A DNA stretch of 64,000 nucleotides from Helicobacter sp. NHP19-012. Its GTDB lineage: Bacteria; Campylobacterota; Campylobacteria; Campylobacterales; Helicobacteraceae. The notes below the pieces were generated by a model. The model had not been told where the DNA came from. It did not search any database and was given only the letters and a program-made list of their open reading frames with translations. This document shows positions 1 to 64,000 of this stretch, piece by piece. The DNA is taken from positions 1,116,001 through 1,180,000 of the forward strand of contig NZ_AP024819.1 in assembly GCF_019703325.1 (NCBI RefSeq), read 5' to 3'. Each line of letters opens with the position of its first letter. Within the stretch, counting starts at the first letter, position 1. The translations under genes and the position numbers were made by a program.

Positions 1-333
1 AGCTTCATCATCGGTTGGGGCAGCCCGCTAGACCCGGACCTACAAACCTACCGCATTTTTGGCTCAAATATGGAGTGGAATTACAACCACTACAGCGATG
101 AGGCGGTGGATCGTGCCCTTCAAAAAGCCCGCACCGCTAAAAATAAAGAGATGCGTAAAACGTGGTATGCCAAATTCATACAGGATTTACACAACAACCC
201 GCCCTTTGCCTTCTTGGTGTATCTGCGCTACCCCTTAGCCTACCGCACCAACATACACGGGATCAAACCCACGATTTTAGGCCACCACGGGGCGCGCTTT
301 ACTTATGATGTCGCTGAGTGGAGCAAGGATTAG
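1..333 (+). CDS. ABC transporter substrate-binding protein, family 5 (nickel/peptide type), C-terminal part
   Basis: The reading frame is open from base 1, so only the last 110 residues are present and the start lies outside the window. The fragment contains the GWGSPLDPD and YSDEAVDRAL stretches seen in the C-terminal lobe of family 5 (DppA/OppA/NikA) periplasmic binding proteins and ends with TYDVAEWSKD. It is followed, with overlaps, by two permeases and two ATPases, so it is the first gene of a five-gene importer. Family 5 proteins bind di/oligopeptides, nickel chelates or haem; the ligand cannot be told from this fragment. The very short ATPases recall the nickel importer NikZYXWV of Campylobacter, but a peptide transporter remains possible. 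Confidence 0.85.
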   Translation, partial: SFIIGWGSPLDPDLQTYRIFGSNMEWNYNHYSDEAVDRALQKARTAKNKEMRKTWYAKFIQDLHNNPPFAFLVYLRYPLAYRTNIHGIKPTILGHHGARFTYDVAEWSKD

Positions 334-1277
334 TGCCTTTTGCGCTTAAAAAAATTTTGGGGGCACTCTTGCTCTTGCTGGTCTTTAGCTTTGTGGTCTT
401 TGTGGCTTTGGATTTATCAAGTGGGAGCGTGCTTTCAGGCATTTATGGGGACAGCGTGCAGAGTGCAAACCCCCTTCTTAAAGCCCGTTTGCTAGAGAAT
501 TTGGGCTTAGATCGCCCGCTTTTGGTGCGCTATTTGGAGTGGCTGGGGCGCATTTTAAGGGGGGATTTGGGGGTGAGTTTAGCAAGTGGGGAGCGCGTCA
601 TAGATATTTTAAAAGAAGGCTTGCCTTATACACTGGTGCTGGGTTTAACAAGCTTTGCTCTTAGCTTTATTTTTGCGTTGGTACTAGGCACAATAGGGGC
701 GTATTTTAAGGACTCGTGGCTGGATAAGACCATCATTTACACCACTCTTGGCTTTTTTAGTGTGCCGAGTTTTTGGCTGGGACTGGTGGCGATCATGCTT
801 TTTAGCGTGCTACTAGGCTGGCTGCCTAGTTCAGGGGTGGGCGAGATTGGCGCAACGCCAAACTTTAGCGATTTAGCCCGCCACATGCTCTTACCCGTGT
901 GTGTGCTGACCTTGTCGCATTTAGCCATTTACACCCGCCTTGTGCGCTCCGTGGTACTAGACACCTTGCAAGAGCCCTTTGTGTTGAGCTATCAAGCGTG
1001 GGGTGTGAGTGCTCTTAAACGCTTTTACTTGGTGTTGCGTTTTTGCTTTCTACCCATTGTGGGGTATTTTGCCTCTAATGCGGGGGCGATTGTGGGGGGG
1101 ACTTATGTCGTGGAGAGCGTGTTTTCTATCGGCGGGATAGGCCAAAGCACCATCAACGCCCTGCTGCATAAAGACTACCCCCTAGCCTTGAGTATCATTA
1201 TGCTCAGCGCCTTTTTTGTGGTGGGGCTGAATGTGGTTGTAGAGCTTTTAGCTAGGTGGCTTAATCCCAAATGGTGA
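333..1277 (+). CDS. ABC transporter permease, DppB/NikB family
   Basis: About 314 residues with an N-terminal membrane segment, a periplasmic stretch with GLDRPLLVRYLEWL, then five further hydrophobic segments. The binding-protein-dependent transport domain ends with VVESVFSIGGIGQ, the region that contacts the ATPase. I chose the GTG at 333 because it overlaps the preceding stop by one base, has AGCAAGGA just upstream, and gives the MPFALKK start usual for this family. A GTG at 318 is also in frame but has no ribosome binding site. It pairs with the next gene as a heterodimeric inner-membrane channel for the periplasmic binding protein encoded upstream. A G7 run at 1094-1100 is in frame. Confidence 0.85.
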   Translation: MPFALKKILGALLLLLVFSFVVFVALDLSSGSVLSGIYGDSVQSANPLLKARLLENLGLDRPLLVRYLEWLGRILRGDLGVSLASGERVIDILKEGLPYTLVLGLTSFALSFIFALVLGTIGAYFKDSWLDKTIIYTTLGFFSVPSFWLGLVAIMLFSVLLGWLPSSGVGEIGATPNFSDLARHMLLPVCVLTLSHLAIYTRLVRSVVLDTLQEPFVLSYQAWGVSALKRFYLVLRFCFLPIVGYFASNAGAIVGGTYVVESVFSIGGIGQSTINALLHKDYPLALSIIMLSAFFVVGLNVVVELLARWLNPKW

Positions 1278-2044
1278 AGTTTGCGCTGGTGTTGGGGGGC
1301 TTTTTCTTGATCTTTTGCCTGCCCCTTTTTGCCCCCTTTGCACCTAATGAAGTGCATTTAGAGGCCCTCAAACTGCCCCCAAGTGCCATGCATTGGCTAG
1401 GCACAGATTTTTTAGGCAGGGATGAGTTTTCAAGGCTCTTGGTGGGCTTAAGAAACTCGGTCTTTGTGGGGCTTGTGAGTGGGCTGTTAGCGCTTGCCAT
1501 AAGTTTAGCTTTTGCCTTTGGGGTGTTGTTTGCGCCTAAGTGGGGGCGGGTGGGGCTTTTGGGATTTTTAGATGGCTTTTTAGCCCTGCCCAATTTATTG
1601 TTGATTTTGCTTTTTAGTGCGTTTAGCCAACGGGGGTTGGGGCTTTTGGGACTAGGCGGACTACTATCACTTTTTTTATGGCCACAAATGGCAAAGGTGC
1701 TCGCCGATAGCTTTAGAGAAATTGCCACAAGGGAGTTTGTCGCCAATGAGCGCGCACTTGGGGCTAGCAATTTAGAAATCGCCTTTTATGAGATCTTGCC
1801 TCTAGCTAAAAACAGCGTGTTTGTGCTCTTGGCCAACACTTGCGCGCATGCCATCAGCGCTGAAGCCCTGCTTAGCTTCTTTGGGCTAGGGCTTAAAGTG
1901 GGCGAGGCAAGCCTTGGCAACATGCTAAACGAGGCAACGCAGGCGATTTTTACGGGGGTGTGGTGGCTGGTGCTCATACCCGGGGTGGCGGTGTTTGTGG
2001 TGGTCTTTGCTTTGGCGTGGGCAGGGGAGCGCTCGCGTGCTTAG
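1271..2044 (+). CDS. ABC transporter permease, DppC/NikC family
   Basis: 257 residues, multi-spanning. It contains the typical DppC/NikC motifs LGTDFLGRDEFSRLL near residue 42 and GASNLEIAFYEILPL around residue 160, the latter being the EAA-type loop that docks on the ATPase. The ATG overlaps the stop of the upstream permease by seven bases, indicating translational coupling. It is shorter than most DppC proteins (about 280-300 residues), mainly at the N-terminus. It is the second channel subunit of the importer; substrate as discussed for the binding protein (nickel or peptide). Confidence 0.85.
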   Translation: MVKFALVLGGFFLIFCLPLFAPFAPNEVHLEALKLPPSAMHWLGTDFLGRDEFSRLLVGLRNSVFVGLVSGLLALAISLAFAFGVLFAPKWGRVGLLGFLDGFLALPNLLLILLFSAFSQRGLGLLGLGGLLSLFLWPQMAKVLADSFREIATREFVANERALGASNLEIAFYEILPLAKNSVFVLLANTCAHAISAEALLSFFGLGLKVGEASLGNMLNEATQAIFTGVWWLVLIPGVAVFVVVFALAWAGERSRA

Positions 2045-2654
2045 CGTGCAGGATTTGAGCGTGCTTAGCCCTAGTGGGGCGGTTTTACAAAATATCAGCT
2101 TTAGCACCACAAGGCATTTAGCCATTTTGGGCGTGAGCGGGAGCGGGAAGAGCACGCTGGCTAAGGCGTTTTGTGGGTTGTTGCCGCCTACTTTTAAGAT
2201 GCATTATGGCGCACTCACTTTAAGCGCACAGGCGGGCTATGTGTTTCAAGACTGCATTGCCTGCTTTTACCCCTACCTTAAAATCAAGGACACCTTTGAC
2301 ATGGTGTTAAAAGAGCGTGCAAACCAAGCCAAGGATTTGTTGGCAAGTTTAAATGTCCCCTTAAAGGCGTGGAGCTCTTACCCTTATGAGCTCAGCCGTG
2401 GGATGGCAAGTCGGGTACAAATCGCGCTGAATTTAGCCCTAAAGAAAGAGATTTTATTTTTAGATGAGGTTACGAGCTCTTTAGATAGAGAAAACACGCA
2501 AGGCGTGGTGGATTTGCTTTTGAGTCTGCCCGTGCAAAGGGTCGTCATCACACATGATGAGGAAGTGGCACTGAAGCTCTGCGATGAGGTGCTAGTGCTT
2601 GATGGGGGGCGGGGGATGTATTTTGGAGAAATGGGGGGGTATTTATGCTCTTAG
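2037..2654 (+). CDS. ABC transporter ATPase, DppD/NikD-like, compact
   Basis: 205 residues from a GTG at 2037, which overlaps the upstream stop and is preceded by GGGGAGCG; an upstream in-frame GTG at 1995 lies inside the permease gene and gives an N-terminus unlike this family. Walker A is GVSGSGKST and Walker B is ILFLDEVTSSLD, followed by an ITHDEEVA switch. The signature motif reads LSRGM instead of LSGGQ, so this half of the ATP site may be weak, as in many asymmetric ABC pairs. It lacks the C-terminal oligopeptide-binding extension of true DppD (usually over 300 residues), which is why I lean towards the short NikW/NikD type. Partner of the next ATPase. Confidence 0.8.
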   Translation: MLSVQDLSVLSPSGAVLQNISFSTTRHLAILGVSGSGKSTLAKAFCGLLPPTFKMHYGALTLSAQAGYVFQDCIACFYPYLKIKDTFDMVLKERANQAKDLLASLNVPLKAWSSYPYELSRGMASRVQIALNLALKKEILFLDEVTSSLDRENTQGVVDLLLSLPVQRVVITHDEEVALKLCDEVLVLDGGRGMYFGEMGGYLCS

Positions 2655-3283
2655 AGGTGCTGGAGTTGTCTAAGTCCTATGGGACGCAAAAGGTGCTAGA
2701 GAGGGTGAACTTTGGCTTAAAGAGGGGGGAATTGGTGGCGTTGATGGGGCCTAGTGGATGTGGTAAAAGCACGCTGGCTAAGTGCATTGCCCGCCTAGAG
2801 CCTTTTAGCGGTGGGCAGGTCTTATACGAGCAGCAAGACATTTTACAAATGGAGCAAAAACCCTTTAGGCAGGCGTTGCAATATGTTTTTCAAGACCAAT
2901 TAAATGCCCTAAACCCCGCTAAAAAGGTGCGGGATTTATTAGGCAGCGTGTGTCGGCGTTTTCAAACCCACGCCTTGTTAAACGAGGCTTTGGAGTTTGC
3001 GAAACTCAGCCCCAAGCTTTTAGGGCGTTATCCAAGGGAGCTTAGCGGAGGGGAGAGACAAAGACTTGGCATTGCGCGGGCGATGCTAGTTTGCCCTGAG
3101 ATTTTATTATTAGATGAAACCACAAGTGCTCTAGATAAAAAACTCAAACATGAAGTCATGCAAGTGGCACGCACCTACCAACAAGAGAAGCAAACCACGA
3201 TTCTTTTTATCACCCACGACCAAGCTTTAGCTAAGGAATATTGTGAAAGAGTGATGCAACTTAAAGGAGGACATTTGCTTTAG
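2645..3283 (+). CDS. ABC transporter ATPase, DppF/NikE-like, compact
   Basis: 212 residues. Walker A GPSGCGKST, Q-loop YVFQDQLNALNP, canonical signature LSGGERQRLGIARA, Walker B ILLLDETTSALD and the ITHDQALA switch are all intact. It overlaps the previous ATPase by ten bases and is the last gene of the importer. No C-terminal oligopeptide-transporter extension is present, so it is about 60-100 residues shorter than DppF. It should provide the fully active ATP site of the heterodimer. No clear terminator follows; the next 75 bases are AT-rich and lead into a decayed gene. Confidence 0.85.
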   Translation: MLLEVLELSKSYGTQKVLERVNFGLKRGELVALMGPSGCGKSTLAKCIARLEPFSGGQVLYEQQDILQMEQKPFRQALQYVFQDQLNALNPAKKVRDLLGSVCRRFQTHALLNEALEFAKLSPKLLGRYPRELSGGERQRLGIARAMLVCPEILLLDETTSALDKKLKHEVMQVARTYQQEKQTTILFITHDQALAKEYCERVMQLKGGHLL

Positions 3284-3357
3284 CCATTAAAGCTAAAAAT
3301 CGTGTATTTTTGAGTCAGCTCAGCGTTTATTCTAACTTTTAAAATAATTCTTATCTT

Positions 3358-4115
3358 TTGAAAAGGTCTTTTTACATCGTATCCCCGCTTGTTTTGTGTG
3401 TGGGGGCAGAACCTATTACAGAGAGCTCAATAGAAGAGAGCAAGCCATAAAAAAAGATTTAGAGAATATCCTTAATAAGCACAGCCAAGCAGTGCAATCT
3501 ATCAGCAATCAAGCTTGCACCATTATCTTAGGGGCTGTAGAAAGTATTAAGAATGAGATTACCAATCTTGCCACAGAGTTTAAGAGCAGTGCAGAGTATG
3601 GGGCAGAACTCAATCAGGCTAAAAGACAGATAGAAAACTTAGAAAAAAAATAAAGAGCGTTTGCAAGATGAAGTCGCTAAACTGAAACAAGAGCAAGAAA
3701 CCAATCAACAAGAGGTAGAAAGGGCAAGGCTGATAATAAGGCTAATAATGAAGCTTTTAAACAACAAGGCATCGAAAATCAAAGTCTTAAAAGCGACTTA
3801 AATACAGCCAAAACAGAGTTGCAAACCATAAAAGCCACACTACAGACCACATAGAAAGATTTAAAGACCACAAAGGTAGATCTTGAGGGCACAAAGAGAG
3901 AATTAAAATCCACACAAAACATATTAGAAGTTTTACAGCAACAAGGCATAGAGTCCCAAGCTACACCTATCCTAGATCATCCAAAGACAACGGACACAGA
4001 GAAACCTGAACCCTCAACAGGGCGTGGGTCTAAGATTAGAGATGGATTTGTCAAAATCAAGGATTTGAACGGAAGTATTGGTCTATCTTTAGCAAAGTTT
4101 TGCCTTTCCAATTAG
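3358..4115 (+). pseudogene. Decayed secreted coiled-coil protein gene
   Basis: Reading from a TTG at 3358 gives a signal-peptide-like start (KRSFYIVSPLVLCVGAEPI) and then stop after the residues IEESKP. The same protein continues in a second frame (AIKKDLENILNKHSQ) to 3653, where an A8 run at 3643-3650 is followed by a stop. It resumes as KERLQDEVAKLKQEQ in another frame, shifts again near 3725, meets an in-frame TAG at 3852-3854, and runs on to a TAG at 4113-4115. The composition is coiled coil throughout (heptads rich in L, K, E, Q, T), with a proline-rich, basic tail. Function unknown; at least three frameshifts and one nonsense change show that it is dead as written. Confidence 0.6.
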
Positions 4116-4460
4116 CCTTATAGGTTAGCAGACTAATGAGCCTAGACCAACTTGCATTGACAATACTCTTAGCTAGTTTGTGGTTTTTGGCCAACTTAGA
4201 GAAAAATCGATCAAAGGCTGTTGTCAGTTGTCTTAATACCATTTGCAAGCTTTGAGAGTTGCATTCGCCTAGATAGGCGTAAGGCTCTTGTTTTTTAAGG
4301 GTGATGAGCACCTTTTGCATGCTAAAGTAATTTTCTCTAGTGACTTGTGCGTATTGCTTTTGGCGGTATTCTAAAAGTAGTTATAGACCACCCTAGCACA
4401 GCCAAAGTACTTGTGTATCAAGGTTTTTTGTGCAGTGGTAGGATAAATTCTAAACTTCAT
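4057..4460 (-). pseudogene. Remnant of IS605/IS200-type TnpB (OrfB), internally deleted
   Basis: On the minus strand from an ATG at 4460 the translation starts MKFRIYPTTAQKTLIHKYF, the usual TnpB N-terminus, with a one-base deletion near 4385 before EYRQKQYAQVTRENYF. It continues as SQSLQMVLRQLTTAFDRFF (TnpB about residue 60-80) and then jumps directly to NHKLAKSIVNASWSRL and LLTYKANWKGKTLLKIDQYF, which in full TnpB lie some 200 residues later. The RuvC centre in between and the C-terminal zinc finger are missing. No partner TnpA is seen. The end runs into the tail of the coiled-coil pseudogene, so the element probably inserted there and decayed. Confidence 0.7.
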
Positions 4461-4529
4461 TGTTCGAAGCAATCGGCTACACCTTAATTATAAGGCTATT
4501 TATCCACCAACAGGAGCAAACACAATCTA

Positions 4530-5305
4530 AAAGCCCATTTGATTTTAGCTGACGTAGATACAGAAAAAAGTTACTCGTAGGCGATGTGGCTATTTTTATA
4601 AAGTCTGTGTTTGATGAGATAGAGGAAAGTTCAGATTTTTGCCATCATAGCAATGGAAGCAGATAAAGATTATCTATACCTGATGACTGAGACATACCCC
4701 TAGAGTGTCTATCAGCTCCATTATCTTACAGATCAAACAAATCACTACTTATAAAGTTTGGAGAGAACCAAGATTTATCCCGTTCTTGCGCAAACATTTT
4801 TAGAAAGAATAAATATTTTGGACAGATGGATTTTTTGCTTGTTCCATAGGAGAGGCTAACCCAGAAACCATTAAAAAGAAACCATCAAAAGATATTATAG
4901 AAAATCAAGGATGAGTGGCATTCATCCTACCCGCTAAAGACGAGTGGGATTTCTGCTAAAAGATGTTAACTTGTCAATTAAAAATTATCTGCACAAACAA
5001 ATCGAATCCACAAAAGATGCTGAGTGGGAAGAAAAAGATATTTACAACAAGCTCTTTACATTTTTGACAGCTATCTTAAATGAAACAGGAGCGCCTTTTT
5101 TGATGTGCTGCCAAGTAGAGAAAATGCAAAAACTAATGTGTTTTTTAAACTTGATTTTATAGACACGACAAGAACCACACCAAAGATCAATGTCAAAGTA
5201 AGTAAGGGCAAAGACCTATTTGGTGATCTCAAAAATGTTTTGAAACAAGCTTCCAATGAGTTTAGCGAAGAGCTTTTAAAAGCCTTAAAAAGAGCAGAAA
5301 ATTAA
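4530..5305 (+). pseudogene. Decayed gene of unknown function
   Basis: Coding-like sequence survives in several frames: LILADVDTEKS near 4540, GDVAIFIKSVFDEIEESSDF near 4580-4640, then open stretches at 4944-5162 and 5105-5305 that look like one protein broken by a single shift near 5100 (reading through NETGAPF into SRENAKTNVFFKLDF and SKGKDLFGDLKNVLKQA). Stops and shifts occur every 100 bases or so. I do not recognise the family. It lies between the TnpB remnant and a methyltransferase remnant, and may once have been part of a restriction or defence locus, but this is only a guess from position. Confidence 0.4.
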
Positions 5306-5309
5306 AGTC

Positions 5310-5894
5310 AAAACAGAAGAACTAAAAAAGATCTTTATTTCCTATAAAAACAAAGTGAAGTGGACTTTTTCATCCATAAAGATGCCAAGGGTTTTTAAAT
5401 TAACAATTTGATTTATAATATGCTTGCTAATCTCTATAAAGGCAATGATTTGCAAGAATGGGACATATGTACCATCAAAGTGTTTGCAAAAAATCAAAAA
5501 CATTATATTTGGCATGATTGATCTAATGGGGGTTTGAAAATGAGCTCAAAGCTCTTTGACTCGAGCCAAAATTTGCCAAGAATACGCATATGTCTTTACC
5601 TTAAGACTGCATCAAGAACACCCGTATTTTAGAATCCTTGCTACAAGACAAGGGCATCAACGCACAAATTCAAGAGTGGCAAGATCTACAGCTCATCGAT
5701 CAAAGTTTCAGTTTGGATACCCTTTTAACCGAGCAAAAGTATCGATTTTTGCCCTTTGATACACAACACTTTAGTTTAGAAACTAAATACAAACTTTTAA
5801 ACTCCTTTGGTGATTTAGAATCGGTGCTGAATAACGAATTTATCAAGGCAGACAACTTCCGAGCTCTCAATACTTTAAAAGACAAATACAAAAC
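5310..5894 (+). pseudogene. Remnant of type III restriction-modification methyltransferase (Mod), N-terminal region
   Basis: Fragments in shifting frames match the part of Helicobacter type III Mod proteins that precedes the catalytic motif: FIHKDAKGFL near 5380-5400, YAYVFTL near 5585, then an open stretch from 5638 with LLQDKGINAQIQEWQDL, QKYRFLPFDTQHFSLETKY and FIKADNFRALNTLKDKYK. In intact Mod proteins the last motif is followed by the DPPYNT catalytic motif. Here the sequence instead switches, within the same open frame, to an antitoxin-like sequence at about 5895. So the methyltransferase has lost its catalytic part by recombination and cannot be active. Confidence 0.6.
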
Positions 5895-6112
5895 TTCAAA
5901 CACAGAAGGACGGCGTTTGGCGTATCTTGGTGCCGTTTTAGAGGATGGCGACATGGCAGAACTCAAAGATGCTTTAGCAGTCATTGCTAAGTCTAAGGGC
6001 ATCGACTTGCCCCCTTTTGAGGGGGATACCCCTAAGTTTGCAAGAGTTTAAAAGAAATTGGGTTTGCAGTCTTTAGAGATGCCAAAATGCCAAACCGCTC
6101 AAACCCTATAAA
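5895..6112 (+). pseudogene. Antitoxin remnant (HI1420-type addiction module antidote), copy A
   Basis: From about 5920 the translation reads LAYLGAVLEDGDMAELKDAL and VIAKSKGIDLPPFEGDTPKF, nearly identical to the antitoxin at 17448-17702. A TTA-to-TAA change at 6049-6051 stops it after PKFARV, and the following codons still spell KKLGLQSL. The N-terminal third is replaced by the methyltransferase remnant in the same frame. The DNA identity with copy B continues into the downstream non-coding sequence, showing this is half of a duplicated block. No toxin partner is left at this copy. Confidence 0.7.
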
Positions 6113-6440
6113 ACTTAAACCCTATAATAACGAAAGATTGCGCGGGGTGTTGAGTGGGTGTAATACCAAAAAGCCCTCAAATCCCCAAGAAAGAGCTCCA
6201 TGTAGTGAGAATTTGATGTTTAGTTGAGAGTATCTATTACCATGGGATGATTAGCCTTTTGGGAGAGTAAAGAAACTGATTAAATAGAACAATTTGTCTT
6301 TGGAGAGTAAGCAAAGAGAGGTGATCAACCACACATGGTGTTTAAAGCGTTTTTAAAGGGTCATAGAGCGAAAAGTTAGGGGTCAGGAGGAACTATGTTT
6401 GGGAGTTAAAAGCGGTTTGGGGGTAAGAGCATAATTTCCA
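5926..6440 (+). repeat. Diverged direct repeat, copy A (antitoxin end plus leader region of a porin gene)
   Basis: About 500 bases resemble 17513-17990 in the same orientation: the antitoxin 3' part, then shared non-coding words such as GGTCATAGAGCGAAA, TTAGGGGT and GAGTTAAAAGCGGTT in the same order and spacing. Both copies end a few hundred bases before an outer-membrane protein gene. Between 6112 and 6766 I see no coding sequence. Confidence 0.6.
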
Positions 6441-6682
6441 AAATAAGCACTAACGCTTGTTGAGTAGAAGAGAAGGTTTGTGATCAAATGTTTTGAATGG
6501 CCAGTAAGTTATTTTGCTATCTCAAAGAACTAACTTTTAGCTTCTGCTATGGATTCTCTAACTTTGAAAGTCAAGGTAGTGCTCTAACAAGCTTAGCTCT
6601 CGTGCCCTATTGTATCTACTTTTAGTGTGCGTGATAACTATGACTAGGGCAATATTTTACTTTTTATTTACCATGTTTGTGC

Positions 6683-6688
6683 TACAAT
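6683..6688 (+). promoter_or_regulatory. Candidate extended -10 box (TGTGCTACAAT)
   Basis: TACAAT preceded by TGTGC matches the extended -10 form used by Helicobacter sigma-80. It lies about 80 bases upstream of the porin start at 6767. No convincing -35 is visible. Confidence 0.4.
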
Positions 6689-6766
6689 CCAGGGGAGATT
6701 TTCGGGTATTAGTCTACCTAACCATTAGAGTTTAGGGTGTGGTTTGTCCCAATGGATAGGGTTGAG

Positions 6767-8556
6767 ATGTCAAGACAAGATAAGCGACACAAATATCATC
6801 CTAGATTCTTGCTCGCTTTGTTCTCAGTTAGTGCCTTTGTTGCGACAGCCCAAGCTGGTGAGTGGTTTTTTGGAGGCGGCTTGGTCTTAGGTGCGCAATC
6901 TAGTTCAGTAACCACGCAAAAGCAAACCCCCACAGCCCAAACTATCGTTAGTCCCAATCTTAAAGCGGTTACCGCCTATGATAAGCAACAGCTAGCCATT
7001 ATCCAGCAACTCGAGGGCGACTATCAACAAGCTCGAGCCAATGCACTTACACAAGAACAGCAAATGCTCTCTCAGCTAAAAGAACAAATCACACAAGAGA
7101 GACAACTCTTGCAGGACTTAGCCAACGTTGGTCAGCCACTAAGAATTGATAGTAAGAGTAAACCTGATAATCCAATTATAGGTAAAATAAACCCCAACAT
7201 CATCACTGCAATTGCAATCCCTGCCAACTACCAAGAGAACGACCAACAACTATTATCAAACTTCCAAAACACCATCAACCAACTCTTATCTCAACAAAAA
7301 GAGAGCGGGGCCAATACTGATAGCCCTCTAGCTCAAGAACTCCAAAAAGCCCAACAGATCCTTAAGAATTACAAGCAACAACTCAAAAACTACAATGATG
7401 TGGCAAAAAACTACAATGACCAAATCACGCGTTATTGGAACAATGCTAAGGCACAATGGGAAAACTACGATAAGGAATATAGACAAAAGGAACTAGATGA
7501 TTTAGGATCCTTTTTAGGCAATGTCTACTACTCTAAGGTTGTTGGTGGTTACCCTATACCCTTGGTAAAGCAGGAACTAGAAATGGCTTTGCACTTTTTC
7601 TTCCCACAAAATGAAATTTCTACTCTTATAAAGTGTTTGTTGCCTGATTTTGAAACAAATAAAACAGACAGTGTCTCTAGCAATGGGATTATTGATTTTC
7701 ACCTCCAAACCAAAACACCCTATGGCACAATCTCGGCATTGGTGCAAGTTTCTCGCAACAATGGCACTATTGTTCCTATCAAGGTAAGCTACAATGGCAC
7801 GCTAGAGCCAAATGTAGTGACGACTAGCACTTTCCCGCAGCCTAATATACCTTCACCCAAAATCAGCCCCCCACATTTTCTCCTAACCCCTCCACCCTCC
7901 CCAATGCCTCTAGTATCCATCAACTCATCAGGGACACTCAGCAAGCCCAAGCACAGATAAAAAACGCCACTAGTCAAACCCAAGCCCAGCTGCAAGCTGC
8001 CTATAACAAAGACCGCTCCGCTCTTGAAAAATCTCTCATTGCTCTGCCCAAAGACACAACTATCCACACCATGCTAACTTCTCAGGAGCGAGAATTAAGG
8101 CACGCCACAAACTTAGGCTTTGATTTGGTTGTAGGCTATGCCGTGCACACCCAAAACAATATTCTAGGCTTTCGTGTTTATGGAATGGTCAGCAACGCTT
8201 ACAATGTAAGAAACAGCGTGCCACAGCAAGAACTATTTTCTAGAGCTTCCGTAGGTTTAGGGGCAAATGTTACCCTCAATTTCATTAGCAACACCACACC
8301 CGGTCATCTCTTTGGTTTTGGGGTGTTTGCTGGAGCTGCTGGAATGGAGAATAATTACATACAAGGGCAACACTTTGCCCACGACTTTAACCTCAATGCT
8401 GTGGGTGGGATAGAATTTCGTTTTAATAGCGATGGATTTCAAATCGGTGTTCGTGTCCCTGTCTTTGATCGCATCCTACACCTTACAGATGATGTGATGA
8501 TCACAAACAGCTATAAAGATCCTTCATGCTTTGCTAACTACATCCATTACTTTTGA
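6767..8556 (+). pseudogene. Hop-like outer-membrane protein with one frameshift
   Basis: The ATG at 6767 (AGGG five bases upstream) gives a signal peptide with the hydrophobic core FLLALFSVSAFVATAQA and cleavage before GEWFFGGG. A long Gln/Asn-rich helical region follows (about residues 40-230). The C-terminal third, GIEFRFNSDGFQIGVRVPVF to the final FANYIHYF, is the Helicobacter OMP beta-barrel with terminal phenylalanine. The frame is broken at the C6 run 7867-7872: one extra C would join both parts into about 596 residues. GTG 6737 and ATG 6752 are alternative starts. Broken as written; homopolymer phase variation or a sequencing error are both possible. Adhesin or porin role unknown. Confidence 0.75.
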
Positions 8557-8915
8557 ACATGCCAAAACAGCTTTTAAAAAATCTTAGGTTGAAATGGCTA
8601 AAAACAAGATTATGATGATATGATTTTTTGGATTTTATGGCAAACATAAGGAGGGCTGATGGATAAAAATGCCCCTAGAACGCTCTAGGATTTCCTACAA
8701 TCGGTTTTGTGGGCTTGGTGGAGCTCCATTGAGTCAATATTGGGTTTCATAAGCCTTATATAGGGCTAGAAACGCTATTGACTTTCTAGGTCTGTTTAGA
8801 TTGGGTGGTTGTTGATCCTTTGTCCTAACTTTGATCGGGTGGTGTGTATCCAATGTCTTTTGAGTGGGACTAGTGCATAGGCTCTTGGTAATCAAGGAGC
8901 AGATCGGCGCACTCT
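8557..8915. other. Intergenic stretch without recognised gene
   Basis: This stretch is AT-rich. On the minus strand an open frame covers it, but only its upstream part (from about 8916) shows recognisable sequence; the rest looks like random read-through. I see no RNA gene or clear terminator. Confidence 0.4.
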
Positions 8916-9211
8916 TTGAAAAACCCAAACGCATAGGGTGCACTAAAGCATAAACAACCAAATCAAAGTCCAAGTTTGTGGCACGCTTCAATTCTCGCTC
9001 CTGAGCGGTTAACATGGTGTGGATGGTTGTGTCTTTGATAACCCAATCCCGTATGGGTGCGTAGCCCAAAATTGCGCCCGTGATGTGCCTATGATCGCCA
9101 AAGTATCTACTATTTTAAATTCTATATGCGGTGTGTGGCCACACCTTTTTCGTTTAAATCTTTGAGGTTTTTTAGCCATTTTTCAAAAATGTTTGTATTC
9201 TGCATTTCCAT
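8916..9211 (-). pseudogene. Chimeric remnant: toxin N-terminus joined to a porin fragment (copy C)
   Basis: From an ATG at 9211 on the minus strand the translation MEMQNTNIFEKWLKNLKDLN, then GVATHRI, is the N-terminal half of a HigB/RelE-like addiction module killer protein. After stops and shifts, the toxin motif YFGDHRHITGA is still readable near 9090-9070. The sequence then switches to KDTTIHTMLTAQERELKRAT, DFDLVV, which matches residues encoded at about 8047-8125 in the neighbouring porin gene but lies in opposite orientation. So it is a recombined scrap with no function expected. Compare the toxin at 17141-17457. Confidence 0.6.
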
Positions 9212-9423
9212 GCGTGTATTTTAACGCAAAGACACCCATTAGTCCTTTGACAATTTAGAAAAAGTAAATGACAATTTTAATAGCTTGTTGCATAACTTTG
9301 GGTGCTCCGTGCAGTCTATGGCTTGTTTGCCCCGTTCGAGTTTACTCAAATCCACAGAGTTTGTTTTTTTGTTTGTATAACACACTTACCCCTAGAGCTC
9401 TTGAGATTAAATGAGAGCAATTT

Positions 9424-9585
9424 ATGGCACCAATAGTGTTAGAGCCAGAATTGGAGAAAGAAACTTTAGACCTCATTACTAAAATAAACAGGATAGATCC
9501 CAATCAAGCAAGCACAATCTTATACGACATGGATAGCGTTATCCGCATGTATGAAGAGGGGAAAGAAAGCCTAAGCAAAGCATAA
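9424..9585 (+). CDS. Small ORF, 53 residues, unknown
   Basis: An ATG-initiated frame gives a 53-residue acidic protein containing LEPELEKETLDLITKINRID and ASTILYDMDSVIRMYEEGKE, predicted to be helical. The ribosome binding site is weak (GAGAGCA). The amphipathic, antitoxin- or chaperone-like composition and full codons between flanking decay argue for a real or recently lost gene. I do not recognise it. From 9212 to 9423 the minus strand has a short open stretch with LSKLERGKQAIDC that could be another remnant. Confidence 0.35.
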   Translation: MAPIVLEPELEKETLDLITKINRIDPNQASTILYDMDSVIRMYEEGKESLSKA

Positions 9586-9711
9586 AGACACATCCACAGC
9601 AAACCAAGCAATAAGCCAAACCCAAGAAGCCAAGAGTGGAAAAAAGATTAGGTGAATGAAGCTAGCAAGCATAATAAGTATATTTTTTATAAATTCCACC
9701 ACACAATAAAC

Positions 9712-10857
9712 TCAAAACGATTTCTTTCTCTCTAAAAGCTGATTAGAAAGTGCCTTAGGAATGTGATAATCCAAAATAAGCTTTCTGAGAGTATCCGTAT
9801 AAGTTGACACATTAGAGGGATTGAGTTGGTATTTTTTACTAGCTATGGCCTCTAGGACAACATCGCTATAACCAAAATCAAAATGTGTAGGATCGTTATA
9901 GGCATTGAGATTACTTACCATAGGCATTGTCCTTAAATCATGGAGTTCGACATTAGGGTAATTCAAAAGCCGCAAACTAACAGCTTGTGGGGTTTGTAAG
10001 AACATCTCTTCTAAGGAATCTTTAAAGGGTGTATTCTTAGCCTTGTAGACATAGTAATACAAGACACTATGGGGCACATAGTAAAAAATAAAATGGGTTT
10101 TAGGGTGGCTTTTAATAAGGCTTTCTAGATGTTTTTGGGTTTCTTGAAGCACAACTTGCCTGGAGAATAGAATTTGTTGTGTCCATGAAGAAGGTTTAGA
10201 AAAGTTAAGGTAATCAGAGATCACATTCTTCAGATCAGCTTTTCCAGGTTTGCAATAAGGAGCAAACATCGTATTGTAGTGGCTACAAGGACCACGACGA
10301 TCCTTGTGATCCCTTATGGAATGCCAATAAAAAAGGGATTTTTCTGAGACTCTGGAACTAAAAAGATAAGTGAGGAGTTGGGTAAATCGATTGTCGGTTC
10401 TGTAGAGATAATCAGGGAAAGAAAAGGAAATGTTACCTACCATCTCAAGATCAGCTTGGTTGTAATTAGGCATTAAAGCTAGAGGATTAATCGCATAGAC
10501 AACCGTTTTAATGTTCTTGTGTACGGCAAAGGCCAGGCGCAAAGCGCGGTAAAGATCATAACTTGTCTCTCCTGCCATGACAAATTTAAGTGGTTTCTTT
10601 AGATGCAAAATTGAAGAAAGCAAATCTATACTAAACTTCTCTTCTGTGCTCGATCCAGTTAAGATGCTGTCATAATCATAAGTCCTAGCCATACCTGCAA
10701 TGAGCATGCGCTCATCGCCTCCTGTGAAATCCACTCCATACATGGTCGCTTTCCTAAATTGCTGAAAAGGATCCATAATATAGTTAAAGAGCATGACGGA
10801 TCCAAATCCAAACAACATGAACCCAAACACCGCCCAAAGATATGTTTTAGCCGACAC
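9712..10857 (-). CDS. Membrane-anchored SGNH/AlgJ-DltD-like protein, acyl-transfer partner
   Basis: 381 residues from a GTG at 10857 with AGGAT upstream. One N-terminal membrane segment (WAVFGFMLFGFGSVMLFNYI) anchors a periplasmic domain. The candidate nucleophile serine lies in SILTGSSTEEKFSIDLL, around residue 65-75, and DPTHFDFGYSDVVL near residue 330 supplies the Asp-x-x-His pair of SGNH hydrolases and acyltransferases. It follows the MBOAT gene by eight bases, as AlgJ, DltD and PatB follow AlgI, DltB and PatA. It probably moves the acyl group delivered by the MBOAT protein onto a periplasmic glycan or teichoate-like acceptor. The acceptor is unknown. It is the last gene of the operon. 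Confidence 0.65.
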   Translation of the reverse strand: MSAKTYLWAVFGFMLFGFGSVMLFNYIMDPFQQFRKATMYGVDFTGGDERMLIAGMARTYDYDSILTGSSTEEKFSIDLLSSILHLKKPLKFVMAGETSYDLYRALRLAFAVHKNIKTVVYAINPLALMPNYNQADLEMVGNISFSFPDYLYRTDNRFTQLLTYLFSSRVSEKSLFYWHSIRDHKDRRGPCSHYNTMFAPYCKPGKADLKNVISDYLNFSKPSSWTQQILFSRQVVLQETQKHLESLIKSHPKTHFIFYYVPHSVLYYYVYKAKNTPFKDSLEEMFLQTPQAVSLRLLNYPNVELHDLRTMPMVSNLNAYNDPTHFDFGYSDVVLEAIASKKYQLNPSNVSTYTDTLRKLILDYHIPKALSNQLLERKKSF

Positions 10858-10865
10858 GATTTATC

Positions 10866-12320
10866 CTAAAAGTTAAAGTAAATGAATTCAGACACGCGGT
10901 TGACATAAACCAGCACATAATACCCAATAAAAGAAATTGTGGCATAGGTCCAGCCTAAACGCCATAAAGAGGGTTTAAAACTTTCTAAAACTTGGCAACT
11001 ATTTTTAAAACAAAAGGTGATCACAAGGGCTAAAACAGCCGCAGTTCCAATGAAATATTTGCTGGTATAATCTAGCTCTCTACTAAAGAAATAATTTTTA
11101 AATCCACTCATCAAAAACATCGCCTTAAGCACTTTAAGCGCGTCCCCCCAGTCTTTTGCTCTAAAAAACACTTCTGTAATGTTCACATAGTTAAAGGTGA
11201 TAAACCACCCCAACCACACGGGGAGGGGCTTAAGCTTGTATTTTTTGCGCACTTTCTTAGACCAGTAGTGATTGACCACCACGCCTAGCCCATGCAAGAG
11301 CCCAAAGAAAACAAACATCCAGCTCGCCCCATGCCAAAGCCCGGCGATCAAAAAAGCGATGAAAATAGCTAGCATTGAGGTGTGGAAAGTGATTTGAGAA
11401 AACATGCGCGCCACAGATACATAGAGATAATCAAAAATAAAGCGACTCAATGTCATGTGCCATCTTTGCCAATACTCCACCATGCTCGTTGCCTTGTAAG
11501 GGCTGTTGAAGTTTTGGGGCAGGCGGATATTAAAGAGTAAAGCTGCCCCGATTGCCATGTCTGTATACCCGCTAAAGTCAAAGTAGAGTTGGAAAGTGTA
11601 GGCTAAAGAAGTCATCCACCCCTCTAAAGCAGAGAGCACCTTAGAGGTGTCAAAACCCATAGTGGCGACTTTGGCGAGGCTGTCGGCGATCACCACCTTT
11701 TTAAAAAGCCCGATGGCAAAGATAAAAATCCCACTAGCAATGTTATCTAAAGAGATGCGTTTATTGCTGTCTTTAGCAAATTGGGGCATCATCTCTTGGT
11801 GGTGGACGATGGGACCCGCGATGAGCTGAGGGAAGAAGGTTACGAACAAGGTATAGTCTAAGAAATTAGAAAAGCCAGCTTGGGGTTTTTTCTCTGTTTC
11901 GATTTTGGCATAACTGTCGAGCAAAAAGGTGAGTTGTTGCAAGGTGAAAAAGCTAATGGCTAAAGGCAACGCTAAATGCAAGAGATTTACAGAGGTGCTA
12001 AAGAGCGCGTTGAAGTTGCTAAGAAAGAAGTCGGCGTATTTGAAATAGCCCAGCAAAGCCACATTGGCGATGATCCCACAAACAAGCCACGCTTTAGCCT
12101 GCTTAGGGCGCACCCACATCGCTTGCACAATGGCGTAGTTAAAAATAATGGAAATTAAAATGAGGGGGAGGTATTTGACATTCCAATAGGCGTAAAAAAA
12201 CAAGCTCGCCCCCACTAAAAACGCCTTCGCCCCCAAAGCACTCCAACGGCTTAAAACAAAATAGCCTAAAAAGCTCAAAGGCAAAAACATAAAAATAAAC
12301 TCTACAGAATTAAAAAGCAT
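10866..12320 (-). CDS. MBOAT family acyltransferase (AlgI/DltB/PatA type)
   Basis: 484 residues with about ten hydrophobic segments. The MBOAT core is clear: EYWQRWHMTLSRFIFDYLYV near residue 285-305, and the catalytic histidine in LIAGLWHGASWMFVFFGLLHG around residue 330. The start has AGAAAGG seven bases upstream. These proteins carry acyl groups from a cytoplasmic donor across the inner membrane to a periplasmic sugar or peptidoglycan. H. pylori HP0855 is of this family, but there it does not sit in a carrier-protein operon as far as I recall. With a dedicated ACP encoded upstream, the donor here is probably acyl-ACP, as with DltB and DltC. Confidence 0.85.
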   Translation of the reverse strand: MLFNSVEFIFMFLPLSFLGYFVLSRWSALGAKAFLVGASLFFYAYWNVKYLPLILISIIFNYAIVQAMWVRPKQAKAWLVCGIIANVALLGYFKYADFFLSNFNALFSTSVNLLHLALPLAISFFTLQQLTFLLDSYAKIETEKKPQAGFSNFLDYTLFVTFFPQLIAGPIVHHQEMMPQFAKDSNKRISLDNIASGIFIFAIGLFKKVVIADSLAKVATMGFDTSKVLSALEGWMTSLAYTFQLYFDFSGYTDMAIGAALLFNIRLPQNFNSPYKATSMVEYWQRWHMTLSRFIFDYLYVSVARMFSQITFHTSMLAIFIAFLIAGLWHGASWMFVFFGLLHGLGVVVNHYWSKKVRKKYKLKPLPVWLGWFITFNYVNITEVFFRAKDWGDALKVLKAMFLMSGFKNYFFSRELDYTSKYFIGTAAVLALVITFCFKNSCQVLESFKPSLWRLGWTYATISFIGYYVLVYVNRVSEFIYFNF

Positions 12321-12333
12321 AAAAACCTTTCTG

Positions 12334-13044
12334 TTAAAATCCCAACCCGCCCGTGATGGGGATGTTTAGCCCTGTCATGTAATCGCTCCCACTAGAGAGC
12401 AAAAAGAGCAACATGGGCACAATGTCCTTTGGGGTAGCGTTGCGCTTTAGAGGGTGGTTTTCAGCTGCCACCTGCACGATTTTAGGGTCGATGCTTTCTA
12501 AAAACTTGGTTTCGATCATGGAGGGAGAAAGGCAGTTGATTTGGATATTGTGCTCCTTGTAATCGCTTGCCATAGAACGCATGAGCCCTAACAAGGCATA
12601 TTTCATCGTGGTATAAACGCTGGTGTGTTTGGGGGGGATGTTGCACACAAAACTTGAGAGCATCGCCACCACCTTACCCCCCTGCTTTCGGCGTGCGAGG
12701 GGGGGTAAAAAAGCTTGCAACATCAAAAAGAAGCTTTGCACACTGGCGCTAAAGTCGTGTTGCAAGGCTTGGGGGGAGATGTCTTTAAGACGGGTGTAGG
12801 CATACTTGGGGTGGGCTAGATGCACGATTTTATTAGGCGTGGGGTGGTTAGCCTTAATGTTTTCAATCAAGGCTTGCACTTCTTGCAAAGAGCTTAAATC
12901 CGCCTTGAGGGGGTGTAAATTAGGCTTGTTGGGCAGGGGGCTTTTGTGGCTGTGGGCTAAAATAATGGCTTCTCTTGGCAATGCCTCCAAAAGGGCTAGC
13001 CCCAAATCCGAGGAAGCCCCTAAGATTAAATAGGTATCTTTCAT
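12334..13044 (-). CDS. Short-chain dehydrogenase/reductase, FabG-like
   Basis: 236 residues. The nucleotide-binding start is LILGASSDLGLAL, a variant of TGxxxGxG. The catalytic serine is in VVAMLSSFVC and the YxxxK pair is YTTMKYA, followed by SPSMIETKFL and the C-terminal ITGGLGF typical of FabG-like ketoreductases. The start overlaps the preceding MaoC stop as ATGA, so translation is coupled. It probably reduces or oxidises the acyl group at the beta position while bound to the operon's carrier protein. NNAG is replaced by HLAHP, so cofactor handling may differ. Substrate inferred from context only. Confidence 0.75.
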   Translation of the reverse strand: MKDTYLILGASSDLGLALLEALPREAIILAHSHKSPLPNKPNLHPLKADLSSLQEVQALIENIKANHPTPNKIVHLAHPKYAYTRLKDISPQALQHDFSASVQSFFLMLQAFLPPLARRKQGGKVVAMLSSFVCNIPPKHTSVYTTMKYALLGLMRSMASDYKEHNIQINCLSPSMIETKFLESIDPKIVQVAAENHPLKRNATPKDIVPMLLFLLSSGSDYMTGLNIPITGGLGF

Positions 13045-13505
13045 TCTAAGACCTTGGCTAAAATGTCTGCAGTGCTCACTAAAAAGGGTTCATCATTGAT
13101 ATTCTCAATGCGCGCTTTTAAACTTGCCACTTGGAAAGCCTCATTCAAATGCACAATGCGCCCGCTCACCTGCAAGCAATCCCCCACATAGACGGGTTTT
13201 TTAAAGCGTAGGTCATAACTTAAAGACATGGCATATTCCCCGGGCAAGTGCTTACCCACTAGCCTAGAATAAAACATGCCCAGTGCCGCCCCGTGCAAGA
13301 GCACCCCCTTAAAACCCTTTGAAAGCATGTAATCCGTGTTGGCGTGCAAATGGCTATCATCGCCGCTTAGGACCCTGAATTTTTCCAACATTTCTGCAGT
13401 CACCACAACGCTAAACCCGCCACACATGCCCACACGCAATTCTTGAAACTTATACGCATGCTTTAGACCAACAGCCCCACCTGTAATTTGGCGCGGCTCA
13501 CACAT
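13041..13505 (-). CDS. MaoC-like hot-dog dehydratase/hydratase, second copy
   Basis: 154 residues from an ATG at 13505. The hydratase 2 motif is FRVLSGDDSHLHANTDYMLS, with Asp and His in the usual places, then GFKGVLLHGAALGMFYSRLV. It is about 40% like the preceding MaoC gene by eye, so the pair arose by tandem duplication. Its first 43 bases overlap the end of that gene, and the ATG lies two bases after a G9 run that could act as a ribosome binding site. If the run were G10, both hot-dog domains would form one polypeptide. Likely role: hydration or dehydration of a short acyl-ACP. Confidence 0.75.
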   Translation of the reverse strand: MCEPRQITGGAVGLKHAYKFQELRVGMCGGFSVVVTAEMLEKFRVLSGDDSHLHANTDYMLSKGFKGVLLHGAALGMFYSRLVGKHLPGEYAMSLSYDLRFKKPVYVGDCLQVSGRIVHLNEAFQVASLKARIENINDEPFLVSTADILAKVLE

Positions 13506-13906
13506 AGCCCCCCCCCGATGAGGGCATCAATGCCTGCGCTGATCTCGATCGTTTTAAAGCTTGCATTGCAATGGGTGATCTTGCCCCAAACGCGCAAATC
13601 TGCAGGGGCGTAAAGAGGGTTTTTAAACGCCACTTTGATCCCCTGAAAGAGGGCGTATTTGCCGGGCAAATGCATCCCCACCAAGCGGGAATAATATGCG
13701 CTGTGTAACATTCCATGCACCACGCAATCTTTAAAGCCCTTTTCTTGGGCATAGCTGGGGTCTGTGTGTAGGGGGTTGGTGTCCCCACTGAGTGCGCTAA
13801 ACTCTTGCAGGTTTTGTGGGTTTAAGGTGAGGTTAAAACTTTCTTCCAAGCCCTCAAAGAGGTCGGCAAAGCGGTAGGTTTTAAGCATGCTCAAGTTTGC
13901 GTTCAA
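13463..13906 (-). CDS. MaoC-like hot-dog dehydratase/hydratase, first copy
   Basis: 147 residues. The hot-dog helix motif is FSALSGDTNPLHTDPSYAQE (residues about 38-57) with conserved Asp and His, followed by FKDCVVHGMLHSAYYSRLVG. In the G9 state the C-terminal strand reads CVSRAKLQVGLLV, which aligns with the end of the second copy, so this gene is complete as written. ATG 13888, overlapping the ACP stop as ATGCTTAA, is an alternative start giving MLKTYRF. It forms the middle of a tightly packed minus-strand operon. The usual family activity is (R)-specific enoyl-thioester hydration. Confidence 0.75.
   Translation of the reverse strand: MNANLSMLKTYRFADLFEGLEESFNLTLNPQNLQEFSALSGDTNPLHTDPSYAQEKGFKDCVVHGMLHSAYYSRLVGMHLPGKYALFQGIKVAFKNPLYAPADLRVWGKITHCNASFKTIEISAGIDALIGGGLCVSRAKLQVGLLV
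13508..13516 (-). repeat. G9 homopolymer (C9 on + strand) at the junction of the two MaoC genes
   Basis: Nine G residues code GGG in the first MaoC gene. G9 gives two separate proteins; G10 would join the frames into one tandem hot-dog protein of about 289 residues; G8 would stop the first gene at once. A run of this length is prone to slippage in Helicobacter. Confidence 0.7.
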
Positions 13907-14132
13907 TCAACGCCACCATTTCACCCACATTTTTAAGCCCTTGCAATTCGCTTAAGTGGAACTTGATTTTAAAATGTTTCTCAATGGCACTGATCAAACT
14001 AATGTGATTTAGGCTATCCCAATCCTCAATGTCGTTAGCGTTTGTGCTCTCATTGATGACTAAACTCGAGTCGTCAAAAATATCTCTAAAAATCTCTTGC
14101 AACTGGCTAAAAATCTGTGTTGTTTCCATCAT
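13881..14132 (-). CDS. Dedicated acyl carrier protein
   Basis: 83 residues, acidic, four-helix ACP fold. The phosphopantetheine attachment motif is DWDSLNHISLISAIEKHF, serine at about residue 40. It is not the housekeeping AcpP (whose motif is normally GADSLDTVEL) and it overlaps both neighbours: the FkbH-like gene by 26 bases and the MaoC gene. It therefore probably carries the acyl group made and used by this operon, like DltC in D-alanylation. A 4'-phosphopantetheinyl transferase would have to come from elsewhere in the genome. Confidence 0.85.
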   Translation of the reverse strand: MMETTQIFSQLQEIFRDIFDDSSLVINESTNANDIEDWDSLNHISLISAIEKHFKIKFHLSELQGLKNVGEMVALIERKLEHA

Positions 14133-15870
14133 TTACCTTTATATAGTGGGGTTTGTCTGTGTGTTTCTCTAAATCCAAACTAAAAACGCTCCCGGTTTCG
14201 TTTTGGCTTTCCAAAGCGAAACCAAAGCTGGCATAAAGCTGGGCGACCATCGCATTTTTAGGCGTGGGGTGGTAATAGCCCTTGAGGGTTTTTATGCCCA
14301 AATCCTTAGCCCGCTTGGCTAAAAAGTTGAGCATGGCAAATTCTAAATCCCTTTTAAGAACCCGACAACTCATCAGCCAAATTTCTAAATGGCAAATCTC
14401 CCCCTCAATGCGCCCCACGCTGATCGCCACGATGCCATTGTCCCCGAATTTATCCACAAGCTGTCCATAAAGCGTGATATAAGCCGGACTTTGCGCCCAC
14501 TCTTGCACTTGCGCTAGGGTACATCTCTTTGTGGTGCAGTTAAATTGGTTGGTCTTGTTGATGAGTTGGGTCAAGCGTTCAAAGATATTGGGGTTAAAAG
14601 GGGCGATAGTGGCGCGCATTTCTAAGCTTTGTAAAAACTCGGCATAAGATCCAAATTGTTGCTGTGCACTTTGGCGCTGGGCATTAGCTTGGTATTGGGC
14701 AGCACGGGCTAAATCCTCTTGGCTTAAAGAAATGGGCTCAAAATACCCCGCTTTATCTAGCCTCGTAATGTATTCCTCGGGTTGCCCTATATCTGGCACA
14801 GCCACGCTAGGTAATTGTGCAGAAACTAAAGCCCGCTCTGCCGGGTTGTCATCCACAAAGACGAAACTATCCAAGCCCAAATTCAATTCTTTAGCGATCT
14901 CTACAATGTTGCGATCTTTGGGCTCAAAATTGGCCTTAATGCACGCAAAATCCGCAGGCTTTAAAAGCATGTTTTCATGGGATAAAGCTAAAAGCGCGTT
15001 TTCATGCGTGTTCTTAGAACAAATGGCGAGCAACACCCCCCGCTCTTTGAGTTCTAAAATGTAGCGCTGAAAAGTGGTGTAACTCTCTGCTAGAGCGCTC
15101 TCACTCCCAATCACCAAGCCGGCCAAGCCATCATCGGCGATCACCCCGCCGTATAAGGTGTTGTCCATGTCTAGGATCAAAACTTTTTTAGAAAGCCCAA
15201 AGAGGGCGCAAAGAATTTTAGAGAGATTAAAAGCCACACAAGCCAGGCCTTCATAACTCATGGCGTATTTGGCGCGGTAGTATAAGTTAGAATCAAACCA
15301 CTTAGACAGCCCCACCTGTGCGGACAGATACAGCAAATCTTGTATATACACAGAGGGGTGTTCTTTGACAAGAGCTACAAGGGCAGTATTTAAGGTGTTG
15401 ATGAAGTGGGTTTTACCACTCAAGGCATCTAAATTACCCAATGAACGGTGCTGGGGCAAGTCAAAATTATTGACAATGACCGCGCAAGAATAGCAGGTTT
15501 TTAAAGAGATAAGCATGATCTCTAATTTGCCCATCTCTTGCTGGACAAGTTTGGCGATCTCTTCTGCTGAGGCGTTGAGCTCAGGAAAACGCTCAATGTT
15601 GAGGCTGGAAGTGTGTAGGTAGATGAGATCGGGAGCAAAGTCCCTTAAAGCGGGGTTTTCAAACGCACTTTCTTCGTAGTAGCGGTTGTAATCGCTCTCA
15701 TAAAAGCTAGGCACAATCCCCGCCTTTAAAAGGCAGACCTCTAAAAGGTCTTTAAGTTCAGCGGTGCTTGAGCCCCCAGGAGGGCTATTTTCTTAGGAGT
15801 TCCCCCCCCCAGTTAATAACTCTCTTTTGAGGCGTTTTTTATGGCGTAAAAAATAAGAAACATCTTGCAT
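14107..15870 (-). CDS. FkbH-like HAD-IIIC/acyltransferase protein, frame-broken by a G9 tract (likely phase-OFF)
   Basis: The intact part, from 15714, holds the HAD motif VLILDMDNTLYGGVIADDG, the later motif FVFVDDNPAERALV and a GNAT-like C-terminus. FkbH proteins load a three-carbon glyceryl unit (from 1,3-bisphosphoglycerate) onto an ACP, or act in related acyl activation. The true N-terminus lies upstream: KIALLGGSSTAELKDLLEVC is readable before the GTG at 15714, and an ATG at 15870 starts MQDVSYFLRHKKRLKRELLT. The two are separated by a G9 run at 15802-15810. With G9, translation from 15870 stops six codons after the run begins; G8 or G11 gives about 587 residues, normal for the family. 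First gene of the operon. Confidence 0.8.
15802..15810 (-). repeat. G9 homopolymer inside the FkbH-like gene, codon 21 onward
   Basis: Nine C on the plus strand, nine G on the coding strand, directly after codon 20. G8 or G11 restores the frame; G9 and G10 do not. This is the position and form of phase-variation tracts in Helicobacter surface-modification genes. Confidence 0.75.
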
Positions 15871-15910
15871 AACATAGCCCTAGGCAAAAACAGGTCAAAG
15901 ATAAAGTGCG

Positions 15911-15916
15911 ATTATA
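15911..15916 (-). promoter_or_regulatory. Extended -10 box (TGCTATAAT) for the acyl-transfer operon
   Basis: ATTATA on the plus strand reads TGCTATAAT on the coding strand. Transcription would start near 15904, leaving a leader of about 34 bases before the ATG at 15870. No strong -35 is seen, as usual in Helicobacter. Confidence 0.6.
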
Positions 15917-16661
15917 GCAGAAAATTTAAGCTTCTGTGTCAAACCAGTTCGTAACAGCTACGAGTGTTGCTTTAGTTGTGTGCACAGACAATTACCAAAA
16001 TCAACAGCGACATGGAGTTGTGTATGGATTATAAGGGAGTGCGAGTAGCATAAAAAATAAATATATACAAAAGACTCATACATAGAATGGGCTTTTTTGT
16101 GTATTTGTTCCTTGTAAAACAAACTAACCAATGCTTTTATTCTGCATTAAATCACTATACTATCCTGCAACCATTTTACTCTCCATATGAACAACCTATC
16201 AATACATCATCACCCCTTCATCATAAAAACTCTAAAGTGTATCATTGAGGACATGTTTTCTCAATTTTTAAATGTAAAATTAATGATACAAACATGCTCA
16301 ATAAACTTGCGCTGTGTCCTACCATATAGTAGTGGTAGGTGGTAAGAAATTTAGCCACCTGTCTATGATAGGACGCTCACAAGTTCACTTGGATAATTCA
16401 CTTGGAGAATTTGCCACTCAAACGCCACGGGGGCTAAATGTATTATTTAAATTTAAAATATTCTAAGATTTTTGAGACAGTGTACATAAATGTATATGTT
16501 TTAGATCACAAAGCGATTGTAGGGTTTTCTGTAAAGGAAGGTTTAGGTATATTTGGTTATTTGGGTGGTGAAAATTTATTCACTCTTGCATTGTTTTGTG
16601 CAGTCTATGTAGCGTCTTTTTATCGCTAGTGGTGCTTTGGTTAGCGTGTTGCGAGGTGTTT
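15917..16661. other. Gene-poor region
   Basis: 745 AT-rich bases. An ATG frame at 16438-16629 gives 63 residues with VLDHKAIVGFSVKEGLGIF and a hydrophobic end; it has no good ribosome binding site and I do not recognise it. The stretch at 16380-16415 carries the imperfect direct repeat TTCACTTGGA, TTCACTTGGA. No RNA gene is recognised. Confidence 0.4.
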
Positions 16662-17062
16662 CTACACCCTTGGCTCGCTCCATATGCTTCTTAAACCAAC
16701 TTTTAAAGTGCTTGGCATTATCCAAGATGAAAGAGTTAGAATCTTGTAGATCTTATCTATGTCTTGAATATCTACCCTAATCTTTCCATCCTCAGTAAAA
16801 TAGATGTCTTGAATCTTGGGAACAGCAGGCGCACCATTATTGCCCATATAGATGTCTCTGCCTAGAAAAGTTTTGAAACCATTCTTGCCTTTTTACATCT
16901 CTACCTTGACTTCTGTGGGTTGTGGTGCTTGGTTGGTTTGTTGTGTCTGTTGTGCTTGTAAATCTACAATTTGATAACCTCCTTTGCGCAAGAGATGACA
17001 GACTGGAAACTTAGAGTATTTGTTGCAAGTTCAGGTGCATTAAACTCTTTTAGTTTATCCAT
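16662..17062 (-). pseudogene. Decayed gene of unknown function
   Basis: From an ATG at 17062 the minus strand reads MDKLKEFNAPELATNTLSFQ and, after a shift, HLLRKGGYQIVDLQAQQTQQ followed by a proline-rich end and stop near 16895. It resumes as NGFKTFLGRDIYMGNNGAPA, PKIQDIYFTEDGKIRVDIQD. The tail region is poor in recognisable motifs. It looks like one protein of at least 130 residues broken by two changes. I cannot assign a family; plasmid or phage origin is possible but unsupported. Confidence 0.4.
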
Positions 17063-17140
17063 TCAGTCGCTTAAATATTTGAATTTACTTTCATACCCCC
17101 TTAGCACCCCGTAGTAGGTGTTTTTGCGTTAAAATAGGGT

Positions 17141-17457
17141 ATGGAGATACAGACATCGAGCGAATTTAAAAAGTGGCTAAAACCTCAAAGATTTAAACGG
17201 AAAAGGTGTACTTACACGCCGCATACAGAGTTAAAAAAGAGCGGACACTTTGGTGATCATAAACACATTACGGGTTAAATCTTTGAAATGCGTATCCACA
17301 TGGGTGCAAGTTACCGCTTGTATATGGATAAATGGGGCGAGGTGTTGGTGATTTTGCTGTGGCGCGCCGTACAGTGGCGCGCTTAAGGCGACAAAAGCAC
17401 ACAGCAAAAAGATATAATCAAGGCACAAAAATCTTAAAAGATTATCCATGTCCGTAA
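17141..17457 (+). pseudogene. HigB/RelE-like toxin (addiction module killer protein), broken, copy B
   Basis: An ATG at 17141 starts MEIQTSSEFKKWLK. The motif GHFGDHKHITG precedes a stop at about 17278, and the protein continues in another frame as IFEMRIHMGASYRLYMDKWG, EVLVILL. Where the family has the motif CGGDKSTQ, a short insertion containing two copies of TGGCGCGC gives a stop. The end GDKSTQQKDIIKAQKILKDY reads on to a TAA at 17455-17457, overlapping the antitoxin ATG as in intact modules of this type (killer first, antidote second). At least two frameshifts make it inactive. The intact family acts as mRNA-cleaving toxins; here activity is lost. Confidence 0.75.
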
Positions 17458-17702
17458 CCTTTAAACCCTTTAATGCAGCCGAGTTCTTAGACTCCGATCA
17501 AGTGCGTTTAAGTCATCTTAGTGCCGTTTTAGAGGATGGCGACATGGCAGAACTCAAAGATACTTTAGCAGTCATTGCCGAGTCTAAAGGCATTGACTTG
17601 CCCCCTTTTGAGGGGGATGCCCCTAAGTTTGCAAGAGTCTTAAAGAAATTGGGTTTTGGGTTGCAGTCTTTGGATGAGATGCAAAAGCATAACACGGCTT
17701 AA
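17448..17702 (+). CDS. Antitoxin-like protein (HI1420-type antidote), helix-turn-helix shortened, copy B
   Basis: 84 residues, start overlapping the toxin end. FKPFNAAEFLDSDQVRLSHL and LSAVLEDGDMAELKDTLAVI match the N-terminal half of addiction module antidote proteins, and KFARVLKKLGFGLQSL matches the C-terminal end. The family's middle part, the helix-turn-helix with its ETGLSREALY-like motif, is replaced by the short GIDLPPFEGDAP, so about 16 residues are missing. Copy A at 5895 has the same form, so this was already so before duplication. With a broken toxin beside it, the gene may have no current role, or serve as a solo protein that lost DNA binding. Confidence 0.65.
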   Translation: MSVTFKPFNAAEFLDSDQVRLSHLSAVLEDGDMAELKDTLAVIAESKGIDLPPFEGDAPKFARVLKKLGFGLQSLDEMQKHNTA

Positions 17703-17990
17703 GCCCACCAAACCCCCAAGAGAGGGTTTTGAAGTGAGGATTAGATTTTTGGTCTTGAAGTATCTATGAATGTGTAACCATGTCTCTTGGGGAGAGGGTG
17801 AAAAACTGGTCAATTAGGACAATTATATCTTTGGATAACAAAATAGAGAGAAGCCATAAAACAAAGATAGCGTTTAGAGAGCTTTTGAGTGGTCATAGAG
17901 CGAAAGTTTAGGGGTTAGGAGTTCAAAGGTTTGAGCTGTGGTTTGAGAGTTAAAAGCGGTTGTAGGGGATCGTAAGAGCAACTAAGAACA
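17513..17990 (+). repeat. Diverged direct repeat, copy B
   Basis: Second copy of the block described at 5926-6440: antitoxin 3' part plus about 290 bases of non-coding sequence. The rest of the gap up to 18377 shows no gene; TATAAT at 18240-18245 could be a promoter for the next gene. Confidence 0.6.
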
Positions 17991-18377
17991 ACTACATCGT
18001 AGGCAAAGACACAAATGAATCAATTTGATAATCTTATAAAAAGTAAATACACTCTACTTTTCTCTCAATCCCTCTCAAATTGGGATTGAGTTTAGAACCA
18101 ATGTGAGTAAACACAATGGATTTGAAGTGGGCTTGCATATTTCTCTAGCCATGAACTGCTATTCCAAAGGGGATTAGGTGGTTCTAGCCTAGAGACCACT
18201 TATAAAAGCAATGTAGCGGTATGTGTGGATTATTTTGTGTATAATTCCTAGGCAATCTGTTAGCTGAGAAATAGCAACGGCAACATGAGGGACTTAGATT
18301 CCTCTGTTGTTCATAAAGAGGTTTAGAGAGTCGTAAAACTAGGCAGACACATACCGAATCTTCGCAAGGAGGTGGAT

Positions 18378-19233
18378 ATGGCTGTTAAGCGAAAACTAGC
18401 TAGTGCGCTTTTATTTGGCACCCTAGAGTTTTTCTCTTTACTCCCTTTGAAGGCAGAAAAGAGTGGAGTGTTTATAGAGGGTGGATTTGAGTATTCGCAT
18501 GGTTCGGGGGTTTTTAAATAATATGCAGCAGATCAATTCACAATACCAGGGGTGCCCAGTCTAGTAGTTCAATCCACAAACTTCTATAAGGGCAATCTTT
18601 TTGGAGGGAATATCCAAGCAGGTTTTAAGCTATTCTTTGGCCAAACAAGACGCTTTGGATTGCGTTTCTATGGGTTCTTTAGTGGGCAAGCAGGCAATGC
18701 TAATTCTACCCACAGCAAAGATCCAGATTCTAACTTCGTCATAAAAGACCAACCCACTTCTAATTTTTTTCTACGCTGGGGGTGTAGATGCACTTTATAA
18801 CTTTTATGACAAGAATAACCGCTCTTTTGGAGTCTTTGCAGGTTTGATGGTTGGGTGGAACTCTTGGTCCATGGGTGAGAGCAAGCAATGTGCGGGGACT
18901 GCTATTTATAGCCCTGGTGGATTTGATGGGGGTTGCGTGTCGACCAATAAATTTTTCCAACAGCTGTTGCACACCGATAGCGAATACTACCCTGAATTTA
19001 AAACCTCTTCCTCATTTGCTTTTGTGCAAGCTGTCGTGAATCTTGGGTTTAGGTTTAATTTTACTAAACACCAAGGTCTTGAAGTGGGGGTGCGTATCCC
19101 TACCATCAACACTCCTGGTTATGTCAGTAAGGGTGCCTTTTTGGAACACAACATTGTTAAAGTCGAGCTTAATGATTCCCTGACTTTCAGGCGTGATATA
19201 GCTGCTTTTATCGATTATGTTATTAGTTTTTAG
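18378..19233 (+). pseudogene. Hop-like outer-membrane protein, nonsense and frameshift
   Basis: The ATG at 18378 has the strong site AAGGAGG seven bases upstream. A signal peptide (KLASALLFGTLEFFSLLPLKA) is followed by EKSGVFIEGGFEYSHGSG, a typical mature Hop start. An in-frame TAA at 18519-18521 interrupts it. The frame goes on through GGNIQAGFKLFFGQTRRFGL until a T7 run at 18764-18770, where one T too many shifts it. It continues as FYAGGVDALYNFYDKNNRSF to the barrel end GLEVGVRIPTINTPGY and IAAFIDYVISF, with terminal phenylalanine. The total would be about 284 residues. Its leader and upstream toxin-antitoxin remnants match those of the other porin locus. Confidence 0.75.
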
Positions 19234-19430
19234 AATATGGGTTATGGAGTAGCTACATTAAGAAAAAGCTAAAAGACCTAAGATAAAAACCTAAAACAAC
19301 GGAGGAAGTGATTAGCATGAAGCTAGGTTAAGCGGGGTATTTTTATACACACAAAAACACAAAAAGCGCATAAGAATCTTAATTTTTTGTAAGAGTAATA
19401 AATTTATATAGAAACCGCCACAATGCTTAA

Positions 19431-19646
19431 ACCTTAAAGGCTGGGGATGCTAGGGGATACTATCAACTGGCAGCCTTGTATGTGCGTGGCAGGGGAGTGA
19501 AGCAAAACATTGCAAGAGGTCTTGGGTATCTACAAAAAGCCATAAGACATGGAGAAATTAGAGCTCACCACGCAATGGGGCAGAATACACCTCTTAAGAA
19601 AAAGGCAGTCTCTCAAGAAGAGTCTGCACTTTCAAGGGCTAGCTAG
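19431..19646 (+). pseudogene. Sel1-repeat protein remnant
   Basis: The frame reads AGDARGYYQLAALYVRGRGV, KQNIARGLGYLQKAI and HGEIRAHHAMG, one and a half Sel1-like repeats, ending SRAS at a TAG. There is no start codon; an in-frame TAA lies just upstream. Helicobacter Hcp proteins are built of cysteine-rich Sel1 repeats, but no cysteines are present here. It is probably the 3' end of a lost gene. From 19234 to 19430 I see nothing else. Confidence 0.55.
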
Positions 19647-19662
19647 GCTGGCTAGAGAAAGG

Positions 19663-20655
19663 CTACGCCTTTTCTCCAAAATACACTAGCGCAGAGCCCC
19701 AAGTGAGGCCGCCACCAAAGGCATCCAAGAGCATTAAATCACCCGTTTTGAGCTTGCCCTGCTCGTAAATTTCGTTCATCGCCATAGGGATGCTCGCGGC
19801 TGAAGTGTTGCCGTATTTTTGCACGGTCAAGACCACTTGTTCCTCTTTGAAGGCGAGCTGGTTTTGCACCGCTTGGATGATGCGCAAATTCGCTTGGTGG
19901 GGGATAAAGTAAGCGACCTGCTCGGGGGTGATGGTGTTGGCCTGAAGGATTTCCTCCACATCTTTAAGCAAGGTTTTAATCGCAAGCTTAAAAATTTCAT
20001 TGCCCTTCATGTGCAACGCTTGGCTGTCCTCATACCCGGGGCAAAAGGCACTGGCTTTAATGTTTCTTGGGGTGTAAAGGTAGTCGCCAAAGTTGCCATT
20101 GGCCGCAATTTTCACATCTAAAATACTCTTTTTAAGGTCATCCGTGGGTGAGATCACGCATGCGCCCGCCCCATCTCCAAAGAGCACGCAAGTGGAGCGG
20201 TCGCTAAAGTCTAAAACGCTGCTGCACTTCTCCGCCCCCACAATCAGCACATTTTGATACATCCCACTCTCCACAAACGCCTTAGCGGTGGCGAGCAAGT
20301 AAATAAACCCACTACAAGCGGCAATGAGGTCCATGCTGGGCGTGTTCTCTAGGCCTAATTTCGCGCTAAGACCGCAGGCGGTAGAGGGCATGGCGACATA
20401 ATCCGGGCTCAAGGTGCCCACCAAAACCAAATCAATGTCCTCTTTTTTTAAGCCCGCCCGCTCAATGGCAAGCTTGGCCGCCTGCACGCCTAAATCGCTG
20501 CTCTTTTCCTCTGGGGACGCAAAATAGCGGGTCTTGATCCCCGTGCGCTTTTGTATCCACTCGTCCGTGGTGTCTAAAAGCCCCTCAAAGGCGCTGTTGG
20601 GGACACAATTTTGGGGGACATAAGCCGCTACAGAGCGCAACATTGCATAGGGCAT
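19663..20655 (-). CDS. fabH: Beta-ketoacyl-ACP synthase III
   Basis: 330 residues. The catalytic triad is present: Cys in [14 protein letters not shown] (about residue 113), His in [12 protein letters not shown] and Asn in [13 protein letters not shown]. It condenses acetyl-CoA with malonyl-ACP to start fatty acid synthesis in the cytoplasm. The start at 20655 has AAGGAAATTT upstream. It follows plsX by nine bases and ends the ndk-yceD-rpmF-plsX-fabH operon, the same order as H. pylori HP0198-HP0202. Its end forms an inverted repeat with the downstream bases (19651-19676) that may help termination. Confidence 0.95.
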
Positions 20656-20664
20656 AAATTTCCT

Positions 20665-21693
20665 TTAAGAGACAGGGGGGCTTTGCGTGCCCACATTTTT
20701 ATGGCTGAAGGCTTGCGCCATTTTCTGTGCCACGCCGCTTTCCTTCGCCCGAATCGCCTGATAAATGGCGCATTCAATCGCCCGTGCATTGCTCTTACCA
20801 TGGCTGATAACAACCGCCTTATTCACGCCCAAAAGCGGCGCACCGCCATATTCAGCGTAGTCGGTCTTTTGCTTAAGCGTATCAAAGGCCTCTTTTAAGA
20901 GAAACGCCCCGATTTTGGCGCTAAAATGCTCTTTAATCGTGGTCTTAAAAATGCTGCCGATCGCGCTGGCGACCCCCTCGGTGGTTTTGAGCACAATGTT
21001 GCCCACAAAGCCATCGCACACCACGACATCCACGCTATTAACGAAAATGTCGTTGCCCTCCACATTGCCCTTGAAAATGGATGTATTTTCGGCAAATAGG
21101 GGGTAGTCGTGGATGAGCTTAAACGCCTCTTTGGTGAGGCTATCGCCCTTGCTGTCCTCCTCACCATTGGCTAAAATCCCCACCGTGGGGTTGTCATAGC
21201 CCAACACACTTTTGGCATATTCATAGCCCAAAATGGCAAAGTCCAGCAGATACTCCGCCTTGCAATCGGTGTTCGCGCCCACGTCTAGGCACAAGCTCGC
21301 CCTCTTGCCCACGGAGGGCATGAGTGTGCATAAAGCGGGGCGGCTCACGCCCTTAATGCGCCCGAGCTTGAGCGTGGCAAGCCCCATTGTCGCCCCGCTA
21401 TGCCCGGCCGAGACTAAGGCATCTGCCCCGTTTTTTAAAATATCCATTCCCACGAAGATCGAAGCCTCTTTGCGCTTGAGTGCCTCGGTGGCCTGCTCCT
21501 CCATGCGGATAAAGTCGGGGCAGTCAATGACTTCCACTTTAGAAGCCAAATCCTTAGAAATGAACGCCTTTGCCTTCTTGGCATCGCCCACTAAAATGGG
21601 CTCAAACGCCCTGCTCGCTAACGCCTTAGAAACGCCCTCAATAATGGGTAAGACCCCAAGGTCTGCCCCCATCATGTCAACAACGATTTTCAT
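20665..21693 (-). CDS. plsX: Phosphate acyltransferase PlsX
   Basis: 342 residues with the PlsX start [20 protein letters not shown] (DxMGGD-like), then [20 protein letters not shown] and [18 protein letters not shown], and the C-terminal [20 protein letters not shown]. It makes acyl-phosphate from acyl-ACP for phospholipid synthesis at the inner face of the membrane. It sits between rpmF and fabH, as in most proteobacteria. No irregularity is visible. Confidence 0.95.
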
Positions 21694-21699
21694 CGCTAC

Positions 21700-21849
21700 C
21701 TATTTATAATTGCCTGTGAATCGATTGACAAAATGGGGCAATTTCCAGCTACCATCCTTGCCCTTAACAGGCGTGGCCAACTTGGCTGTGTAATGGGTGC
21801 GGCGTTTTCGCGCCCTTGTTTTACTCACGCGTCTATCAGGTACTGCCAT
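21700..21849 (-). CDS. rpmF: Ribosomal protein bL32
   Basis: 49 residues from an ATG at 21849: [20 protein letters not shown], then [20 protein letters not shown]. This is a complete bL32 with the VPxRRxSKxRxxxRRxH start and the family's normal short length. It is the third gene of the operon, six bases from plsX. Confidence 0.95.
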
Positions 21850-21859
21850 TTTTCATCCT

Positions 21860-22225
21860 TTATGCTTGGTCTAAATAGTGATAATCGGCTTGGATACTCT
21901 GCACCTCCGAGCGCAAAATATCCTCTAAATCAATGACACCGCCGAAACACTCAACGGCATCTAGAGCATCCACGCCCCAGCCCTCCAAACTCTGCTTAGG
22001 GTCAAACACCCCATCGCAGAGCAGGAGTTTTAAATCTTGGGACATGGTTTTGTTAAAGACTTGCGCACTTCGAGCGCACACAACGGCAACCTCTCCGTGC
22101 AAACGCCCCTCGAGCACAAAGAACTTCGGGGCGACTCGGCGCACCTGCCCCTCCAAGCGCACACCCTCAAAGGCGCACGCCACGGATTTCGCAGAATGCC
22201 CGATTTTTTGCATTTCTAGGCGCAC
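21860..22225 (-). CDS. YceD/DUF177 family protein (HP0199-like)
   Basis: 121 residues starting with GTG at 22225, which touches the ndk stop, or ATG at 22213. It contains VRLEGQVRRVAPKFFVLEGR, VVCARSAQVFN and CDGVFDPKQSLEGW. The position directly before rpmF is that of YceD in most bacteria, where the protein affects 23S rRNA accumulation. The two cysteine-containing motifs of the family are only partly conserved. Identification rests on position and weak motifs. Confidence 0.65.
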   Translation of the reverse strand: MRLEMQKIGHSAKSVACAFEGVRLEGQVRRVAPKFFVLEGRLHGEVAVVCARSAQVFNKTMSQDLKLLLCDGVFDPKQSLEGWGVDALDAVECFGGVIDLEDILRSEVQSIQADYHYLDQA

Positions 22226-22623
22226 TATTTGCTGAAGAAAAAGGCAATTTCTCTGTGGGCGTTTTCTTCGCTGTCGCTGCCATGCACAACATTGGCATCA
22301 ATGTTTTCGGCAAAATCCGCCCGAATGGTGCCGGGTTTAGCGGCTTTGGGGTCGGTCGCACCCATCAACTCGCGGTTTTTCTCTACAGCATTGGGCCCTT
22401 CTAGCACCATCACCACCACCTCACCGCTGGTCATAAAAGCGATGAGATCGTTGAAAAAGGGGCGATCTTGGTGGATGGCATAAAACTCTTCAGCCTGCGC
22501 TTGGCTTAGGTGCAGGCGTTTGATTTTCACCACCTCTAGCCCCGCCTCTTCAAAGCGAGTGATGATTTTGCCGATGATGCGTTTTTTCACGCCATCGGGC
22601 TTGATGATAGATAGGGTTTGCAT
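22225..22623 (-). CDS. ndk: Nucleoside diphosphate kinase
   Basis: 132 residues. [40 protein letters not shown] and the active-site histidine in [20 protein letters not shown] are all present. It transfers gamma-phosphate between nucleoside di- and triphosphates. It is the first gene of the operon; promoter at 22654-22659. Confidence 0.95.
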
Positions 22624-22653
22624 GCGCGTCCTTACTTGAAGTCTAAACCGCCC

Positions 22654-22659
22654 ATTCTA
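22654..22659 (-). promoter_or_regulatory. Extended -10 box (TGCTAGAAT) for ndk operon
   Basis: The coding strand reads TTTTGCTAGAAT. The predicted start near 22647 gives a leader of about 24 bases before the ndk ATG. Confidence 0.55.
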
Positions 22660-22758
22660 GCAAAATAAGCCGTGTTTTTAGCTTAATCTAGGCACATTTA
22701 CCCAGCGTGTAGAAAACCACGCTAAAGTCGGGGCATTTAGTGTTTTTGAAGGATTTTT

Positions 22759-23790
22759 ATGCGTTTGCTTTGGTCTTTGCTGTTTGTGGGGGTGTGTTGG
22801 GCAAAACCTTTGATCTATGTGCTTGCCACAGGCGGGACGATTGCGGGCAACTCTAACAGCCATTTAAGCAGTGCTTACAAAGCGGGGGTGGTGGGCGTGG
22901 ATGTGCTTTTAAAGGCGGTGCCCCAGTTGCAAGAGCTCGCCACTTTGAAGGGCGAACAAATCAGCAACATCGGCTCGCAAGAGATGGACAACGCCACTTT
23001 GTTGAAACTGGCCAGACGCACCCAAGCCCTGCTAGACAAGCCCGAAGTGCAGGGGGTTGTCATCACACACGGCACCGACACAATGGAAGAGAGTGCGTAT
23101 TTCTTAGACCTTGTGGTGCACAGCAAAAAGCCTATTGTGTTTGTGGGGGCAATGCGTAATGCCAGTTCTCTTAGTGCGGACGGACCGCTCAATCTTTACA
23201 ATGCCATGGCGGTGGCGGTGAACAAAGAGGCGCAGGATAAGGGGGTTTTAGTGGTGATGGACGATGCGATCCACGCTGCTAGGGAGGTTAGCAAAACCAA
23301 CACCACGCACACGGATACCTTTAAATCTTTAAACACGGGTCCTATCGGCTCTGTGATTTACGGGCAAGTGCACTTTTACATGCAGCCCTTAAGAAAGCAC
23401 ACTTTTAACAGCGCATTTAACATCGCCAATATCAAAAGCCTGCCTAGAGTGGACATCCTCTATGCGCATGAAAACGACAGCCCCGAATTTGTGCAAGCGG
23501 CGTTGGCTAAGGGAGCTGAGGGGCTTATCAGTGCTGGCATGGGCAATGGCAATCTCTTTCCCTCTGTGTTAAATGCCTTGGCCACTGCTACAGAAAATGG
23601 CGTGGTGGTGGTGCGCTCTAGTCGGGTGAGCAGTGGGGAGATCACCCAGCCGGGCGAAATCAACGATGCCAAGTATAAATTTTTGACCAGCGACAATTTA
23701 AACCCCGCCAAAGCCCGCATCCTTTTAATGGTGGGGCTCACAAAGACCCATGACTTAAAAACCCTCCAGCGGTATTTTTTGGAGTATTAA
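22759..23790 (+). CDS. ansB: L-asparaginase, type II, periplasmic
   Basis: 343 residues. A signal peptide (MRLLWSLLFVGVCWA) precedes VLATGGTIAG with the catalytic threonine. The second active-site segment is VVITHGTDTMEESAYFLDLV, and GSQEMDNATLLKLARR and IVFVGAMRNASSLSADGPLN follow the family. It hydrolyses asparagine (and some glutamine) to feed the cell with aspartate and ammonia, a known feature of gastric Helicobacter, where it also affects host lymphocytes. It is transcribed divergently from ndk. Confidence 0.9.
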   Translation: MRLLWSLLFVGVCWAKPLIYVLATGGTIAGNSNSHLSSAYKAGVVGVDVLLKAVPQLQELATLKGEQISNIGSQEMDNATLLKLARRTQALLDKPEVQGVVITHGTDTMEESAYFLDLVVHSKKPIVFVGAMRNASSLSADGPLNLYNAMAVAVNKEAQDKGVLVVMDDAIHAAREVSKTNTTHTDTFKSLNTGPIGSVIYGQVHFYMQPLRKHTFNSAFNIANIKSLPRVDILYAHENDSPEFVQAALAKGAEGLISAGMGNGNLFPSVLNALATATENGVVVVRSSRVSSGEITQPGEINDAKYKFLTSDNLNPAKARILLMVGLTKTHDLKTLQRYFLEY

Positions 23791-23799
23791 GGATTTGCC

Positions 23800-24850
23800 A
23801 TGCACATGGATACACATGAATATTTGGATTTTGAGGATGTGTTGATCAAGCCTAGGCGCAGCCCCATTAATTCCCGCCAAGAAGTGGATTTAACCCGTTC
23901 TTTTAAAACAAAAAGTGGGCTTGTGTTAAATGGCGTGGGGGTGGTGGCGGCAAATATGGACGGGGTGGGGACCTTTAGCATGGCCAAAGCCCTTGCACAA
24001 GAAAAAATGTTCACCGCCCTGCATAAATTCTACACCCTAGAGCAGTGGGTGGAGTTTGCTAGGGATAATGCCGCAATCTTGCCCTATGTGTTCGTCACCA
24101 TAGGCACCAGTGAGGCAGAGCTAGAAAATCTCGAGCGTATTTTAGAAACGATCCCCATCTTGACAAACATTTGTGTAGATGTTGCCAATGGCTACAGCGC
24201 GCACTTCTTGCCCCATGTGGCTAGGGTGCGCGAGAAGTTCCCGGATAAGGTGCTGATGGCGGGCAATGTGGTGGGGGCAGAGATGAGCGAGGCACTCGTG
24301 CAAGCGGGGGCGGATATTGTGAAGGTGGGCATTGGTCCGGGTAGTGTGTGCACCACGCGCAAAATGACAGGCGTGGGCGTGCCACAATTTTCGGCGATCG
24401 TGGAGTGTGCCCAGGCGGCACACGCCTTAGGCGCTCTTGTGTGTGGGGATGGGGGCTGTGCCTGTGTGGGCGACATCGCCAAGGCGATAGCGGGGGGCGG
24501 ATTTTGTGATGCTGGGGGGGATGTTGGCAGGGCATGCTGAATCTGAGGCCAAAATCGTAGAAAAAGAGGGCAAACCCTATGCCTTGTTTTATGGCATGAG
24601 TTCATACACCGCCCAAGAGCACCACGGGGGGGTGCGCTCTTACCGGGCCAGTGAGGGCAGAGAAGTCTATTTGCCCTTTCGGGGGGCTGTAGCGGCGTGT
24701 TTGCAAGAGATTTTAGGGGGACTGCGCTCCACCTGCGCCTATGTGGGCGCGACCAACTTAGAGGAGTTGCCTAAAAGGGCGATTTTTATCCGCGTGCGAC
24801 GGCAAATTAACCCCGTTTACAACCATTTAGAGAGCCCGCATGGAAGTTGA
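23800..24850 (+). pseudogene. guaC: GMP reductase / IMPDH-family enzyme, frameshifted
   Basis: The first 230 residues are a good GuaC: DFEDVLIKPRRSPINSRQEV, VVAANMDGVGTFSMAKALAQ, and the catalytic loop VGIGPGSVCTTRKMTGVGVP. At 24491-24502 the frame is lost: where the family has [14 protein letters not shown] the DNA reads GCGGGGGGCGGATTTTGTG, two bases short. The remainder ([26 protein letters not shown]) is open from 24506 to 24850. The enzyme reduces GMP to IMP. The normal total length (about 350 residues) with a single small lesion suggests either recent loss or a sequencing error. The last 11 bases overlap the next gene. Confidence 0.8.
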
Positions 24851-25442
24851 TTTAATCCACGCTAGGGCGCTTTACTACCGCCTATGGCACTATCTTGTGG
24901 TGTTCGTGCACAATGAAGAGCTGTTTAAAGAGTTGCAGAATTTAGTAGCGCATTTAAAAGACTATCCTTTCAACACCCAAACTGCGCAGGCGTGGCAGGA
25001 AATTGAGAGCTTTTTGGGGCAGGGTTTAGAATCGTTTAAAGCCGAGCAAAACTCCGTGTTGTTTGCCCCCGGTGAGCAGTTTGTGCCCTTGAGTGCATCT
25101 TATTATTTAGAGGGGCAGGACAATGGCAAGAAACGCCTAGAGGCGATTGCGCTTTTAAAAAAATCGGAGCTGCAGATCGAAAGCCACACGCTGAGCGCCC
25201 CCATAGCTGAGGACGATTTGGCATTTTTGACCTTGATGATGAACGCTTTTTTAAAGGAGATGTTGGCTAACCCACACTTCTTTGCGCTGCACGCCACGCT
25301 CTTTAAAGACTTCTTCCATTTATTTAGCGATGCCTTCATTAACGCTATTTCTACACACCAAGAAAGCGTGTGTTATAAAAATTGTGCTATAATCCTTGGC
25401 GCATTTATCCAACACGAACGATTGTTTTTTAATTTGGCTTAG
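24840..25442 (+). CDS. TorD-family chaperone for formate dehydrogenase
   Basis: 200 residues, largely helical, containing [20 protein letters not shown], a TorD/DmsD-type segment (a Y/SxYLEG-like motif), and a C-terminal region ending HERLFFNLA. It directly precedes the two twin-arginine proteins of the formate dehydrogenase operon. In Campylobacter jejuni a similar gene (Cj1514c) occupies this position. It probably binds the signal peptide of the catalytic subunit and guards cofactor loading before export. The start overlaps the guaC stop. Confidence 0.65.
25388..25393 (+). promoter_or_regulatory. Extended -10 box (TGTGCTATAAT) upstream of the fdh genes
   Basis: TATAAT preceded by TGTGC lies inside the end of the chaperone gene, 55 bases before the ATG at 25448. 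It could give the fdh genes their own transcript. Confidence 0.5.
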
Positions 25443-25447
25443 GAGGT

Positions 25448-25693
25448 TTGATGAACGAGAGCGGATATCGAGAAGAAAACGAGACTAGAACAAGACGCGA
25501 GGTTTTAAAGAAGTTAGGCATTTTGGGCGTGGGGGCGATCTCTAGCCAAAGTCTGTTGGCGGTGATGCCCGAAAGGCGTTTTCCGGACACGGATGCTAAT
25601 AGCAATGGCGTGGTGGTGGGCAAGAGCAATAAAAAAGAAATTCTTTACCACAAAACCCCCGCTTGGGAGATTTTTTATAAAAGTGCATGGTAG
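25448..25693 (+). CDS. Small twin-arginine protein associated with formate dehydrogenase
   Basis: 81 residues with AGGAGG seven bases upstream of the ATG. The motif TRRREVLKKLG-like sequence (RTRREVLKKLGILGVGAIS) is a twin-arginine export signal, and the short mature part ends KTPAWEIFYKSAW. A similar gene (Cj1513c) lies before fdhA in Campylobacter. It is probably a small periplasmic accessory subunit or a carrier for co-export; exact function unknown. Confidence 0.7.
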   Translation: MMNESGYREENETRTRREVLKKLGILGVGAISSQSLLAVMPERRFPDTDANSNGVVVGKSNKKEILYHKTPAWEIFYKSAW

Positions 25694-25708
25694 TTTTAAG
25701 GAGACAAC

Positions 25709-28516
25709 ATGGGTAATTTAAGTCGGCGCTCGTTCTTAAAAATGGGCGCAATCGGGGCGGGGGCAGGCGCAAGCCTGGCCTTTGCCAACACCAAAGTCAG
25801 CAAAGAAGAGAGTGTGATCGACCCTAATGAGGGGGTCAAACGGGTTAAAACCATCTGCAGTATCTGTTCGGCCGGATGTGGGATCATCGCTGAGGTCAAA
25901 GACGGGGTGTGGATTCGCCAAGATGTTGCCCAAGATCACCCCATCAGCGCGGGCAGCCACTGCTGCAAAGGCGTGGATCAAATCGACTTAGTCAAGTCCA
26001 AAATGCGCCTAAAATACCCGCTCAAACGCGAGGGCGGGCAGTGGAAGCGCATCAGCTACGAGCAAGCGATCAACGAGATCAGCGAAAAAATGCTTAAAAT
26101 GCGCGAAAAATACGGGCCTGATAGCATGATGTTTTTAGGCAGTGCGAAAATGAATTCGCAGCAAGCCTACTACTGGCGCAAGTTTGCCGCCTTTTATGGG
26201 ACAAACAATATAGACCATGTAGCCCGCATTTGACACAGCACCACAGTCGCCGGTGTGGCGAATACATGGGGGTATGGTGCGATGACAAACCACTTCGGGG
26301 ACATTGTCGGGCATTCTAAGGCGATTTTGATGATCGGGCTAAACACCGCCGTGAGCAACCCGATCGGCTTTAAGCACTTTTTGCAAGCAAAAGATCGCAA
26401 CAACGCAAAACTCATTGTGGTCGATCCGGTCTTTACAAAAAGTGCGGCTAAGGCGGATATTTATGTGCGGATTCGCTCAGGCACGGATATTGCCTTTGTG
26501 TATGGCATGTTGCATTTGATCTTTAAGCATGGCTGGGAGGATAAAGAGGTCATTAAAAACCAAGCCTATGGGATCGATGCGATCAAAAAAGAGGCGCTCA
26601 AATACACGCCCGAAGTGGTGGAGGACATCACCGGCGTGCCCCAAGACCTTTTGATCCAAACGACTAGGGTTTTTGCCACCGCTAAACCGGCCACTCTAGC
26701 GTGGGCTTTGGGAATCACCCAACACAGCGTGGGCAGTGGCAACACCCGCATGCTCTCCATTTTGCAATTAGTTTTAGGCAATATGGGTAAAAAGGGTGGG
26801 GGCTGTAATATTGTGCGTGGGCATGACAATGTACAGGGGGCCACGGATATGTGCTGTGTCGCGGATAATTTGCCCGGTTATTATGGCTTAGGTGAGGCTA
26901 GCTGGAAGTATTACGCCAAATGCTGGGGCGTGGATTATGCCTATTTACAAAAACGCTTCTTTAGCCCTGAGTGGATGTTTAAAAAGGGCTTTAGTCTGTC
27001 GCTCTGGTTTGAGGGCGTGTTGCAAGAATCTAAGACCCACTCCAGTGCGCCCATTAAGGGGCTTTGGGTGCAGGGTAATGGGGTGAGCTCTCTAGCGCAC
27101 AACACCAAAATGGCTAAAGCGATTGAGAAACTAGACCTCATGGTGATTGCCGAGCCCTTTTTAAACGAGGCGGCGATTTTGACAGATAGACCCGATGGGG
27201 TGTATGTCCTGCCCGTAGCGACCCAATTTGAATGCGAGGGGATCGTGGTGGCGACCAACCGCGCGGCGCAGTGGCGCAGCCAAGTGGTTAAACCCATTTA
27301 TGAAGCCAAACAAGACCACGAGCTGATGTTTGAAATGGCAAAGAAATTTGGCTTTTATGAGGAATACACCAAAGCCTTGCTCTGTGATTTTGATAAAAAC
27401 GGGGAGCTGGTGCAGGTGCGAAAAACTTTCCAATGGCCAGAAGACGCTACCCGTGAAATGGCGCGCTCAATTAAGGTGATTGGGCTTGGGGGCTGGACGC
27501 CAGAGCGGCTTAAAGCCCAACAAGAAAACTGGCACATGTTTGATTACATCAGCCAAGAGGGCTATGGACCGATGAAGGGGCAATACTACGGCCTGCCTTG
27601 GCCTTCTTGGACACCACAGCACCCGGGCACGCCCATCCTCTATGACATCAGCACCCCCACAAAAGAGGGGGGCATGGGCTTTAGGGCACGCTTTGGCGAG
27701 GAACACGATGGGCAAAGCTTGCTCGCTGATAAAAGCGTTACCATTAAGGGTTCGGCGATCAAGGGGGGTTATCCCGAAATCACGAAGGCAAACATCGAAA
27801 AAGTGCTGGGGATCAAACTTACCCCACATGAAAAAGCCATCATGGGGGATAATTGGAAAGTGGATACGAGTGGGCTCATCCAAAAGAAATGCGATGAAAA
27901 GGGCGTGTGTGTCTATGGCAATGCCCGCGCACGCGCCATTGTGTGGAACTTCATCGATCAAATCCCCAAACACAGAGAGCCTTTGCACTCCCCACGCCCC
28001 GATTTGGTGAAAAAATACCCCGCCATTAAAGACCAAGTGAATAATTTTAGAGTCGATGTGCGCTTTGCAAGCGAACAAACTAAGCAGGAGTGGGCTAAAG
28101 AATTTCCCATTGTGATCGCTTCTATGCGCTTGGTGAATTTGAGCGGAGCGGGCATGCTAGAGCGCACCAGCAAGTATCTATCCCACATCACGCCCGAGAT
28201 GTTTTGCCACATCCATCCGGATTTGGCACTCAACCACGGGATCAAAGACGGGGAGATGATGTGGATTCACTCTCCCGAGGGGACTAAAATTAAAGTCAAG
28301 GCGATCTTTAGCCACGCTGTCACCCCCGATCGCATTTGTATGCCTTATAGTTTTGCGGGGATTTTGCAAGGCGTGGATTTAAGCCATCGCTACCCCGAGG
28401 GCACCAAGCCCTACACTATCGGCGAGAGCTCAAACACAATCACCAATTACGGCTTTGACCCGGTAGCCCAAATCCCTGAATTTAATGCCGGCTTGTGCCG
28501 CATTGAAAAGGCTTAA
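25709..28516 (+). CDS. fdhA: Formate dehydrogenase catalytic subunit, selenocysteine-containing
   Basis: 935 residues if the TGA at 26231-26233 is read as selenocysteine (residue 175). The frame is the same on both sides: NNIDHVARI, then TGA, then HSTTVAGVANTWGYGAMTNH. In cysteine-type FdhA this position is Cys in RICHSTTVAG. A twin-arginine signal (LSRRSFLKMG) opens the protein. The iron-sulphur motif is CSICSAGCG with a fourth cysteine in GSHCCKG, followed by the molybdopterin domains (MLSILQLVLGNMGKKGGGCN). AAGGAG precedes the ATG. It oxidises formate in the periplasm and passes electrons to FdhB and FdhC. A gene caller that stops at TGA would split it. Confidence 0.92.
26231..26258 (+). 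promoter_or_regulatory. UGA selenocysteine codon with SECIS-like hairpin
   Basis: Directly after the TGA a stem forms from CCACA (26241-26245) and TGTGG (26254-26258), with an eight-base loop GTCGCCGG. Distance and loop G-U are as expected for a bacterial SECIS element recognised by SelB. SelA, SelB and the tRNA-Sec gene are not in the window. Confidence 0.7.
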
Positions 28517-28517
28517 C

Positions 28518-29159
28518 ATGGCAAAAAACTTAGAAGCTAGCAAACAAATCCCCAATGCCAATCGCATGAAATTTTATTGCGATGATAACCGCTGTATCAG
28601 CTGTTTTGCTTGCTCTGTGGCGTGCTCGCACTCCAACGAACTAGAAGTGGGTCTTAATCGGCGCAAGGTAATCACGCTTTACGAAGGTGTGGAGGGCAAG
28701 GAAAAATCTATCTCCATTGCTTGCCAGCACTGCACAGACGCACCCTGCGCGCAGGTGTGCCCCGTGGATTGTTTCTACATTAGAGAAGATGGCATTGTTT
28801 TACATAACAAAGAAACTTGCATTGGGTGTGGGTATTGCCTTTACGCTTGCCCCTTTGGTGCGCCCCAGTTTCCCAGAGATGGGGCATTTGGCGTGCGTGG
28901 GGTGATGGATAAGTGCACCATGTGTGCCGGCGGACCCGCCCCCACCCACTCTAAAAAAGAAATGGAGCTTTATGGGGTTAATCGTATCGCCAGCGGGCAA
29001 GTGCCTATGTGTGCGGCGACCTGCTCGACTAACGCCCTTTTGGTGGGCGATGCCTTGAGTATCGCTGACATTTATAGAAAAAGGGTCATGGCAAAATACG
29101 CCAACGCCCAAGACTTCAAAACCAAAGCAGCGCACCAACTAGAGGGTGCCACGCCTTAA
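28518..29159 (+). CDS. fdhB: Formate dehydrogenase iron-sulphur subunit
   Basis: 213 residues from the ATG at 28518, two bases after fdhA. Four ferredoxin-type clusters are visible: CDDNRCISCFACSVAC, CQHCTDAPCAQVCP, CIGCGYCLYACPFG, and CTMC followed by a late CAATC. It relays electrons from FdhA to the membrane cytochrome. There is no separate export signal, so it is probably co-exported with FdhA. Confidence 0.92.
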   Translation: MAKNLEASKQIPNANRMKFYCDDNRCISCFACSVACSHSNELEVGLNRRKVITLYEGVEGKEKSISIACQHCTDAPCAQVCPVDCFYIREDGIVLHNKETCIGCGYCLYACPFGAPQFPRDGAFGVRGVMDKCTMCAGGPAPTHSKKEMELYGVNRIASGQVPMCAATCSTNALLVGDALSIADIYRKRVMAKYANAQDFKTKAAHQLEGATP

Positions 29160-29168
29160 GGGGGGCTT

Positions 29169-30038
29169 ATGAAAAAACTTGTGGCTTTTGTGGGGCTTGC
29201 GATGGGTTTAAACGCCCAAACCACACCCCTAGATCAAGAGCGCATTTTAGGCATTTTGCCCTATGGACAAACCCACACGGGCAAGTTAGGGGCGATTTGG
29301 ACCTTGTGGCAAGGGCATTATTTTTTATGGCTCTTTTTAGCCATGGTAGTGGGGGTCGCCTCAGCCTTTCTCTTACACTACCTTGTCATCGGACCTAAGC
29401 AGTTTGCGCACAGCGGTCAAAAAGTCCCCTTTTTTAGCTTGTTTAATCGGATCGTCCATTGGATTGCGGGGGTGTCTTTTATTCTGCTTGTGCCTACGGG
29501 ACTTGTCATGGTCTTTGGTGCGTTCTTTGGGGGAGGCGCGTTTGTGCGCCTTTGTCGGATCACGCACAGCATAGGCTGTGTGATCTTCATCATCGCCGTG
29601 ATCCCTATGCTACTCATGTGGTTTAAACCCATGATTTTGAGCCTCGCAGATTTTAAATGGCTCTTTATCATGGGCGGATATCTCAGCAAAGAACATAAAC
29701 CCGTGCCGGCGCATAAGTTCAATGCGGGGCAAAAGACTTGGTTTTGGGTGGCGACTTTGGGCGGGTTTGTGATGATCGCCAGTGGCGCAGTTCTTTATTT
29801 CAACACCAATGATTTAAGCCAAATTGCCGACTTTTTGGGACTCTATCAAATCTCGCTCTTGCGTTTAAGCGCCTTGGTGCATAACTTCTTTGGGCTCATG
29901 CTAGTGGGCTTTTTCATCGTGCATTTGTACATGTCTTTGTTTGCCATTAAAGGCTCTTTGCAGTCCATGATCGATGGCGATAAGGAGCTTGAAGAGGTGA
30001 AAATCCTGCACAGCTTGTATTTAAAAGAGGGGTATTGA
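29169..30038 (+). CDS. fdhC: Formate dehydrogenase cytochrome b subunit
   Basis: 289 residues. AAGGGGGGCTT precedes the ATG. A signal-like start (LVAFVGLAMGLNAQT) is followed by a membrane domain of four to five segments with haem-ligand histidines in FLLHYLVIGP, FNRIVHWIAGVSFILLVPTG and RITHSIGCVIF, and a late ALVHNFFGLMLVGFFIVHLY. It anchors the enzyme and reduces quinone. Last gene of the fdh operon; it converges with pdxA only two bases downstream. Confidence 0.88.
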   Translation: MKKLVAFVGLAMGLNAQTTPLDQERILGILPYGQTHTGKLGAIWTLWQGHYFLWLFLAMVVGVASAFLLHYLVIGPKQFAHSGQKVPFFSLFNRIVHWIAGVSFILLVPTGLVMVFGAFFGGGAFVRLCRITHSIGCVIFIIAVIPMLLMWFKPMILSLADFKWLFIMGGYLSKEHKPVPAHKFNAGQKTWFWVATLGGFVMIASGAVLYFNTNDLSQIADFLGLYQISLLRLSALVHNFFGLMLVGFFIVHLYMSLFAIKGSLQSMIDGDKELEEVKILHSLYLKEGY

Positions 30039-30040
30039 TT

Positions 30041-30964
30041 TTAGGGCTGTGAGAGCCATCTAAGGGCGTTTTCATAGCTCTTGGTGCTGGCTTTGTTTTG
30101 GTAAGCGATGTCAAACGCCACGCCGTGATCAACCGATGCCCGTTTGATGGGTAAATTTAAAGATACATTGATGCTTTCTTCAAAATAAAGGGCTTTTAGG
30201 GGGGCCAGGCCGACATCGTGGTAGAGGGCCACAAAATAGCGGTGCTTGGCTCTAAAGTGAGGCGTAAAGGCGCTGTCTGCCGGCACAGGTCCTAAGAATT
30301 TAGACATTCTTAAAAGCGTGTTGACTTGCTCAATCGCCTCTTTAACCTCTCTATCCTGCATGCCGATCGCCCCATTGTCCCCACAATGCGGATCGATCCC
30401 CAAAACCACAATCTGTTCATCCGTATTTAAAACCCACGCTAAGCTGTGTAAAAACTCTTTTAAAGGCTCTAGGCGCACCCTAGCACTCACCACACTTAAA
30501 GGGATGTGTTCGCTAAAGAGCGCAACCCACAGACTAGGGCAACCAAGCACCATGATCGCCTCTTGTTGGTATCTTTCTCTTAGTAAAGCAGTGTGCCCGG
30601 GGGTGTTAATGCCGGCCAGTTGCCAAGCGTGCTTGTGAATCGGCAAGGTGCAAACCCCGCTAACCTCTCCATTGTCTGCCAAGTCCAAAGCCTTTAAAAA
30701 ACTCGCATGGCTGTAAAATCCGCTTATCTTGTCTATTTGGGCGGGCTTGATGGCAGGCGTTAGAGCGTTGGGGGCGGCACACTGCATGCTCTCTAGGGCT
30801 TTGGTGTAAGCGTGGTTTAAAAGGGTGTTGGCTTGTGTTAAAAGTTCTAAATGGACGCAATAAAGGGGCTGGCAAATTTGACTAATTTGTGCGTGTGCCT
30901 TTAGGGCGATCTCTAGCCCCACGCCTTGGATGTCCCCGATAGAGATGGCGATTTTAAGGCGCAC
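30041..30964 (-). CDS. pdxA: 4-hydroxythreonine-4-phosphate dehydrogenase
   Basis: 307 residues. ISIGDIQGVGLEIALKAH, INTPGHTALLRERYQQ, GIDPHCGDNGAIGMQD and YHDVGLAPLKALYFEESINV contain the metal-binding histidines and substrate motifs. The end SVDHGVAFDIAYQNKA is typical. It works with PdxJ in the DXP-dependent vitamin B6 pathway. It overlaps pdxJ by eleven bases, as in H. pylori (HP1583-HP1582). Confidence 0.95.
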   Translation of the reverse strand: MRLKIAISIGDIQGVGLEIALKAHAQISQICQPLYCVHLELLTQANTLLNHAYTKALESMQCAAPNALTPAIKPAQIDKISGFYSHASFLKALDLADNGEVSGVCTLPIHKHAWQLAGINTPGHTALLRERYQQEAIMVLGCPSLWVALFSEHIPLSVVSARVRLEPLKEFLHSLAWVLNTDEQIVVLGIDPHCGDNGAIGMQDREVKEAIEQVNTLLRMSKFLGPVPADSAFTPHFRAKHRYFVALYHDVGLAPLKALYFEESINVSLNLPIKRASVDHGVAFDIAYQNKASTKSYENALRWLSQP

Positions 30965-31730
30965 AAATCGCCTCTTGCATGGATTGAATGGCTTTTTCTA
31001 ACCCCATAATCACTGCCCGCGCGATGATGGCATGTCCGATGTTAAGTTCGCTAATACCCTCTAACTTTGCCACGAGCCCCACGCTCGCATAATTCAAGCC
31101 ATGCCCGGCGCACACCTCTAGCCCCATTCCTTGCCCTTTTAGGGCACTTTGGGCGAGCTCTTGTAAGCTTAGTTCAAGCATATTTTTTAAGGCAATGTTG
31201 TCCTCTGGCAAATCTAGGCGGTTTTTATGGCGTTTAAAGCTTGTGTAAAGGGTGTTGAAAAGGTTGCTGAATTTGCCCGTGTGCAGCTCCACAACCCCCA
31301 CACCTAATTCCAAAGCCCTTTGCAAATTTTCAAGGCTCGGATCAATAAAAAGGGCAACTTCAATCCCGCAATCGGCATACGCCTTAATTGTGTCTTGCAA
31401 TTTGGGGTGTTTTAGGTTTAGTCCCCCCTCTGTGGTGATCTCTGCGCGCCTCTCAGGCACTAGGGTAACTTTAAAGGGCTTTAGGGCGCATAGGATTTTG
31501 GTGATTTCAGGGTCGATGGCACACTCGGCGTTGACGGGCAGCGGAGCGTGTTTGAGGATGCTTGTGACATCGTCCTCGTGGATGTGGCGGCGGTCCTCTC
31601 TTAAATGCAAGGTGATCAAATCCACGCCCGCATTTTTGGCGATAAAGATCGCCTCTAGGGGGTCGGGTTCGTGGATTTTTCGCGCCTCCCTGAGTGTAGC
31701 GATGTGATCGATGTTTAAACCTAGACGCAT
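30954..31730 (-). CDS. pdxJ: Pyridoxine 5'-phosphate synthase
   Basis: 258 residues. MRLGLNIDHIATLREARKIH, GVDLITLHLREDRRHIHEDD, CALKPFKVTLVPERRAEITT and ELNIGHAIIARAVIMGLEKA follow PdxJ throughout. It condenses the PdxA product with deoxyxylulose phosphate to pyridoxine phosphate. It is transcribed from the wecA side; starts overlap the wecA end by ten bases. Confidence 0.95.
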   Translation of the reverse strand: MRLGLNIDHIATLREARKIHEPDPLEAIFIAKNAGVDLITLHLREDRRHIHEDDVTSILKHAPLPVNAECAIDPEITKILCALKPFKVTLVPERRAEITTEGGLNLKHPKLQDTIKAYADCGIEVALFIDPSLENLQRALELGVGVVELHTGKFSNLFNTLYTSFKRHKNRLDLPEDNIALKNMLELSLQELAQSALKGQGMGLEVCAGHGLNYASVGLVAKLEGISELNIGHAIIARAVIMGLEKAIQSMQEAICAP

Positions 31731-32687
31731 GTTTGTCCTTCTTTCAGTTTAAAGTAAAGCTTGAGATACCCTAGTACAAATAGGGCGATGAGGAGCAGCA
31801 GGGCGTAGGGGTGGTGGCGGGCAATGTAGCTTATCCACATAAAAGGGGCGTTGGCTAAAACGATGGTAAGACCCGTTAGGGCATTGGGGTTTAAAAAGCG
31901 GGGCTTCTTTTGCAGGGTTTTAAAGAGTAAGGTGTGTAGGTGCAGGGCATCAGGCAGGGTCGCCTTTTGTTTCTGCAACTTGCGCCGCACAATGGAAAAC
32001 AGCACTTCGGTTACCGGATACACCATTAAAGCCAGCCCAAACCACGCACTCACTACCCCTTTAATCGATAAGTCCATGAGACTTGCCCCCAAAATAAAGC
32101 CCAAAAGATACGCTCCCTCATCGCCTAAGAAAATGCGCCCTTTGGGAAAATTGAGCACCAAGAAGCCCAGCACCGCCCAAAACAACGCCAAAATGAAGGG
32201 GTTTGGGGCAGCTAAATAAATAAAACCCAGTGCCAAGCAACTAAAGCCCCCCGCTAGCCCGTGAAAGCCATCAATGATATTCATGGCATTTACCACACCC
32301 ACGAGCATGAACACGCTAAGGGGCAGGGCTATGATCCAAGGCAGGCTAAATAGGGGGGAGAAGTCTTTTAGCACCAAGGGGGCAAGCAGCACCACAAGCA
32401 GCACGCCCAGACTTTGCAAAATGAGGCGCAATTTGGGGCTTAAAGAGAAGTTTAAATCTTCTAAAAAGCCACTGGTAAAAACCAGCACCCCTCCTAAAAA
32501 CCCCCACACCCCTAAAAACCCCCACTAAAGATAAATACCAAAAACACACCCAAACCCCCGCCCTTGGGGTTTTTTGTGTGTGGAAGCCCTGGGGTTTGTT
32601 GGCGTTATCGGTGAAAATCTCTGTGTTTTTGGCGTAAAAGATCACGCCCAAGGCACAAGCAAAACTTAGTAAAAAGTAGGCAAACAT
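31721..32687 (-). pseudogene. wecA: Undecaprenyl-phosphate sugar-phosphate transferase (WecA/MraY family), two frameshifts
   Basis: The C-terminal part, open from 32509, has NAMNIIDGFHGLAGG, LGDEGAYLLGFILGASLMDL and DALHLHTLLFKTLQKKPRFL, all WecA-type motifs. The N-terminal part (MFAYFLLSFACALGVIFYAK, then QKTPRAG) is in another frame. The two breaks are at G5 runs (C5 on the plus strand at 32555-32559 and 32519-32523); one extra G in each restores a continuous protein. The enzyme starts O-antigen on the lipid carrier. An 18-base tandem repeat of CCTAAAAACCCCCA lies at 32493-32528. The position matches HP1581. Either broken, or homopolymer errors. Confidence 0.8.
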
Positions 32688-32694
32688 AAAGGGC

Positions 32695-32700
32695 ATTATA
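32695..32700 (-). promoter_or_regulatory. -10 box (TATAAT) of wecA-pdxJ-pdxA, leaderless
   Basis: The coding strand reads TATAATGCCCTTTATG. The predicted start, six to seven bases after the box, falls on or beside the ATG at 32687. The upstream ATG at 32696 overlaps the box and is unlikely to be used. Confidence 0.5.
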
Positions 32701-32714
32701 CCCTAACAAAATGC

Positions 32715-32720
32715 TATAAT
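32715..32720 (+). promoter_or_regulatory. Extended -10 box (TGCTATAAT) of the lipid A phosphatase gene, leaderless
   Basis: TGCTATAATGCACCCTATG places the ATG at 32728 at the predicted transcription start. No ribosome binding site lies between. The mirror-image arrangement with the wecA promoter is 14 bases away. Confidence 0.5.
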
Positions 32721-32727
32721 GCACCCT

Positions 32728-33321
32728 ATGCTAAAAAAGTTATCCCGTTTGTTTGCCGTGTTTTTATTGTTTAGCAATTTGGGGCGCGCTGAGATCTCTC
32801 GCGATGCCGTGATCTTAGAGGACATTGGCGATGTCTTGCGTCTAATGCCCATATTTGTAGGTGTGGTGAGTCTTGGCATGCGCGATTACCGGGGAATGGG
32901 CGAGCTAGCCATCGGCTCTTTGGTCACCCAGGGCGTGATCTATGAGGTCAAAAATATCTTTTCGGATGCCCACAAAAGGGGGGCGTATGTGCCCTTTGCC
33001 AAACGCCCTTGTTGTGATAGCTGGCGGGGGATGCCAAGCGGGCACGCCGGGGGGGCGTGGAGCGCGGCGGGGTTTGTCTACTACCGCTATGGCTGGAAGC
33101 CCGCCCTGCCCGTGATTGCCCTAGCGATCTTAACCGATGCGAGTCGGGTGGTGGCACGCGAACATTCCATTTTGCAAGTAGTGGTGGGCTCGCTCATTGG
33201 CTGGGGTTTTGCTTACCTTTTCACCTCCAAATACCGCCGTAACTGGGAGTTATATCCGGAAATTTCTGTAAACGAAAAGGGCTATACCCGCTATGGGATG
33301 CACTTCCATTATAGATTTTAG
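32728..33321 (+). CDS. lpxF: Lipid A phosphatase, PAP2 family (LpxF-like, HP1580 position)
   Basis: 197 residues (200 from the ATG at 32719, which overlaps the -10 box). A signal or anchor segment (LFAVFLLFSNLGRA) precedes the three PAP2 motifs: KNIFSDAHKRGAYVPFAKRP, PSGHAGGAWSAAGF and SRVVAREHSILQVVVGSLIG. Neighbours wecA-pdxJ-pdxA match the surroundings of H. pylori HP1580, the lipid A 4'-phosphatase LpxF. Removing the 4'-phosphate lowers surface charge and gives resistance to host cationic peptides. The alternative is the 1-phosphatase LpxE, but synteny favours LpxF. Confidence 0.75.
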   Translation: MLKKLSRLFAVFLLFSNLGRAEISRDAVILEDIGDVLRLMPIFVGVVSLGMRDYRGMGELAIGSLVTQGVIYEVKNIFSDAHKRGAYVPFAKRPCCDSWRGMPSGHAGGAWSAAGFVYYRYGWKPALPVIALAILTDASRVVAREHSILQVVVGSLIGWGFAYLFTSKYRRNWELYPEISVNEKGYTRYGMHFHYRF

Positions 33322-33674
33322 CGATTAAAGCAGGATATAAGCCCCTAGCTGTGGAGTGTGTTGCAAAATTCGATAGGAGACTAGGAAGTCTAGGGGGAGT
33401 TTGGATAATCTAAGCCCTCTATGTTATCACAAGTTTCCCGTAGCACAAAATTTTTAGGCAATAGTTTCTAGCATAACTGACCTCAAAGATATAGCTGAAG
33501 AATCGATCCTTGATATAAAAGCAAGGACCATAGAATAAATTATTATAAACAAAAGGCAGGGTCCACAAGTTGTATAGCGCAGATGTACTAGTTGGAATAC
33601 ATGGGTAAATCTTTCTAGAGTACACAGTTTTTCACATGTTCTTAAAGTCCCTTGCAGAACGCAATTGTGGAGCT
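33322..33674. other. Intergenic stretch
   Basis: 353 AT-rich bases between the phosphatase gene and a decayed HAD gene. Short open frames on the minus strand (33419-33690) look like random read-through with no recognisable motif. No RNA gene or strong hairpin noted. Confidence 0.4.
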
Positions 33675-34333
33675 TTATAGATCTGTGCAAAATATTTCTT
33701 GAAGTATAGAAAAATCAAGTTCGTTAAAACAATCTAACCAGTTGCGTAGTTGGAAGACTTTGCCAACCCATTTATCAAATATAAGTTTTGAAAAGATACC
33801 CGTCTCGTGCAATAAAAAGGATATCCGTAATGGAATTTTGCAGGGCATATTCCTTGATATACTGGGCAAGCCTACACCAAGGAAACCGGCATATTGGATA
33901 AAAAATATTTGTAGTCCACTCTCTTGAGCTTTATTGTGATTAGAGTGTGCGTTATCACCTATATGTAGAATTTGACTGGCTTGGATTTGTAAATCTTGTA
34001 AAACCTGCTTATAGAGATTCCCACTTGCCTTACTCACTTTAGAATGACTAGATACATAGAGTGCATCAAACCCTGTAAAACTCTTTTCTTGCAAAAGTTA
34101 ACATAAAAAATCCTTGGGGAGAGATACATGTCGCTTACAATCAAAACTTTCTTGCCTAGGGACCTTGCATATTCGTAAATCTCTCGCATTTCTATATTTG
34201 GTTGTAGCATTAGACTCACTACAAAAAACCTAGACAACTTCATAGGTATACATCCAAGCAAGATAAAAAAATTCTTAGGTAAGTGAGCGAAAGTCCACTC
34301 CTCGAATTGTCCGCCCATTCTAGCATAGGGCAA
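33675..34333 (-). pseudogene. HAD-superfamily hydrolase remnant, frameshifted
   Basis: On the minus strand LGKKVLIVSDMYLSP (HAD motif II region) reads in one frame up to about 34100. GFDALYVSSHSKVSKASGNL, SQILHIGDNAHSNHNKAQES (motif IV) then continues in another from 34094. The sequence between shows a shift near 34095. The end, NWLDCFNELDFSILQ, has no known motif. HAD proteins of this type occur in surface-sugar gene clusters, often fused to or beside glycosyltransferases. The N-terminal motif with the nucleophile aspartate is not visible, so the gene is truncated as well. Confidence 0.55.
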
Positions 34334-34737
34334 CTAAAATTCGCTAAAAAATTAGCAAGAAATAAAGAAATGCCCCACTCTACCATAACCCATATTAAAC
34401 CCCAAATGAAGCCTCCAAAATCCGCTATAACAGCCCCTTTAGTTAAAACCAAAAGGCGTCAAAGTTGCCTCCAAGTTAAGCGTGCTTTTAACATCACATC
34501 TACAGAGGACATCACCCGTTATATCTTGTGTTTCAATGAGCAAAAAGGATGCAAAAATGTCTTATAAAATGACCTAGATAGGAGTAGATTTAAAGTTTAT
34601 TAGGGACAATTAGGGCTTTTAAGATAGACTTGTTGGTTACTAAATTTATATTATCAATGTGATAAAGGGGTTTTAAGGTTTATCTTATTTACTTTATGTT
34701 AAAAGTCATTCGTCTTTCATTTTTTACAAGGATTACA
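34334..34737. other. Gene-poor region upstream of the Hof porin
   Basis: About 400 bases. Open frames on both strands (34283-34567 plus, 34240-34452 minus) overlap each other and neither has a recognisable motif or ribosome binding site; the minus one is hydrophobic (GGFIWGLIWVMVEWGISLFL) and may be the continuation of the decayed gene. AT-rich sequence from 34600 probably holds the porin promoter. Confidence 0.35.
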
Positions 34738-36060
34738 ATGAAAACCATAAAAAAAGCGTTAAAGCTTGGTCTGTGTGCTGCAGCTGCAGTTGCTTTCTTA
34801 CCGACACAAGCAAGTGCGGTCGCTTTCGCCTATGATTTAAAGTTCATGAGCTTTACTTATAACTTGGCGGGCAAGAATAACCCTTATTGGAATAGCTTGC
34901 TCAATATGAAAAATAGAATCATGCCCGAGATCGGGATTCAGTTTGACAAGCATCAGTCTATCATGTTTGGGGCGTGGTTTATCCAAAACCTCCACACCCA
35001 CATTAGTTACTTCCCCTACTCTTGGGGCGTTACGATGTATTACAGCGCGGTGGGCAAGGATTTTAGGACCTACATTGGCATCATCCCCAGAACCTACACC
35101 ATGGCAAACTACCCCCTAGCCGCCTTTAAAAAACTCTTTTGGTTCAAAGACCCCACCGTTAGAGGCGCGATGTTCCAATACAAACCCACCTATAACCCTA
35201 ACCGCTGGTGGAATGGCTGGGCGGAGTTCATTGTCGACTGGTATGGCGGGCGCAACTGGAACAATGTTTGGGGTAAGAAATACGCCGCCAACCACTACAA
35301 CATGAACCAAATGCTCTACTTTGGGGGGAGTGAGTGGTCGTTTTTAAAAGGGTATTTGGGCTTTGGCGGGCGCGTGGTCGCCTTCCACAACACCAGCTCT
35401 TATAGCATGGGCGATCCTTACCCCTTTGACGGGCACTCTGACCCGGCTATGCGTGGACAAACTCCTCTATGGCCCGGGGGCTACCCCTATGCCAGCGGCG
35501 AGCCTCTAGGCGGTGTGCCCGGGCAATATGCCAACCCCACCGTGCTCGATCGCATTTACTACTATGGCTACATCAAAAGCAACCTTAAACGCTTAGCCCC
35601 CTTCTTGGACAAACTCTCTGTCGCCTTTGGCACCATGAGCGAGCAAGAGCATTACTGCGTGCGCAAAGGCAATAGTTGCGGACCTAGCCAGTGGTATAAC
35701 AGCTTTGGTGGGCAGTTTGACTTTGACATACAATACAAGGGCTTTGGCTTTTACGACAAATACTACTTCTCCGACAAGCCCCAAATGAAATTTTATGGGA
35801 CTTATGGGCGCGCGCTCTACACAGGCTTGCCATGGTACCACGCGCCTAACTTCGAGCGCATCGCGCTTTACTATGTTTACAAAAACAAGTACCTCAGCGT
35901 GCGCGCGGATGCCTTCTTTAACTTCATGGGTGGGGGCAATGGGCATAGCCTCAATGGGCATGGCGGTCATTGGTACACCACTTTCCAACAATTCGTGACC
36001 GTGGCGATCGACACCCGCCAACTTGTGGATTTCATCCGTGGCCACAGCCACAAAATCTAA
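34738..36060 (+). CDS. Hof-family outer-membrane protein
   Basis: 440 residues from the ATG at 34738 (AAGGATT upstream); an upstream ATG at 34696 would add 14 residues before the signal peptide and is less likely. The signal peptide is KALKLGLCAAAAVAFLPTQASA. The mature protein is rich in aromatic residues and beta-strand patterns: IGIQFDKHQSIMFGAWFIQN, TYIGIIPRTYTMANYPLA, GLPWYHAPNFERIALYYVYK. These features fit the H. pylori Hof family (about 450-500 residues, no terminal phenylalanine rule). A glycine/histidine-rich loop near residue 408 (MGGGNGHSLNGHGGH) might bind metal. It converges with gltX, overlapping by four bases. Confidence 0.75.
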   Translation: MKTIKKALKLGLCAAAAVAFLPTQASAVAFAYDLKFMSFTYNLAGKNNPYWNSLLNMKNRIMPEIGIQFDKHQSIMFGAWFIQNLHTHISYFPYSWGVTMYYSAVGKDFRTYIGIIPRTYTMANYPLAAFKKLFWFKDPTVRGAMFQYKPTYNPNRWWNGWAEFIVDWYGGRNWNNVWGKKYAANHYNMNQMLYFGGSEWSFLKGYLGFGGRVVAFHNTSSYSMGDPYPFDGHSDPAMRGQTPLWPGGYPYASGEPLGGVPGQYANPTVLDRIYYYGYIKSNLKRLAPFLDKLSVAFGTMSEQEHYCVRKGNSCGPSQWYNSFGGQFDFDIQYKGFGFYDKYYFSDKPQMKFYGTYGRALYTGLPWYHAPNFERIALYYVYKNKYLSVRADAFFNFMGGGNGHSLNGHGGHWYTTFQQFVTVAIDTRQLVDFIRGHSHKI

Positions 36061-37439
36061 AGGGCTAAAAACACCTTTAATCTCTCTAGGCTCGCTTGAT
36101 AGCCTAGAATAAATAAAGCCTCTTTCACCCCGATCCCCCCCGCTTCTCCAAGCAGGGCGATCCTTAAAGGCAACATCACCACCCCCGCTTTAAGCCCCTG
36201 ACTTTGCATAAAGGCGTGTAGGGTTTCGTCTAAAGTTTCTGGGCTACTAAAATCTTGCGCTTTTAGGCTAGCCACAAGGGCATTTAACACCTCTAGGGCT
36301 TGCTCTTTGTTTTTAAGCTTGTCTAGGGCGTAGTGTGTGGGCGGGGTTAAAACTTTAGCCACCTCGTGCGCCATGTCTTTGAGGGTTACCACCCGACTTT
36401 TTAGGGCTTCTAGCAAAATATCTTGTTGCGCCGGGCTTAGGGCATGAAAGCCATTTGGCAAGCTAAAATCTTTCAACAAGGCCTTGAGCGTGTCTAGGGG
36501 GCTTTCTTTAAGGTAGTGGCTGTTTAACCACTCTAGCTTATGCGGGCTAAAGCAACTGGGTGCGCTGTTTAAATCTTTGGGGTTAAAAAACGCCTTCATC
36601 TCTTGCAGGCTAAAAATCTCTTGGTCTTTGTGACTCCAACCCAAACGCACCAAGAAATTTAAAAGTGCATCCCTAAGATAGCCCAACGCCTTATAATCCA
36701 TCACCCCCATCGCCCCATCTCTTTTACTGAGTTTGTGCCCTTGTTCGTTTAAAATCATAGGCACATGGTAGAAGTTAGGGATTTTAAAGCCTAGGGCTTG
36801 GTATAAAATGATTTGTTTAGGTGTGTTGCTTAAATGGTCGTCCCCTCTAATGACATCGCTAATCCCCATTAAAGCGTCATCAATGGTAACCACAAAATTA
36901 TAAGTGGGTACACCATTGGAGCGTGCGATCACAAAGTCGTCTAGCTCCTCGGCTTGCACGCACACCTCCCCCTTAACCCCATCTTTAAAGTGCACTTCCC
37001 CACTTAAAGGGGCTTTGATACGCACCACGGGCTCTATGCCACTGGGGGGCGTGCCTTTAAAGTCGCGGTAACGGCGATCGTATCTTGGGGTGAGCCCCTG
37101 CGCCCTCTGCGTTTCTCTTAAAGCTTCTAATTCCTCTTTAGACATATAACAATAATACGCCTTGCCTTCATCAAGTAGCTGCTGTATGTAGCCCTTGTAA
37201 ATGTCTAGCCTTTGGGACTGATACCAAATTTCGCCATCCACCTCTAGCCCCACCCACTCAAAGGCTTTTAAAATCGCCTCTGTAGCTTCCTGCACATTGC
37301 GATCAAGGTCTGTGTCCTCAATGCGTAAATAAAACTTCCCCCCACAAGAGCGGGCGTAAAGGTAATTGAAAAGGGCGGTTCTCAAGCCGCCTATGTGTAA
37401 ATGCCCCGTAGGCGAGGGTGCAAAGCGTGTAATCACCAT
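36057..37439 (-). CDS. gltX: Glutamyl-tRNA synthetase
   Basis: 460 residues. The class I HIGH motif is in APSPTGHLHIGGLRTALFNY and the KMSKS equivalent is KLSKRDGAMGVMDYKALGYL. TIDDALMGISDVIRGDDHLS and the ELDDFVIARSNGVPTYNFVV stretch are conserved. Helicobacter has two gltX genes; the length and sequence look like the HP0476 type (GltX1) rather than the tRNA-Gln-specific GltX2. It lies downstream of dapF with its own promoter. Confidence 0.92.
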   Translation of the reverse strand: MVITRFAPSPTGHLHIGGLRTALFNYLYARSCGGKFYLRIEDTDLDRNVQEATEAILKAFEWVGLEVDGEIWYQSQRLDIYKGYIQQLLDEGKAYYCYMSKEELEALRETQRAQGLTPRYDRRYRDFKGTPPSGIEPVVRIKAPLSGEVHFKDGVKGEVCVQAEELDDFVIARSNGVPTYNFVVTIDDALMGISDVIRGDDHLSNTPKQIILYQALGFKIPNFYHVPMILNEQGHKLSKRDGAMGVMDYKALGYLRDALLNFLVRLGWSHKDQEIFSLQEMKAFFNPKDLNSAPSCFSPHKLEWLNSHYLKESPLDTLKALLKDFSLPNGFHALSPAQQDILLEALKSRVVTLKDMAHEVAKVLTPPTHYALDKLKNKEQALEVLNALVASLKAQDFSSPETLDETLHAFMQSQGLKAGVVMLPLRIALLGEAGGIGVKEALFILGYQASLERLKVFLAL

Positions 37440-37463
37440 TTTTTAATCCTTTTAAAAACCTAA

Positions 37464-37469
37464 ATTCTA
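37464..37469 (-). promoter_or_regulatory. Extended -10 box (TGCTAGAAT) for gltX
   Basis: The box overlaps the dapF stop. The predicted start near 37457 leaves a leader of about 18 bases before the gltX ATG at 37439. Confidence 0.5.
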
Positions 37470-38243
37470 GCAAAGGGCATTGCAATAGTCAATGACTGCC
37501 CCCACTCTCTTTACCGCTCCGCTAAACAACACTTCGTTATTTTCTAACCCCAAAGTTAAAATCTCTCCACTAAGGGGGATACATTGCGCTTTAGGTTTTG
37601 CTCCCTTTTGTTGTGCCACAAAAAACACCGCTGCCATGCCCGTGCCACAAGCTAGCGTGATGTCCTCCACGCCCCGCTCATAAGTGGCTAGGTGGATTTT
37701 TTCTAGGCTTTCTAGGTAAGCGTAGTTGACATTGGCGTTAAATTCTTGGCGTAGGGCTTGCATCGTGGGGGTTTTGGTTTTAGGTATCTCGTTTAAGCTA
37801 TCCACAAAATGCACTAAGTGGGGCACGCCGCTATCAATCAACACCCACTCTTGCCCCTCAATCTTTAAGCTCTCTAGCCATTTGGGCGTGCCTAAATTGC
37901 TTTGCACCACTCCGCCCGTTTCTGTGATTTCCAGCACTTCTAGGCTAATCACCCCCGCCTTGCTTAAAAAACAATGCTTTTTAGGGGCGAGCCCTTGCAA
38001 GTAGGCGTAAAGCCCCACGCACCGACTCGCATTCCCGCACATGTTCGCCAAACTCCCATCAGCGTTGTAAAACTCCCATGTATAGGCGTGTTTGGGGTGG
38101 GGTAGCAAGATAACCAAGCCATCCGCCCCAAAGCCATAATGGCGGTTACAAAGCTCTTTGGCTAGGGCTTGGCGGTTAGCAGGTTTTAAATGGTGGGTGA
38201 TTAAAAAATCGTTCCCGCTGGCGCAATATTTCTCTAGGTGCAT
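37467..38243 (-). CDS. dapF: Diaminopimelate epimerase
   Basis: 258 residues. Two active-site cysteines are visible, in NMCGNASRCVGLYAY and TLACGTGMAAVFFVA, and the start KYCASGNDFLITHH is typical. It converts LL- to meso-diaminopimelate for peptidoglycan and lysine. It is transcribed divergently from an AI-2E family membrane gene, as in H. pylori (HP0566-HP0567). Confidence 0.93.
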   Translation of the reverse strand: MHLEKYCASGNDFLITHHLKPANRQALAKELCNRHYGFGADGLVILLPHPKHAYTWEFYNADGSLANMCGNASRCVGLYAYLQGLAPKKHCFLSKAGVISLEVLEITETGGVVQSNLGTPKWLESLKIEGQEWVLIDSGVPHLVHFVDSLNEIPKTKTPTMQALRQEFNANVNYAYLESLEKIHLATYERGVEDITLACGTGMAAVFFVAQQKGAKPKAQCIPLSGEILTLGLENNEVLFSGAVKRVGAVIDYCNALC

Positions 38244-38285
38244 GTTTTGCCTTTTTGGGTATTATAAAGTAAAAAAGCGAGTTGC

Positions 38286-39338
38286 ATGCGTCCTGTGTAT
38301 TTCTTTTGGTTTTTGTTTGCGGTGTCCTTTTATTGGATGCTCTATCTTTATGAAGATTTTTTAATGGATTTGCTCATCGCTGGGCTGCTCTGTGTCACGA
38401 TCTTTTGGCTCAAAGAGTTTTTTGACCACTATATGAGCAACATTTGCAGCTCCCTTTTGTGTGTGGTGGTGCTCTTAAGCTTTTTAGTGGTGCCCATGTA
38501 TTTTCTCATTTACAAGAGCACGGATTTCATCACCCACTTAAATCTAGAAAAATTTGCCTTCTACTTCAACAAGTCCAAAAGCGATCTCCTGCTCTATTTG
38601 GAGCACTTCCCCGTCTTAAGTGCCTACGCCCATAAAATCTTGTCTAATTTTTCAGCGCATACTTTAATGTCCTACGCCTTGCACCTTAGTAGCGGGATTG
38701 GCAAGTACAGCCTCAAATTTGCGAGCGACACGGCGATGGTCTTGGTCTTTTTGTTTCTGTGTTTCTTTTACGGGGAACGCTTTTACGATTATATTTTGGA
38801 GATTCTGCCCTTTGAGAAGATCCAAAGCCGGGGCATTTTTAGAGAAGTGGCGGGGATTTTGCGCGTGGTCTTGTTGACCTCTATCATCAATGTCGTTTTG
38901 CAGGGCATGGCCTTTGGGGCGTTGGTGGCGGGCTTTGGGCTAGATTGGCTCTCGCTTGGGATTTTATATGGGCTGTCTTCTTTAATCCCCATTGTGGGGG
39001 GGGCTTTGGTGTGGGGTCCCGTGGTGGTTTATGAGCTTTATCGCCACAACACAAGCACAGCCATCATCATCGCCCTTTATTCGGTGATCTTCATCGGTGG
39101 GGCGATCGACAGCCTGATCAAACCATGGCTCATTGGTTTCATTAAACGCCAAGTGCTGAAAATTTCGCTTAAGATCAACGAGATTTTGATCTTCTTTTCA
39201 ATCTTGGCGGGCATTAGCAAGTTTGGCTTTTGGGGGATCGCCGTGGGCCCCACCATCACCGCCTTTTTCATCGTGTTTTTGCGCCTATATGAAAAGGTTT
39301 TCACTTCTAAACCAAAGCATGTGAGTTTGCCTAAGTAG
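38286..39338 (+). CDS. AI-2E family (PerM-like) membrane protein
   Basis: 350 residues with about seven to eight hydrophobic segments. [20 protein letters not shown] and [20 protein letters not shown], then [20 protein letters not shown] and [20 protein letters not shown], are typical of the AI-2E/PerM family in its C-terminal half. Members export signal molecules or act as Na+/H+ antiporters; the substrate here is unknown. It converges with lctP, overlapping by eight bases. Confidence 0.85.
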
Positions 39339-40979
39339 TGGGCACCACTTGGGGGAAAGCGTAGGCGATCACGCTCACCACAATCCCGATCAAGATCACA
39401 AAGGCGATCGAGTATTTGACCGTGAATTTAAACAGATCGGATTCTTTGCCCGCCAGCCCCACCGCCGCGCAAGCGATGGCGATGCTCTGTGGGCTAATCA
39501 TTTTGCCTAAAGTCCCCCCCACGGTGTTGGCGGTGAGTGTTAAGATTTCTGGGATTTTAAGGTTATTGGCGGTGAGCTGTTGCAAGGAGCCAAAGAGCAA
39601 ATTCGAGCTGGTGTCGCTGCCCGTTAAGAAAACACCCACCCACCCAATGATGGGCGAGAAGAAAGTAAAGGCTTTGCCCGTGTGGGTGAGCGCAAGTGCC
39701 ATGGTCGCTGAGATGCCGCTGTAATTAGACACAAAGGCAAAGCTTAAAACAAGCCCGATCGTTAAAATGGGGTAGCGCATTTCCTTTAAGGTGTCGCCAA
39801 GACTTCTATCGCATCGTGTGCCTTCACGCGGAGCACAAAAATGCTAATGAGTGCGGCCACTAAAATAGAAGTGCCCACGGTGTTGATCAAGGGCAGTTTA
39901 AAGACCACAGGGCTAGCTGCACTCTTGCCCTCAACTACAAAGGGTGCGCTCTTTAAAATCTTTTGGCTGATGCTGCTAAACTCAAAATAAAAACTAGAGA
40001 ACGCCAACGCCCCCCCTTTAGCAAAGAGCGTCTTAAACCATGGCTGGGTCCAAATCACAATGGTCGCGATCAAGATAATGAAGGGGGCCCACGCCACCAA
40101 GACCTTACAGATATGGTGTTGTTGTTGGCTGGTGGAAACTTCCTTGCCATCGCTTCTAAAAATGTGCTTGGGTTGCCAAAAGCGCAAAAATACAGCGGTT
40201 GCAATGAGCGAAACGATCGCCGATAAAATCCCGGGCAACTCTGGCCCTAGATGGTTAGAGCTTAGATACTGTGCGAGTGCAAAACTAAAGGCGGCTACGA
40301 ACACAGCAGGAAAGGTTTCTCTCACTCCCCTAAATCCGTCCATTAAAAACACAATGAAAAAGGGTACTAATAAACTGATGAAAAATAAAATCTTGCCCGC
40401 CATAGCACTGATAGAAAGCGCGCTCACGCCCACCGCCCCCGCCATGGCGGTGATGGGGATGCCCACTGCCCCAAAAGCCACGGGCGCAGTGTTGGCAATG
40501 AGGCACAGCCCCGCCGCATACAGGGGGTTTAGTCCAAGACCGACTAAAATCGCTGCCGTGATTGCCACAGGCCCGCCAAAGCCGATCGCCCCCTCTAGGA
40601 ATGAGCCAAAACAAAACCCGATCAAGATCACCAAAATGCGGTGATCGGGGGTGATGGCCTGCACGCTCTCTTTTAAAATCTCAAAATAGCCCGACTTGAC
40701 GCTGAGTTTATACAAGAAAATCGCCGCAATGATGATCCACGAAATGGGCCAAAGCCCATAGAGAAAGCCGTAAATAAAGCTCGCCCCCACCATCACAGCG
40801 GGCATTTTGTAGACAAAAAGGGCGATCAGCACAGACAACGCCACGCTTAAAAACGCTGCGGTGTGCCCTTTGAGCTTAAACACAATCAAGGACGCAAAAA
40901 AGAACACAATGGGTAAGACCGCCACAAGCGCGCTTAGCCAAATATTGCCCCCTAGGGGGGCGTAGACCTGATGCCACAT
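39331..40979 (-). pseudogene. lctP: L-lactate permease, one frameshift
   Basis: The first 397 residues (FGSFLEGAIGFGGPVAITAA, LCLIANTAPVAFGAVGIPIT) and the last 149 ([40 protein letters not shown]) together make a normal 550-residue LctP. The break is near 39797: CTTGGCGACACC would need one more G to read [12 protein letters not shown]. It imports lactate with protons across the inner membrane; lactate is a main gastric energy source. H. pylori has two adjacent copies; only one is present here. If real, the frameshift would abolish transport; a sequencing error is as likely. Confidence 0.85.
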
Positions 40980-41062
40980 ACAAACTCCTATGAAGTAAAG
41001 CCTGAGTATAGCATAAGCTTAGTGGGAGTGGGAGCTAACCTACCAACTACACCGATAACCCC

Positions 41063-41230
41063 CTAGAAGTTGTAAACATAATTCACAAAGACCAACACAT
41101 GGCACTTGCGGCCAAGGTCTAAAAGCTCCTAGCTCCTTTGGGCTTTGAGGTGGCTGTTTAAGGCTAGGGGGATTTAGTCCCACTCCAAACCCGTGGTGTA
41201 GTGCCCAATAGATTCTAATTGACACTTAAA
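41063..41230 (-). pseudogene. C-terminal scrap of a Hop-type outer-membrane protein
   Basis: The minus strand reads HYTTGLEWD, stop, IPLALNSHLKAQRS, stop, ELLDLGRKCHVLVFVNYVYN and a final F. This is the last beta-hairpin of a Hop porin (GLEVGxxIP ... VYVNYVYxF) with stops and no upstream part. From 40980 to 41342 nothing else is recognised. Confidence 0.55.
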
Positions 41231-41342
41231 GAATCCGCAGCTGTGCCCATGCGTCTGTGTCGCTCTTCACAAGTTTAAAAAGTGTGTTTGTGTTGGTTTC
41301 AATCTTGCTTTCTTCTTTTTGTTTGTCAATAGTTGATGGTTT

Positions 41343-41930
41343 TTAGGGATTTAGAAAATAGCGGATGCTTGCAAAGCCTTTTATTTGTAGAGTTTTCACA
41401 AGATCTACTTCGTTAGTGGAGATGATCCCACCCAAAGCAAAAATACGGGCTTTGAGTATGGAACTTAGGGCCTTGAAATAATCCAAACCTAAGGGGGGAG
41501 GCTTGTTTGGTGTGGCAAAAAGGGGACTTAGGGTGCAAAAGTCAATGCCTAAATCCAGGGCTTTTTGCACTTGTTCAACGCTGTGTGCGCTGTAAAAACT
41601 CTGTAAATTCTTAGGGATTTTAGGCGCAAAGTCTAAAGCATTACTCTTTAAATGCACGCCGTGAAAGCCGTGTTTGAGGGCGCAATCTAGGCTGTCTTGT
41701 GGGGTTTTTAAATTAACATAAGCCACAACCTTAAAAGCGGCACAAAGGTGCACAAAGGAAGCGCAAAGGGAGAAATTAATTGCCGGGTTAGTGGGTGAGC
41801 TCAAGTTTGTCTGCCTTAAACATGCGCGGCTAGGGGTGTGGGTTTTAAAAACCTGAGTCAAACACTCTTTGAACTCTTTTAAGCTAAGGTCTACAAAAGA
41901 CTCTGGGATGATAAAATAAGACTCAAACAT
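41343..41930 (-). CDS. TenI/thiamine phosphate synthase-like protein
   Basis: 195 residues from the ATG at 41930 (the open frame extends upstream, but MFESYFIIPESF looks like a true start). KHGFHGVHLKSNALDF and FYSAHSVEQVQKALDLGIDF, TLSPLFATPNKPPPLGLDYF, IFALGGI follow the TIM-barrel ThiE/TenI family, including the SxHs and LxPxFxT motifs. It lacks clear ThiE pyrophosphate-binding residues, so a TenI-like aminase/isomerase role or loss of function is possible. It stands alone. Confidence 0.65.
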   Translation of the reverse strand: MFESYFIIPESFVDLSLKEFKECLTQVFKTHTPSRACLRQTNLSSPTNPAINFSLCASFVHLCAAFKVVAYVNLKTPQDSLDCALKHGFHGVHLKSNALDFAPKIPKNLQSFYSAHSVEQVQKALDLGIDFCTLSPLFATPNKPPPLGLDYFKALSSILKARIFALGGIISTNEVDLVKTLQIKGFASIRYFLNP

Positions 41931-42274
41931 AAACACCAAAGGATTAAAATTAGTGGCGATCCTAGCACAAAATGCCAAACCCACCCACATTTTTATTACT
42001 ATAAGAGCCCAAAGCCTTAGCATTCATCGGGGTTACCCATTAGCCTAGTCAATTCCTATGGGAAATGTAATTTTGGCTTGTAGCCATGCCAACTCTTCTA
42101 AGCATGTATAACTAGAGGAATCTTTGTGGTTATCCACACAAATACAATCATCGGCTCAAGTGTGTGTTGTTTGTTATCGTTTAACCGCCGCCACACAAAA
42201 GCCCCACCACCTATAAGCTTTAGATTGCGTGTGCTATAATCCCCCTTTATGAAAACGCCAAAGTAAAGACCGCC
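41931..42274. other. Intergenic region upstream of trpD
   Basis: 344 bases with a promoter near the trpD end and a five-codon reading frame (MKTPK) at 42249-42266 that contains no tryptophan, so it is not a classical attenuator peptide. No trpE or trpG is found here. Confidence 0.5.
42235..42240 (+). promoter_or_regulatory. Extended -10 box (TGCTATAAT) for the trp operon
   Basis: GTGTGCTATAAT gives a predicted start near 42247 and a leader of about 28 bases before the trpD ATG. Confidence 0.6.
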
Positions 42275-43285
42275 ATGCCCCTTTACACAGATTTACTAAG
42301 CCAGCTTTGCGCCAAAGAGGATTTAAGGGAGGATCAGGTGTGGGCATTTTGGACAGGCGTTTTAAGCGGGCAGTTTAGCGACATTGAGTTAGGGGCTTTA
42401 CTCATCGCCCTAAAGTGCAAGGGCGAAAGCCCGCAAGAGATCGCAAGCAGCGTGCAGGCATGTTTGCAAGAGAGCCAAGCCCTAAATATCCCCTTTGCGG
42501 TTGTGGATAATTGTGGCACGGGTGGAGATGGCAGCAAAAGCTTTAATATCAGCACGATCAGTGCCTTTGTGTGCGCCACGCTAGGCGTGAAAATGGCTAA
42601 AGCGGGCAATTACAGCTCAAGCGGGAGCGGGAGTGCCGAATTTTTAGAGCACTTGGGTTTCAACATCCACCTAAGCCCCAAACAGGTTACGCAAAGCCTG
42701 GATTTAGCTAACTTCGCCTTCCTCTTTGCCCCCATTTTCTACCCCAGCTTTGCCAAGGTCACCCCCTTAAGAAAAGCCCTGAAAACCCGCACCCTCTTTA
42801 ATTTGCTAGGACCGCTCTTAAACCCCCTACGCCCCAAAGCCCAGCTTTTAGGCGTGGCCACCCCCAAATTGTGTTACCCCCTTGCTTGCACCCTGCAAAA
42901 TTTGGGCCTAGAGCGCGCGTTAGTGGTGCACGGCTCAGGCTGTGATGAGATCGCCGTGCACGGGGAAACTTTAGTCTGCGAGCTAAGGGGGGGGCAAATC
43001 AAACAATACACGCTAGAGCCTAAAGACTTTGGACTCAAAAGCCACTCGCTAGAGGCGTTGAAGGTGCAAAGCGTGCAAGAGAGTGGGCACATTTGTTTAG
43101 ACTTACTGCAAGGAGGGGGCAGCGAGGCGCAAAAAGCGAGTGTGATTGCCAACAGCGCAGGGGTGTTGTTTGTGGCTGGATGGGTTAAAGATTTTAAAGA
43201 GGGCGCCAAGCTTGCTAGAGAGTGTTTAGAGAGTAAACAAGCCTACACCCACTTACAAAGGATGGTGCAATTAAGCCATGCATGA
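42275..43285 (+). CDS. trpD: Anthranilate phosphoribosyltransferase
   Basis: 336 residues. VVDNCGTGGDGSKSFNISTI and KAGNYSSSGSGSAEFLEHLG hold the phosphoribosyl pyrophosphate and anthranilate binding residues, and RTLFNLLGPLLNPL and VVHGSGCDEI follow. No glutamine amidotransferase domain is fused. It is the first gene of a partial trp operon and overlaps trpC by eight bases. Confidence 0.95.
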   Translation: MPLYTDLLSQLCAKEDLREDQVWAFWTGVLSGQFSDIELGALLIALKCKGESPQEIASSVQACLQESQALNIPFAVVDNCGTGGDGSKSFNISTISAFVCATLGVKMAKAGNYSSSGSGSAEFLEHLGFNIHLSPKQVTQSLDLANFAFLFAPIFYPSFAKVTPLRKALKTRTLFNLLGPLLNPLRPKAQLLGVATPKLCYPLACTLQNLGLERALVVHGSGCDEIAVHGETLVCELRGGQIKQYTLEPKDFGLKSHSLEALKVQSVQESGHICLDLLQGGGSEAQKASVIANSAGVLFVAGWVKDFKEGAKLARECLESKQAYTHLQRMVQLSHA

Positions 43286-44633
43286 CTTGCTAAAAACCAT
43301 GTTAGAGCACAAGAGAAAAGAGGTGCAGGCCCTGAAAGAACGCTATAGCCTACCCGCTGAGCTTAAAGCCAGCCAAAGAAATTTTAAGGAGGCTTTGCAA
43401 GAGCGGCGCACGAGTTTTATTTTAGAGTGCAAACAAGCCTCCCCCTCTAAGGGCTTGATTAGAAGCCCCTTTGACTTGGTAAAAATCGCTAAGGTGTATG
43501 AAAAGTACGCCACTTGCATTTCGGTGCTGACTGATGAGAAGTATTTTAAGGGGGCGTTTGAGAACCTGCGTATCGTGGCCCAGCACTCCACCAAGCCCCT
43601 TTTATGCAAAGACTTTATCCTGGACCCCTTCCAGGTGCGCCTAGCGCGGCTTATGGGTGCGGATGCGATTTTATTGATGCTTAGCGTGCTTAATGATGAG
43701 AGTTATACAGAATTAGCCGCCCTCGCCAAGTCTTTAAACATGGCGGTTTTAACTGAAGTGAGTAATCAAGCAGAGTTGCAACGTGCACTTACCTTAAATG
43801 CCCCCATTGTGGGTATCAACAATCGAGATTTAAAAACCCTCAAAGTGGATATTAACACCACCCTAGAGCTCGCCCCTTTGATCCCTGAGGATAAAATCCT
43901 CATTAGCGAGTCGGGGATCAACTCACACGCAGTGGTGAAACAGCTATGCCACAAGGTGCAGGGCTTCTTGGTGGGCAGCCATCTTATGGCACAAAAAAAC
44001 CTAGAAAAAGCGTGTAAAAAGCTCATTTTAGGGGAAAATAAAGTCTGTGGGCTCAGGCGGGCAAAGGATGCTAGGGCGGTGTATAAACATGGCTTCATTT
44101 ACGGCGGGCTCATTTTTGACCCCCAAAGCCCACGCTACATTGCGCCCAAGAAGGCCAAAAAGCTCATTGAAAAAGTGCCTAAGTTGGACTTTGTGGGCGT
44201 GTTCGTGCAAGCCAAGCCCAAGACGATCATTAAAAGAGTCTACCAGCTAGGGCTTAAGGCGGTGCAATTGCACGGCCGTTATAGTGCAGAGGATTTAAGC
44301 CTACTACAAAATGCCCTAGATTGCCCCGTGTGGGCGGTGGCAAGCATTGACCCGCATGCTAAAAAATTGCCCCAAATCCCAAGTACTCCTTTAGTGTTGT
44401 TTGATAGCAAGGGGGCGAGGGCGGGGGGCAATGGCGTGGCGTTTTCTTGGGAGCTTTTAGAGGGCTTTAAACGCCCCTTTATGCTTGCCGGTGGGCTTAA
44501 TGCGAGCAATTTAGAAAAGGCAGTGGCCATAGGGGCTCTAGGGCTTGATTTAAACTCAGGACTAGAGAGCGCGCCGGGCAAAAAGAGCGGGCAAAAAATC
44601 GCCCAAGTGGCGAAAATGTTACGGGAGTATTGA
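43278..44633 (+). CDS. trpCF: Bifunctional indole-3-glycerol phosphate synthase / phosphoribosylanthranilate isomerase
   Basis: 451 residues, two TIM barrels. Residues 1-250 are TrpC ([75 protein letters not shown]). Residues 255-451 are TrpF ([58 protein letters not shown]). This fusion also occurs in H. pylori and E. coli. It converts phosphoribosylanthranilate to indoleglycerol phosphate. The next gene starts one base after its stop. Confidence 0.95.
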
Positions 44634-44634
44634 A

Positions 44635-45804
44635 ATGCAGCGGTATTTTGGAGAATTTGGGGGGGGCTTTGTGCCCGAGCTGTTGGTCCCCGCCCTCACA
44701 CAATTAGAGCAGGCGTTTGAGGCTTGTTTAAAAGACAGCGGGTTTCAAGCCGCATTAAGTGAGCTTTTAAAGGACTTTGTAGGTCGGCCAAGCCCTTTAA
44801 CTTTGGTGAAGAACTTTTGCCCCAACCCTAAAGTGAAAATGTATTTAAAACGAGAGGACTTGATCCATGGGGGGGCGCACAAGACTAATCAGGCTTTAGG
44901 GCAAGCCCTCTTAGCGCAAAAAATAGGTAAAAAGCGTGTGATTGCCGAAACGGGGGCGGGACAACACGGCGTGGCAACCGCCATTGCCTGCGCGCTCTTG
45001 GGGCTAGAGTGTGTGGTGTATATGGGGGCTAAGGACATCGAGCGGCAAAAGCAAAATGTCTTTAGGATGCGCTTACTTGGCGCACAGGTGCAATCTGTGG
45101 AGAGCGGATCGGCAAGTTTAAAGGACGCGATCAATGAAGCCCTTAGAGATTGGGCAAGCTCTTATGCCACCACCCACTACCTTCTAGGCACCGCTGCTGG
45201 CCCGCACCCCTACCCACAGATGGTTAAACATTTCCAAAGCGTGATCGGCATAGAGGCTAGAGCGCAGATTTTAGAAAAGGAGGGCAAACTGCCCGACTCT
45301 GTCATCGCTTGCGTGGGCGGGGGCTCTAATGCGATTGGCATTTTTGCCGGCTTTTTAGAAGATACAGCTGTGGGCTTGGTTGGGGTTGAACCCGGAGGGC
45401 TTGGGCTAGACACCAACAAACATGGGGCGACTTTATGCAAGGGGAGTGTGGGGATTTTGCACGGGTGCAAGACTTATATTTTGCAAGATGAGCAGGGGCA
45501 GATCCAAGAGAGCCATAGCATTTCGGCTGGGCTAGATTACCCCGGTGTGGGGCCAGAGCATAGCTATTTAAAAACAAGCGGGCGGGCGCAGTATGTGGCG
45601 GTGAGTGATGAAGAGGCTTTAGAGGCGTTTGTGCGTTTAAGCCAAAGCGAGGGTATCATCCCCGCCCTAGAGAGCGCACACGCCCTAGCTTATGCCTATA
45701 AACTTGCCAAAGAGTGCAAGACAGAGAGCTTAATTCTTGTCAACTTAAGCGGTCGGGGGGATAAGGACCTAGCCACAGTGCAGGGGGCGTTGGGGGTGTG
45801 TTAG
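44635..45804 (+). CDS. trpB: Tryptophan synthase beta chain
   Basis: 389 residues. The pyridoxal phosphate lysine is in [20 protein letters not shown], and [34 protein letters not shown] and [12 protein letters not shown] stretches are complete. A G8 run at 44659-44666 codes part of [13 protein letters not shown] and is in frame. It joins indole and serine. The usual partner trpA does not follow; the next 180 bases show no gene and then come the rRNA genes. Confidence 0.95.
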
Positions 45805-45987
45805 TTTTTAGGGTAGGGCTTAAATTTTTTTCTGGATATGTAACCTTAAACCAAAGAAAAGAACCCTTACTGCTCAAAAGGGGGACTATATTTGTTTTTA
45901 GGAGAATCACAACGTCTACTAGGGTTGTTGCAACGCTCTACAACACAAAAACGACTTTAAGGTTGTTTGAAAAAAACGGAGTTTAAA

Positions 45988-46104
45988 CCCCCCGCATCAC
46001 CCTACTTTCCCACCCTTGCAAAGGGCAGTATCATCGGCGTAAGAGAGCTTGACTTCCAGGTTCGGGATGGGGCTGGGTATTTCCTCTCTTCTAGGGACAC
46101 GGGA
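45988..46104 (-). rRNA. rrf: 5S ribosomal RNA
   Basis: The minus strand contains the 5S hallmark CCCATCCCGAACCTGGAAG and GGTGGGAAAGTAGGG, with pairing ends CCCGTG near 46101 and TGCGGG near 45992. The ends are accurate to a few bases. Confidence 0.9.
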
Positions 46105-46144
46105 AAAAAGCAGAGCTTTTTCAGCAAAGCTTTTTAAGGCTTGC

Positions 46145-46269
46145 GGTTCTCTTAAAGTTTTAAGAGAACCTCGGGTTAAGCCCTTGTCTTAAGGGCTTAG
46201 ATTCGACCATTCTAAGTTTAAAGCCTTAGAAGAATCAGGGATGGCTCAGGTTAGAGCTAAGCCATCCCT
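46145..46269 (-). other. Hairpins in the 23S-5S spacer
   Basis: Four inverted repeats lie in a row: GGTTCTCTTAAA with TTAAGAGAACC (46145-46170), AAGCCCTT with AAGGGCTT (46178-46198), TCTAAG with CTTAGA (46211-46230) and AGGGATGGCT with AGCCATCCCT (46237-46269). They are probably rRNA processing signals for maturation of 5S and 23S. Confidence 0.6.
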
Positions 46270-46380
46270 AAAATAAAAACACCATTCTAGCATTTTTATT
46301 GACAAAAAAGCAAACAAAGCGATAAAAAGCAACGCTTTAAATCAATAGTCTATGTGGGTCTTTCTACAAGCCTTCATTAC

Positions 46381-46392
46381 ACTCAATAAGGC
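46381..46392 (-). other. Long-range processing stem flanking 23S, 3' arm
   Basis: ACTCAATAAGGC here is the exact reverse complement of GCCTTATTGAGT at 49342-49353, on the other side of the 23S gene. It is the expected RNase III stem of the precursor. The flanking TACAAGCC / GGCTTTGTA extends it imperfectly. Confidence 0.7.
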
Positions 46393-46410
46393 AGTGAAGC
46401 TTTTATACAA

Positions 46411-49299
<2,889 letters not shown>

Positions 49300-49341
49300 C
49301 ACTCTAGCATATCCGCTAGAGCGTTGCATAAGAGCCACACC

Positions 49342-49353
49342 GCCTTATTGAGT
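49342..49353 (-). other. Long-range processing stem flanking 23S, 5' arm
   Basis: Partner of 46381-46392. A local hairpin (CTCTAGC / GCTAGAG, 49302-49323) lies between it and the 23S start. Confidence 0.7.
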
Positions 49354-49524
49354 ATAATTCTTTTGGCTTTGTAGTTTTTACCTTTACATAGGCTATTGAC
49401 AATAATAAATCAAATAACACGCTTTAAGTCTGCCTTTTTTAGAAAAAAGCTTTCACCTTTTCCATGCAAGCTTTCTTAGAAGCAAAACGTGATAATAGCG
49501 GTTTTAAGCTTAAGGGGGGCTTAA

Positions 49525-49530
49525 ATTATA
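49525..49530 (-). promoter_or_regulatory. -10 box (TATAAT) of the 23S-5S unit
   Basis: The coding strand reads CCGCTATAATTTAAG. The predicted start near 49518 leaves a leader of about 220 bases before the 23S 5' end. It lies 22 bases after the end of the small carA-linked gene. Confidence 0.55.
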
Positions 49531-49551
49531 GCGGTTAGACTTGCAGAAAAT

Positions 49552-49707
49552 TTAGGAACTTTTGCCCCTTAGCAAATCACCCAGTCGATCTATGTGGCTA
49601 CCGAGTTGCTGCAACTCTTGGGCAATTTCATCCAATTGCGCCTCAACTTTAGACAACCCGTTTTCTACTTCGTCAATGAGTTCTCCGACATTGTTACAAT
49701 TATCCAT
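49552..49707 (-). CDS. Small coiled-coil protein coupled to carA
   Basis: 51 residues from the ATG at 49707, overlapping the carA stop (ATGGATAA). NVGELIDEVENGLSKVEAQL and DEIAQELQQLGSHIDRLGDL form a clean heptad pattern. The open frame extends upstream inside carA, but that part is shadow sequence. It might form a homo-oligomer or bind CarA. I do not recognise the family. Confidence 0.6.
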   Translation of the reverse strand: MDNCNNVGELIDEVENGLSKVEAQLDEIAQELQQLGSHIDRLGDLLRGKSS

Positions 49708-50818
49708 AGTGCACCATCCTTTCAAATTCTTTAAAGATATACAACCCATCGTGAGGACCGGGACTTGCCTCAGGATGGTGTTGGACGGAAATAATGGGGG
49801 CGTTTTTGTAGCACACACCCTCAATGGTGTGGTCGAAAAGATTTTTATGTGTGATTGTAGCGACTTTGGCAATACTCTCTGGCACGCAGTAGTTGTGGTT
49901 TTGTGCGCTCACTTCAATGCGCCCGGTTTGTAGGTTTAGCACGGGGTGGTTGCTGCCGTGATGCCCGAATTTGAGCTTATAAGTGGGATAGCCATGTGCG
50001 ATGCTTAAGAGCTGATGCCCTAGACAAATGCCCAGCATGGGGATTTGTTCTTCAATGAGCTGGCTAATTTCGTGGATCACGCTTTTTAAACGCAAAGGAT
50101 CGCCCGGACCATTAGAGAGCAACACGCCCTTAATTTCACCCTTTTTATAGGCTTCAATCAAGGTTTGTGCCTTTGTGTCGGGGGCGAAACATACAGGCTT
50201 TAGCCCCACTTGGGCGAGGTTGTTTAAAATATTGCTCTTCACGCCCAAATCCAAAACCCCAACGGCACTTGAGAGTGTGGGGCTTTGGTAGTTCAAGCTT
50301 GCAAAGTCAAAAGTGCCTTGCGTGTGGGCTTCTTTACGGCTAAATGGGGGGATCAAATGTTGCTCGGCAATGCTAGTAGAAGAGCGCAAGATCTCTTGCA
50401 ATTCCTGCTTATCTAGCCCATTGGTGGAAACCACCACGCCCATCGCCCCCTCATCTCTTAGCATGCCCACCAACGCCCTCGTGTCTAAGCCACTCACGCC
50501 CAACACCCCGTGCTGTTGCAAGAACACACTTAAGGACTGCCCCGCCCTAAAGTTGGAGTGAATACTTGGGGTGTGGCGCACTAAAATGCCCGCACAAAAG
50601 CTACTTGGCGACTCGCGATCTTGCTCGTTTGCCCCCACCACGCCCACTTCAGGGGTGCTAAAAACAATAAATTGTCCAAGGTAACTTGGATCGGTGATGA
50701 CTTCTTCATACCCGCTCATGGCGGTGTTAAAAACCGCCTCGCCGGCCACAGCCCCACTAGCCCCAAAGCTCATGGCCTCTAAGAACAAGCCATTTTCAAA
50801 GTAGAGCGTGGCTTTCAT
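49700..50818 (-). CDS. carA: Carbamoyl-phosphate synthase small chain
   Basis: 372 residues. The glutamine amidotransferase triad is visible: Cys in LGICLGHQLLSIAHG and His-Pro-Glu in VQHHPEASPGPHD. The N-terminal domain starts KATLYFENGLFLEAMSFGAS and contains the typical FNTAMSGYEEVITDPSYLGQ. It supplies ammonia to CarB for arginine and pyrimidine synthesis. carB is elsewhere. Its start overlaps the DUF507 gene by four bases (ATGA). Confidence 0.95.
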   Translation of the reverse strand: MKATLYFENGLFLEAMSFGASGAVAGEAVFNTAMSGYEEVITDPSYLGQFIVFSTPEVGVVGANEQDRESPSSFCAGILVRHTPSIHSNFRAGQSLSVFLQQHGVLGVSGLDTRALVGMLRDEGAMGVVVSTNGLDKQELQEILRSSTSIAEQHLIPPFSRKEAHTQGTFDFASLNYQSPTLSSAVGVLDLGVKSNILNNLAQVGLKPVCFAPDTKAQTLIEAYKKGEIKGVLLSNGPGDPLRLKSVIHEISQLIEEQIPMLGICLGHQLLSIAHGYPTYKLKFGHHGSNHPVLNLQTGRIEVSAQNHNYCVPESIAKVATITHKNLFDHTIEGVCYKNAPIISVQHHPEASPGPHDGLYIFKEFERMVHYG

Positions 50819-51366
50819 AGAAATCCCTTGCGCCTTAATTCTTCCTCATACATGCGTTCAAAGACCAATTCGTATTCATCGCTGCCAACGGGAAGTTTGC
50901 GTTTATAGTGCTTGATCTTTTCGCTCACCTCTGTTTCCACGCTTTCATAGAGCTTGGCGTAGGTATCAATGGACTTAAAAATCACATTACGGATTCTGTT
51001 TTCAGATACAGAAAACATAAGCAGGTCTTCATCTAAGATTTTTTCTAAAATCTCATGGGAGAGCAAATTACAGCGATCCTCCCAACCCAAAGCAAACCCG
51101 TTTTCAAGGGCAACTTGCTTCTTAATGTCCCAAAAGAGTCGTCTTTCATCCATGCGCATGAATTCTATCTGGTCTAAGTTTTCCTCAAGTAAATCACGCA
51201 CTCTATCATCGATGGCAGCTTCTTGGCTGACATGCTCTTGCAATACGGCTTGTGTGATTTTGGTGAGCACTTCTAAAGAGCCCTTGAGCTCCAAAAGCGG
51301 AGATTGAACTAAGTCTTGGGCAATTTTACTCACAATATAGCGGACATGGTTAGGCTTTAATCTCAT
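50815..51366 (-). CDS. DUF507 family protein
   Basis: 183 residues. MRLKPNHVRYIVSKIAQDLV at the start and KRKLPVGSDEYELVFERMYE with a final EELRRKGFL at the end are the DUF507 signatures; the protein is helical and charged. The family is common in Campylobacterota and Aquificae and has no known function. It is co-transcribed with carA from a promoter at 51407-51412. Confidence 0.8.
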   Translation of the reverse strand: MRLKPNHVRYIVSKIAQDLVQSPLLELKGSLEVLTKITQAVLQEHVSQEAAIDDRVRDLLEENLDQIEFMRMDERRLFWDIKKQVALENGFALGWEDRCNLLSHEILEKILDEDLLMFSVSENRIRNVIFKSIDTYAKLYESVETEVSEKIKHYKRKLPVGSDEYELVFERMYEEELRRKGFL

Positions 51367-51406
51367 CTCTTGCCCTATTCTTAATTGTTTTATTTAGTTA
51401 AGACTT

Positions 51407-51412
51407 ATTCTA
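51407..51412 (-). promoter_or_regulatory. Extended -10 box (TGTTAGAAT) for DUF507-carA
   Basis: The predicted start near 51400 gives a leader of about 34 bases before the ATG at 51366. Confidence 0.5.
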
Positions 51413-51472
51413 ACATAATTTGGGTAAAGGACTAGAGAGTGGAACTTTAAAACTCGATTAGTTTTCATGTGC

Positions 51473-51478
51473 TAGAAT
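51473..51478 (+). promoter_or_regulatory. Extended -10 box (TGCTAGAAT) for dsbI
   Basis: The predicted start near 51485 leaves about 22 bases before the ATG at 51507, which argues against the upstream ATG at 51477. Confidence 0.5.
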
Positions 51479-51506
51479 GCGCATTTCAATCTTCTTAAGG
51501 GTTTGC

Positions 51507-53213
51507 ATGCAGGCGCAACGCTTTTATTTCCTCTTCTCCCTTGCCATCATCGCCATTATAGCGTTGCCGGTGGGAATCGCTAATCTCATTTTAGGCTTCG
51601 TTTATCACGACTCGCCTTGCATCCAATGTTGGGGCGAGCGCCAAAGCATGGTCTATATCGCTTTAGGTGGGTTGTTTATCTTGCGCTATGGCTTAAAGCC
51701 TAAATACATTGCTATTTTGGTGTTAATCGTAGCAGGCGGGCTTTATCAAAGTTTTTACCATTTAGGCAACCACGCCCTAGAAGATGTGGGGCAGGGCTTT
51801 GCTTTAGAGATTTTTGGACTACACACGCAGTTTTGGGCGGAGCTTGTGTTTTGGATAGCTTTGCTGGTGCTAGGCTTGCTATTGCTAAAAGCCCCCAATT
51901 TCCAAGAGCAAGGTCCTCGCCAACTCACCCGCTCTAACCTTTGGGCTTTTGGGATTTTTAGCTTTTTGGTGGCTTCAAACATGTTGCAAGCCCTTATCTC
52001 CACAGGGCCTTTTCCTTACCTAGGGCATGGCGACCCGGTCCGCTTTTCATGGCGCATGGCGGAAAATATTTGGAGCACAAGCAATTGGGGGCATATGGGC
52101 TTTCCTCGAAGGCTAGGCAAGCGCGTAGTTGATGGACCTATTTTAGCCGACAGCTCTCATCAATGGGAGAGCGATTACCGCAAAGCTCCCCTTGAGATCC
52201 ACAAAAACCTAACACTCCTGCAAACTCAAATCAGCCCCTTAAAATTAAACGCCCCCATCAGCGATTTAAACTTTTTAGCCGCCAAGGAAACCCCCCAAAC
52301 CGCCAAAGCTCCCACCAAGCCTAGTTTACTCCAGACGATCGAAACGGATATTTTTGGCAAACACAGCGATGGGTGTGCTCCCGCCTTAAAGCCCCAACCC
52401 TACACTTTTTCGCCAGAAACCTTTGCTGGCAACAACGCCCTTTTAAAGAACGCCTTCCTAATTGCCACGCAAAAAGAAGGGTTATATGTAGTCGATAAAA
52501 AGTTGCAAAGAATCTTGGCCCACCTAGTGCTAGATAAGCATTACTCCGTAACAGTGGAGCATTTCGTGGGGGCGAATATGGTGGGCAATCTCATCCGTTT
52601 AATGGGGGCGAATAAAAGCAGTGTAGATGTCGCCTACAATCCCGGAGCCAAGAATAACTTTGCCAACTTCTTAGAAGGGGCACACCATTTCAACGAGATT
52701 GGGCGCAACCGCTTACGCACAAGTCGCGCTTCCACCTACTATATCCTAAGTGCTAGAAGCGATGGCACCCATACCTACATGCTGACCGTGCCAAACAAAC
52801 GCTACAAGCAATTAATCTTAGTGGGCATGCTCGATCAAGATTTGGGCTTAAGTTCGGAAACTGTGGTGCGTCCGTTGAAAAACAACCCCCTCAAAAAAGG
52901 GCGCACACTCGGAGAGTTTTACATCACAGGGTTAGCCTTTTATCAAGGACGGCTCTTTGCCCTAAGTAAAGCCTACAACGCCCTTTTAGTCATCAACCCC
53001 TACAACGCCACAATCATAGACGCTTACGGCTTGCCCCCTAGTGTGAAAAACCCGACTGCGCTGACTTTTGTCAACAACGCCTTGATCGTCAGCGGTTATA
53101 GCAATAGACATGACATTTTTTATACCTTAGGCATTTCTAACTTATCGCTAGACTTGCCCCCCGCTGAAAAACCCACTCTTAAAGCACCCATTTTACAAGC
53201 GCATGGTTGCTGA
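51507..53213 (+). CDS. dsbI: DsbI: DsbB-like oxidoreductase with C-terminal propeller domain
   Basis: 568 residues from ATG 51507 (TAAGGG upstream). Residues 1-170 are a DsbB-type membrane domain with five hydrophobic segments and the redox pair in DSPCIQCWGERQS. From about residue 180 a large periplasmic domain with repeating beta units follows (ETEIF..., NALLKNAFLIATQKEGLYVV, TYMLTVPNKRYKQLILVGML, LGEFYITGLAFYQGRLFALS), compatible with a beta-propeller. H. pylori HP0595 and C. jejuni DsbI share this design. I see no second cysteine pair in the later loop as in E. coli DsbB, consistent with DsbI. It reoxidises periplasmic DsbA-like proteins. Confidence 0.85.
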   Translation: MQAQRFYFLFSLAIIAIIALPVGIANLILGFVYHDSPCIQCWGERQSMVYIALGGLFILRYGLKPKYIAILVLIVAGGLYQSFYHLGNHALEDVGQGFALEIFGLHTQFWAELVFWIALLVLGLLLLKAPNFQEQGPRQLTRSNLWAFGIFSFLVASNMLQALISTGPFPYLGHGDPVRFSWRMAENIWSTSNWGHMGFPRRLGKRVVDGPILADSSHQWESDYRKAPLEIHKNLTLLQTQISPLKLNAPISDLNFLAAKETPQTAKAPTKPSLLQTIETDIFGKHSDGCAPALKPQPYTFSPETFAGNNALLKNAFLIATQKEGLYVVDKKLQRILAHLVLDKHYSVTVEHFVGANMVGNLIRLMGANKSSVDVAYNPGAKNNFANFLEGAHHFNEIGRNRLRTSRASTYYILSARSDGTHTYMLTVPNKRYKQLILVGMLDQDLGLSSETVVRPLKNNPLKKGRTLGEFYITGLAFYQGRLFALSKAYNALLVINPYNATIIDAYGLPPSVKNPTALTFVNNALIVSGYSNRHDIFYTLGISNLSLDLPPAEKPTLKAPILQAHGC

Positions 53214-53430
53214 GTTTCTCAAAGAGGGCGTGTTGCTCTTGTTTGCTACTCACAACCAAAGAGAGTTGCAGGCTCGTGTATTTGCCTTGTGCGCTTTTGT
53301 TTTTAGTGCATACTTGGTATTTTAGGGGGGCGAGCAAACCGGGTAATTCGTCCAAGAGCCCTTGGGGTTTGTCGGTGATGAGGCGGTATTCCCATAAACA
53401 GGGGTAGATGATGGCGGTTTTAGAATCCAT
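53179..53430 (-). CDS. DUF493 family protein (HP0495-like)
   Basis: 83 residues. IIYPCLWEYRLITDKPQGLL and KYTSLQLSLVVSSKQEQHAL match the DUF493/YbeD fold. No function is established; a regulatory ACT-like fold is known for the family. Its 3' end overlaps the end of dsbI; its start overlaps the ybgC stop. The position matches HP0495 next to HP0496. Confidence 0.85.
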   Translation of the reverse strand: MDSKTAIIYPCLWEYRLITDKPQGLLDELPGLLAPLKYQVCTKNKSAQGKYTSLQLSLVVSSKQEQHALFEKLSNHALVKWVL

Positions 53431-53794
53431 GTAAAATCTCCAAAAATTTTTGGGGGATGGAGGTGGGTTTTTTTGTGGCTAGGTCAATGAAGGCAAGTTT
53501 AATGCGCATGCGAAAGAGTCTTTGCTCTTGCCGTAAAATTTCTTGTTGCAAGCTTAAACTCACTCTTTTGAGCTCTAAAATTTGGGTGCTCACTTGCAAA
53601 CAATCACCCAAAAGAGCTGGGGTGATGAACTCGGCTTGTAGGCTTTTAATCACGAAGCCACCTTGCGTGTTTTGCGGAACTACTCCCACTCTAAAAAACA
53701 CTTCACTCCTCGCCCGCTCGCAAAATTTTAAATAATTGGCGTGGTAAACTAACCCCGTGCTGTCTGTGTCCTCATAGTAAACCCGAAATTGCAT
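53420..53794 (-). CDS. ybgC: Acyl-CoA thioesterase YbgC
   Basis: 124 residues from the ATG at 53794 (an ATG at 53818 adds eight residues). FRVYYEDTDSTGLVYHANYL with the catalytic aspartate, then KFCERARSEVFFRVG, is the 4HBT hot-dog signature. It hydrolyses short- to medium-chain acyl-CoA. H. pylori HP0496 is the characterised homologue in the same place. Confidence 0.92.
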   Translation of the reverse strand: MQFRVYYEDTDSTGLVYHANYLKFCERARSEVFFRVGVVPQNTQGGFVIKSLQAEFITPALLGDCLQVSTQILELKRVSLSLQQEILRQEQRLFRMRIKLAFIDLATKKPTSIPQKFLEILHGF

Positions 53795-53911
53795 AAACTC
53801 CCCTTTCAAAGCCTGCATAGAGCCATGTATTTGTAAAGCTATAGTAAACCTTAATCCTTGTTATGCTACCATACTGAATTTTATTTTCAAAAATTAGCTA
53901 CTGGAGAAGCG

Positions 53912-55240
53912 ATGAATAACTTTTCAAAATTAGGCTTTATCCTAGCAGCTTTGGGCAGCTCAATCGGCTTAGGGCACATTTGGCGTTTCCCCTACATGAC
54001 GGGTACAAGTGGGGGGGGTGGCTTTGTACTCTTATTTTTAGTGCTTGCTCTCAGCGTGGGGCTTACCATGCTTGTAGCCGAAATGGTGATAGGACAGAGC
54101 ACGCAAACCGATGTGGCTTCAGCTTTCGAGCAACTAAACCCCACAGGCTCTAAGAAGTGGAAATATGCGGGGCTGATGCTTTTTACCGGTCCGCTCATCT
54201 TGTCTTTTTATGCGATTGTCTTGGGCTGGGTGTTTTACTACCTTGTAGGCGTGAGTTTTAACCTGCCTGCTGATATACAGGCTTCTAAGCAAATTTTATT
54301 GGGCTTAGAAAACTCTTTGGGTAAGCAAATTGGGGGGCTTAGTGCAACGCTTTTTTTAACCGCTTGGATTGTTTCAAGGGGAGTCAAGGACGGGATTGAA
54401 AAGTTAAACTTTGTGCTCATGCCCCTATTATTCATCATTTTTTTTGGCTTATTGATTTATGCGAGCACCCAACCCTCTTTCAAACAAGCGGTGAACTTCA
54501 TGTTTGGGGTGCGCCTCGCCGACATCAACCACAAGGTTTTCATGAACGCTTTAGGACAGGTTTTCTTTGCCTTGAGCATTGGCATTGGCATCAACATCTC
54601 TTACGCCTCTTCCACTGATCCTAAGCAAAACCTCTTGCAGAGTGCGTTTTGGGTGGTCGTGCCCGGGATTGTAATTTCCTTAGTGGCGGGCTTGATGATT
54701 TTTACTTTTGTGTTTGAGTATGGCGATAGCCCTACTGAAGGGCCAGGCCTCATCTTTGTGTCCTTGCCCGTGGTCTTTTACAAAATGGGCTGGATAGGGA
54801 GTGTGGTTTTTATTTTATTTTTATGCGCCCTGGCTTTTGCGGGGATCACCTCCACCATTGCCCTCTTAGAGCCCCCCGTGCAGTATCTCATCGATCACAA
54901 CTACTCCCGCCCTAAAGCGACTTGGCTCGTAACTTTAGCCACTTACATTTTAGGTGTGATTCTTGTCTTTTCTCTCAATAAAATCTACAAGACCTATTTA
55001 AGCATCTTCCATAGGGACTTATTTGATTTAGCAGATTTTTTCACTACATCGGTTTTAATGCCTCTAGGTGGGTTGGCGTCTGTGCTTTTTGTGGGTTGGA
55101 TCATTGGTAAGGATAAATTGCGCCAAATCACCACCCACTTTTTGAGCGATGGTCTCTTTACCCTTTGGCTATTTTTATTAAAATTCATTGCCCCCCTAGT
55201 CATTTTGGCGATTTGGGTGGTGAAAATCGTGCAGGGGTAA
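53912..55240 (+). CDS. Sodium-dependent transporter, SNF family (HP0497-like)
   Basis: 442 residues, twelve hydrophobic segments. The start at 53912 (GGAG upstream) gives MNNFSKLGFILAALGSSIGL then GHIWRFPYMTG, the family's sodium- and substrate-binding first helix. A G8 run at 54007-54014 codes GTSGGGGF and is in frame; length changes would truncate the protein after about 35 residues. The substrate is probably an amino acid. It pairs in tandem with the next gene, as in H. pylori. Confidence 0.9.
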   Translation: MNNFSKLGFILAALGSSIGLGHIWRFPYMTGTSGGGGFVLLFLVLALSVGLTMLVAEMVIGQSTQTDVASAFEQLNPTGSKKWKYAGLMLFTGPLILSFYAIVLGWVFYYLVGVSFNLPADIQASKQILLGLENSLGKQIGGLSATLFLTAWIVSRGVKDGIEKLNFVLMPLLFIIFFGLLIYASTQPSFKQAVNFMFGVRLADINHKVFMNALGQVFFALSIGIGINISYASSTDPKQNLLQSAFWVVVPGIVISLVAGLMIFTFVFEYGDSPTEGPGLIFVSLPVVFYKMGWIGSVVFILFLCALAFAGITSTIALLEPPVQYLIDHNYSRPKATWLVTLATYILGVILVFSLNKIYKTYLSIFHRDLFDLADFFTTSVLMPLGGLASVLFVGWIIGKDKLRQITTHFLSDGLFTLWLFLLKFIAPLVILAIWVVKIVQG

Positions 55241-55242
55241 GG

Positions 55243-56577
55243 ATGGGCTTTTCTAAACTCGGTTTTATCCTAGCCACTCTAGGCAGCTCGATAGGCTTAG
55301 GGCACATTTGGCGTTTCCCCTACATGGCGGGCGAGCATGGCGGAGGGGCGTTTGTTTTGCTTTACTTGGTTTTAACTTTAACACTGGGCGTGGCGATGCT
55401 CTTGGCGGACATGCTCATTGGCAATTTAGGGCGCAAAGATGTGGTTTCTTGCTACAAACACCTAAACACAAAGCATAAAAAGCTTTGGGGGTTTAGTGCC
55501 TTTTTTTTGCTAGGTGGTCCTATTATCTTGTCTTTCTACACCGTGGTTTTGGGTTGGGTATTGTTCTATTTGGTGAAAGTAAGCTTTGCGCTGCCCTCCA
55601 CGCTTGAAGCCTCTAAGACCCTGTTTAGTCATTTAAGTTCTGTGGATTTATTTTGGCAAATCATGGGCTTTAGCGTGTGGCTGTGGCTCACCGTGTGGAT
55701 TGTGTCTAGGGGGATTAAAGAGGGGATTGAAAAACTTAGCCTGTGGCTCATGCCCTTGTTGTTTCTTGTCTTCATTGGTTTACTTTTTTACGCCATGAAT
55801 ATGTCTAGTTTTTCTCAAGGGTGGCACTATATGTTTGACTTTAAAACTTCTAAAATCACCCTTAAGGTCTTGATGGATGCTCTAGGGCAGATGTTCTTTT
55901 CTTTGAGTTTGGGGGTGGGCACCATCACCACTTACGCCGCTTTTACAAAGTCTAATGAAAATCTTTTGGGCAGTTCTTTATGGGTGGTTTTGCCCGGGAT
56001 TGCCATTTCTTTAATCGCCGGACTGATGATCTTCACTTTTATTTTTAAATTTAATGGCACACCCTCTCAAGGTGTGGGGCTCGTCTTTATCTCTCTACCC
56101 CTAGTTTTTCACCAAATGGGTTTGGCTGGCTCTGTTGTGGCGGTGTTTTTCTTTCTCGCCTTGATCTTTGCGGGTATCACCTCCACAGTTTCGCTTCTAG
56201 AGCCCACCGTGCTTTACCTCACAAGCCATTTTAAATACAGCCGGACTAAGGCTTGTGTCCTTGTAGGGGGACTTACCTATCTTTTAGGCTTGTTGGTGAT
56301 TTTATCTACACATAAGGACTACAGCCATGCCCTCACCTTTTGGGGTAGAAATGTCTTTGATTGGGCGGATTTTAGCACTTCAGCGGTGTTAATGCCCCTT
56401 GGGGGGTTGTTCTCTCTGATCTTTTTAGGCTATTTCATGGATAAAAAGCGCATTTACAAGTCTAGTAAACGCTTTTTGAGCCGTTTGGGCTTTTCATTTT
56501 GGTTCTTTGGGGTGCGCTTTGTGGCGCCTGTGGCGGTGCTCTTAATTTTAATTTTACAATTTAAGAAAAATGCGTAG
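55243..56577 (+). CDS. Sodium-dependent transporter, SNF family (HP0498-like)
   Basis: 444 residues from the ATG at 55243 (AGGGGTAAGG upstream), two bases after the first transporter. MGFSKLGFILATLGSSIGLG and IWRFPYMAGEHGGGAFVLLY repeat the family start. The two tandem copies are clearly related but diverged. The substrate is unknown. The stop overlaps the pldA start. Confidence 0.9.
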   Translation: MGFSKLGFILATLGSSIGLGHIWRFPYMAGEHGGGAFVLLYLVLTLTLGVAMLLADMLIGNLGRKDVVSCYKHLNTKHKKLWGFSAFFLLGGPIILSFYTVVLGWVLFYLVKVSFALPSTLEASKTLFSHLSSVDLFWQIMGFSVWLWLTVWIVSRGIKEGIEKLSLWLMPLLFLVFIGLLFYAMNMSSFSQGWHYMFDFKTSKITLKVLMDALGQMFFSLSLGVGTITTYAAFTKSNENLLGSSLWVVLPGIAISLIAGLMIFTFIFKFNGTPSQGVGLVFISLPLVFHQMGLAGSVVAVFFFLALIFAGITSTVSLLEPTVLYLTSHFKYSRTKACVLVGGLTYLLGLLVILSTHKDYSHALTFWGRNVFDWADFSTSAVLMPLGGLFSLIFLGYFMDKKRIYKSSKRFLSRLGFSFWFFGVRFVAPVAVLLILILQFKKNA

Positions 56578-57642
56578 GGCTCTCTTACTACTAAGCCTCT
56601 TTGGTGCGCTCAAAGCCGATAACCGCCTAAGCCCCACACAGATCAAAAACAAGGGCATCACCACCACCACCTATCAAGACTTTTACAAGCCTTGGTATTA
56701 CAGCCTCAAAAACAGCTGGGAGATCGCCCCTAGAAAGCCTAAGAAACACAATCTCTTTTTAGACTTGGCGAAAAAATATCTACAAATCATCGATTACCGC
56801 GGGACCTACTTCATGCCCGCTTATTACAGCTTCACGCCCATTTACCAGTGGTACCACCCTGACATCAACCGCTACCAGCCCATAGAGTTTAAATTCCAAG
56901 TCAGCTTTAAAATGCCCGTGATCCGCAACTTCCTCTACACTAGGGGCATTTTATACCTCGCTTACACCCAAACGAATTGGTTTCAAATCTACAACAACCC
57001 CCAAAGTGCGCCCATGCGTATGGTCAATTACATGCCCGAATTGATTTACATTTATCCGCTCAAAATCCCCCTATTTACAGAAAAATTAGGGAATTTTACA
57101 GAGTTTTGGATCGGCTGGCAACACATTTCTAACGGCATCGGGGGTAGGCAGTGCTTCCAACCCTATCGCGACGGCAATGCCCTTGGACCCTTTCCTGGAA
57201 CACCCGTTCATATTACAGAAGAGGATAAGCAAGTGATCATGCAAGCGGGGGACTTGATGGAGGGTGCCGCTCAGTGAGCGCCGGGCAACGCCCCGTGTTC
57301 CACTTGGTGTGGCAAAAGGGCGGACTCAAGCTCAACGTCGCCTATTGGCCCTACATCCCCTACAACCAATCTAACCCTAATCTCATTGACTACATGGGCT
57401 ATGGCAACGCTTGGCTGGATTACCGCCGGGGCCGCCACCATTTTGAAATGCGCATTTACGACCTTTTCACACGCTATTGGGAGTTTAAACGCTGGCATGG
57501 GGCGATCCGCCTAAGTTACACCTACCGCATCAACTCCTTTGTGGGGCTTTACATCCAATATTTCAACGGCTATGGAGACGGGCTTTATGAATACGATGTC
57601 TTCTCCAACCGCCTAGGCGTGGGGATTCGCCTCAACCCCTAG
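56570..57642 (+). pseudogene. pldA: Outer-membrane phospholipase A1, frameshifted
   Basis: The signal peptide MRRALLLLSLFGALKA is followed by the OMPLA barrel; the active-site motif is in IGWQHISNGIGGRQCFQPYR. At about 57265-57277 the frame breaks (LMEGAAQ, stop) and continues as SAGQRPVFHLVWQKGGLKLN to the end GVGIRLNP. One missing base would restore about 357 residues, the usual length. In H. pylori pldA is a known phase-variable gene through a homopolymer C tract, but no such tract lies at this break. Either a mutation or a sequence error. The position matches HP0499. Confidence 0.85.
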
Positions 57643-58576
57643 TCTTTAAATAGTCCTTGACATTTTCGATTGTCGCCACAATGAGCTTTTTAATCGTGTC
57701 GCCATAGCCCCACGCAATGTGGGGGGTGAGTAGTAGCTTACCTTGTATAGCGGGGTTTAAAAAGGGGTGATGAGGACGCATAGGCTCTTGCTCTAGCACA
57801 TCGGTAGCAAAGTAAAAATCACGTGTTTCTAGCTCTTTTGCCACTGCCTCTTCATTGACGATCCCCCCCCGCCCGACATTGATTAAAATAGCCTTGTCTT
57901 TAAGTAGCTTTAACTCTTTGCTGTCTATGAGATTGTGCGTTTGGGCGTTTAGGGGGGCGTGGATAGAGATCACATCGCTTGTTTTAAGCAAGTCCTCTAG
58001 GGATTTTTGCGGATAGGTGGGATCGTTGTTGCGCCCGCTGGTAGAAGTGTAGCTCACCTTTGCCCCAAAGCCTGTGGCAATGCGGGCGACATTCTTGCCG
58101 ATTGTGCCTAGCCCCACAATCCCCCATTCTTTGTTCTCTAAAGACATTAAGTCCTTGTTAAAGTGGGTGAAAATCTCGCTCTTGCAATACTCCCCGCTTT
58201 TGCAATATCTGTCGTAATAAGCCATGTTCGAGAGCAGGCTAAAGGCTAGGGCGAAGGTGTGCATGGTAACGCTGTGCGTAGAGTAGCCCACCACATTTTT
58301 TACCACAATGCCTAGCTCTTTAGCCACCTCTAAATCGATCATGTTCATGCCCGTAGCCGTGATACAAATACATTTGAGCTTGGGCAGTTGCTTTAAAATG
58401 TCCCCGCTCATCTGCACCTTGTTTAAAACCACAATCTCGGCATCCTTGCACCTTTCAAGCACCAAATCCTGCGGTGTGCCCGGGTAGGACACCATTTCTA
58501 CAAATTCAGCCAAAGCGTCTAACTTATTCTTACGCCCTAAAGACAGGGCTTCTAACACCACAGCTAGCGGTTTCAT
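57632..58576 (-). CDS. D-2-hydroxyacid dehydrogenase (HP0096-like)
   Basis: 314 residues. The NAD-binding motif is GIVGLGTIGKNVARIATGFG, the catalytic region ILINVGRGGIVNEEAVAKEL, and the His in HIAWGYGDT. It reduces or oxidises a 2-hydroxyacid such as glycerate, lactate or a related compound. It overlaps the start region of the binding-protein gene by four bases, so it may be expressed with the glutamine transporter operon. Confidence 0.85.
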   Translation of the reverse strand: MKPLAVVLEALSLGRKNKLDALAEFVEMVSYPGTPQDLVLERCKDAEIVVLNKVQMSGDILKQLPKLKCICITATGMNMIDLEVAKELGIVVKNVVGYSTHSVTMHTFALAFSLLSNMAYYDRYCKSGEYCKSEIFTHFNKDLMSLENKEWGIVGLGTIGKNVARIATGFGAKVSYTSTSGRNNDPTYPQKSLEDLLKTSDVISIHAPLNAQTHNLIDSKELKLLKDKAILINVGRGGIVNEEAVAKELETRDFYFATDVLEQEPMRPHHPFLNPAIQGKLLLTPHIAWGYGDTIKKLIVATIENVKDYLKTRG

Positions 58577-59397
58577 TCAAAAATCACCATGCTGGGGTTA
58601 ATGTCATTGCCATAAATGGGTTTTAAAGTCGCATCGTAGGCTTCTTTCATAAAGCCCTCCTTTGTGAGTTTGTCGATCTCGTTATTCAGCCATTCTAAGA
58701 GTTCTTTATGCCCCTTTTTCACCGCTGGGGCGATCACATCTTGGTCGCCTAGACTGGGGATACCCACCTTAAATTCGGGGTTCTTTTTCACCCACGCAAA
58801 CAAAAGGGTGTTGTCGTGGGCTAGGGCTGGTCCGCGGTTGTCCTTTAGAGCCAAAAAGGTTTCGGTGTTTTGGTCGTATTTGAGTAAGGATATGCTAGGG
58901 TAATGCTTAGAAAAGAAAAAGTCCGCCGTTGTGCCTTTATTAACAATCAAGGGCTTACCCTTTAAATCCTCAATGCTTTTAATCACCCCGTCCTTAGACA
59001 CCACGCCCAAAGCGACTTTCATATAAGGCTTGGCAAAATCCACCACCTCAGCCCTTTCTTTGGTTTTGGTGAAGTTCGCCATAATGACATCGACTTTATT
59101 CGCCTTTAAAAACTCCACCCGAGCGGCCGCCTCTACGGGGATAAATTGGATTTTCTTAGCATCGCCTAATAAATCCTTAGCCATGCGTCTTGCGATATAG
59201 ACATCAAAGCCTTGAAACTGCCCCTTGCTATCCATATACCCAAAGGGGGGTTTGTCGCTAAACACGCCCACCCGTAAAATGCCCTTTTCTTTAATGCTCG
59301 CAAGCGTGCCCTCCTCTGCCTTTGCCTTGTGGTTCGAGCACCCCACAAAGGCAAGCATCGCCACAAAGGCTAGGCTAAAAACTTTCAATAAACGCAC
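58573..59397 (-). CDS. glnH: Amino-acid ABC transporter substrate-binding lipoprotein (GlnH-like)
   Basis: 274 residues. The signal with lipobox AMLAFVGC gives a lipid anchor. ILRVGVFSDKPPFGYMDSKG, VDVIMANFTKTKERAEVVDF and GKPLIVNKGTTADFFFSKHY are family 3 binding protein motifs (GlnH, PEB1). It binds glutamine, aspartate or glutamate in the periplasm. Upstream on the same strand are glnQ and two permeases, order as in H. pylori HP1172-HP1169. Confidence 0.88.
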   Translation of the reverse strand: MRLLKVFSLAFVAMLAFVGCSNHKAKAEEGTLASIKEKGILRVGVFSDKPPFGYMDSKGQFQGFDVYIARRMAKDLLGDAKKIQFIPVEAAARVEFLKANKVDVIMANFTKTKERAEVVDFAKPYMKVALGVVSKDGVIKSIEDLKGKPLIVNKGTTADFFFSKHYPSISLLKYDQNTETFLALKDNRGPALAHDNTLLFAWVKKNPEFKVGIPSLGDQDVIAPAVKKGHKELLEWLNNEIDKLTKEGFMKEAYDATLKPIYGNDINPSMVIFE

Positions 59398-59451
59398 AAA
59401 ATCTCCTTAAAATAAAATCCCCCTAAAAGCCCACAGCATAGCACCAAAAAA

Positions 59452-60192
59452 TTAACAGCCCCCCAAAAAGTGAAAAATGTCTAAGAATTTACGCGCCCGA
59501 TTAGACTTAGGGTTTTCAAAAAACTCTGTGGGCGGGGCTTGCTCTACTACCAAACCCTCGTCAAAAAACACCACTCTATGCGCCACTTTTCTAGCAAACT
59601 TCATCTCATGTGTTACAATCACCATGCTCATGCCCTCCTCTGCTAGCTCTAAAATCACTTCTAACACCTCTTTTACCATTTCAGGGTCAAGGCTGGCGGT
59701 AACTTCATCAAATAGCATCACTTCAGGTTGCATGCAAAGAGCCCTTACAATGGCAACCCTTTGCTTTTGCCCTCCGCTTAGCTCTCTTGAATACGCCTGC
59801 ATTTTATGCTCCAGCCCCACGCGTTTTAACAGGGTGTGGGCTTGCTGTGTAACCTCCTCTTTAGGGCGTTTTTGCACTTTCATGGGGGCTAGTAGGATAT
59901 TTTGCAAGACGCTTAAATGGGGGAAGAGCTCGTAATTTTGAAAGACCATGCCGATTTTTTGACGCACCTTGCCCCAATCCTTGCTGTGGGCGATTTGTTC
60001 CCCATTAAAGAGGATTTGCCCGCCTTGTATTTCCTCTAGCCCATTCAAGCACCTTAAAAACGAGCTTTTGCCACAGCCACTAGGGCCCAAAATCACCACC
60101 GCCTCCCCTTTCTCTAGGCTAAAATCAATGCCCTTTAAAACTTCGTGATCGCCGTAGCGTTTTTTTAAACCGATGGTTTGCAAGATTGCCAT
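59452..60192 (-). CDS. glnQ: Amino-acid ABC transporter ATPase
   Basis: 246 residues. Walker A GPSGCGKSSFLRCLNG, signature LSGGQKQRVAIVRALCMQPE and Walker B VMLFDEVTASLDPEMV with IVTHEMKFARKV are complete. It energises the permease pair encoded upstream. Its start follows the permease stop directly. Confidence 0.92.
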   Translation of the reverse strand: MAILQTIGLKKRYGDHEVLKGIDFSLEKGEAVVILGPSGCGKSSFLRCLNGLEEIQGGQILFNGEQIAHSKDWGKVRQKIGMVFQNYELFPHLSVLQNILLAPMKVQKRPKEEVTQQAHTLLKRVGLEHKMQAYSRELSGGQKQRVAIVRALCMQPEVMLFDEVTASLDPEMVKEVLEVILELAEEGMSMVIVTHEMKFARKVAHRVVFFDEGLVVEQAPPTEFFENPKSNRARKFLDIFHFLGGC

Positions 60193-60868
60193 TTAGCCTC
60201 TATTGTGTTGGTATTTTTTCTCTAAGTGTTGGCTGAGGTAGGATAGGGGGTAGCACAGTGCAAAGTAAAGGATAAAAATCAGCCCATAGACATAAAAGCT
60301 CGCATGGGGCATGTGGATTAAATTGACCTCTATGATTTGTTGCCCGACTTTGAGCAAATCGATCGCCCCGATGAGAGAGATTAAAGCTGTGGTTTTAACC
60401 ATGCGGGTGAAGAGATTTACGCTTGAAGGCAACAAGGCTAAAAAGGCTTGGGGGAATAAAATATATAAAGTGATTTGCAAGGGTTTTAGCCCTAAAGCAG
60501 TGGCACTTTGGCTTTGGTGTTTGGCAATGGAAGTTAAAGCCCCCTTGTTAAGTCCATCATCTCCGCCACCCCCACAGACTAAAGACGACCACCCCCGCCA
60601 TAAACGCCCCAAAGTGCAAATTAAAGAGCGAAGCGAGCCCAAAATACACGATAAACAGCCACACCAATAAAGGGACAATCCGCACCGCCTCCAAATACAC
60701 CCGACACGCTAATTTAACCCACCGCCCCCAAATGCCATCAATACGCCCAAAGAGAGCCCCCACGAGTGAAAAGAAAATAGAAATCAAGGCTAGGGCTAAA
60801 GTCGTGCCTAGCCCCTCCGCCAAACGCCCTAGATTGTCGGCGTTAAAAAGTTGTAAGACTTCTAGCAT
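60193..60868 (-). pseudogene. glnP: Amino-acid ABC transporter permease, two frameshifts
   Basis: The N-terminal part (LGTTLALALISIFFSLVGAL, SLFNLHFGAFMAGVVVFSLW) and the C-terminal part (GALTSIAKHQSQSATALGLK, PLQITLYILFPQAFLALLPS) are both normal family 3 permease sequence, but in different frames. Between them LWG VAEMMDLTRGAL is recovered if the two G5 runs (C5 at 60569-60573 and 60540-60544) were each G6. The next permease is intact. Two identical losses of one G suggest homopolymer under-calling rather than decay. Ends read as a 225-residue protein when corrected. Confidence 0.85.
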
Positions 60869-61521
60869 GCCCTGCCCTTGTAGTGTTTTTCTAGACGGGT
60901 GAAAAGTAGGCTTAAGGGCAAGAGCACGACCAAGTAAGCAAGCACCAATAAAACCAACGCCTCATTCGTCTTGTAGTAAATGCCAATCAAGTCCTTTGCC
61001 ACAAACATTAAATCCGCTAGGGCAATCGCGCTTACCACAGAAGTTTCTTTGAGTAAGAAAATCACATTCGCCCCCAAAGAAGGCAGAGAAATCGCCAAAC
61101 TTTGGGGCAATAAGACATAATACAAACTCTGCCACCTAGAGAGCCCCAAACTTAAAGCACTTTCAAACTGCACCTTGCTTAAAGCTTTCAAGCCCAGCAA
61201 AAAACTCTCAGCCATATACGCCCCCCCTAAAAACACCACGCCAAGCACCGCACAAGACAGGGCACTTAAAGACAGCCCCACCTCGTGCAAGCCGTAATAC
61301 AAAAAGAAAAGCTGGATGAGTAGGGGGGTGTTTCTAGCTAATTCGCTATAGCCCCTAGCAAGGCTTTTTAAGACTTTGGGCTTAAAAAACAAGCATAAAG
61401 CCACCAAAAAGCCTAAAAGAGTTGCCCCCAAAACGCCAAAAAAGGAAATCTCTAAAGTGAGAGCAAGACCACGCCCAAACAGGGGCAGAGCGTGGCGGAC
61501 AAACTGCCAATCTAAATCCAA
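60862..61521 (-). CDS. glnP: Amino-acid ABC transporter permease
   Basis: 219 residues with five hydrophobic segments. ARGYSELARNTPLLIQLFFL, LKALSKVQFESALSLGLSRW and LLKETSVVSAIALADLMFVA are typical of polar amino-acid permeases of the His/Glu/Gln family. It overlaps the second permease by seven bases. First gene of the glnPPQH operon on the minus strand. Confidence 0.88.
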   Translation of the reverse strand: MDLDWQFVRHALPLFGRGLALTLEISFFGVLGATLLGFLVALCLFFKPKVLKSLARGYSELARNTPLLIQLFFLYYGLHEVGLSLSALSCAVLGVVFLGGAYMAESFLLGLKALSKVQFESALSLGLSRWQSLYYVLLPQSLAISLPSLGANVIFLLKETSVVSAIALADLMFVAKDLIGIYYKTNEALVLLVLAYLVVLLPLSLLFTRLEKHYKGRAC

Positions 61522-61597
61522 AGCCTAACCTTTCGCAAACTTAAAGTCTGCTAAAAGCCCCTATCTTAGAGAAATAAGCTAAGGCTAGGCTTAAAGG

Positions 61598-64000
61598 CTA
61601 CAGCGCCATTTTCTCCATTAGGTGGAAGTTCATGTAGCGGTAAATCTCCTCCTTGCGGGCACTGAGCTTGTCTGCCACTAGGTCTAAATACTCTTTGGGC
61701 GTGGGGATTTTACCAAGCAGAGCACACACCGCCCCAAGCTCGGCACTGCCTAAATACACCTGTGCGCCCTTGCCCATGCGATTGTCAAAATTGCGTGTGG
61801 AAGTGGAGAACACCACGGCGTTATCTCGCACCCTTGCCTGATTACCCATACACAAGCTGCAGCCGGGCACTTCGGTGCGCGCCCCCGCTGCCCCAAAAAT
61901 GGCAAAATAGCCCTCTTTTATGAGCTGTTGCTCGTCCATTTTCGTGGGGGGCACCACCCAAAGGCGGATGGGGGTTGCCCCCGCCCCCTTGACAATCTCG
62001 CCAAAGGCTCTAAAATGCCCGATATTCGTCATACAACTGCCGATAAACACCTCATCAATCTTTTGGGGGCGTTTGGGGTTGTTTAGCACCTCGCTTAAAG
62101 TCGCCACATCGTCCGGGTCATTGGGGCACGCCACAATGGGCTCTTTAATCTCGTTTAAGTCAATCTCAATCACGGCGGCGTATTCAGCGTCCGCATCTGG
62201 CTCAAGCAAGATGGGGTTGTCAATCCACTCTTGCATTTTGGCCGCCCGTCTTTTTAAGGTGTCTTTATGCTCGTAGCCACTTTCTACCATTTGCTCTATG
62301 AGCTGAGTATTTGAGCTCAAATACTCAATGATGGGCTCTTTATTTAAACGCACGGTGCAAGCGGCGGCACTCCTTTCAGCACTCGCATCGCTGAACTCAA
62401 AGGCTTGCTCGATTTTAATGTCGCCCAAGCCCTCGATCTCTAAAATCCGCCCATTGAAAATATTTTTCTTGCCCTTTTTCTCCACGGTGAGCAAGCCCTG
62501 CTTAATGGCGTAGTAAGGAATGGCATTCACCAAATCCCTTAGAGTGATCCCCGGCTGCATTTGCCCCTTAAAACGCACCAACACCGACTCGGGCATGTTT
62601 AAGGGCATCGTGCCGGTTACCGCCGCAAAGGCGACTAAGCCACTGCCGGCGGGAAAACTAATGCCGATAGGAAAACGCGTGTGGCTGTCTCCGCCCGTGC
62701 CTAAAGTGTCGGGTAGTCCCATGCGATTTAGCCAAGAGTGGATAATGCCATCTTTAGGTTTTAAAGCCACGCCCCCCCTACTGGTGAAAAACTGGGGCAA
62801 GGTGGCTTGCAAGCTCACATCGGCAGGCTTGGGGTAAGCGGCAGTGTGGCAAAAGGATTGCAGCACAAAATCCGCCTCAAAGCTAAGGCTGGCTAGCTCT
62901 TTAACCTCATCTCTAGTCATCGCTCCTGTGGTGTCTTGGCTGCCTACGGTGGTGGTAACAGGCTCGCAGTAAGCCCCGGGGCGCACCCCTGCCACGCCGC
63001 ACGCCCTGCCGACCATTTTTTGCGCTAGGGTGTAGCCTTTATTGCTCTCAGCGGGTTGCTTTGGGCTGGCAAAGACGCTCGAAGTGCCTAAGCCTAAGAA
63101 TTTACGGGCTTTATTGGTTAAGCCTCGCCCAATAATTAAGGCGATACGCCCCCCAGCGCGAAACTCATCGGCTAGGGTGGCGGGCTCTAAATTAAAGCGG
63201 CTCACCACCTGCCCTTGTTTATGGATTTCGCCCTTGTAAGGATAGACTTGGATAATGTCGCCCTCGTGTAAATCCTTGACATCAGCCACTAAGGGCAATG
63301 CACCGCTGTCCTCACAAGTGGCAAAGAAAATCGGGGCAATGACCCCCCCGATCACCACGCCCCCCGTGCGTTTATTCGGCACAAAGGGAATGTCCTGCCC
63401 AAAGTGCCACATCAAAGAGTTGGTCGCACTCTTACGCGAGCTGCCCGTGCCGACCACATCGCCCACATACACCACCGGCACGCCCTTAGATTTGGCTTTT
63501 TCTAGCCTTTGGGCGGTGTTTTCAATGCGGTTTTTAAGCATCGCATTGGCGTGTAGGGGTATGTCGCTACGGGTGAAAGCATCGCTAGCTGGGCTTAAAT
63601 CGTCCGTGTTGGTTTCGCCATCGATTTTAAGAACGCATAGCTCTAATTTCTCAGGCAAAGCAGGCTTGTTTAAAAACCATTCAGCATTCGCCCACGACTC
63701 TAGCACTTCTTTAGCTAGGGTATTGCTCTTGCTTAAATTGGCGATGGTTTCAAAAGAGTTATAGACAAGAAGCGTAGATTTTAAGGCTTGGCAGGCTTCT
63801 TTAGCCACTTCTGTATCTGTGCTTTGCAGGGCTAAAATCAGGGGGGCGACATTGTAACCGCCTAGCATTGTGCCTAAATAACGCACCGCCTCTAGGGGGC
63901 TAAAATACGAACACGCACATTTTTTCAACGCCACTTGCCCTAGAAACTCGGCTTTGACCTGTGCGCCTTCATCGACCCCGGGGCTCACCCTGTGGATCAA
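61598..64000 (-). CDS. acnB: Aconitate hydratase B, 5' end outside window
   Basis: The last 800 residues are present; the family has about 850, so some 50 N-terminal residues lie beyond 64000. The iron-sulphur cysteines are in [20 protein letters not shown] and [35 protein letters not shown] and [20 protein letters not shown] follow AcnB. It converts citrate to isocitrate in the TCA cycle, and the apo form binds mRNA. It lies 77 bases from the permease start on the same strand. Confidence 0.95.

What the first reader, a model, noticed from the sequence alone, without database searches (positions are those of the whole stretch)
9712..15870. Possible new acyl-transfer system: FkbH-like + ACP + two MaoC + SDR + MBOAT + SGNH
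Seven overlapping or near-touching minus-strand genes combine enzymes that load and modify a short acyl group on a private carrier protein with a membrane MBOAT and a periplasmic SGNH-type protein. Known relatives are DltABCD (D-alanine), AlgIJF and PatAB (acetyl), and FkbH-type glyceryl-ACP loading in polyketide pathways. I know of no described system with exactly this set. Model: FkbH-like protein loads a C3 unit on the ACP, MaoC and SDR reduce or hydrate it, the MBOAT exports it, and the SGNH protein places it on peptidoglycan, O-antigen or a flagellar glycan. The parts are read from sequence; the pathway is inference.
Basis: partly seen in the sequence, partly recalled or inferred. Interest (0 to 1): 0.85.

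Follow-up and report, generated by a model that had tools for sequence, protein, structure and literature searches.

The report
Phase-variable surface acylation operon in Helicobacter
A stomach Helicobacter carries a seven-gene set that seems to load a three-carbon acid on its own carrier protein, edit it and pass it to the outside of the cell, with mutable G-runs inside the genes that could switch the loading and editing steps.

Summary
The seven minus-strand genes are real and family assignments hold. The set is not unique: the order FkbH-ACP-MaoC-SDR-MBOAT is kept in 11 of 13 Helicobacteraceae genomes that carry this FkbH, and the same parts lie in surface-sugar loci of Lachnospiraceae. There FkbH+ACP is the core, MaoC and SDR come and go together (8 loci both, 1 MaoC only, 0 SDR only, 17 neither), and the acyltransferase varies: MBOAT, a PglD-like hexapeptide enzyme, or GNAT. 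Best reading: FkbH loads a glyceryl group from 1,3-bisphosphoglycerate on the ACP; MaoC dehydrates it and the SDR reduces it, most likely to lactyl; MBOAT and the DltD-like SGNH protein put it on an exported glycan. In 10 of 15 Helicobacter operon loci a run sits in the same beta-turn of MaoC, just before its last strand. So the editing enzyme itself looks switchable, which could change which acyl group is displayed. In this isolate FkbH is frame-broken at its 5' end. Acyl group, acceptor and switching are inferred, not shown.

The parts
14107..15714 (-). FkbH-like HAD-IIIC protein (535 aa open frame, N-terminally short): predicted loading of a glyceryl unit on the ACP
   Evidence: TIGR01686 293 bits, FkbH_N; DMDNT and SCRV motifs kept
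15715..15870 (-). 5' part of the FkbH gene, frame-broken in this isolate; conserved ATG at 15870
   Evidence: compared with L062, L063, L064, L082
15802..15810 (.). Run of 9 G (minus-strand sense) in the FkbH 5' end, candidate phase-variation tract
13881..14132 (-). Acyl carrier protein with DSL motif (Ser40)
   Evidence: PF00550
13463..13906 (-). MaoC1, R-hydratase-like dehydratase; Asp42/His47 kept; poly-G turn before the last strand
   Evidence: PF01575; A2; model pLDDT 93, best PDB match PhaJ 1iq6
13508..13516 (.). Run of 9 G (minus-strand sense) in the last beta-turn of MaoC1; candidate phase-variation tract at a position shared by 10 of 15 Helicobacter loci
13041..13505 (-). MaoC2, second MaoC of the gastric clade; the invariant Asp and His kept, motif altered (GDDSHLH)
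   Evidence: PF01575; A2
12334..13044 (-). FabG-like SDR reductase; YTTMK and the Ser region before it kept
   Evidence: PF13561
10866..12320 (-). MBOAT, DltB-like membrane acyltransferase; only MBOAT found in the genome; WHG His at 330
   Evidence: PF03062, PDB DltB E 7e-29
9712..10857 (-). SGNH-fold protein with one N-terminal helix, GSS (Ser) and DPTH motifs; DltD/PatB-like

Best explanation
A phase-variable surface acylation pathway, built like Dlt but with a different donor. (1) FkbH takes glyceryl from 1,3-bisphosphoglycerate, removes phosphate and loads it on the dedicated ACP. (2) MaoC dehydrates glyceryl-ACP (a 2,3-dihydroxypropionyl thioester) to enolpyruvyl/pyruvyl-ACP. (3) The SDR reduces this to lactyl-ACP. 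(4) The MBOAT accepts the group from the ACP and, with the membrane-anchored SGNH protein, puts it on a glycan outside the cytoplasm. (5) G/C runs in FkbH turn loading on and off; the run in MaoC may change the acyl group (lactyl against glyceryl) rather than abolish it. Shown here by computation: gene identities, catalytic motifs, conserved order, MaoC-SDR co-occurrence, tract enrichment and tracts in and out of frame. Inferred: substrate, product, acceptor, and that the runs vary in the living population.
For: FkbH above cut-off; [quoted passage not shown] PMC3679948 passages). Order kept in 11 of 13 genomes. No ketosynthase among the seven genes, so nothing here would extend the C3 unit. 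In 26 Lachnospiraceae loci MaoC and the cognate SDR occur together in 8, MaoC alone in 1, SDR alone in 0, neither in 17 (Fisher 5.8e-6, not corrected for relatedness), as for consecutive steps; FkbH-ACP-MBOAT without them also occurs (e.g. L124, L140). MaoC1 is modelled as an (R)-hydratase fold and keeps Asp/His. The SGNH model resembles DltD and PatB. Surface-sugar context near relatives: glycosyltransferase, polysaccharide deacetylase, cytidylyltransferases. Tracts: 23 against 2.60 expected, 12 of 13 genomes with at least one; the sequence behind the MaoC run is in frame in 6 and out of frame in 6 of 12 loci, with both states in the two copies of genome G092.
Against: No chemistry is shown; lactyl is deduced from enzyme classes. 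DltB likeness does not discriminate: four stand-alone MBOATs score 133-157 bits, four cassette ones 161-171, all under the 375 cut-off. FkbH is out of frame at its 5' run in this isolate and in 3 gastric relatives. H. mehlei has no SDR hit except a 48-base remnant and a split MBOAT; H. bizzozeronii lacks MaoC1 and its MBOAT is split; the NHP21005 MBOAT is split; H. felis has no SGNH homologue; H. anseris has no adjacent MBOAT: part of the family is decaying or re-plumbed. The MaoC of L069 is broken upstream of its run as well. The Cys beside HAD motif II is missing in 24 of 26 close-type Lachnospiraceae FkbH. Whether a MaoC without its last strand is dead was not tested.
Confidence: 0.5

Rival explanations
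1. Glyceryl itself is the displayed group; MaoC and SDR act as proofreading or recycling enzymes, or act on something else.
For: 17 of 26 Lachnospiraceae loci have FkbH without MaoC/SDR; 15 of these 17 have the ACP and 13 of 17 an MBOAT in the stretch. C. jejuni flagellin bears a di-O-methylglyceric acid pseudaminic derivative (PMC3958885 passage), and the flagellar glycan region has an fkbH-domain gene, cj1302 (PMC7099621 passage).
Against: MaoC and SDR lie in order with FkbH-ACP in Helicobacter and retain catalytic residues.
Confidence: 0.25
2. The operon makes a longer 3-hydroxyacyl (fatty-acid-like) group: SDR as FabG, MaoC as dehydratase, with FkbH giving an unusual starter extended by the housekeeping FabH/FabF.
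For: fabH and plsX lie 4 kb upstream (19663-21693); the SDR resembles FabG.
Against: No ketosynthase among the seven genes; the other copies were not scanned for one. fabH-plsX is a common housekeeping pair (recalled), separate from the operon.
Confidence: 0.12
3. The acyl-ACP is used by a cytoplasmic transferase on a nucleotide sugar, and the MBOAT/SGNH pair does something separate such as O-acetylation.
For: MBOAT/SGNH pairs without FkbH are frequent in the family; some MBOAT-less loci have PglD-like (L137) or GNAT (L141, L142) transferases next to FkbH-ACP-MaoC.
Against: Here no other acyltransferase lies in the operon; the MBOAT follows the SDR directly in 9 of the 11 ordered copies and behind a second ACP in the other 2; cassette and stand-alone Helicobacter MBOATs fall in separate groups once L015, which is the L070 cassette gene, is relabelled, though the backbone of that tree is open.
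Confidence: 0.13
4. A degraded, non-functional remnant in this isolate.
For: Two frame breaks at the FkbH 5' end; several relatives have a broken MBOAT.
Against: The other six genes have open frames and keep catalytic motifs; an intact full-length FkbH exists in H. cynogastricus; MaoC2, SDR and ACP are 98-100% identical in DNA to copies in H. felis.
Confidence: 0.15

Closest known systems
DltABCD (D-alanylation of teichoic acids)
   Same: Dedicated carrier protein, DltB-like MBOAT, DltD-like SGNH protein
   Different: No DltA adenylation enzyme among the seven genes; loader is FkbH; acyl editing enzymes MaoC and SDR added; MBOAT far below the DltB equivalog cut-off
PatA/PatB (peptidoglycan O-acetylation)
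   Different: Pat has no carrier protein or loader (recalled); this genome has no other MBOAT
FkbH glyceryl-ACP units of methoxymalonyl and tetronate polyketide pathways
   Same: FkbH plus stand-alone ACP (PMC7489565 passages)
   Different: There glyceryl-ACP is oxidised or used by a FabH-like enzyme; here MaoC plus SDR and an export acyltransferase follow
C. jejuni flagellar glycan locus with cj1302 (fkbH domain) and di-O-methylglyceric pseudaminic acid
   Same: FkbH-domain gene in a Campylobacterota surface glycan locus; glyceric acid on the glycan (passages only)
   Different: The link of cj1302 to glyceric acid is my inference; the C. jejuni locus itself was not examined. In L081, a more distant FkbH locus of this family, no MaoC, SDR or MBOAT was found
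V. cholerae O1 rfbKLMNO (tetronate) and bryostatin BryA loading module (lactate)
   Same: Recalled, no call: carrier-bound hydroxy acid for a surface sugar; FkbH with KR and DH making a lactyl starter
   Different: Recalled only; literature searches for the bryostatin link gave no paper

Membership tests
FkbH family (HAD-IIIC glyceryl loaders) | Match above the FkbH-domain cut-off | tested here: met
   TIGR01686 293 against 147 bits
FkbH family (HAD-IIIC glyceryl loaders) | HAD Asp motif and conserved SCRV Cys | tested here: met
   DMDNT at 182; SCRV in 44 of 44 listed frames; which Cys carries the acyl group no call told
FkbH family (HAD-IIIC glyceryl loaders) | Makes glyceryl-ACP | not testable with these tools
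   needs protein
DltABCD | DltA adenylation enzyme in the operon | tested here: not met
   none among the seven genes
DltABCD | DltB equivalog | tested here: not met
   TIGR04091 166 bits against cut-off 375
DltABCD | DltD-like SGNH protein | tested here: inconclusive
PatAB | PatB-type SGNH partner of an MBOAT | tested here: inconclusive
PatAB | Acetyl donor, no carrier protein | tested here: inconclusive
   an ACP is in the operon; the donor itself cannot be tested
MaoC (R)-hydratase/dehydratase | Hot-dog fold with catalytic Asp and His | tested here: met
   D42 and H47 invariant in 18 rows; 1iq6 TM 0.82/0.91
Phase-variable (contingency) locus | Homopolymer run inside a coding frame, enriched over the genome, both frame states in relatives | tested here: met
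Phase-variable (contingency) locus | Length change within one clone | not testable with these tools
   no reads; the nearest evidence is two copies in G092 with different frame states

The most novel reading that the evidence does not exclude
A switchable acyl code: slippage in the MaoC gene changes which C3 acyl group (lactyl with MaoC in frame, glyceryl with it out of frame) the same MBOAT/SGNH machinery shows on the cell surface, while tracts in FkbH (and in relatives a methyltransferase, a second ACP and a second SGNH) set on/off and further variants. Acyl identity, not only presence, would then be phase-variable, by a Dlt-like system fed from glycolysis through FkbH.
Probability: 0.3. Interest if true: 0.85.

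Novelty: new variant of a known kind. Interest (0 to 1): 0.7.

Why it matters
If true, it adds a third way of feeding MBOAT/SGNH acyl-transfer machines (after aminoacyl-carrier in Dlt and, as recalled, acetyl in Pat/Alg), drawing on a glycolytic intermediate, and shows one acyl-ACP factory plugged into different transferases in two phyla. It names a concrete candidate for variable host-facing decoration in gastric Helicobacter. It makes testable whether phase variation can change the chemistry of a surface group by frame-switching a tailoring enzyme rather than by turning display on or off.

Tried and rejected
Plasmid search with FkbH: 114 records, all under 60% identity, best 44%; not used further. 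DltB likeness as evidence for carrier use: rejected, because stand-alone MBOATs score similarly. Promoter/terminator scan: no more sites than in shuffles, not used. MBOAT tree: backbone open and long branches, so no claim of one origin of cassette MBOATs; one row labelled stand-alone (L015) is the cassette gene of L070. VOC/glyoxalase-fold genes (Pfam Glyoxalase_4 in the 3 of 8 that I scanned): 8 of 17 loci without MaoC against 0 of 9 with it (Fisher 0.023). I set aside two short weak hits (L125, L132); with them the table was 9 of 17 against 1 of 9 (p 0.087), so this is a lead only. Weak SDR hits in L125 and L140 (61 and 29 bits) and the weaker of two in L091 (49 bits) were not counted as cognate. 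Five more distant Lachnospiraceae FkbH loci (L143-L147, 35-38% identical) and L148, L149, L081 were fetched but kept out of the 26-locus table; L148 has a MaoC match without SDR, L149 an SDR match of 73 bits without MaoC. My notebook entry calls all of L086-L091 MaoC-positive; L090 is not. Of 7989 FkbH homologues found (capped at the candidates sharing most words) only the best 120 were listed; their neighbourhoods were not examined.

Paper searches for such a system: FkbH+MBOAT gave 2, on cyanobacterial peptides by title; FkbH+lactyl+ACP 0; FkbH+bryostatin+lactate 0; FkbH+polysaccharide 3; MBOAT+SGNH+ACP 0; methylglyceric acid+Campylobacter+flagellin 1; FkbH+glyceryl+bisphosphoglycerate 4, polyketide papers by title; bryostatin+bisphosphoglycerate 0; 'HAD-IIIC family phosphatase' 1, on a Bacillus antibiotic; Helicobacter+phase variation+MaoC 1, a Staphylococcus paper by its title. 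The library lacks most subscription papers, so absence is weak. Papers: passages only of PMC7099621, PMC3958885, PMC7489565, PMC3679948; the others seen in listings only.
Full report

THE FKBH START. The H. cynogastricus protein has 54 more N-terminal residues (589 aa, intact). In the window the conserved ATG at 15870 is followed by a run of 9 G and a stop; a second frame break lies just behind it. H. felis (L063), NHP21005 (L064) and H. mehlei (L082) are also out of frame at this run; H. cynogastricus has no run. So in this isolate FkbH is off or made from an internal start.

CONSERVATION. Of 121 family genomes, 13 (own included) have this FkbH at E 1e-60 or better; of 397 genomes sampled from the phylum, 14, two of them outside the family at 30-32% identity. 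FkbH-ACP-MaoC-SDR-MBOAT in that order on one strand is found in 11 of the 13; the exceptions are G014 (H. mehlei: no full SDR) and G096 (H. anseris: no adjacent MBOAT or SGNH). In G010 (NHP21005) the MBOAT is split and in G099 the MaoC is broken, but the order holds. A protein like the window's SGNH follows the MBOAT by BLAST in 8 of the 13. In G040, G057 and G092 a 330-388 aa protein takes its place; it aligns at 14-15% identity, with DUF1574 matches under the cut-off in two and no family in the third. H. felis has no SGNH match. Genomes G095 and G099 have a SAM methyltransferase gene between ACP and MaoC; G097 and G100 have a second ACP before the MBOAT. Outside Helicobacteraceae, the named matches of the one scan of species genomes were six Lachnospiraceae loci; the protein search also lists Aliarcobacter cryaerophilus.

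MODULAR LOGIC. In the Lachnospiraceae family 27 of 200 sampled genomes have FkbH at E 1e-100 or better, 22 of the closer type, two of which I already held. I fetched the other 20 neighbourhoods and pooled them with the six named loci, 26 in all; some stretches are cut by contig ends. FkbH with ACP is the core (ACP seen in 24 of 26). MaoC and its SDR occur together in 8, MaoC alone in 1, SDR alone in 0, neither in 17 (Fisher 5.8e-6; loci are related, so the value is indicative). MBOAT is present in 18 of 26, and in 5 of the 9 with MaoC. In three of the four MaoC loci without MBOAT another acyltransferase stands near: a PglD-like hexapeptide protein in L137 and GNATs in L141 and L142. Surroundings are surface-sugar genes: by Pfam a glycosyltransferase in L086, two cytidylyltransferases and MocA-type oxidoreductases in L132 and an epimerase in L137; others judged from sequence only. 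A protein without Pfam match beside FkbH in L132 has a 32% identical relative behind the H. felis MBOAT. This reads as one acyl-ACP factory plugged into different transferases.

CHEMISTRY (inference). [quoted passage not shown] Glyceryl-ACP is a 3-hydroxyacyl thioester with a 2-hydroxyl. A MaoC dehydratase would give the enol of pyruvyl-ACP, and an SDR would reduce that to lactyl-ACP. None of the seven genes is a ketosynthase, so chain growth is unlikely. MaoC1 is modelled at pLDDT 93 as an (R)-hydratase-type hot-dog (1iq6), and Asp42 and His47 are invariant in 18 rows. That MaoC and SDR come and go together fits two steps in series, and FkbH-ACP-MBOAT without them would give plain glyceryl. 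I recall, without a call, that the bryostatin loading module is thought to make lactyl from FkbH, DH and KR domains. Catalytic motifs: DxDxT and SCRV in FkbH, DSL in ACP, YxxxK in SDR, WHG in MBOAT. The Cys beside HAD motif II is absent in 24 of the 26 Lachnospiraceae proteins, present in L142 and not matched in L129, so it is not a family-wide nucleophile.

PHASE VARIATION. Over 13 Helicobacteraceae genomes the operons hold 23 G/C runs of 9 or more against 2.60 expected from each genome's own count (genome sizes mostly rounded); 12 of 13 have at least one, G057 none. Two Lachnospiraceae genomes have 0 and 2 runs in the whole genome, and none of 8 or more lies in the six loci examined. The MaoC run is the striking one: 12 of 15 Helicobacter operon loci have a run in MaoC (one of 8, the rest 9 or more), 10 of them at the same turn, residue about 128, although the non-gastric proteins among them are only 29-45% identical to the window's; in two others it is at residue about 57, and L072, L082 and L092 have none (L082 and L092 keep only the second MaoC). 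In the model this place is the turn between strands 119-128 and 134-145, the last strand of the sheet. In the 12 loci the sequence behind the run is in frame in 6 and out of frame in 6 (L069 is broken upstream too), and the two operon copies in G092 show both states. Runs also lie in the 5' end of FkbH (poly-G in the gastric clade, poly-C in G097 and G100), in the methyltransferase genes of G095 and G099, the second ACP of G097 and G100, and the second SGNH of G008. In two relatives with only an MBOAT-SGNH pair the MBOAT carries a GA dinucleotide repeat where its frame is split. Such recurrence is typical of host-facing surface structures (general knowledge); that the runs vary in a living population is not shown.

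MOSAICISM. DNA identity jumps within the operon: to NHP21005, MaoC1-MaoC2-SDR-MBOAT are 95-99.8% but FkbH and ACP 87-88% and SGNH 75-77% in two pieces only; to H. felis, ACP is 100%, MaoC2 99.8% and SDR 98.3% but FkbH and MaoC1 87% and MBOAT 80%. A 296-base piece 97% identical to the window's SGNH gene lies elsewhere in the NHP21005 genome (L150). The window's 5 kb flanks share only short matches with the stretches compared. This points to exchange of operon segments between species.

VERDICT. Observation confirmed with a correction at FkbH. Interpretation partly supported, made narrower (lactyl) and wider (modular family, switchable editing). Kind: new variant of known MBOAT/SGNH acyl-transfer systems. 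Main uncertainties: acyl group, acceptor, and whether MaoC switching changes the group.

Noticed in passing
L078 about 6862-7500 and L079 about 10300-10822: Stand-alone MBOAT genes of two relatives carry a GA dinucleotide repeat where the frame is split: perhaps a phase-variable MBOAT without FkbH.
   Followed up: partly
L150:6625-6960 (G010:C1): Fragment about 97% identical in DNA to the window's SGNH gene, far from that genome's own operon, whose SGNH is only about 52% identical in protein.
   Followed up: partly
L073 and L074 (genome G092): Two copies of the operon in one genome, with MaoC in frame in one and out of frame in the other; FkbH and SDR of L074 match in pieces only.
   Followed up: partly
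L069:2356-6896, L066:15421-17646: The operon of two genomes lies beside genes (PEP-utilising enzyme, glutamine amidotransferase, nucleotidyltransferase, inositol-monophosphatase type) that resemble, as recalled, the phosphoramidate capsule set of Campylobacter.
   Followed up: no
L090, L123, L127, L130, L134, L135, L138, L139: VOC/glyoxalase-fold, epimerase-like genes near FkbH-ACP in Lachnospiraceae loci without MaoC (Pfam in L127, L130, L139): perhaps C2 epimerisation of glyceryl-ACP.
   Followed up: partly
window 8071-8556 and 18844-19233: Helicobacter outer membrane protein genes (HP_OMP) on both sides of the operon.
   Followed up: no
window 5638-6051 and 17448-17702: Two small genes with similar C-terminal parts, the first with a sub-cut-off match to an HI1420-type antidote family; perhaps toxin-antitoxin remnants flanking the operon.
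   Followed up: no
L063:6049-8400: In H. felis the MBOAT is followed by a polysaccharide deacetylase, a family-less protein 32% identical to one beside FkbH in Lachnospiraceae L132, and a further ACP-like gene.
   Followed up: partly
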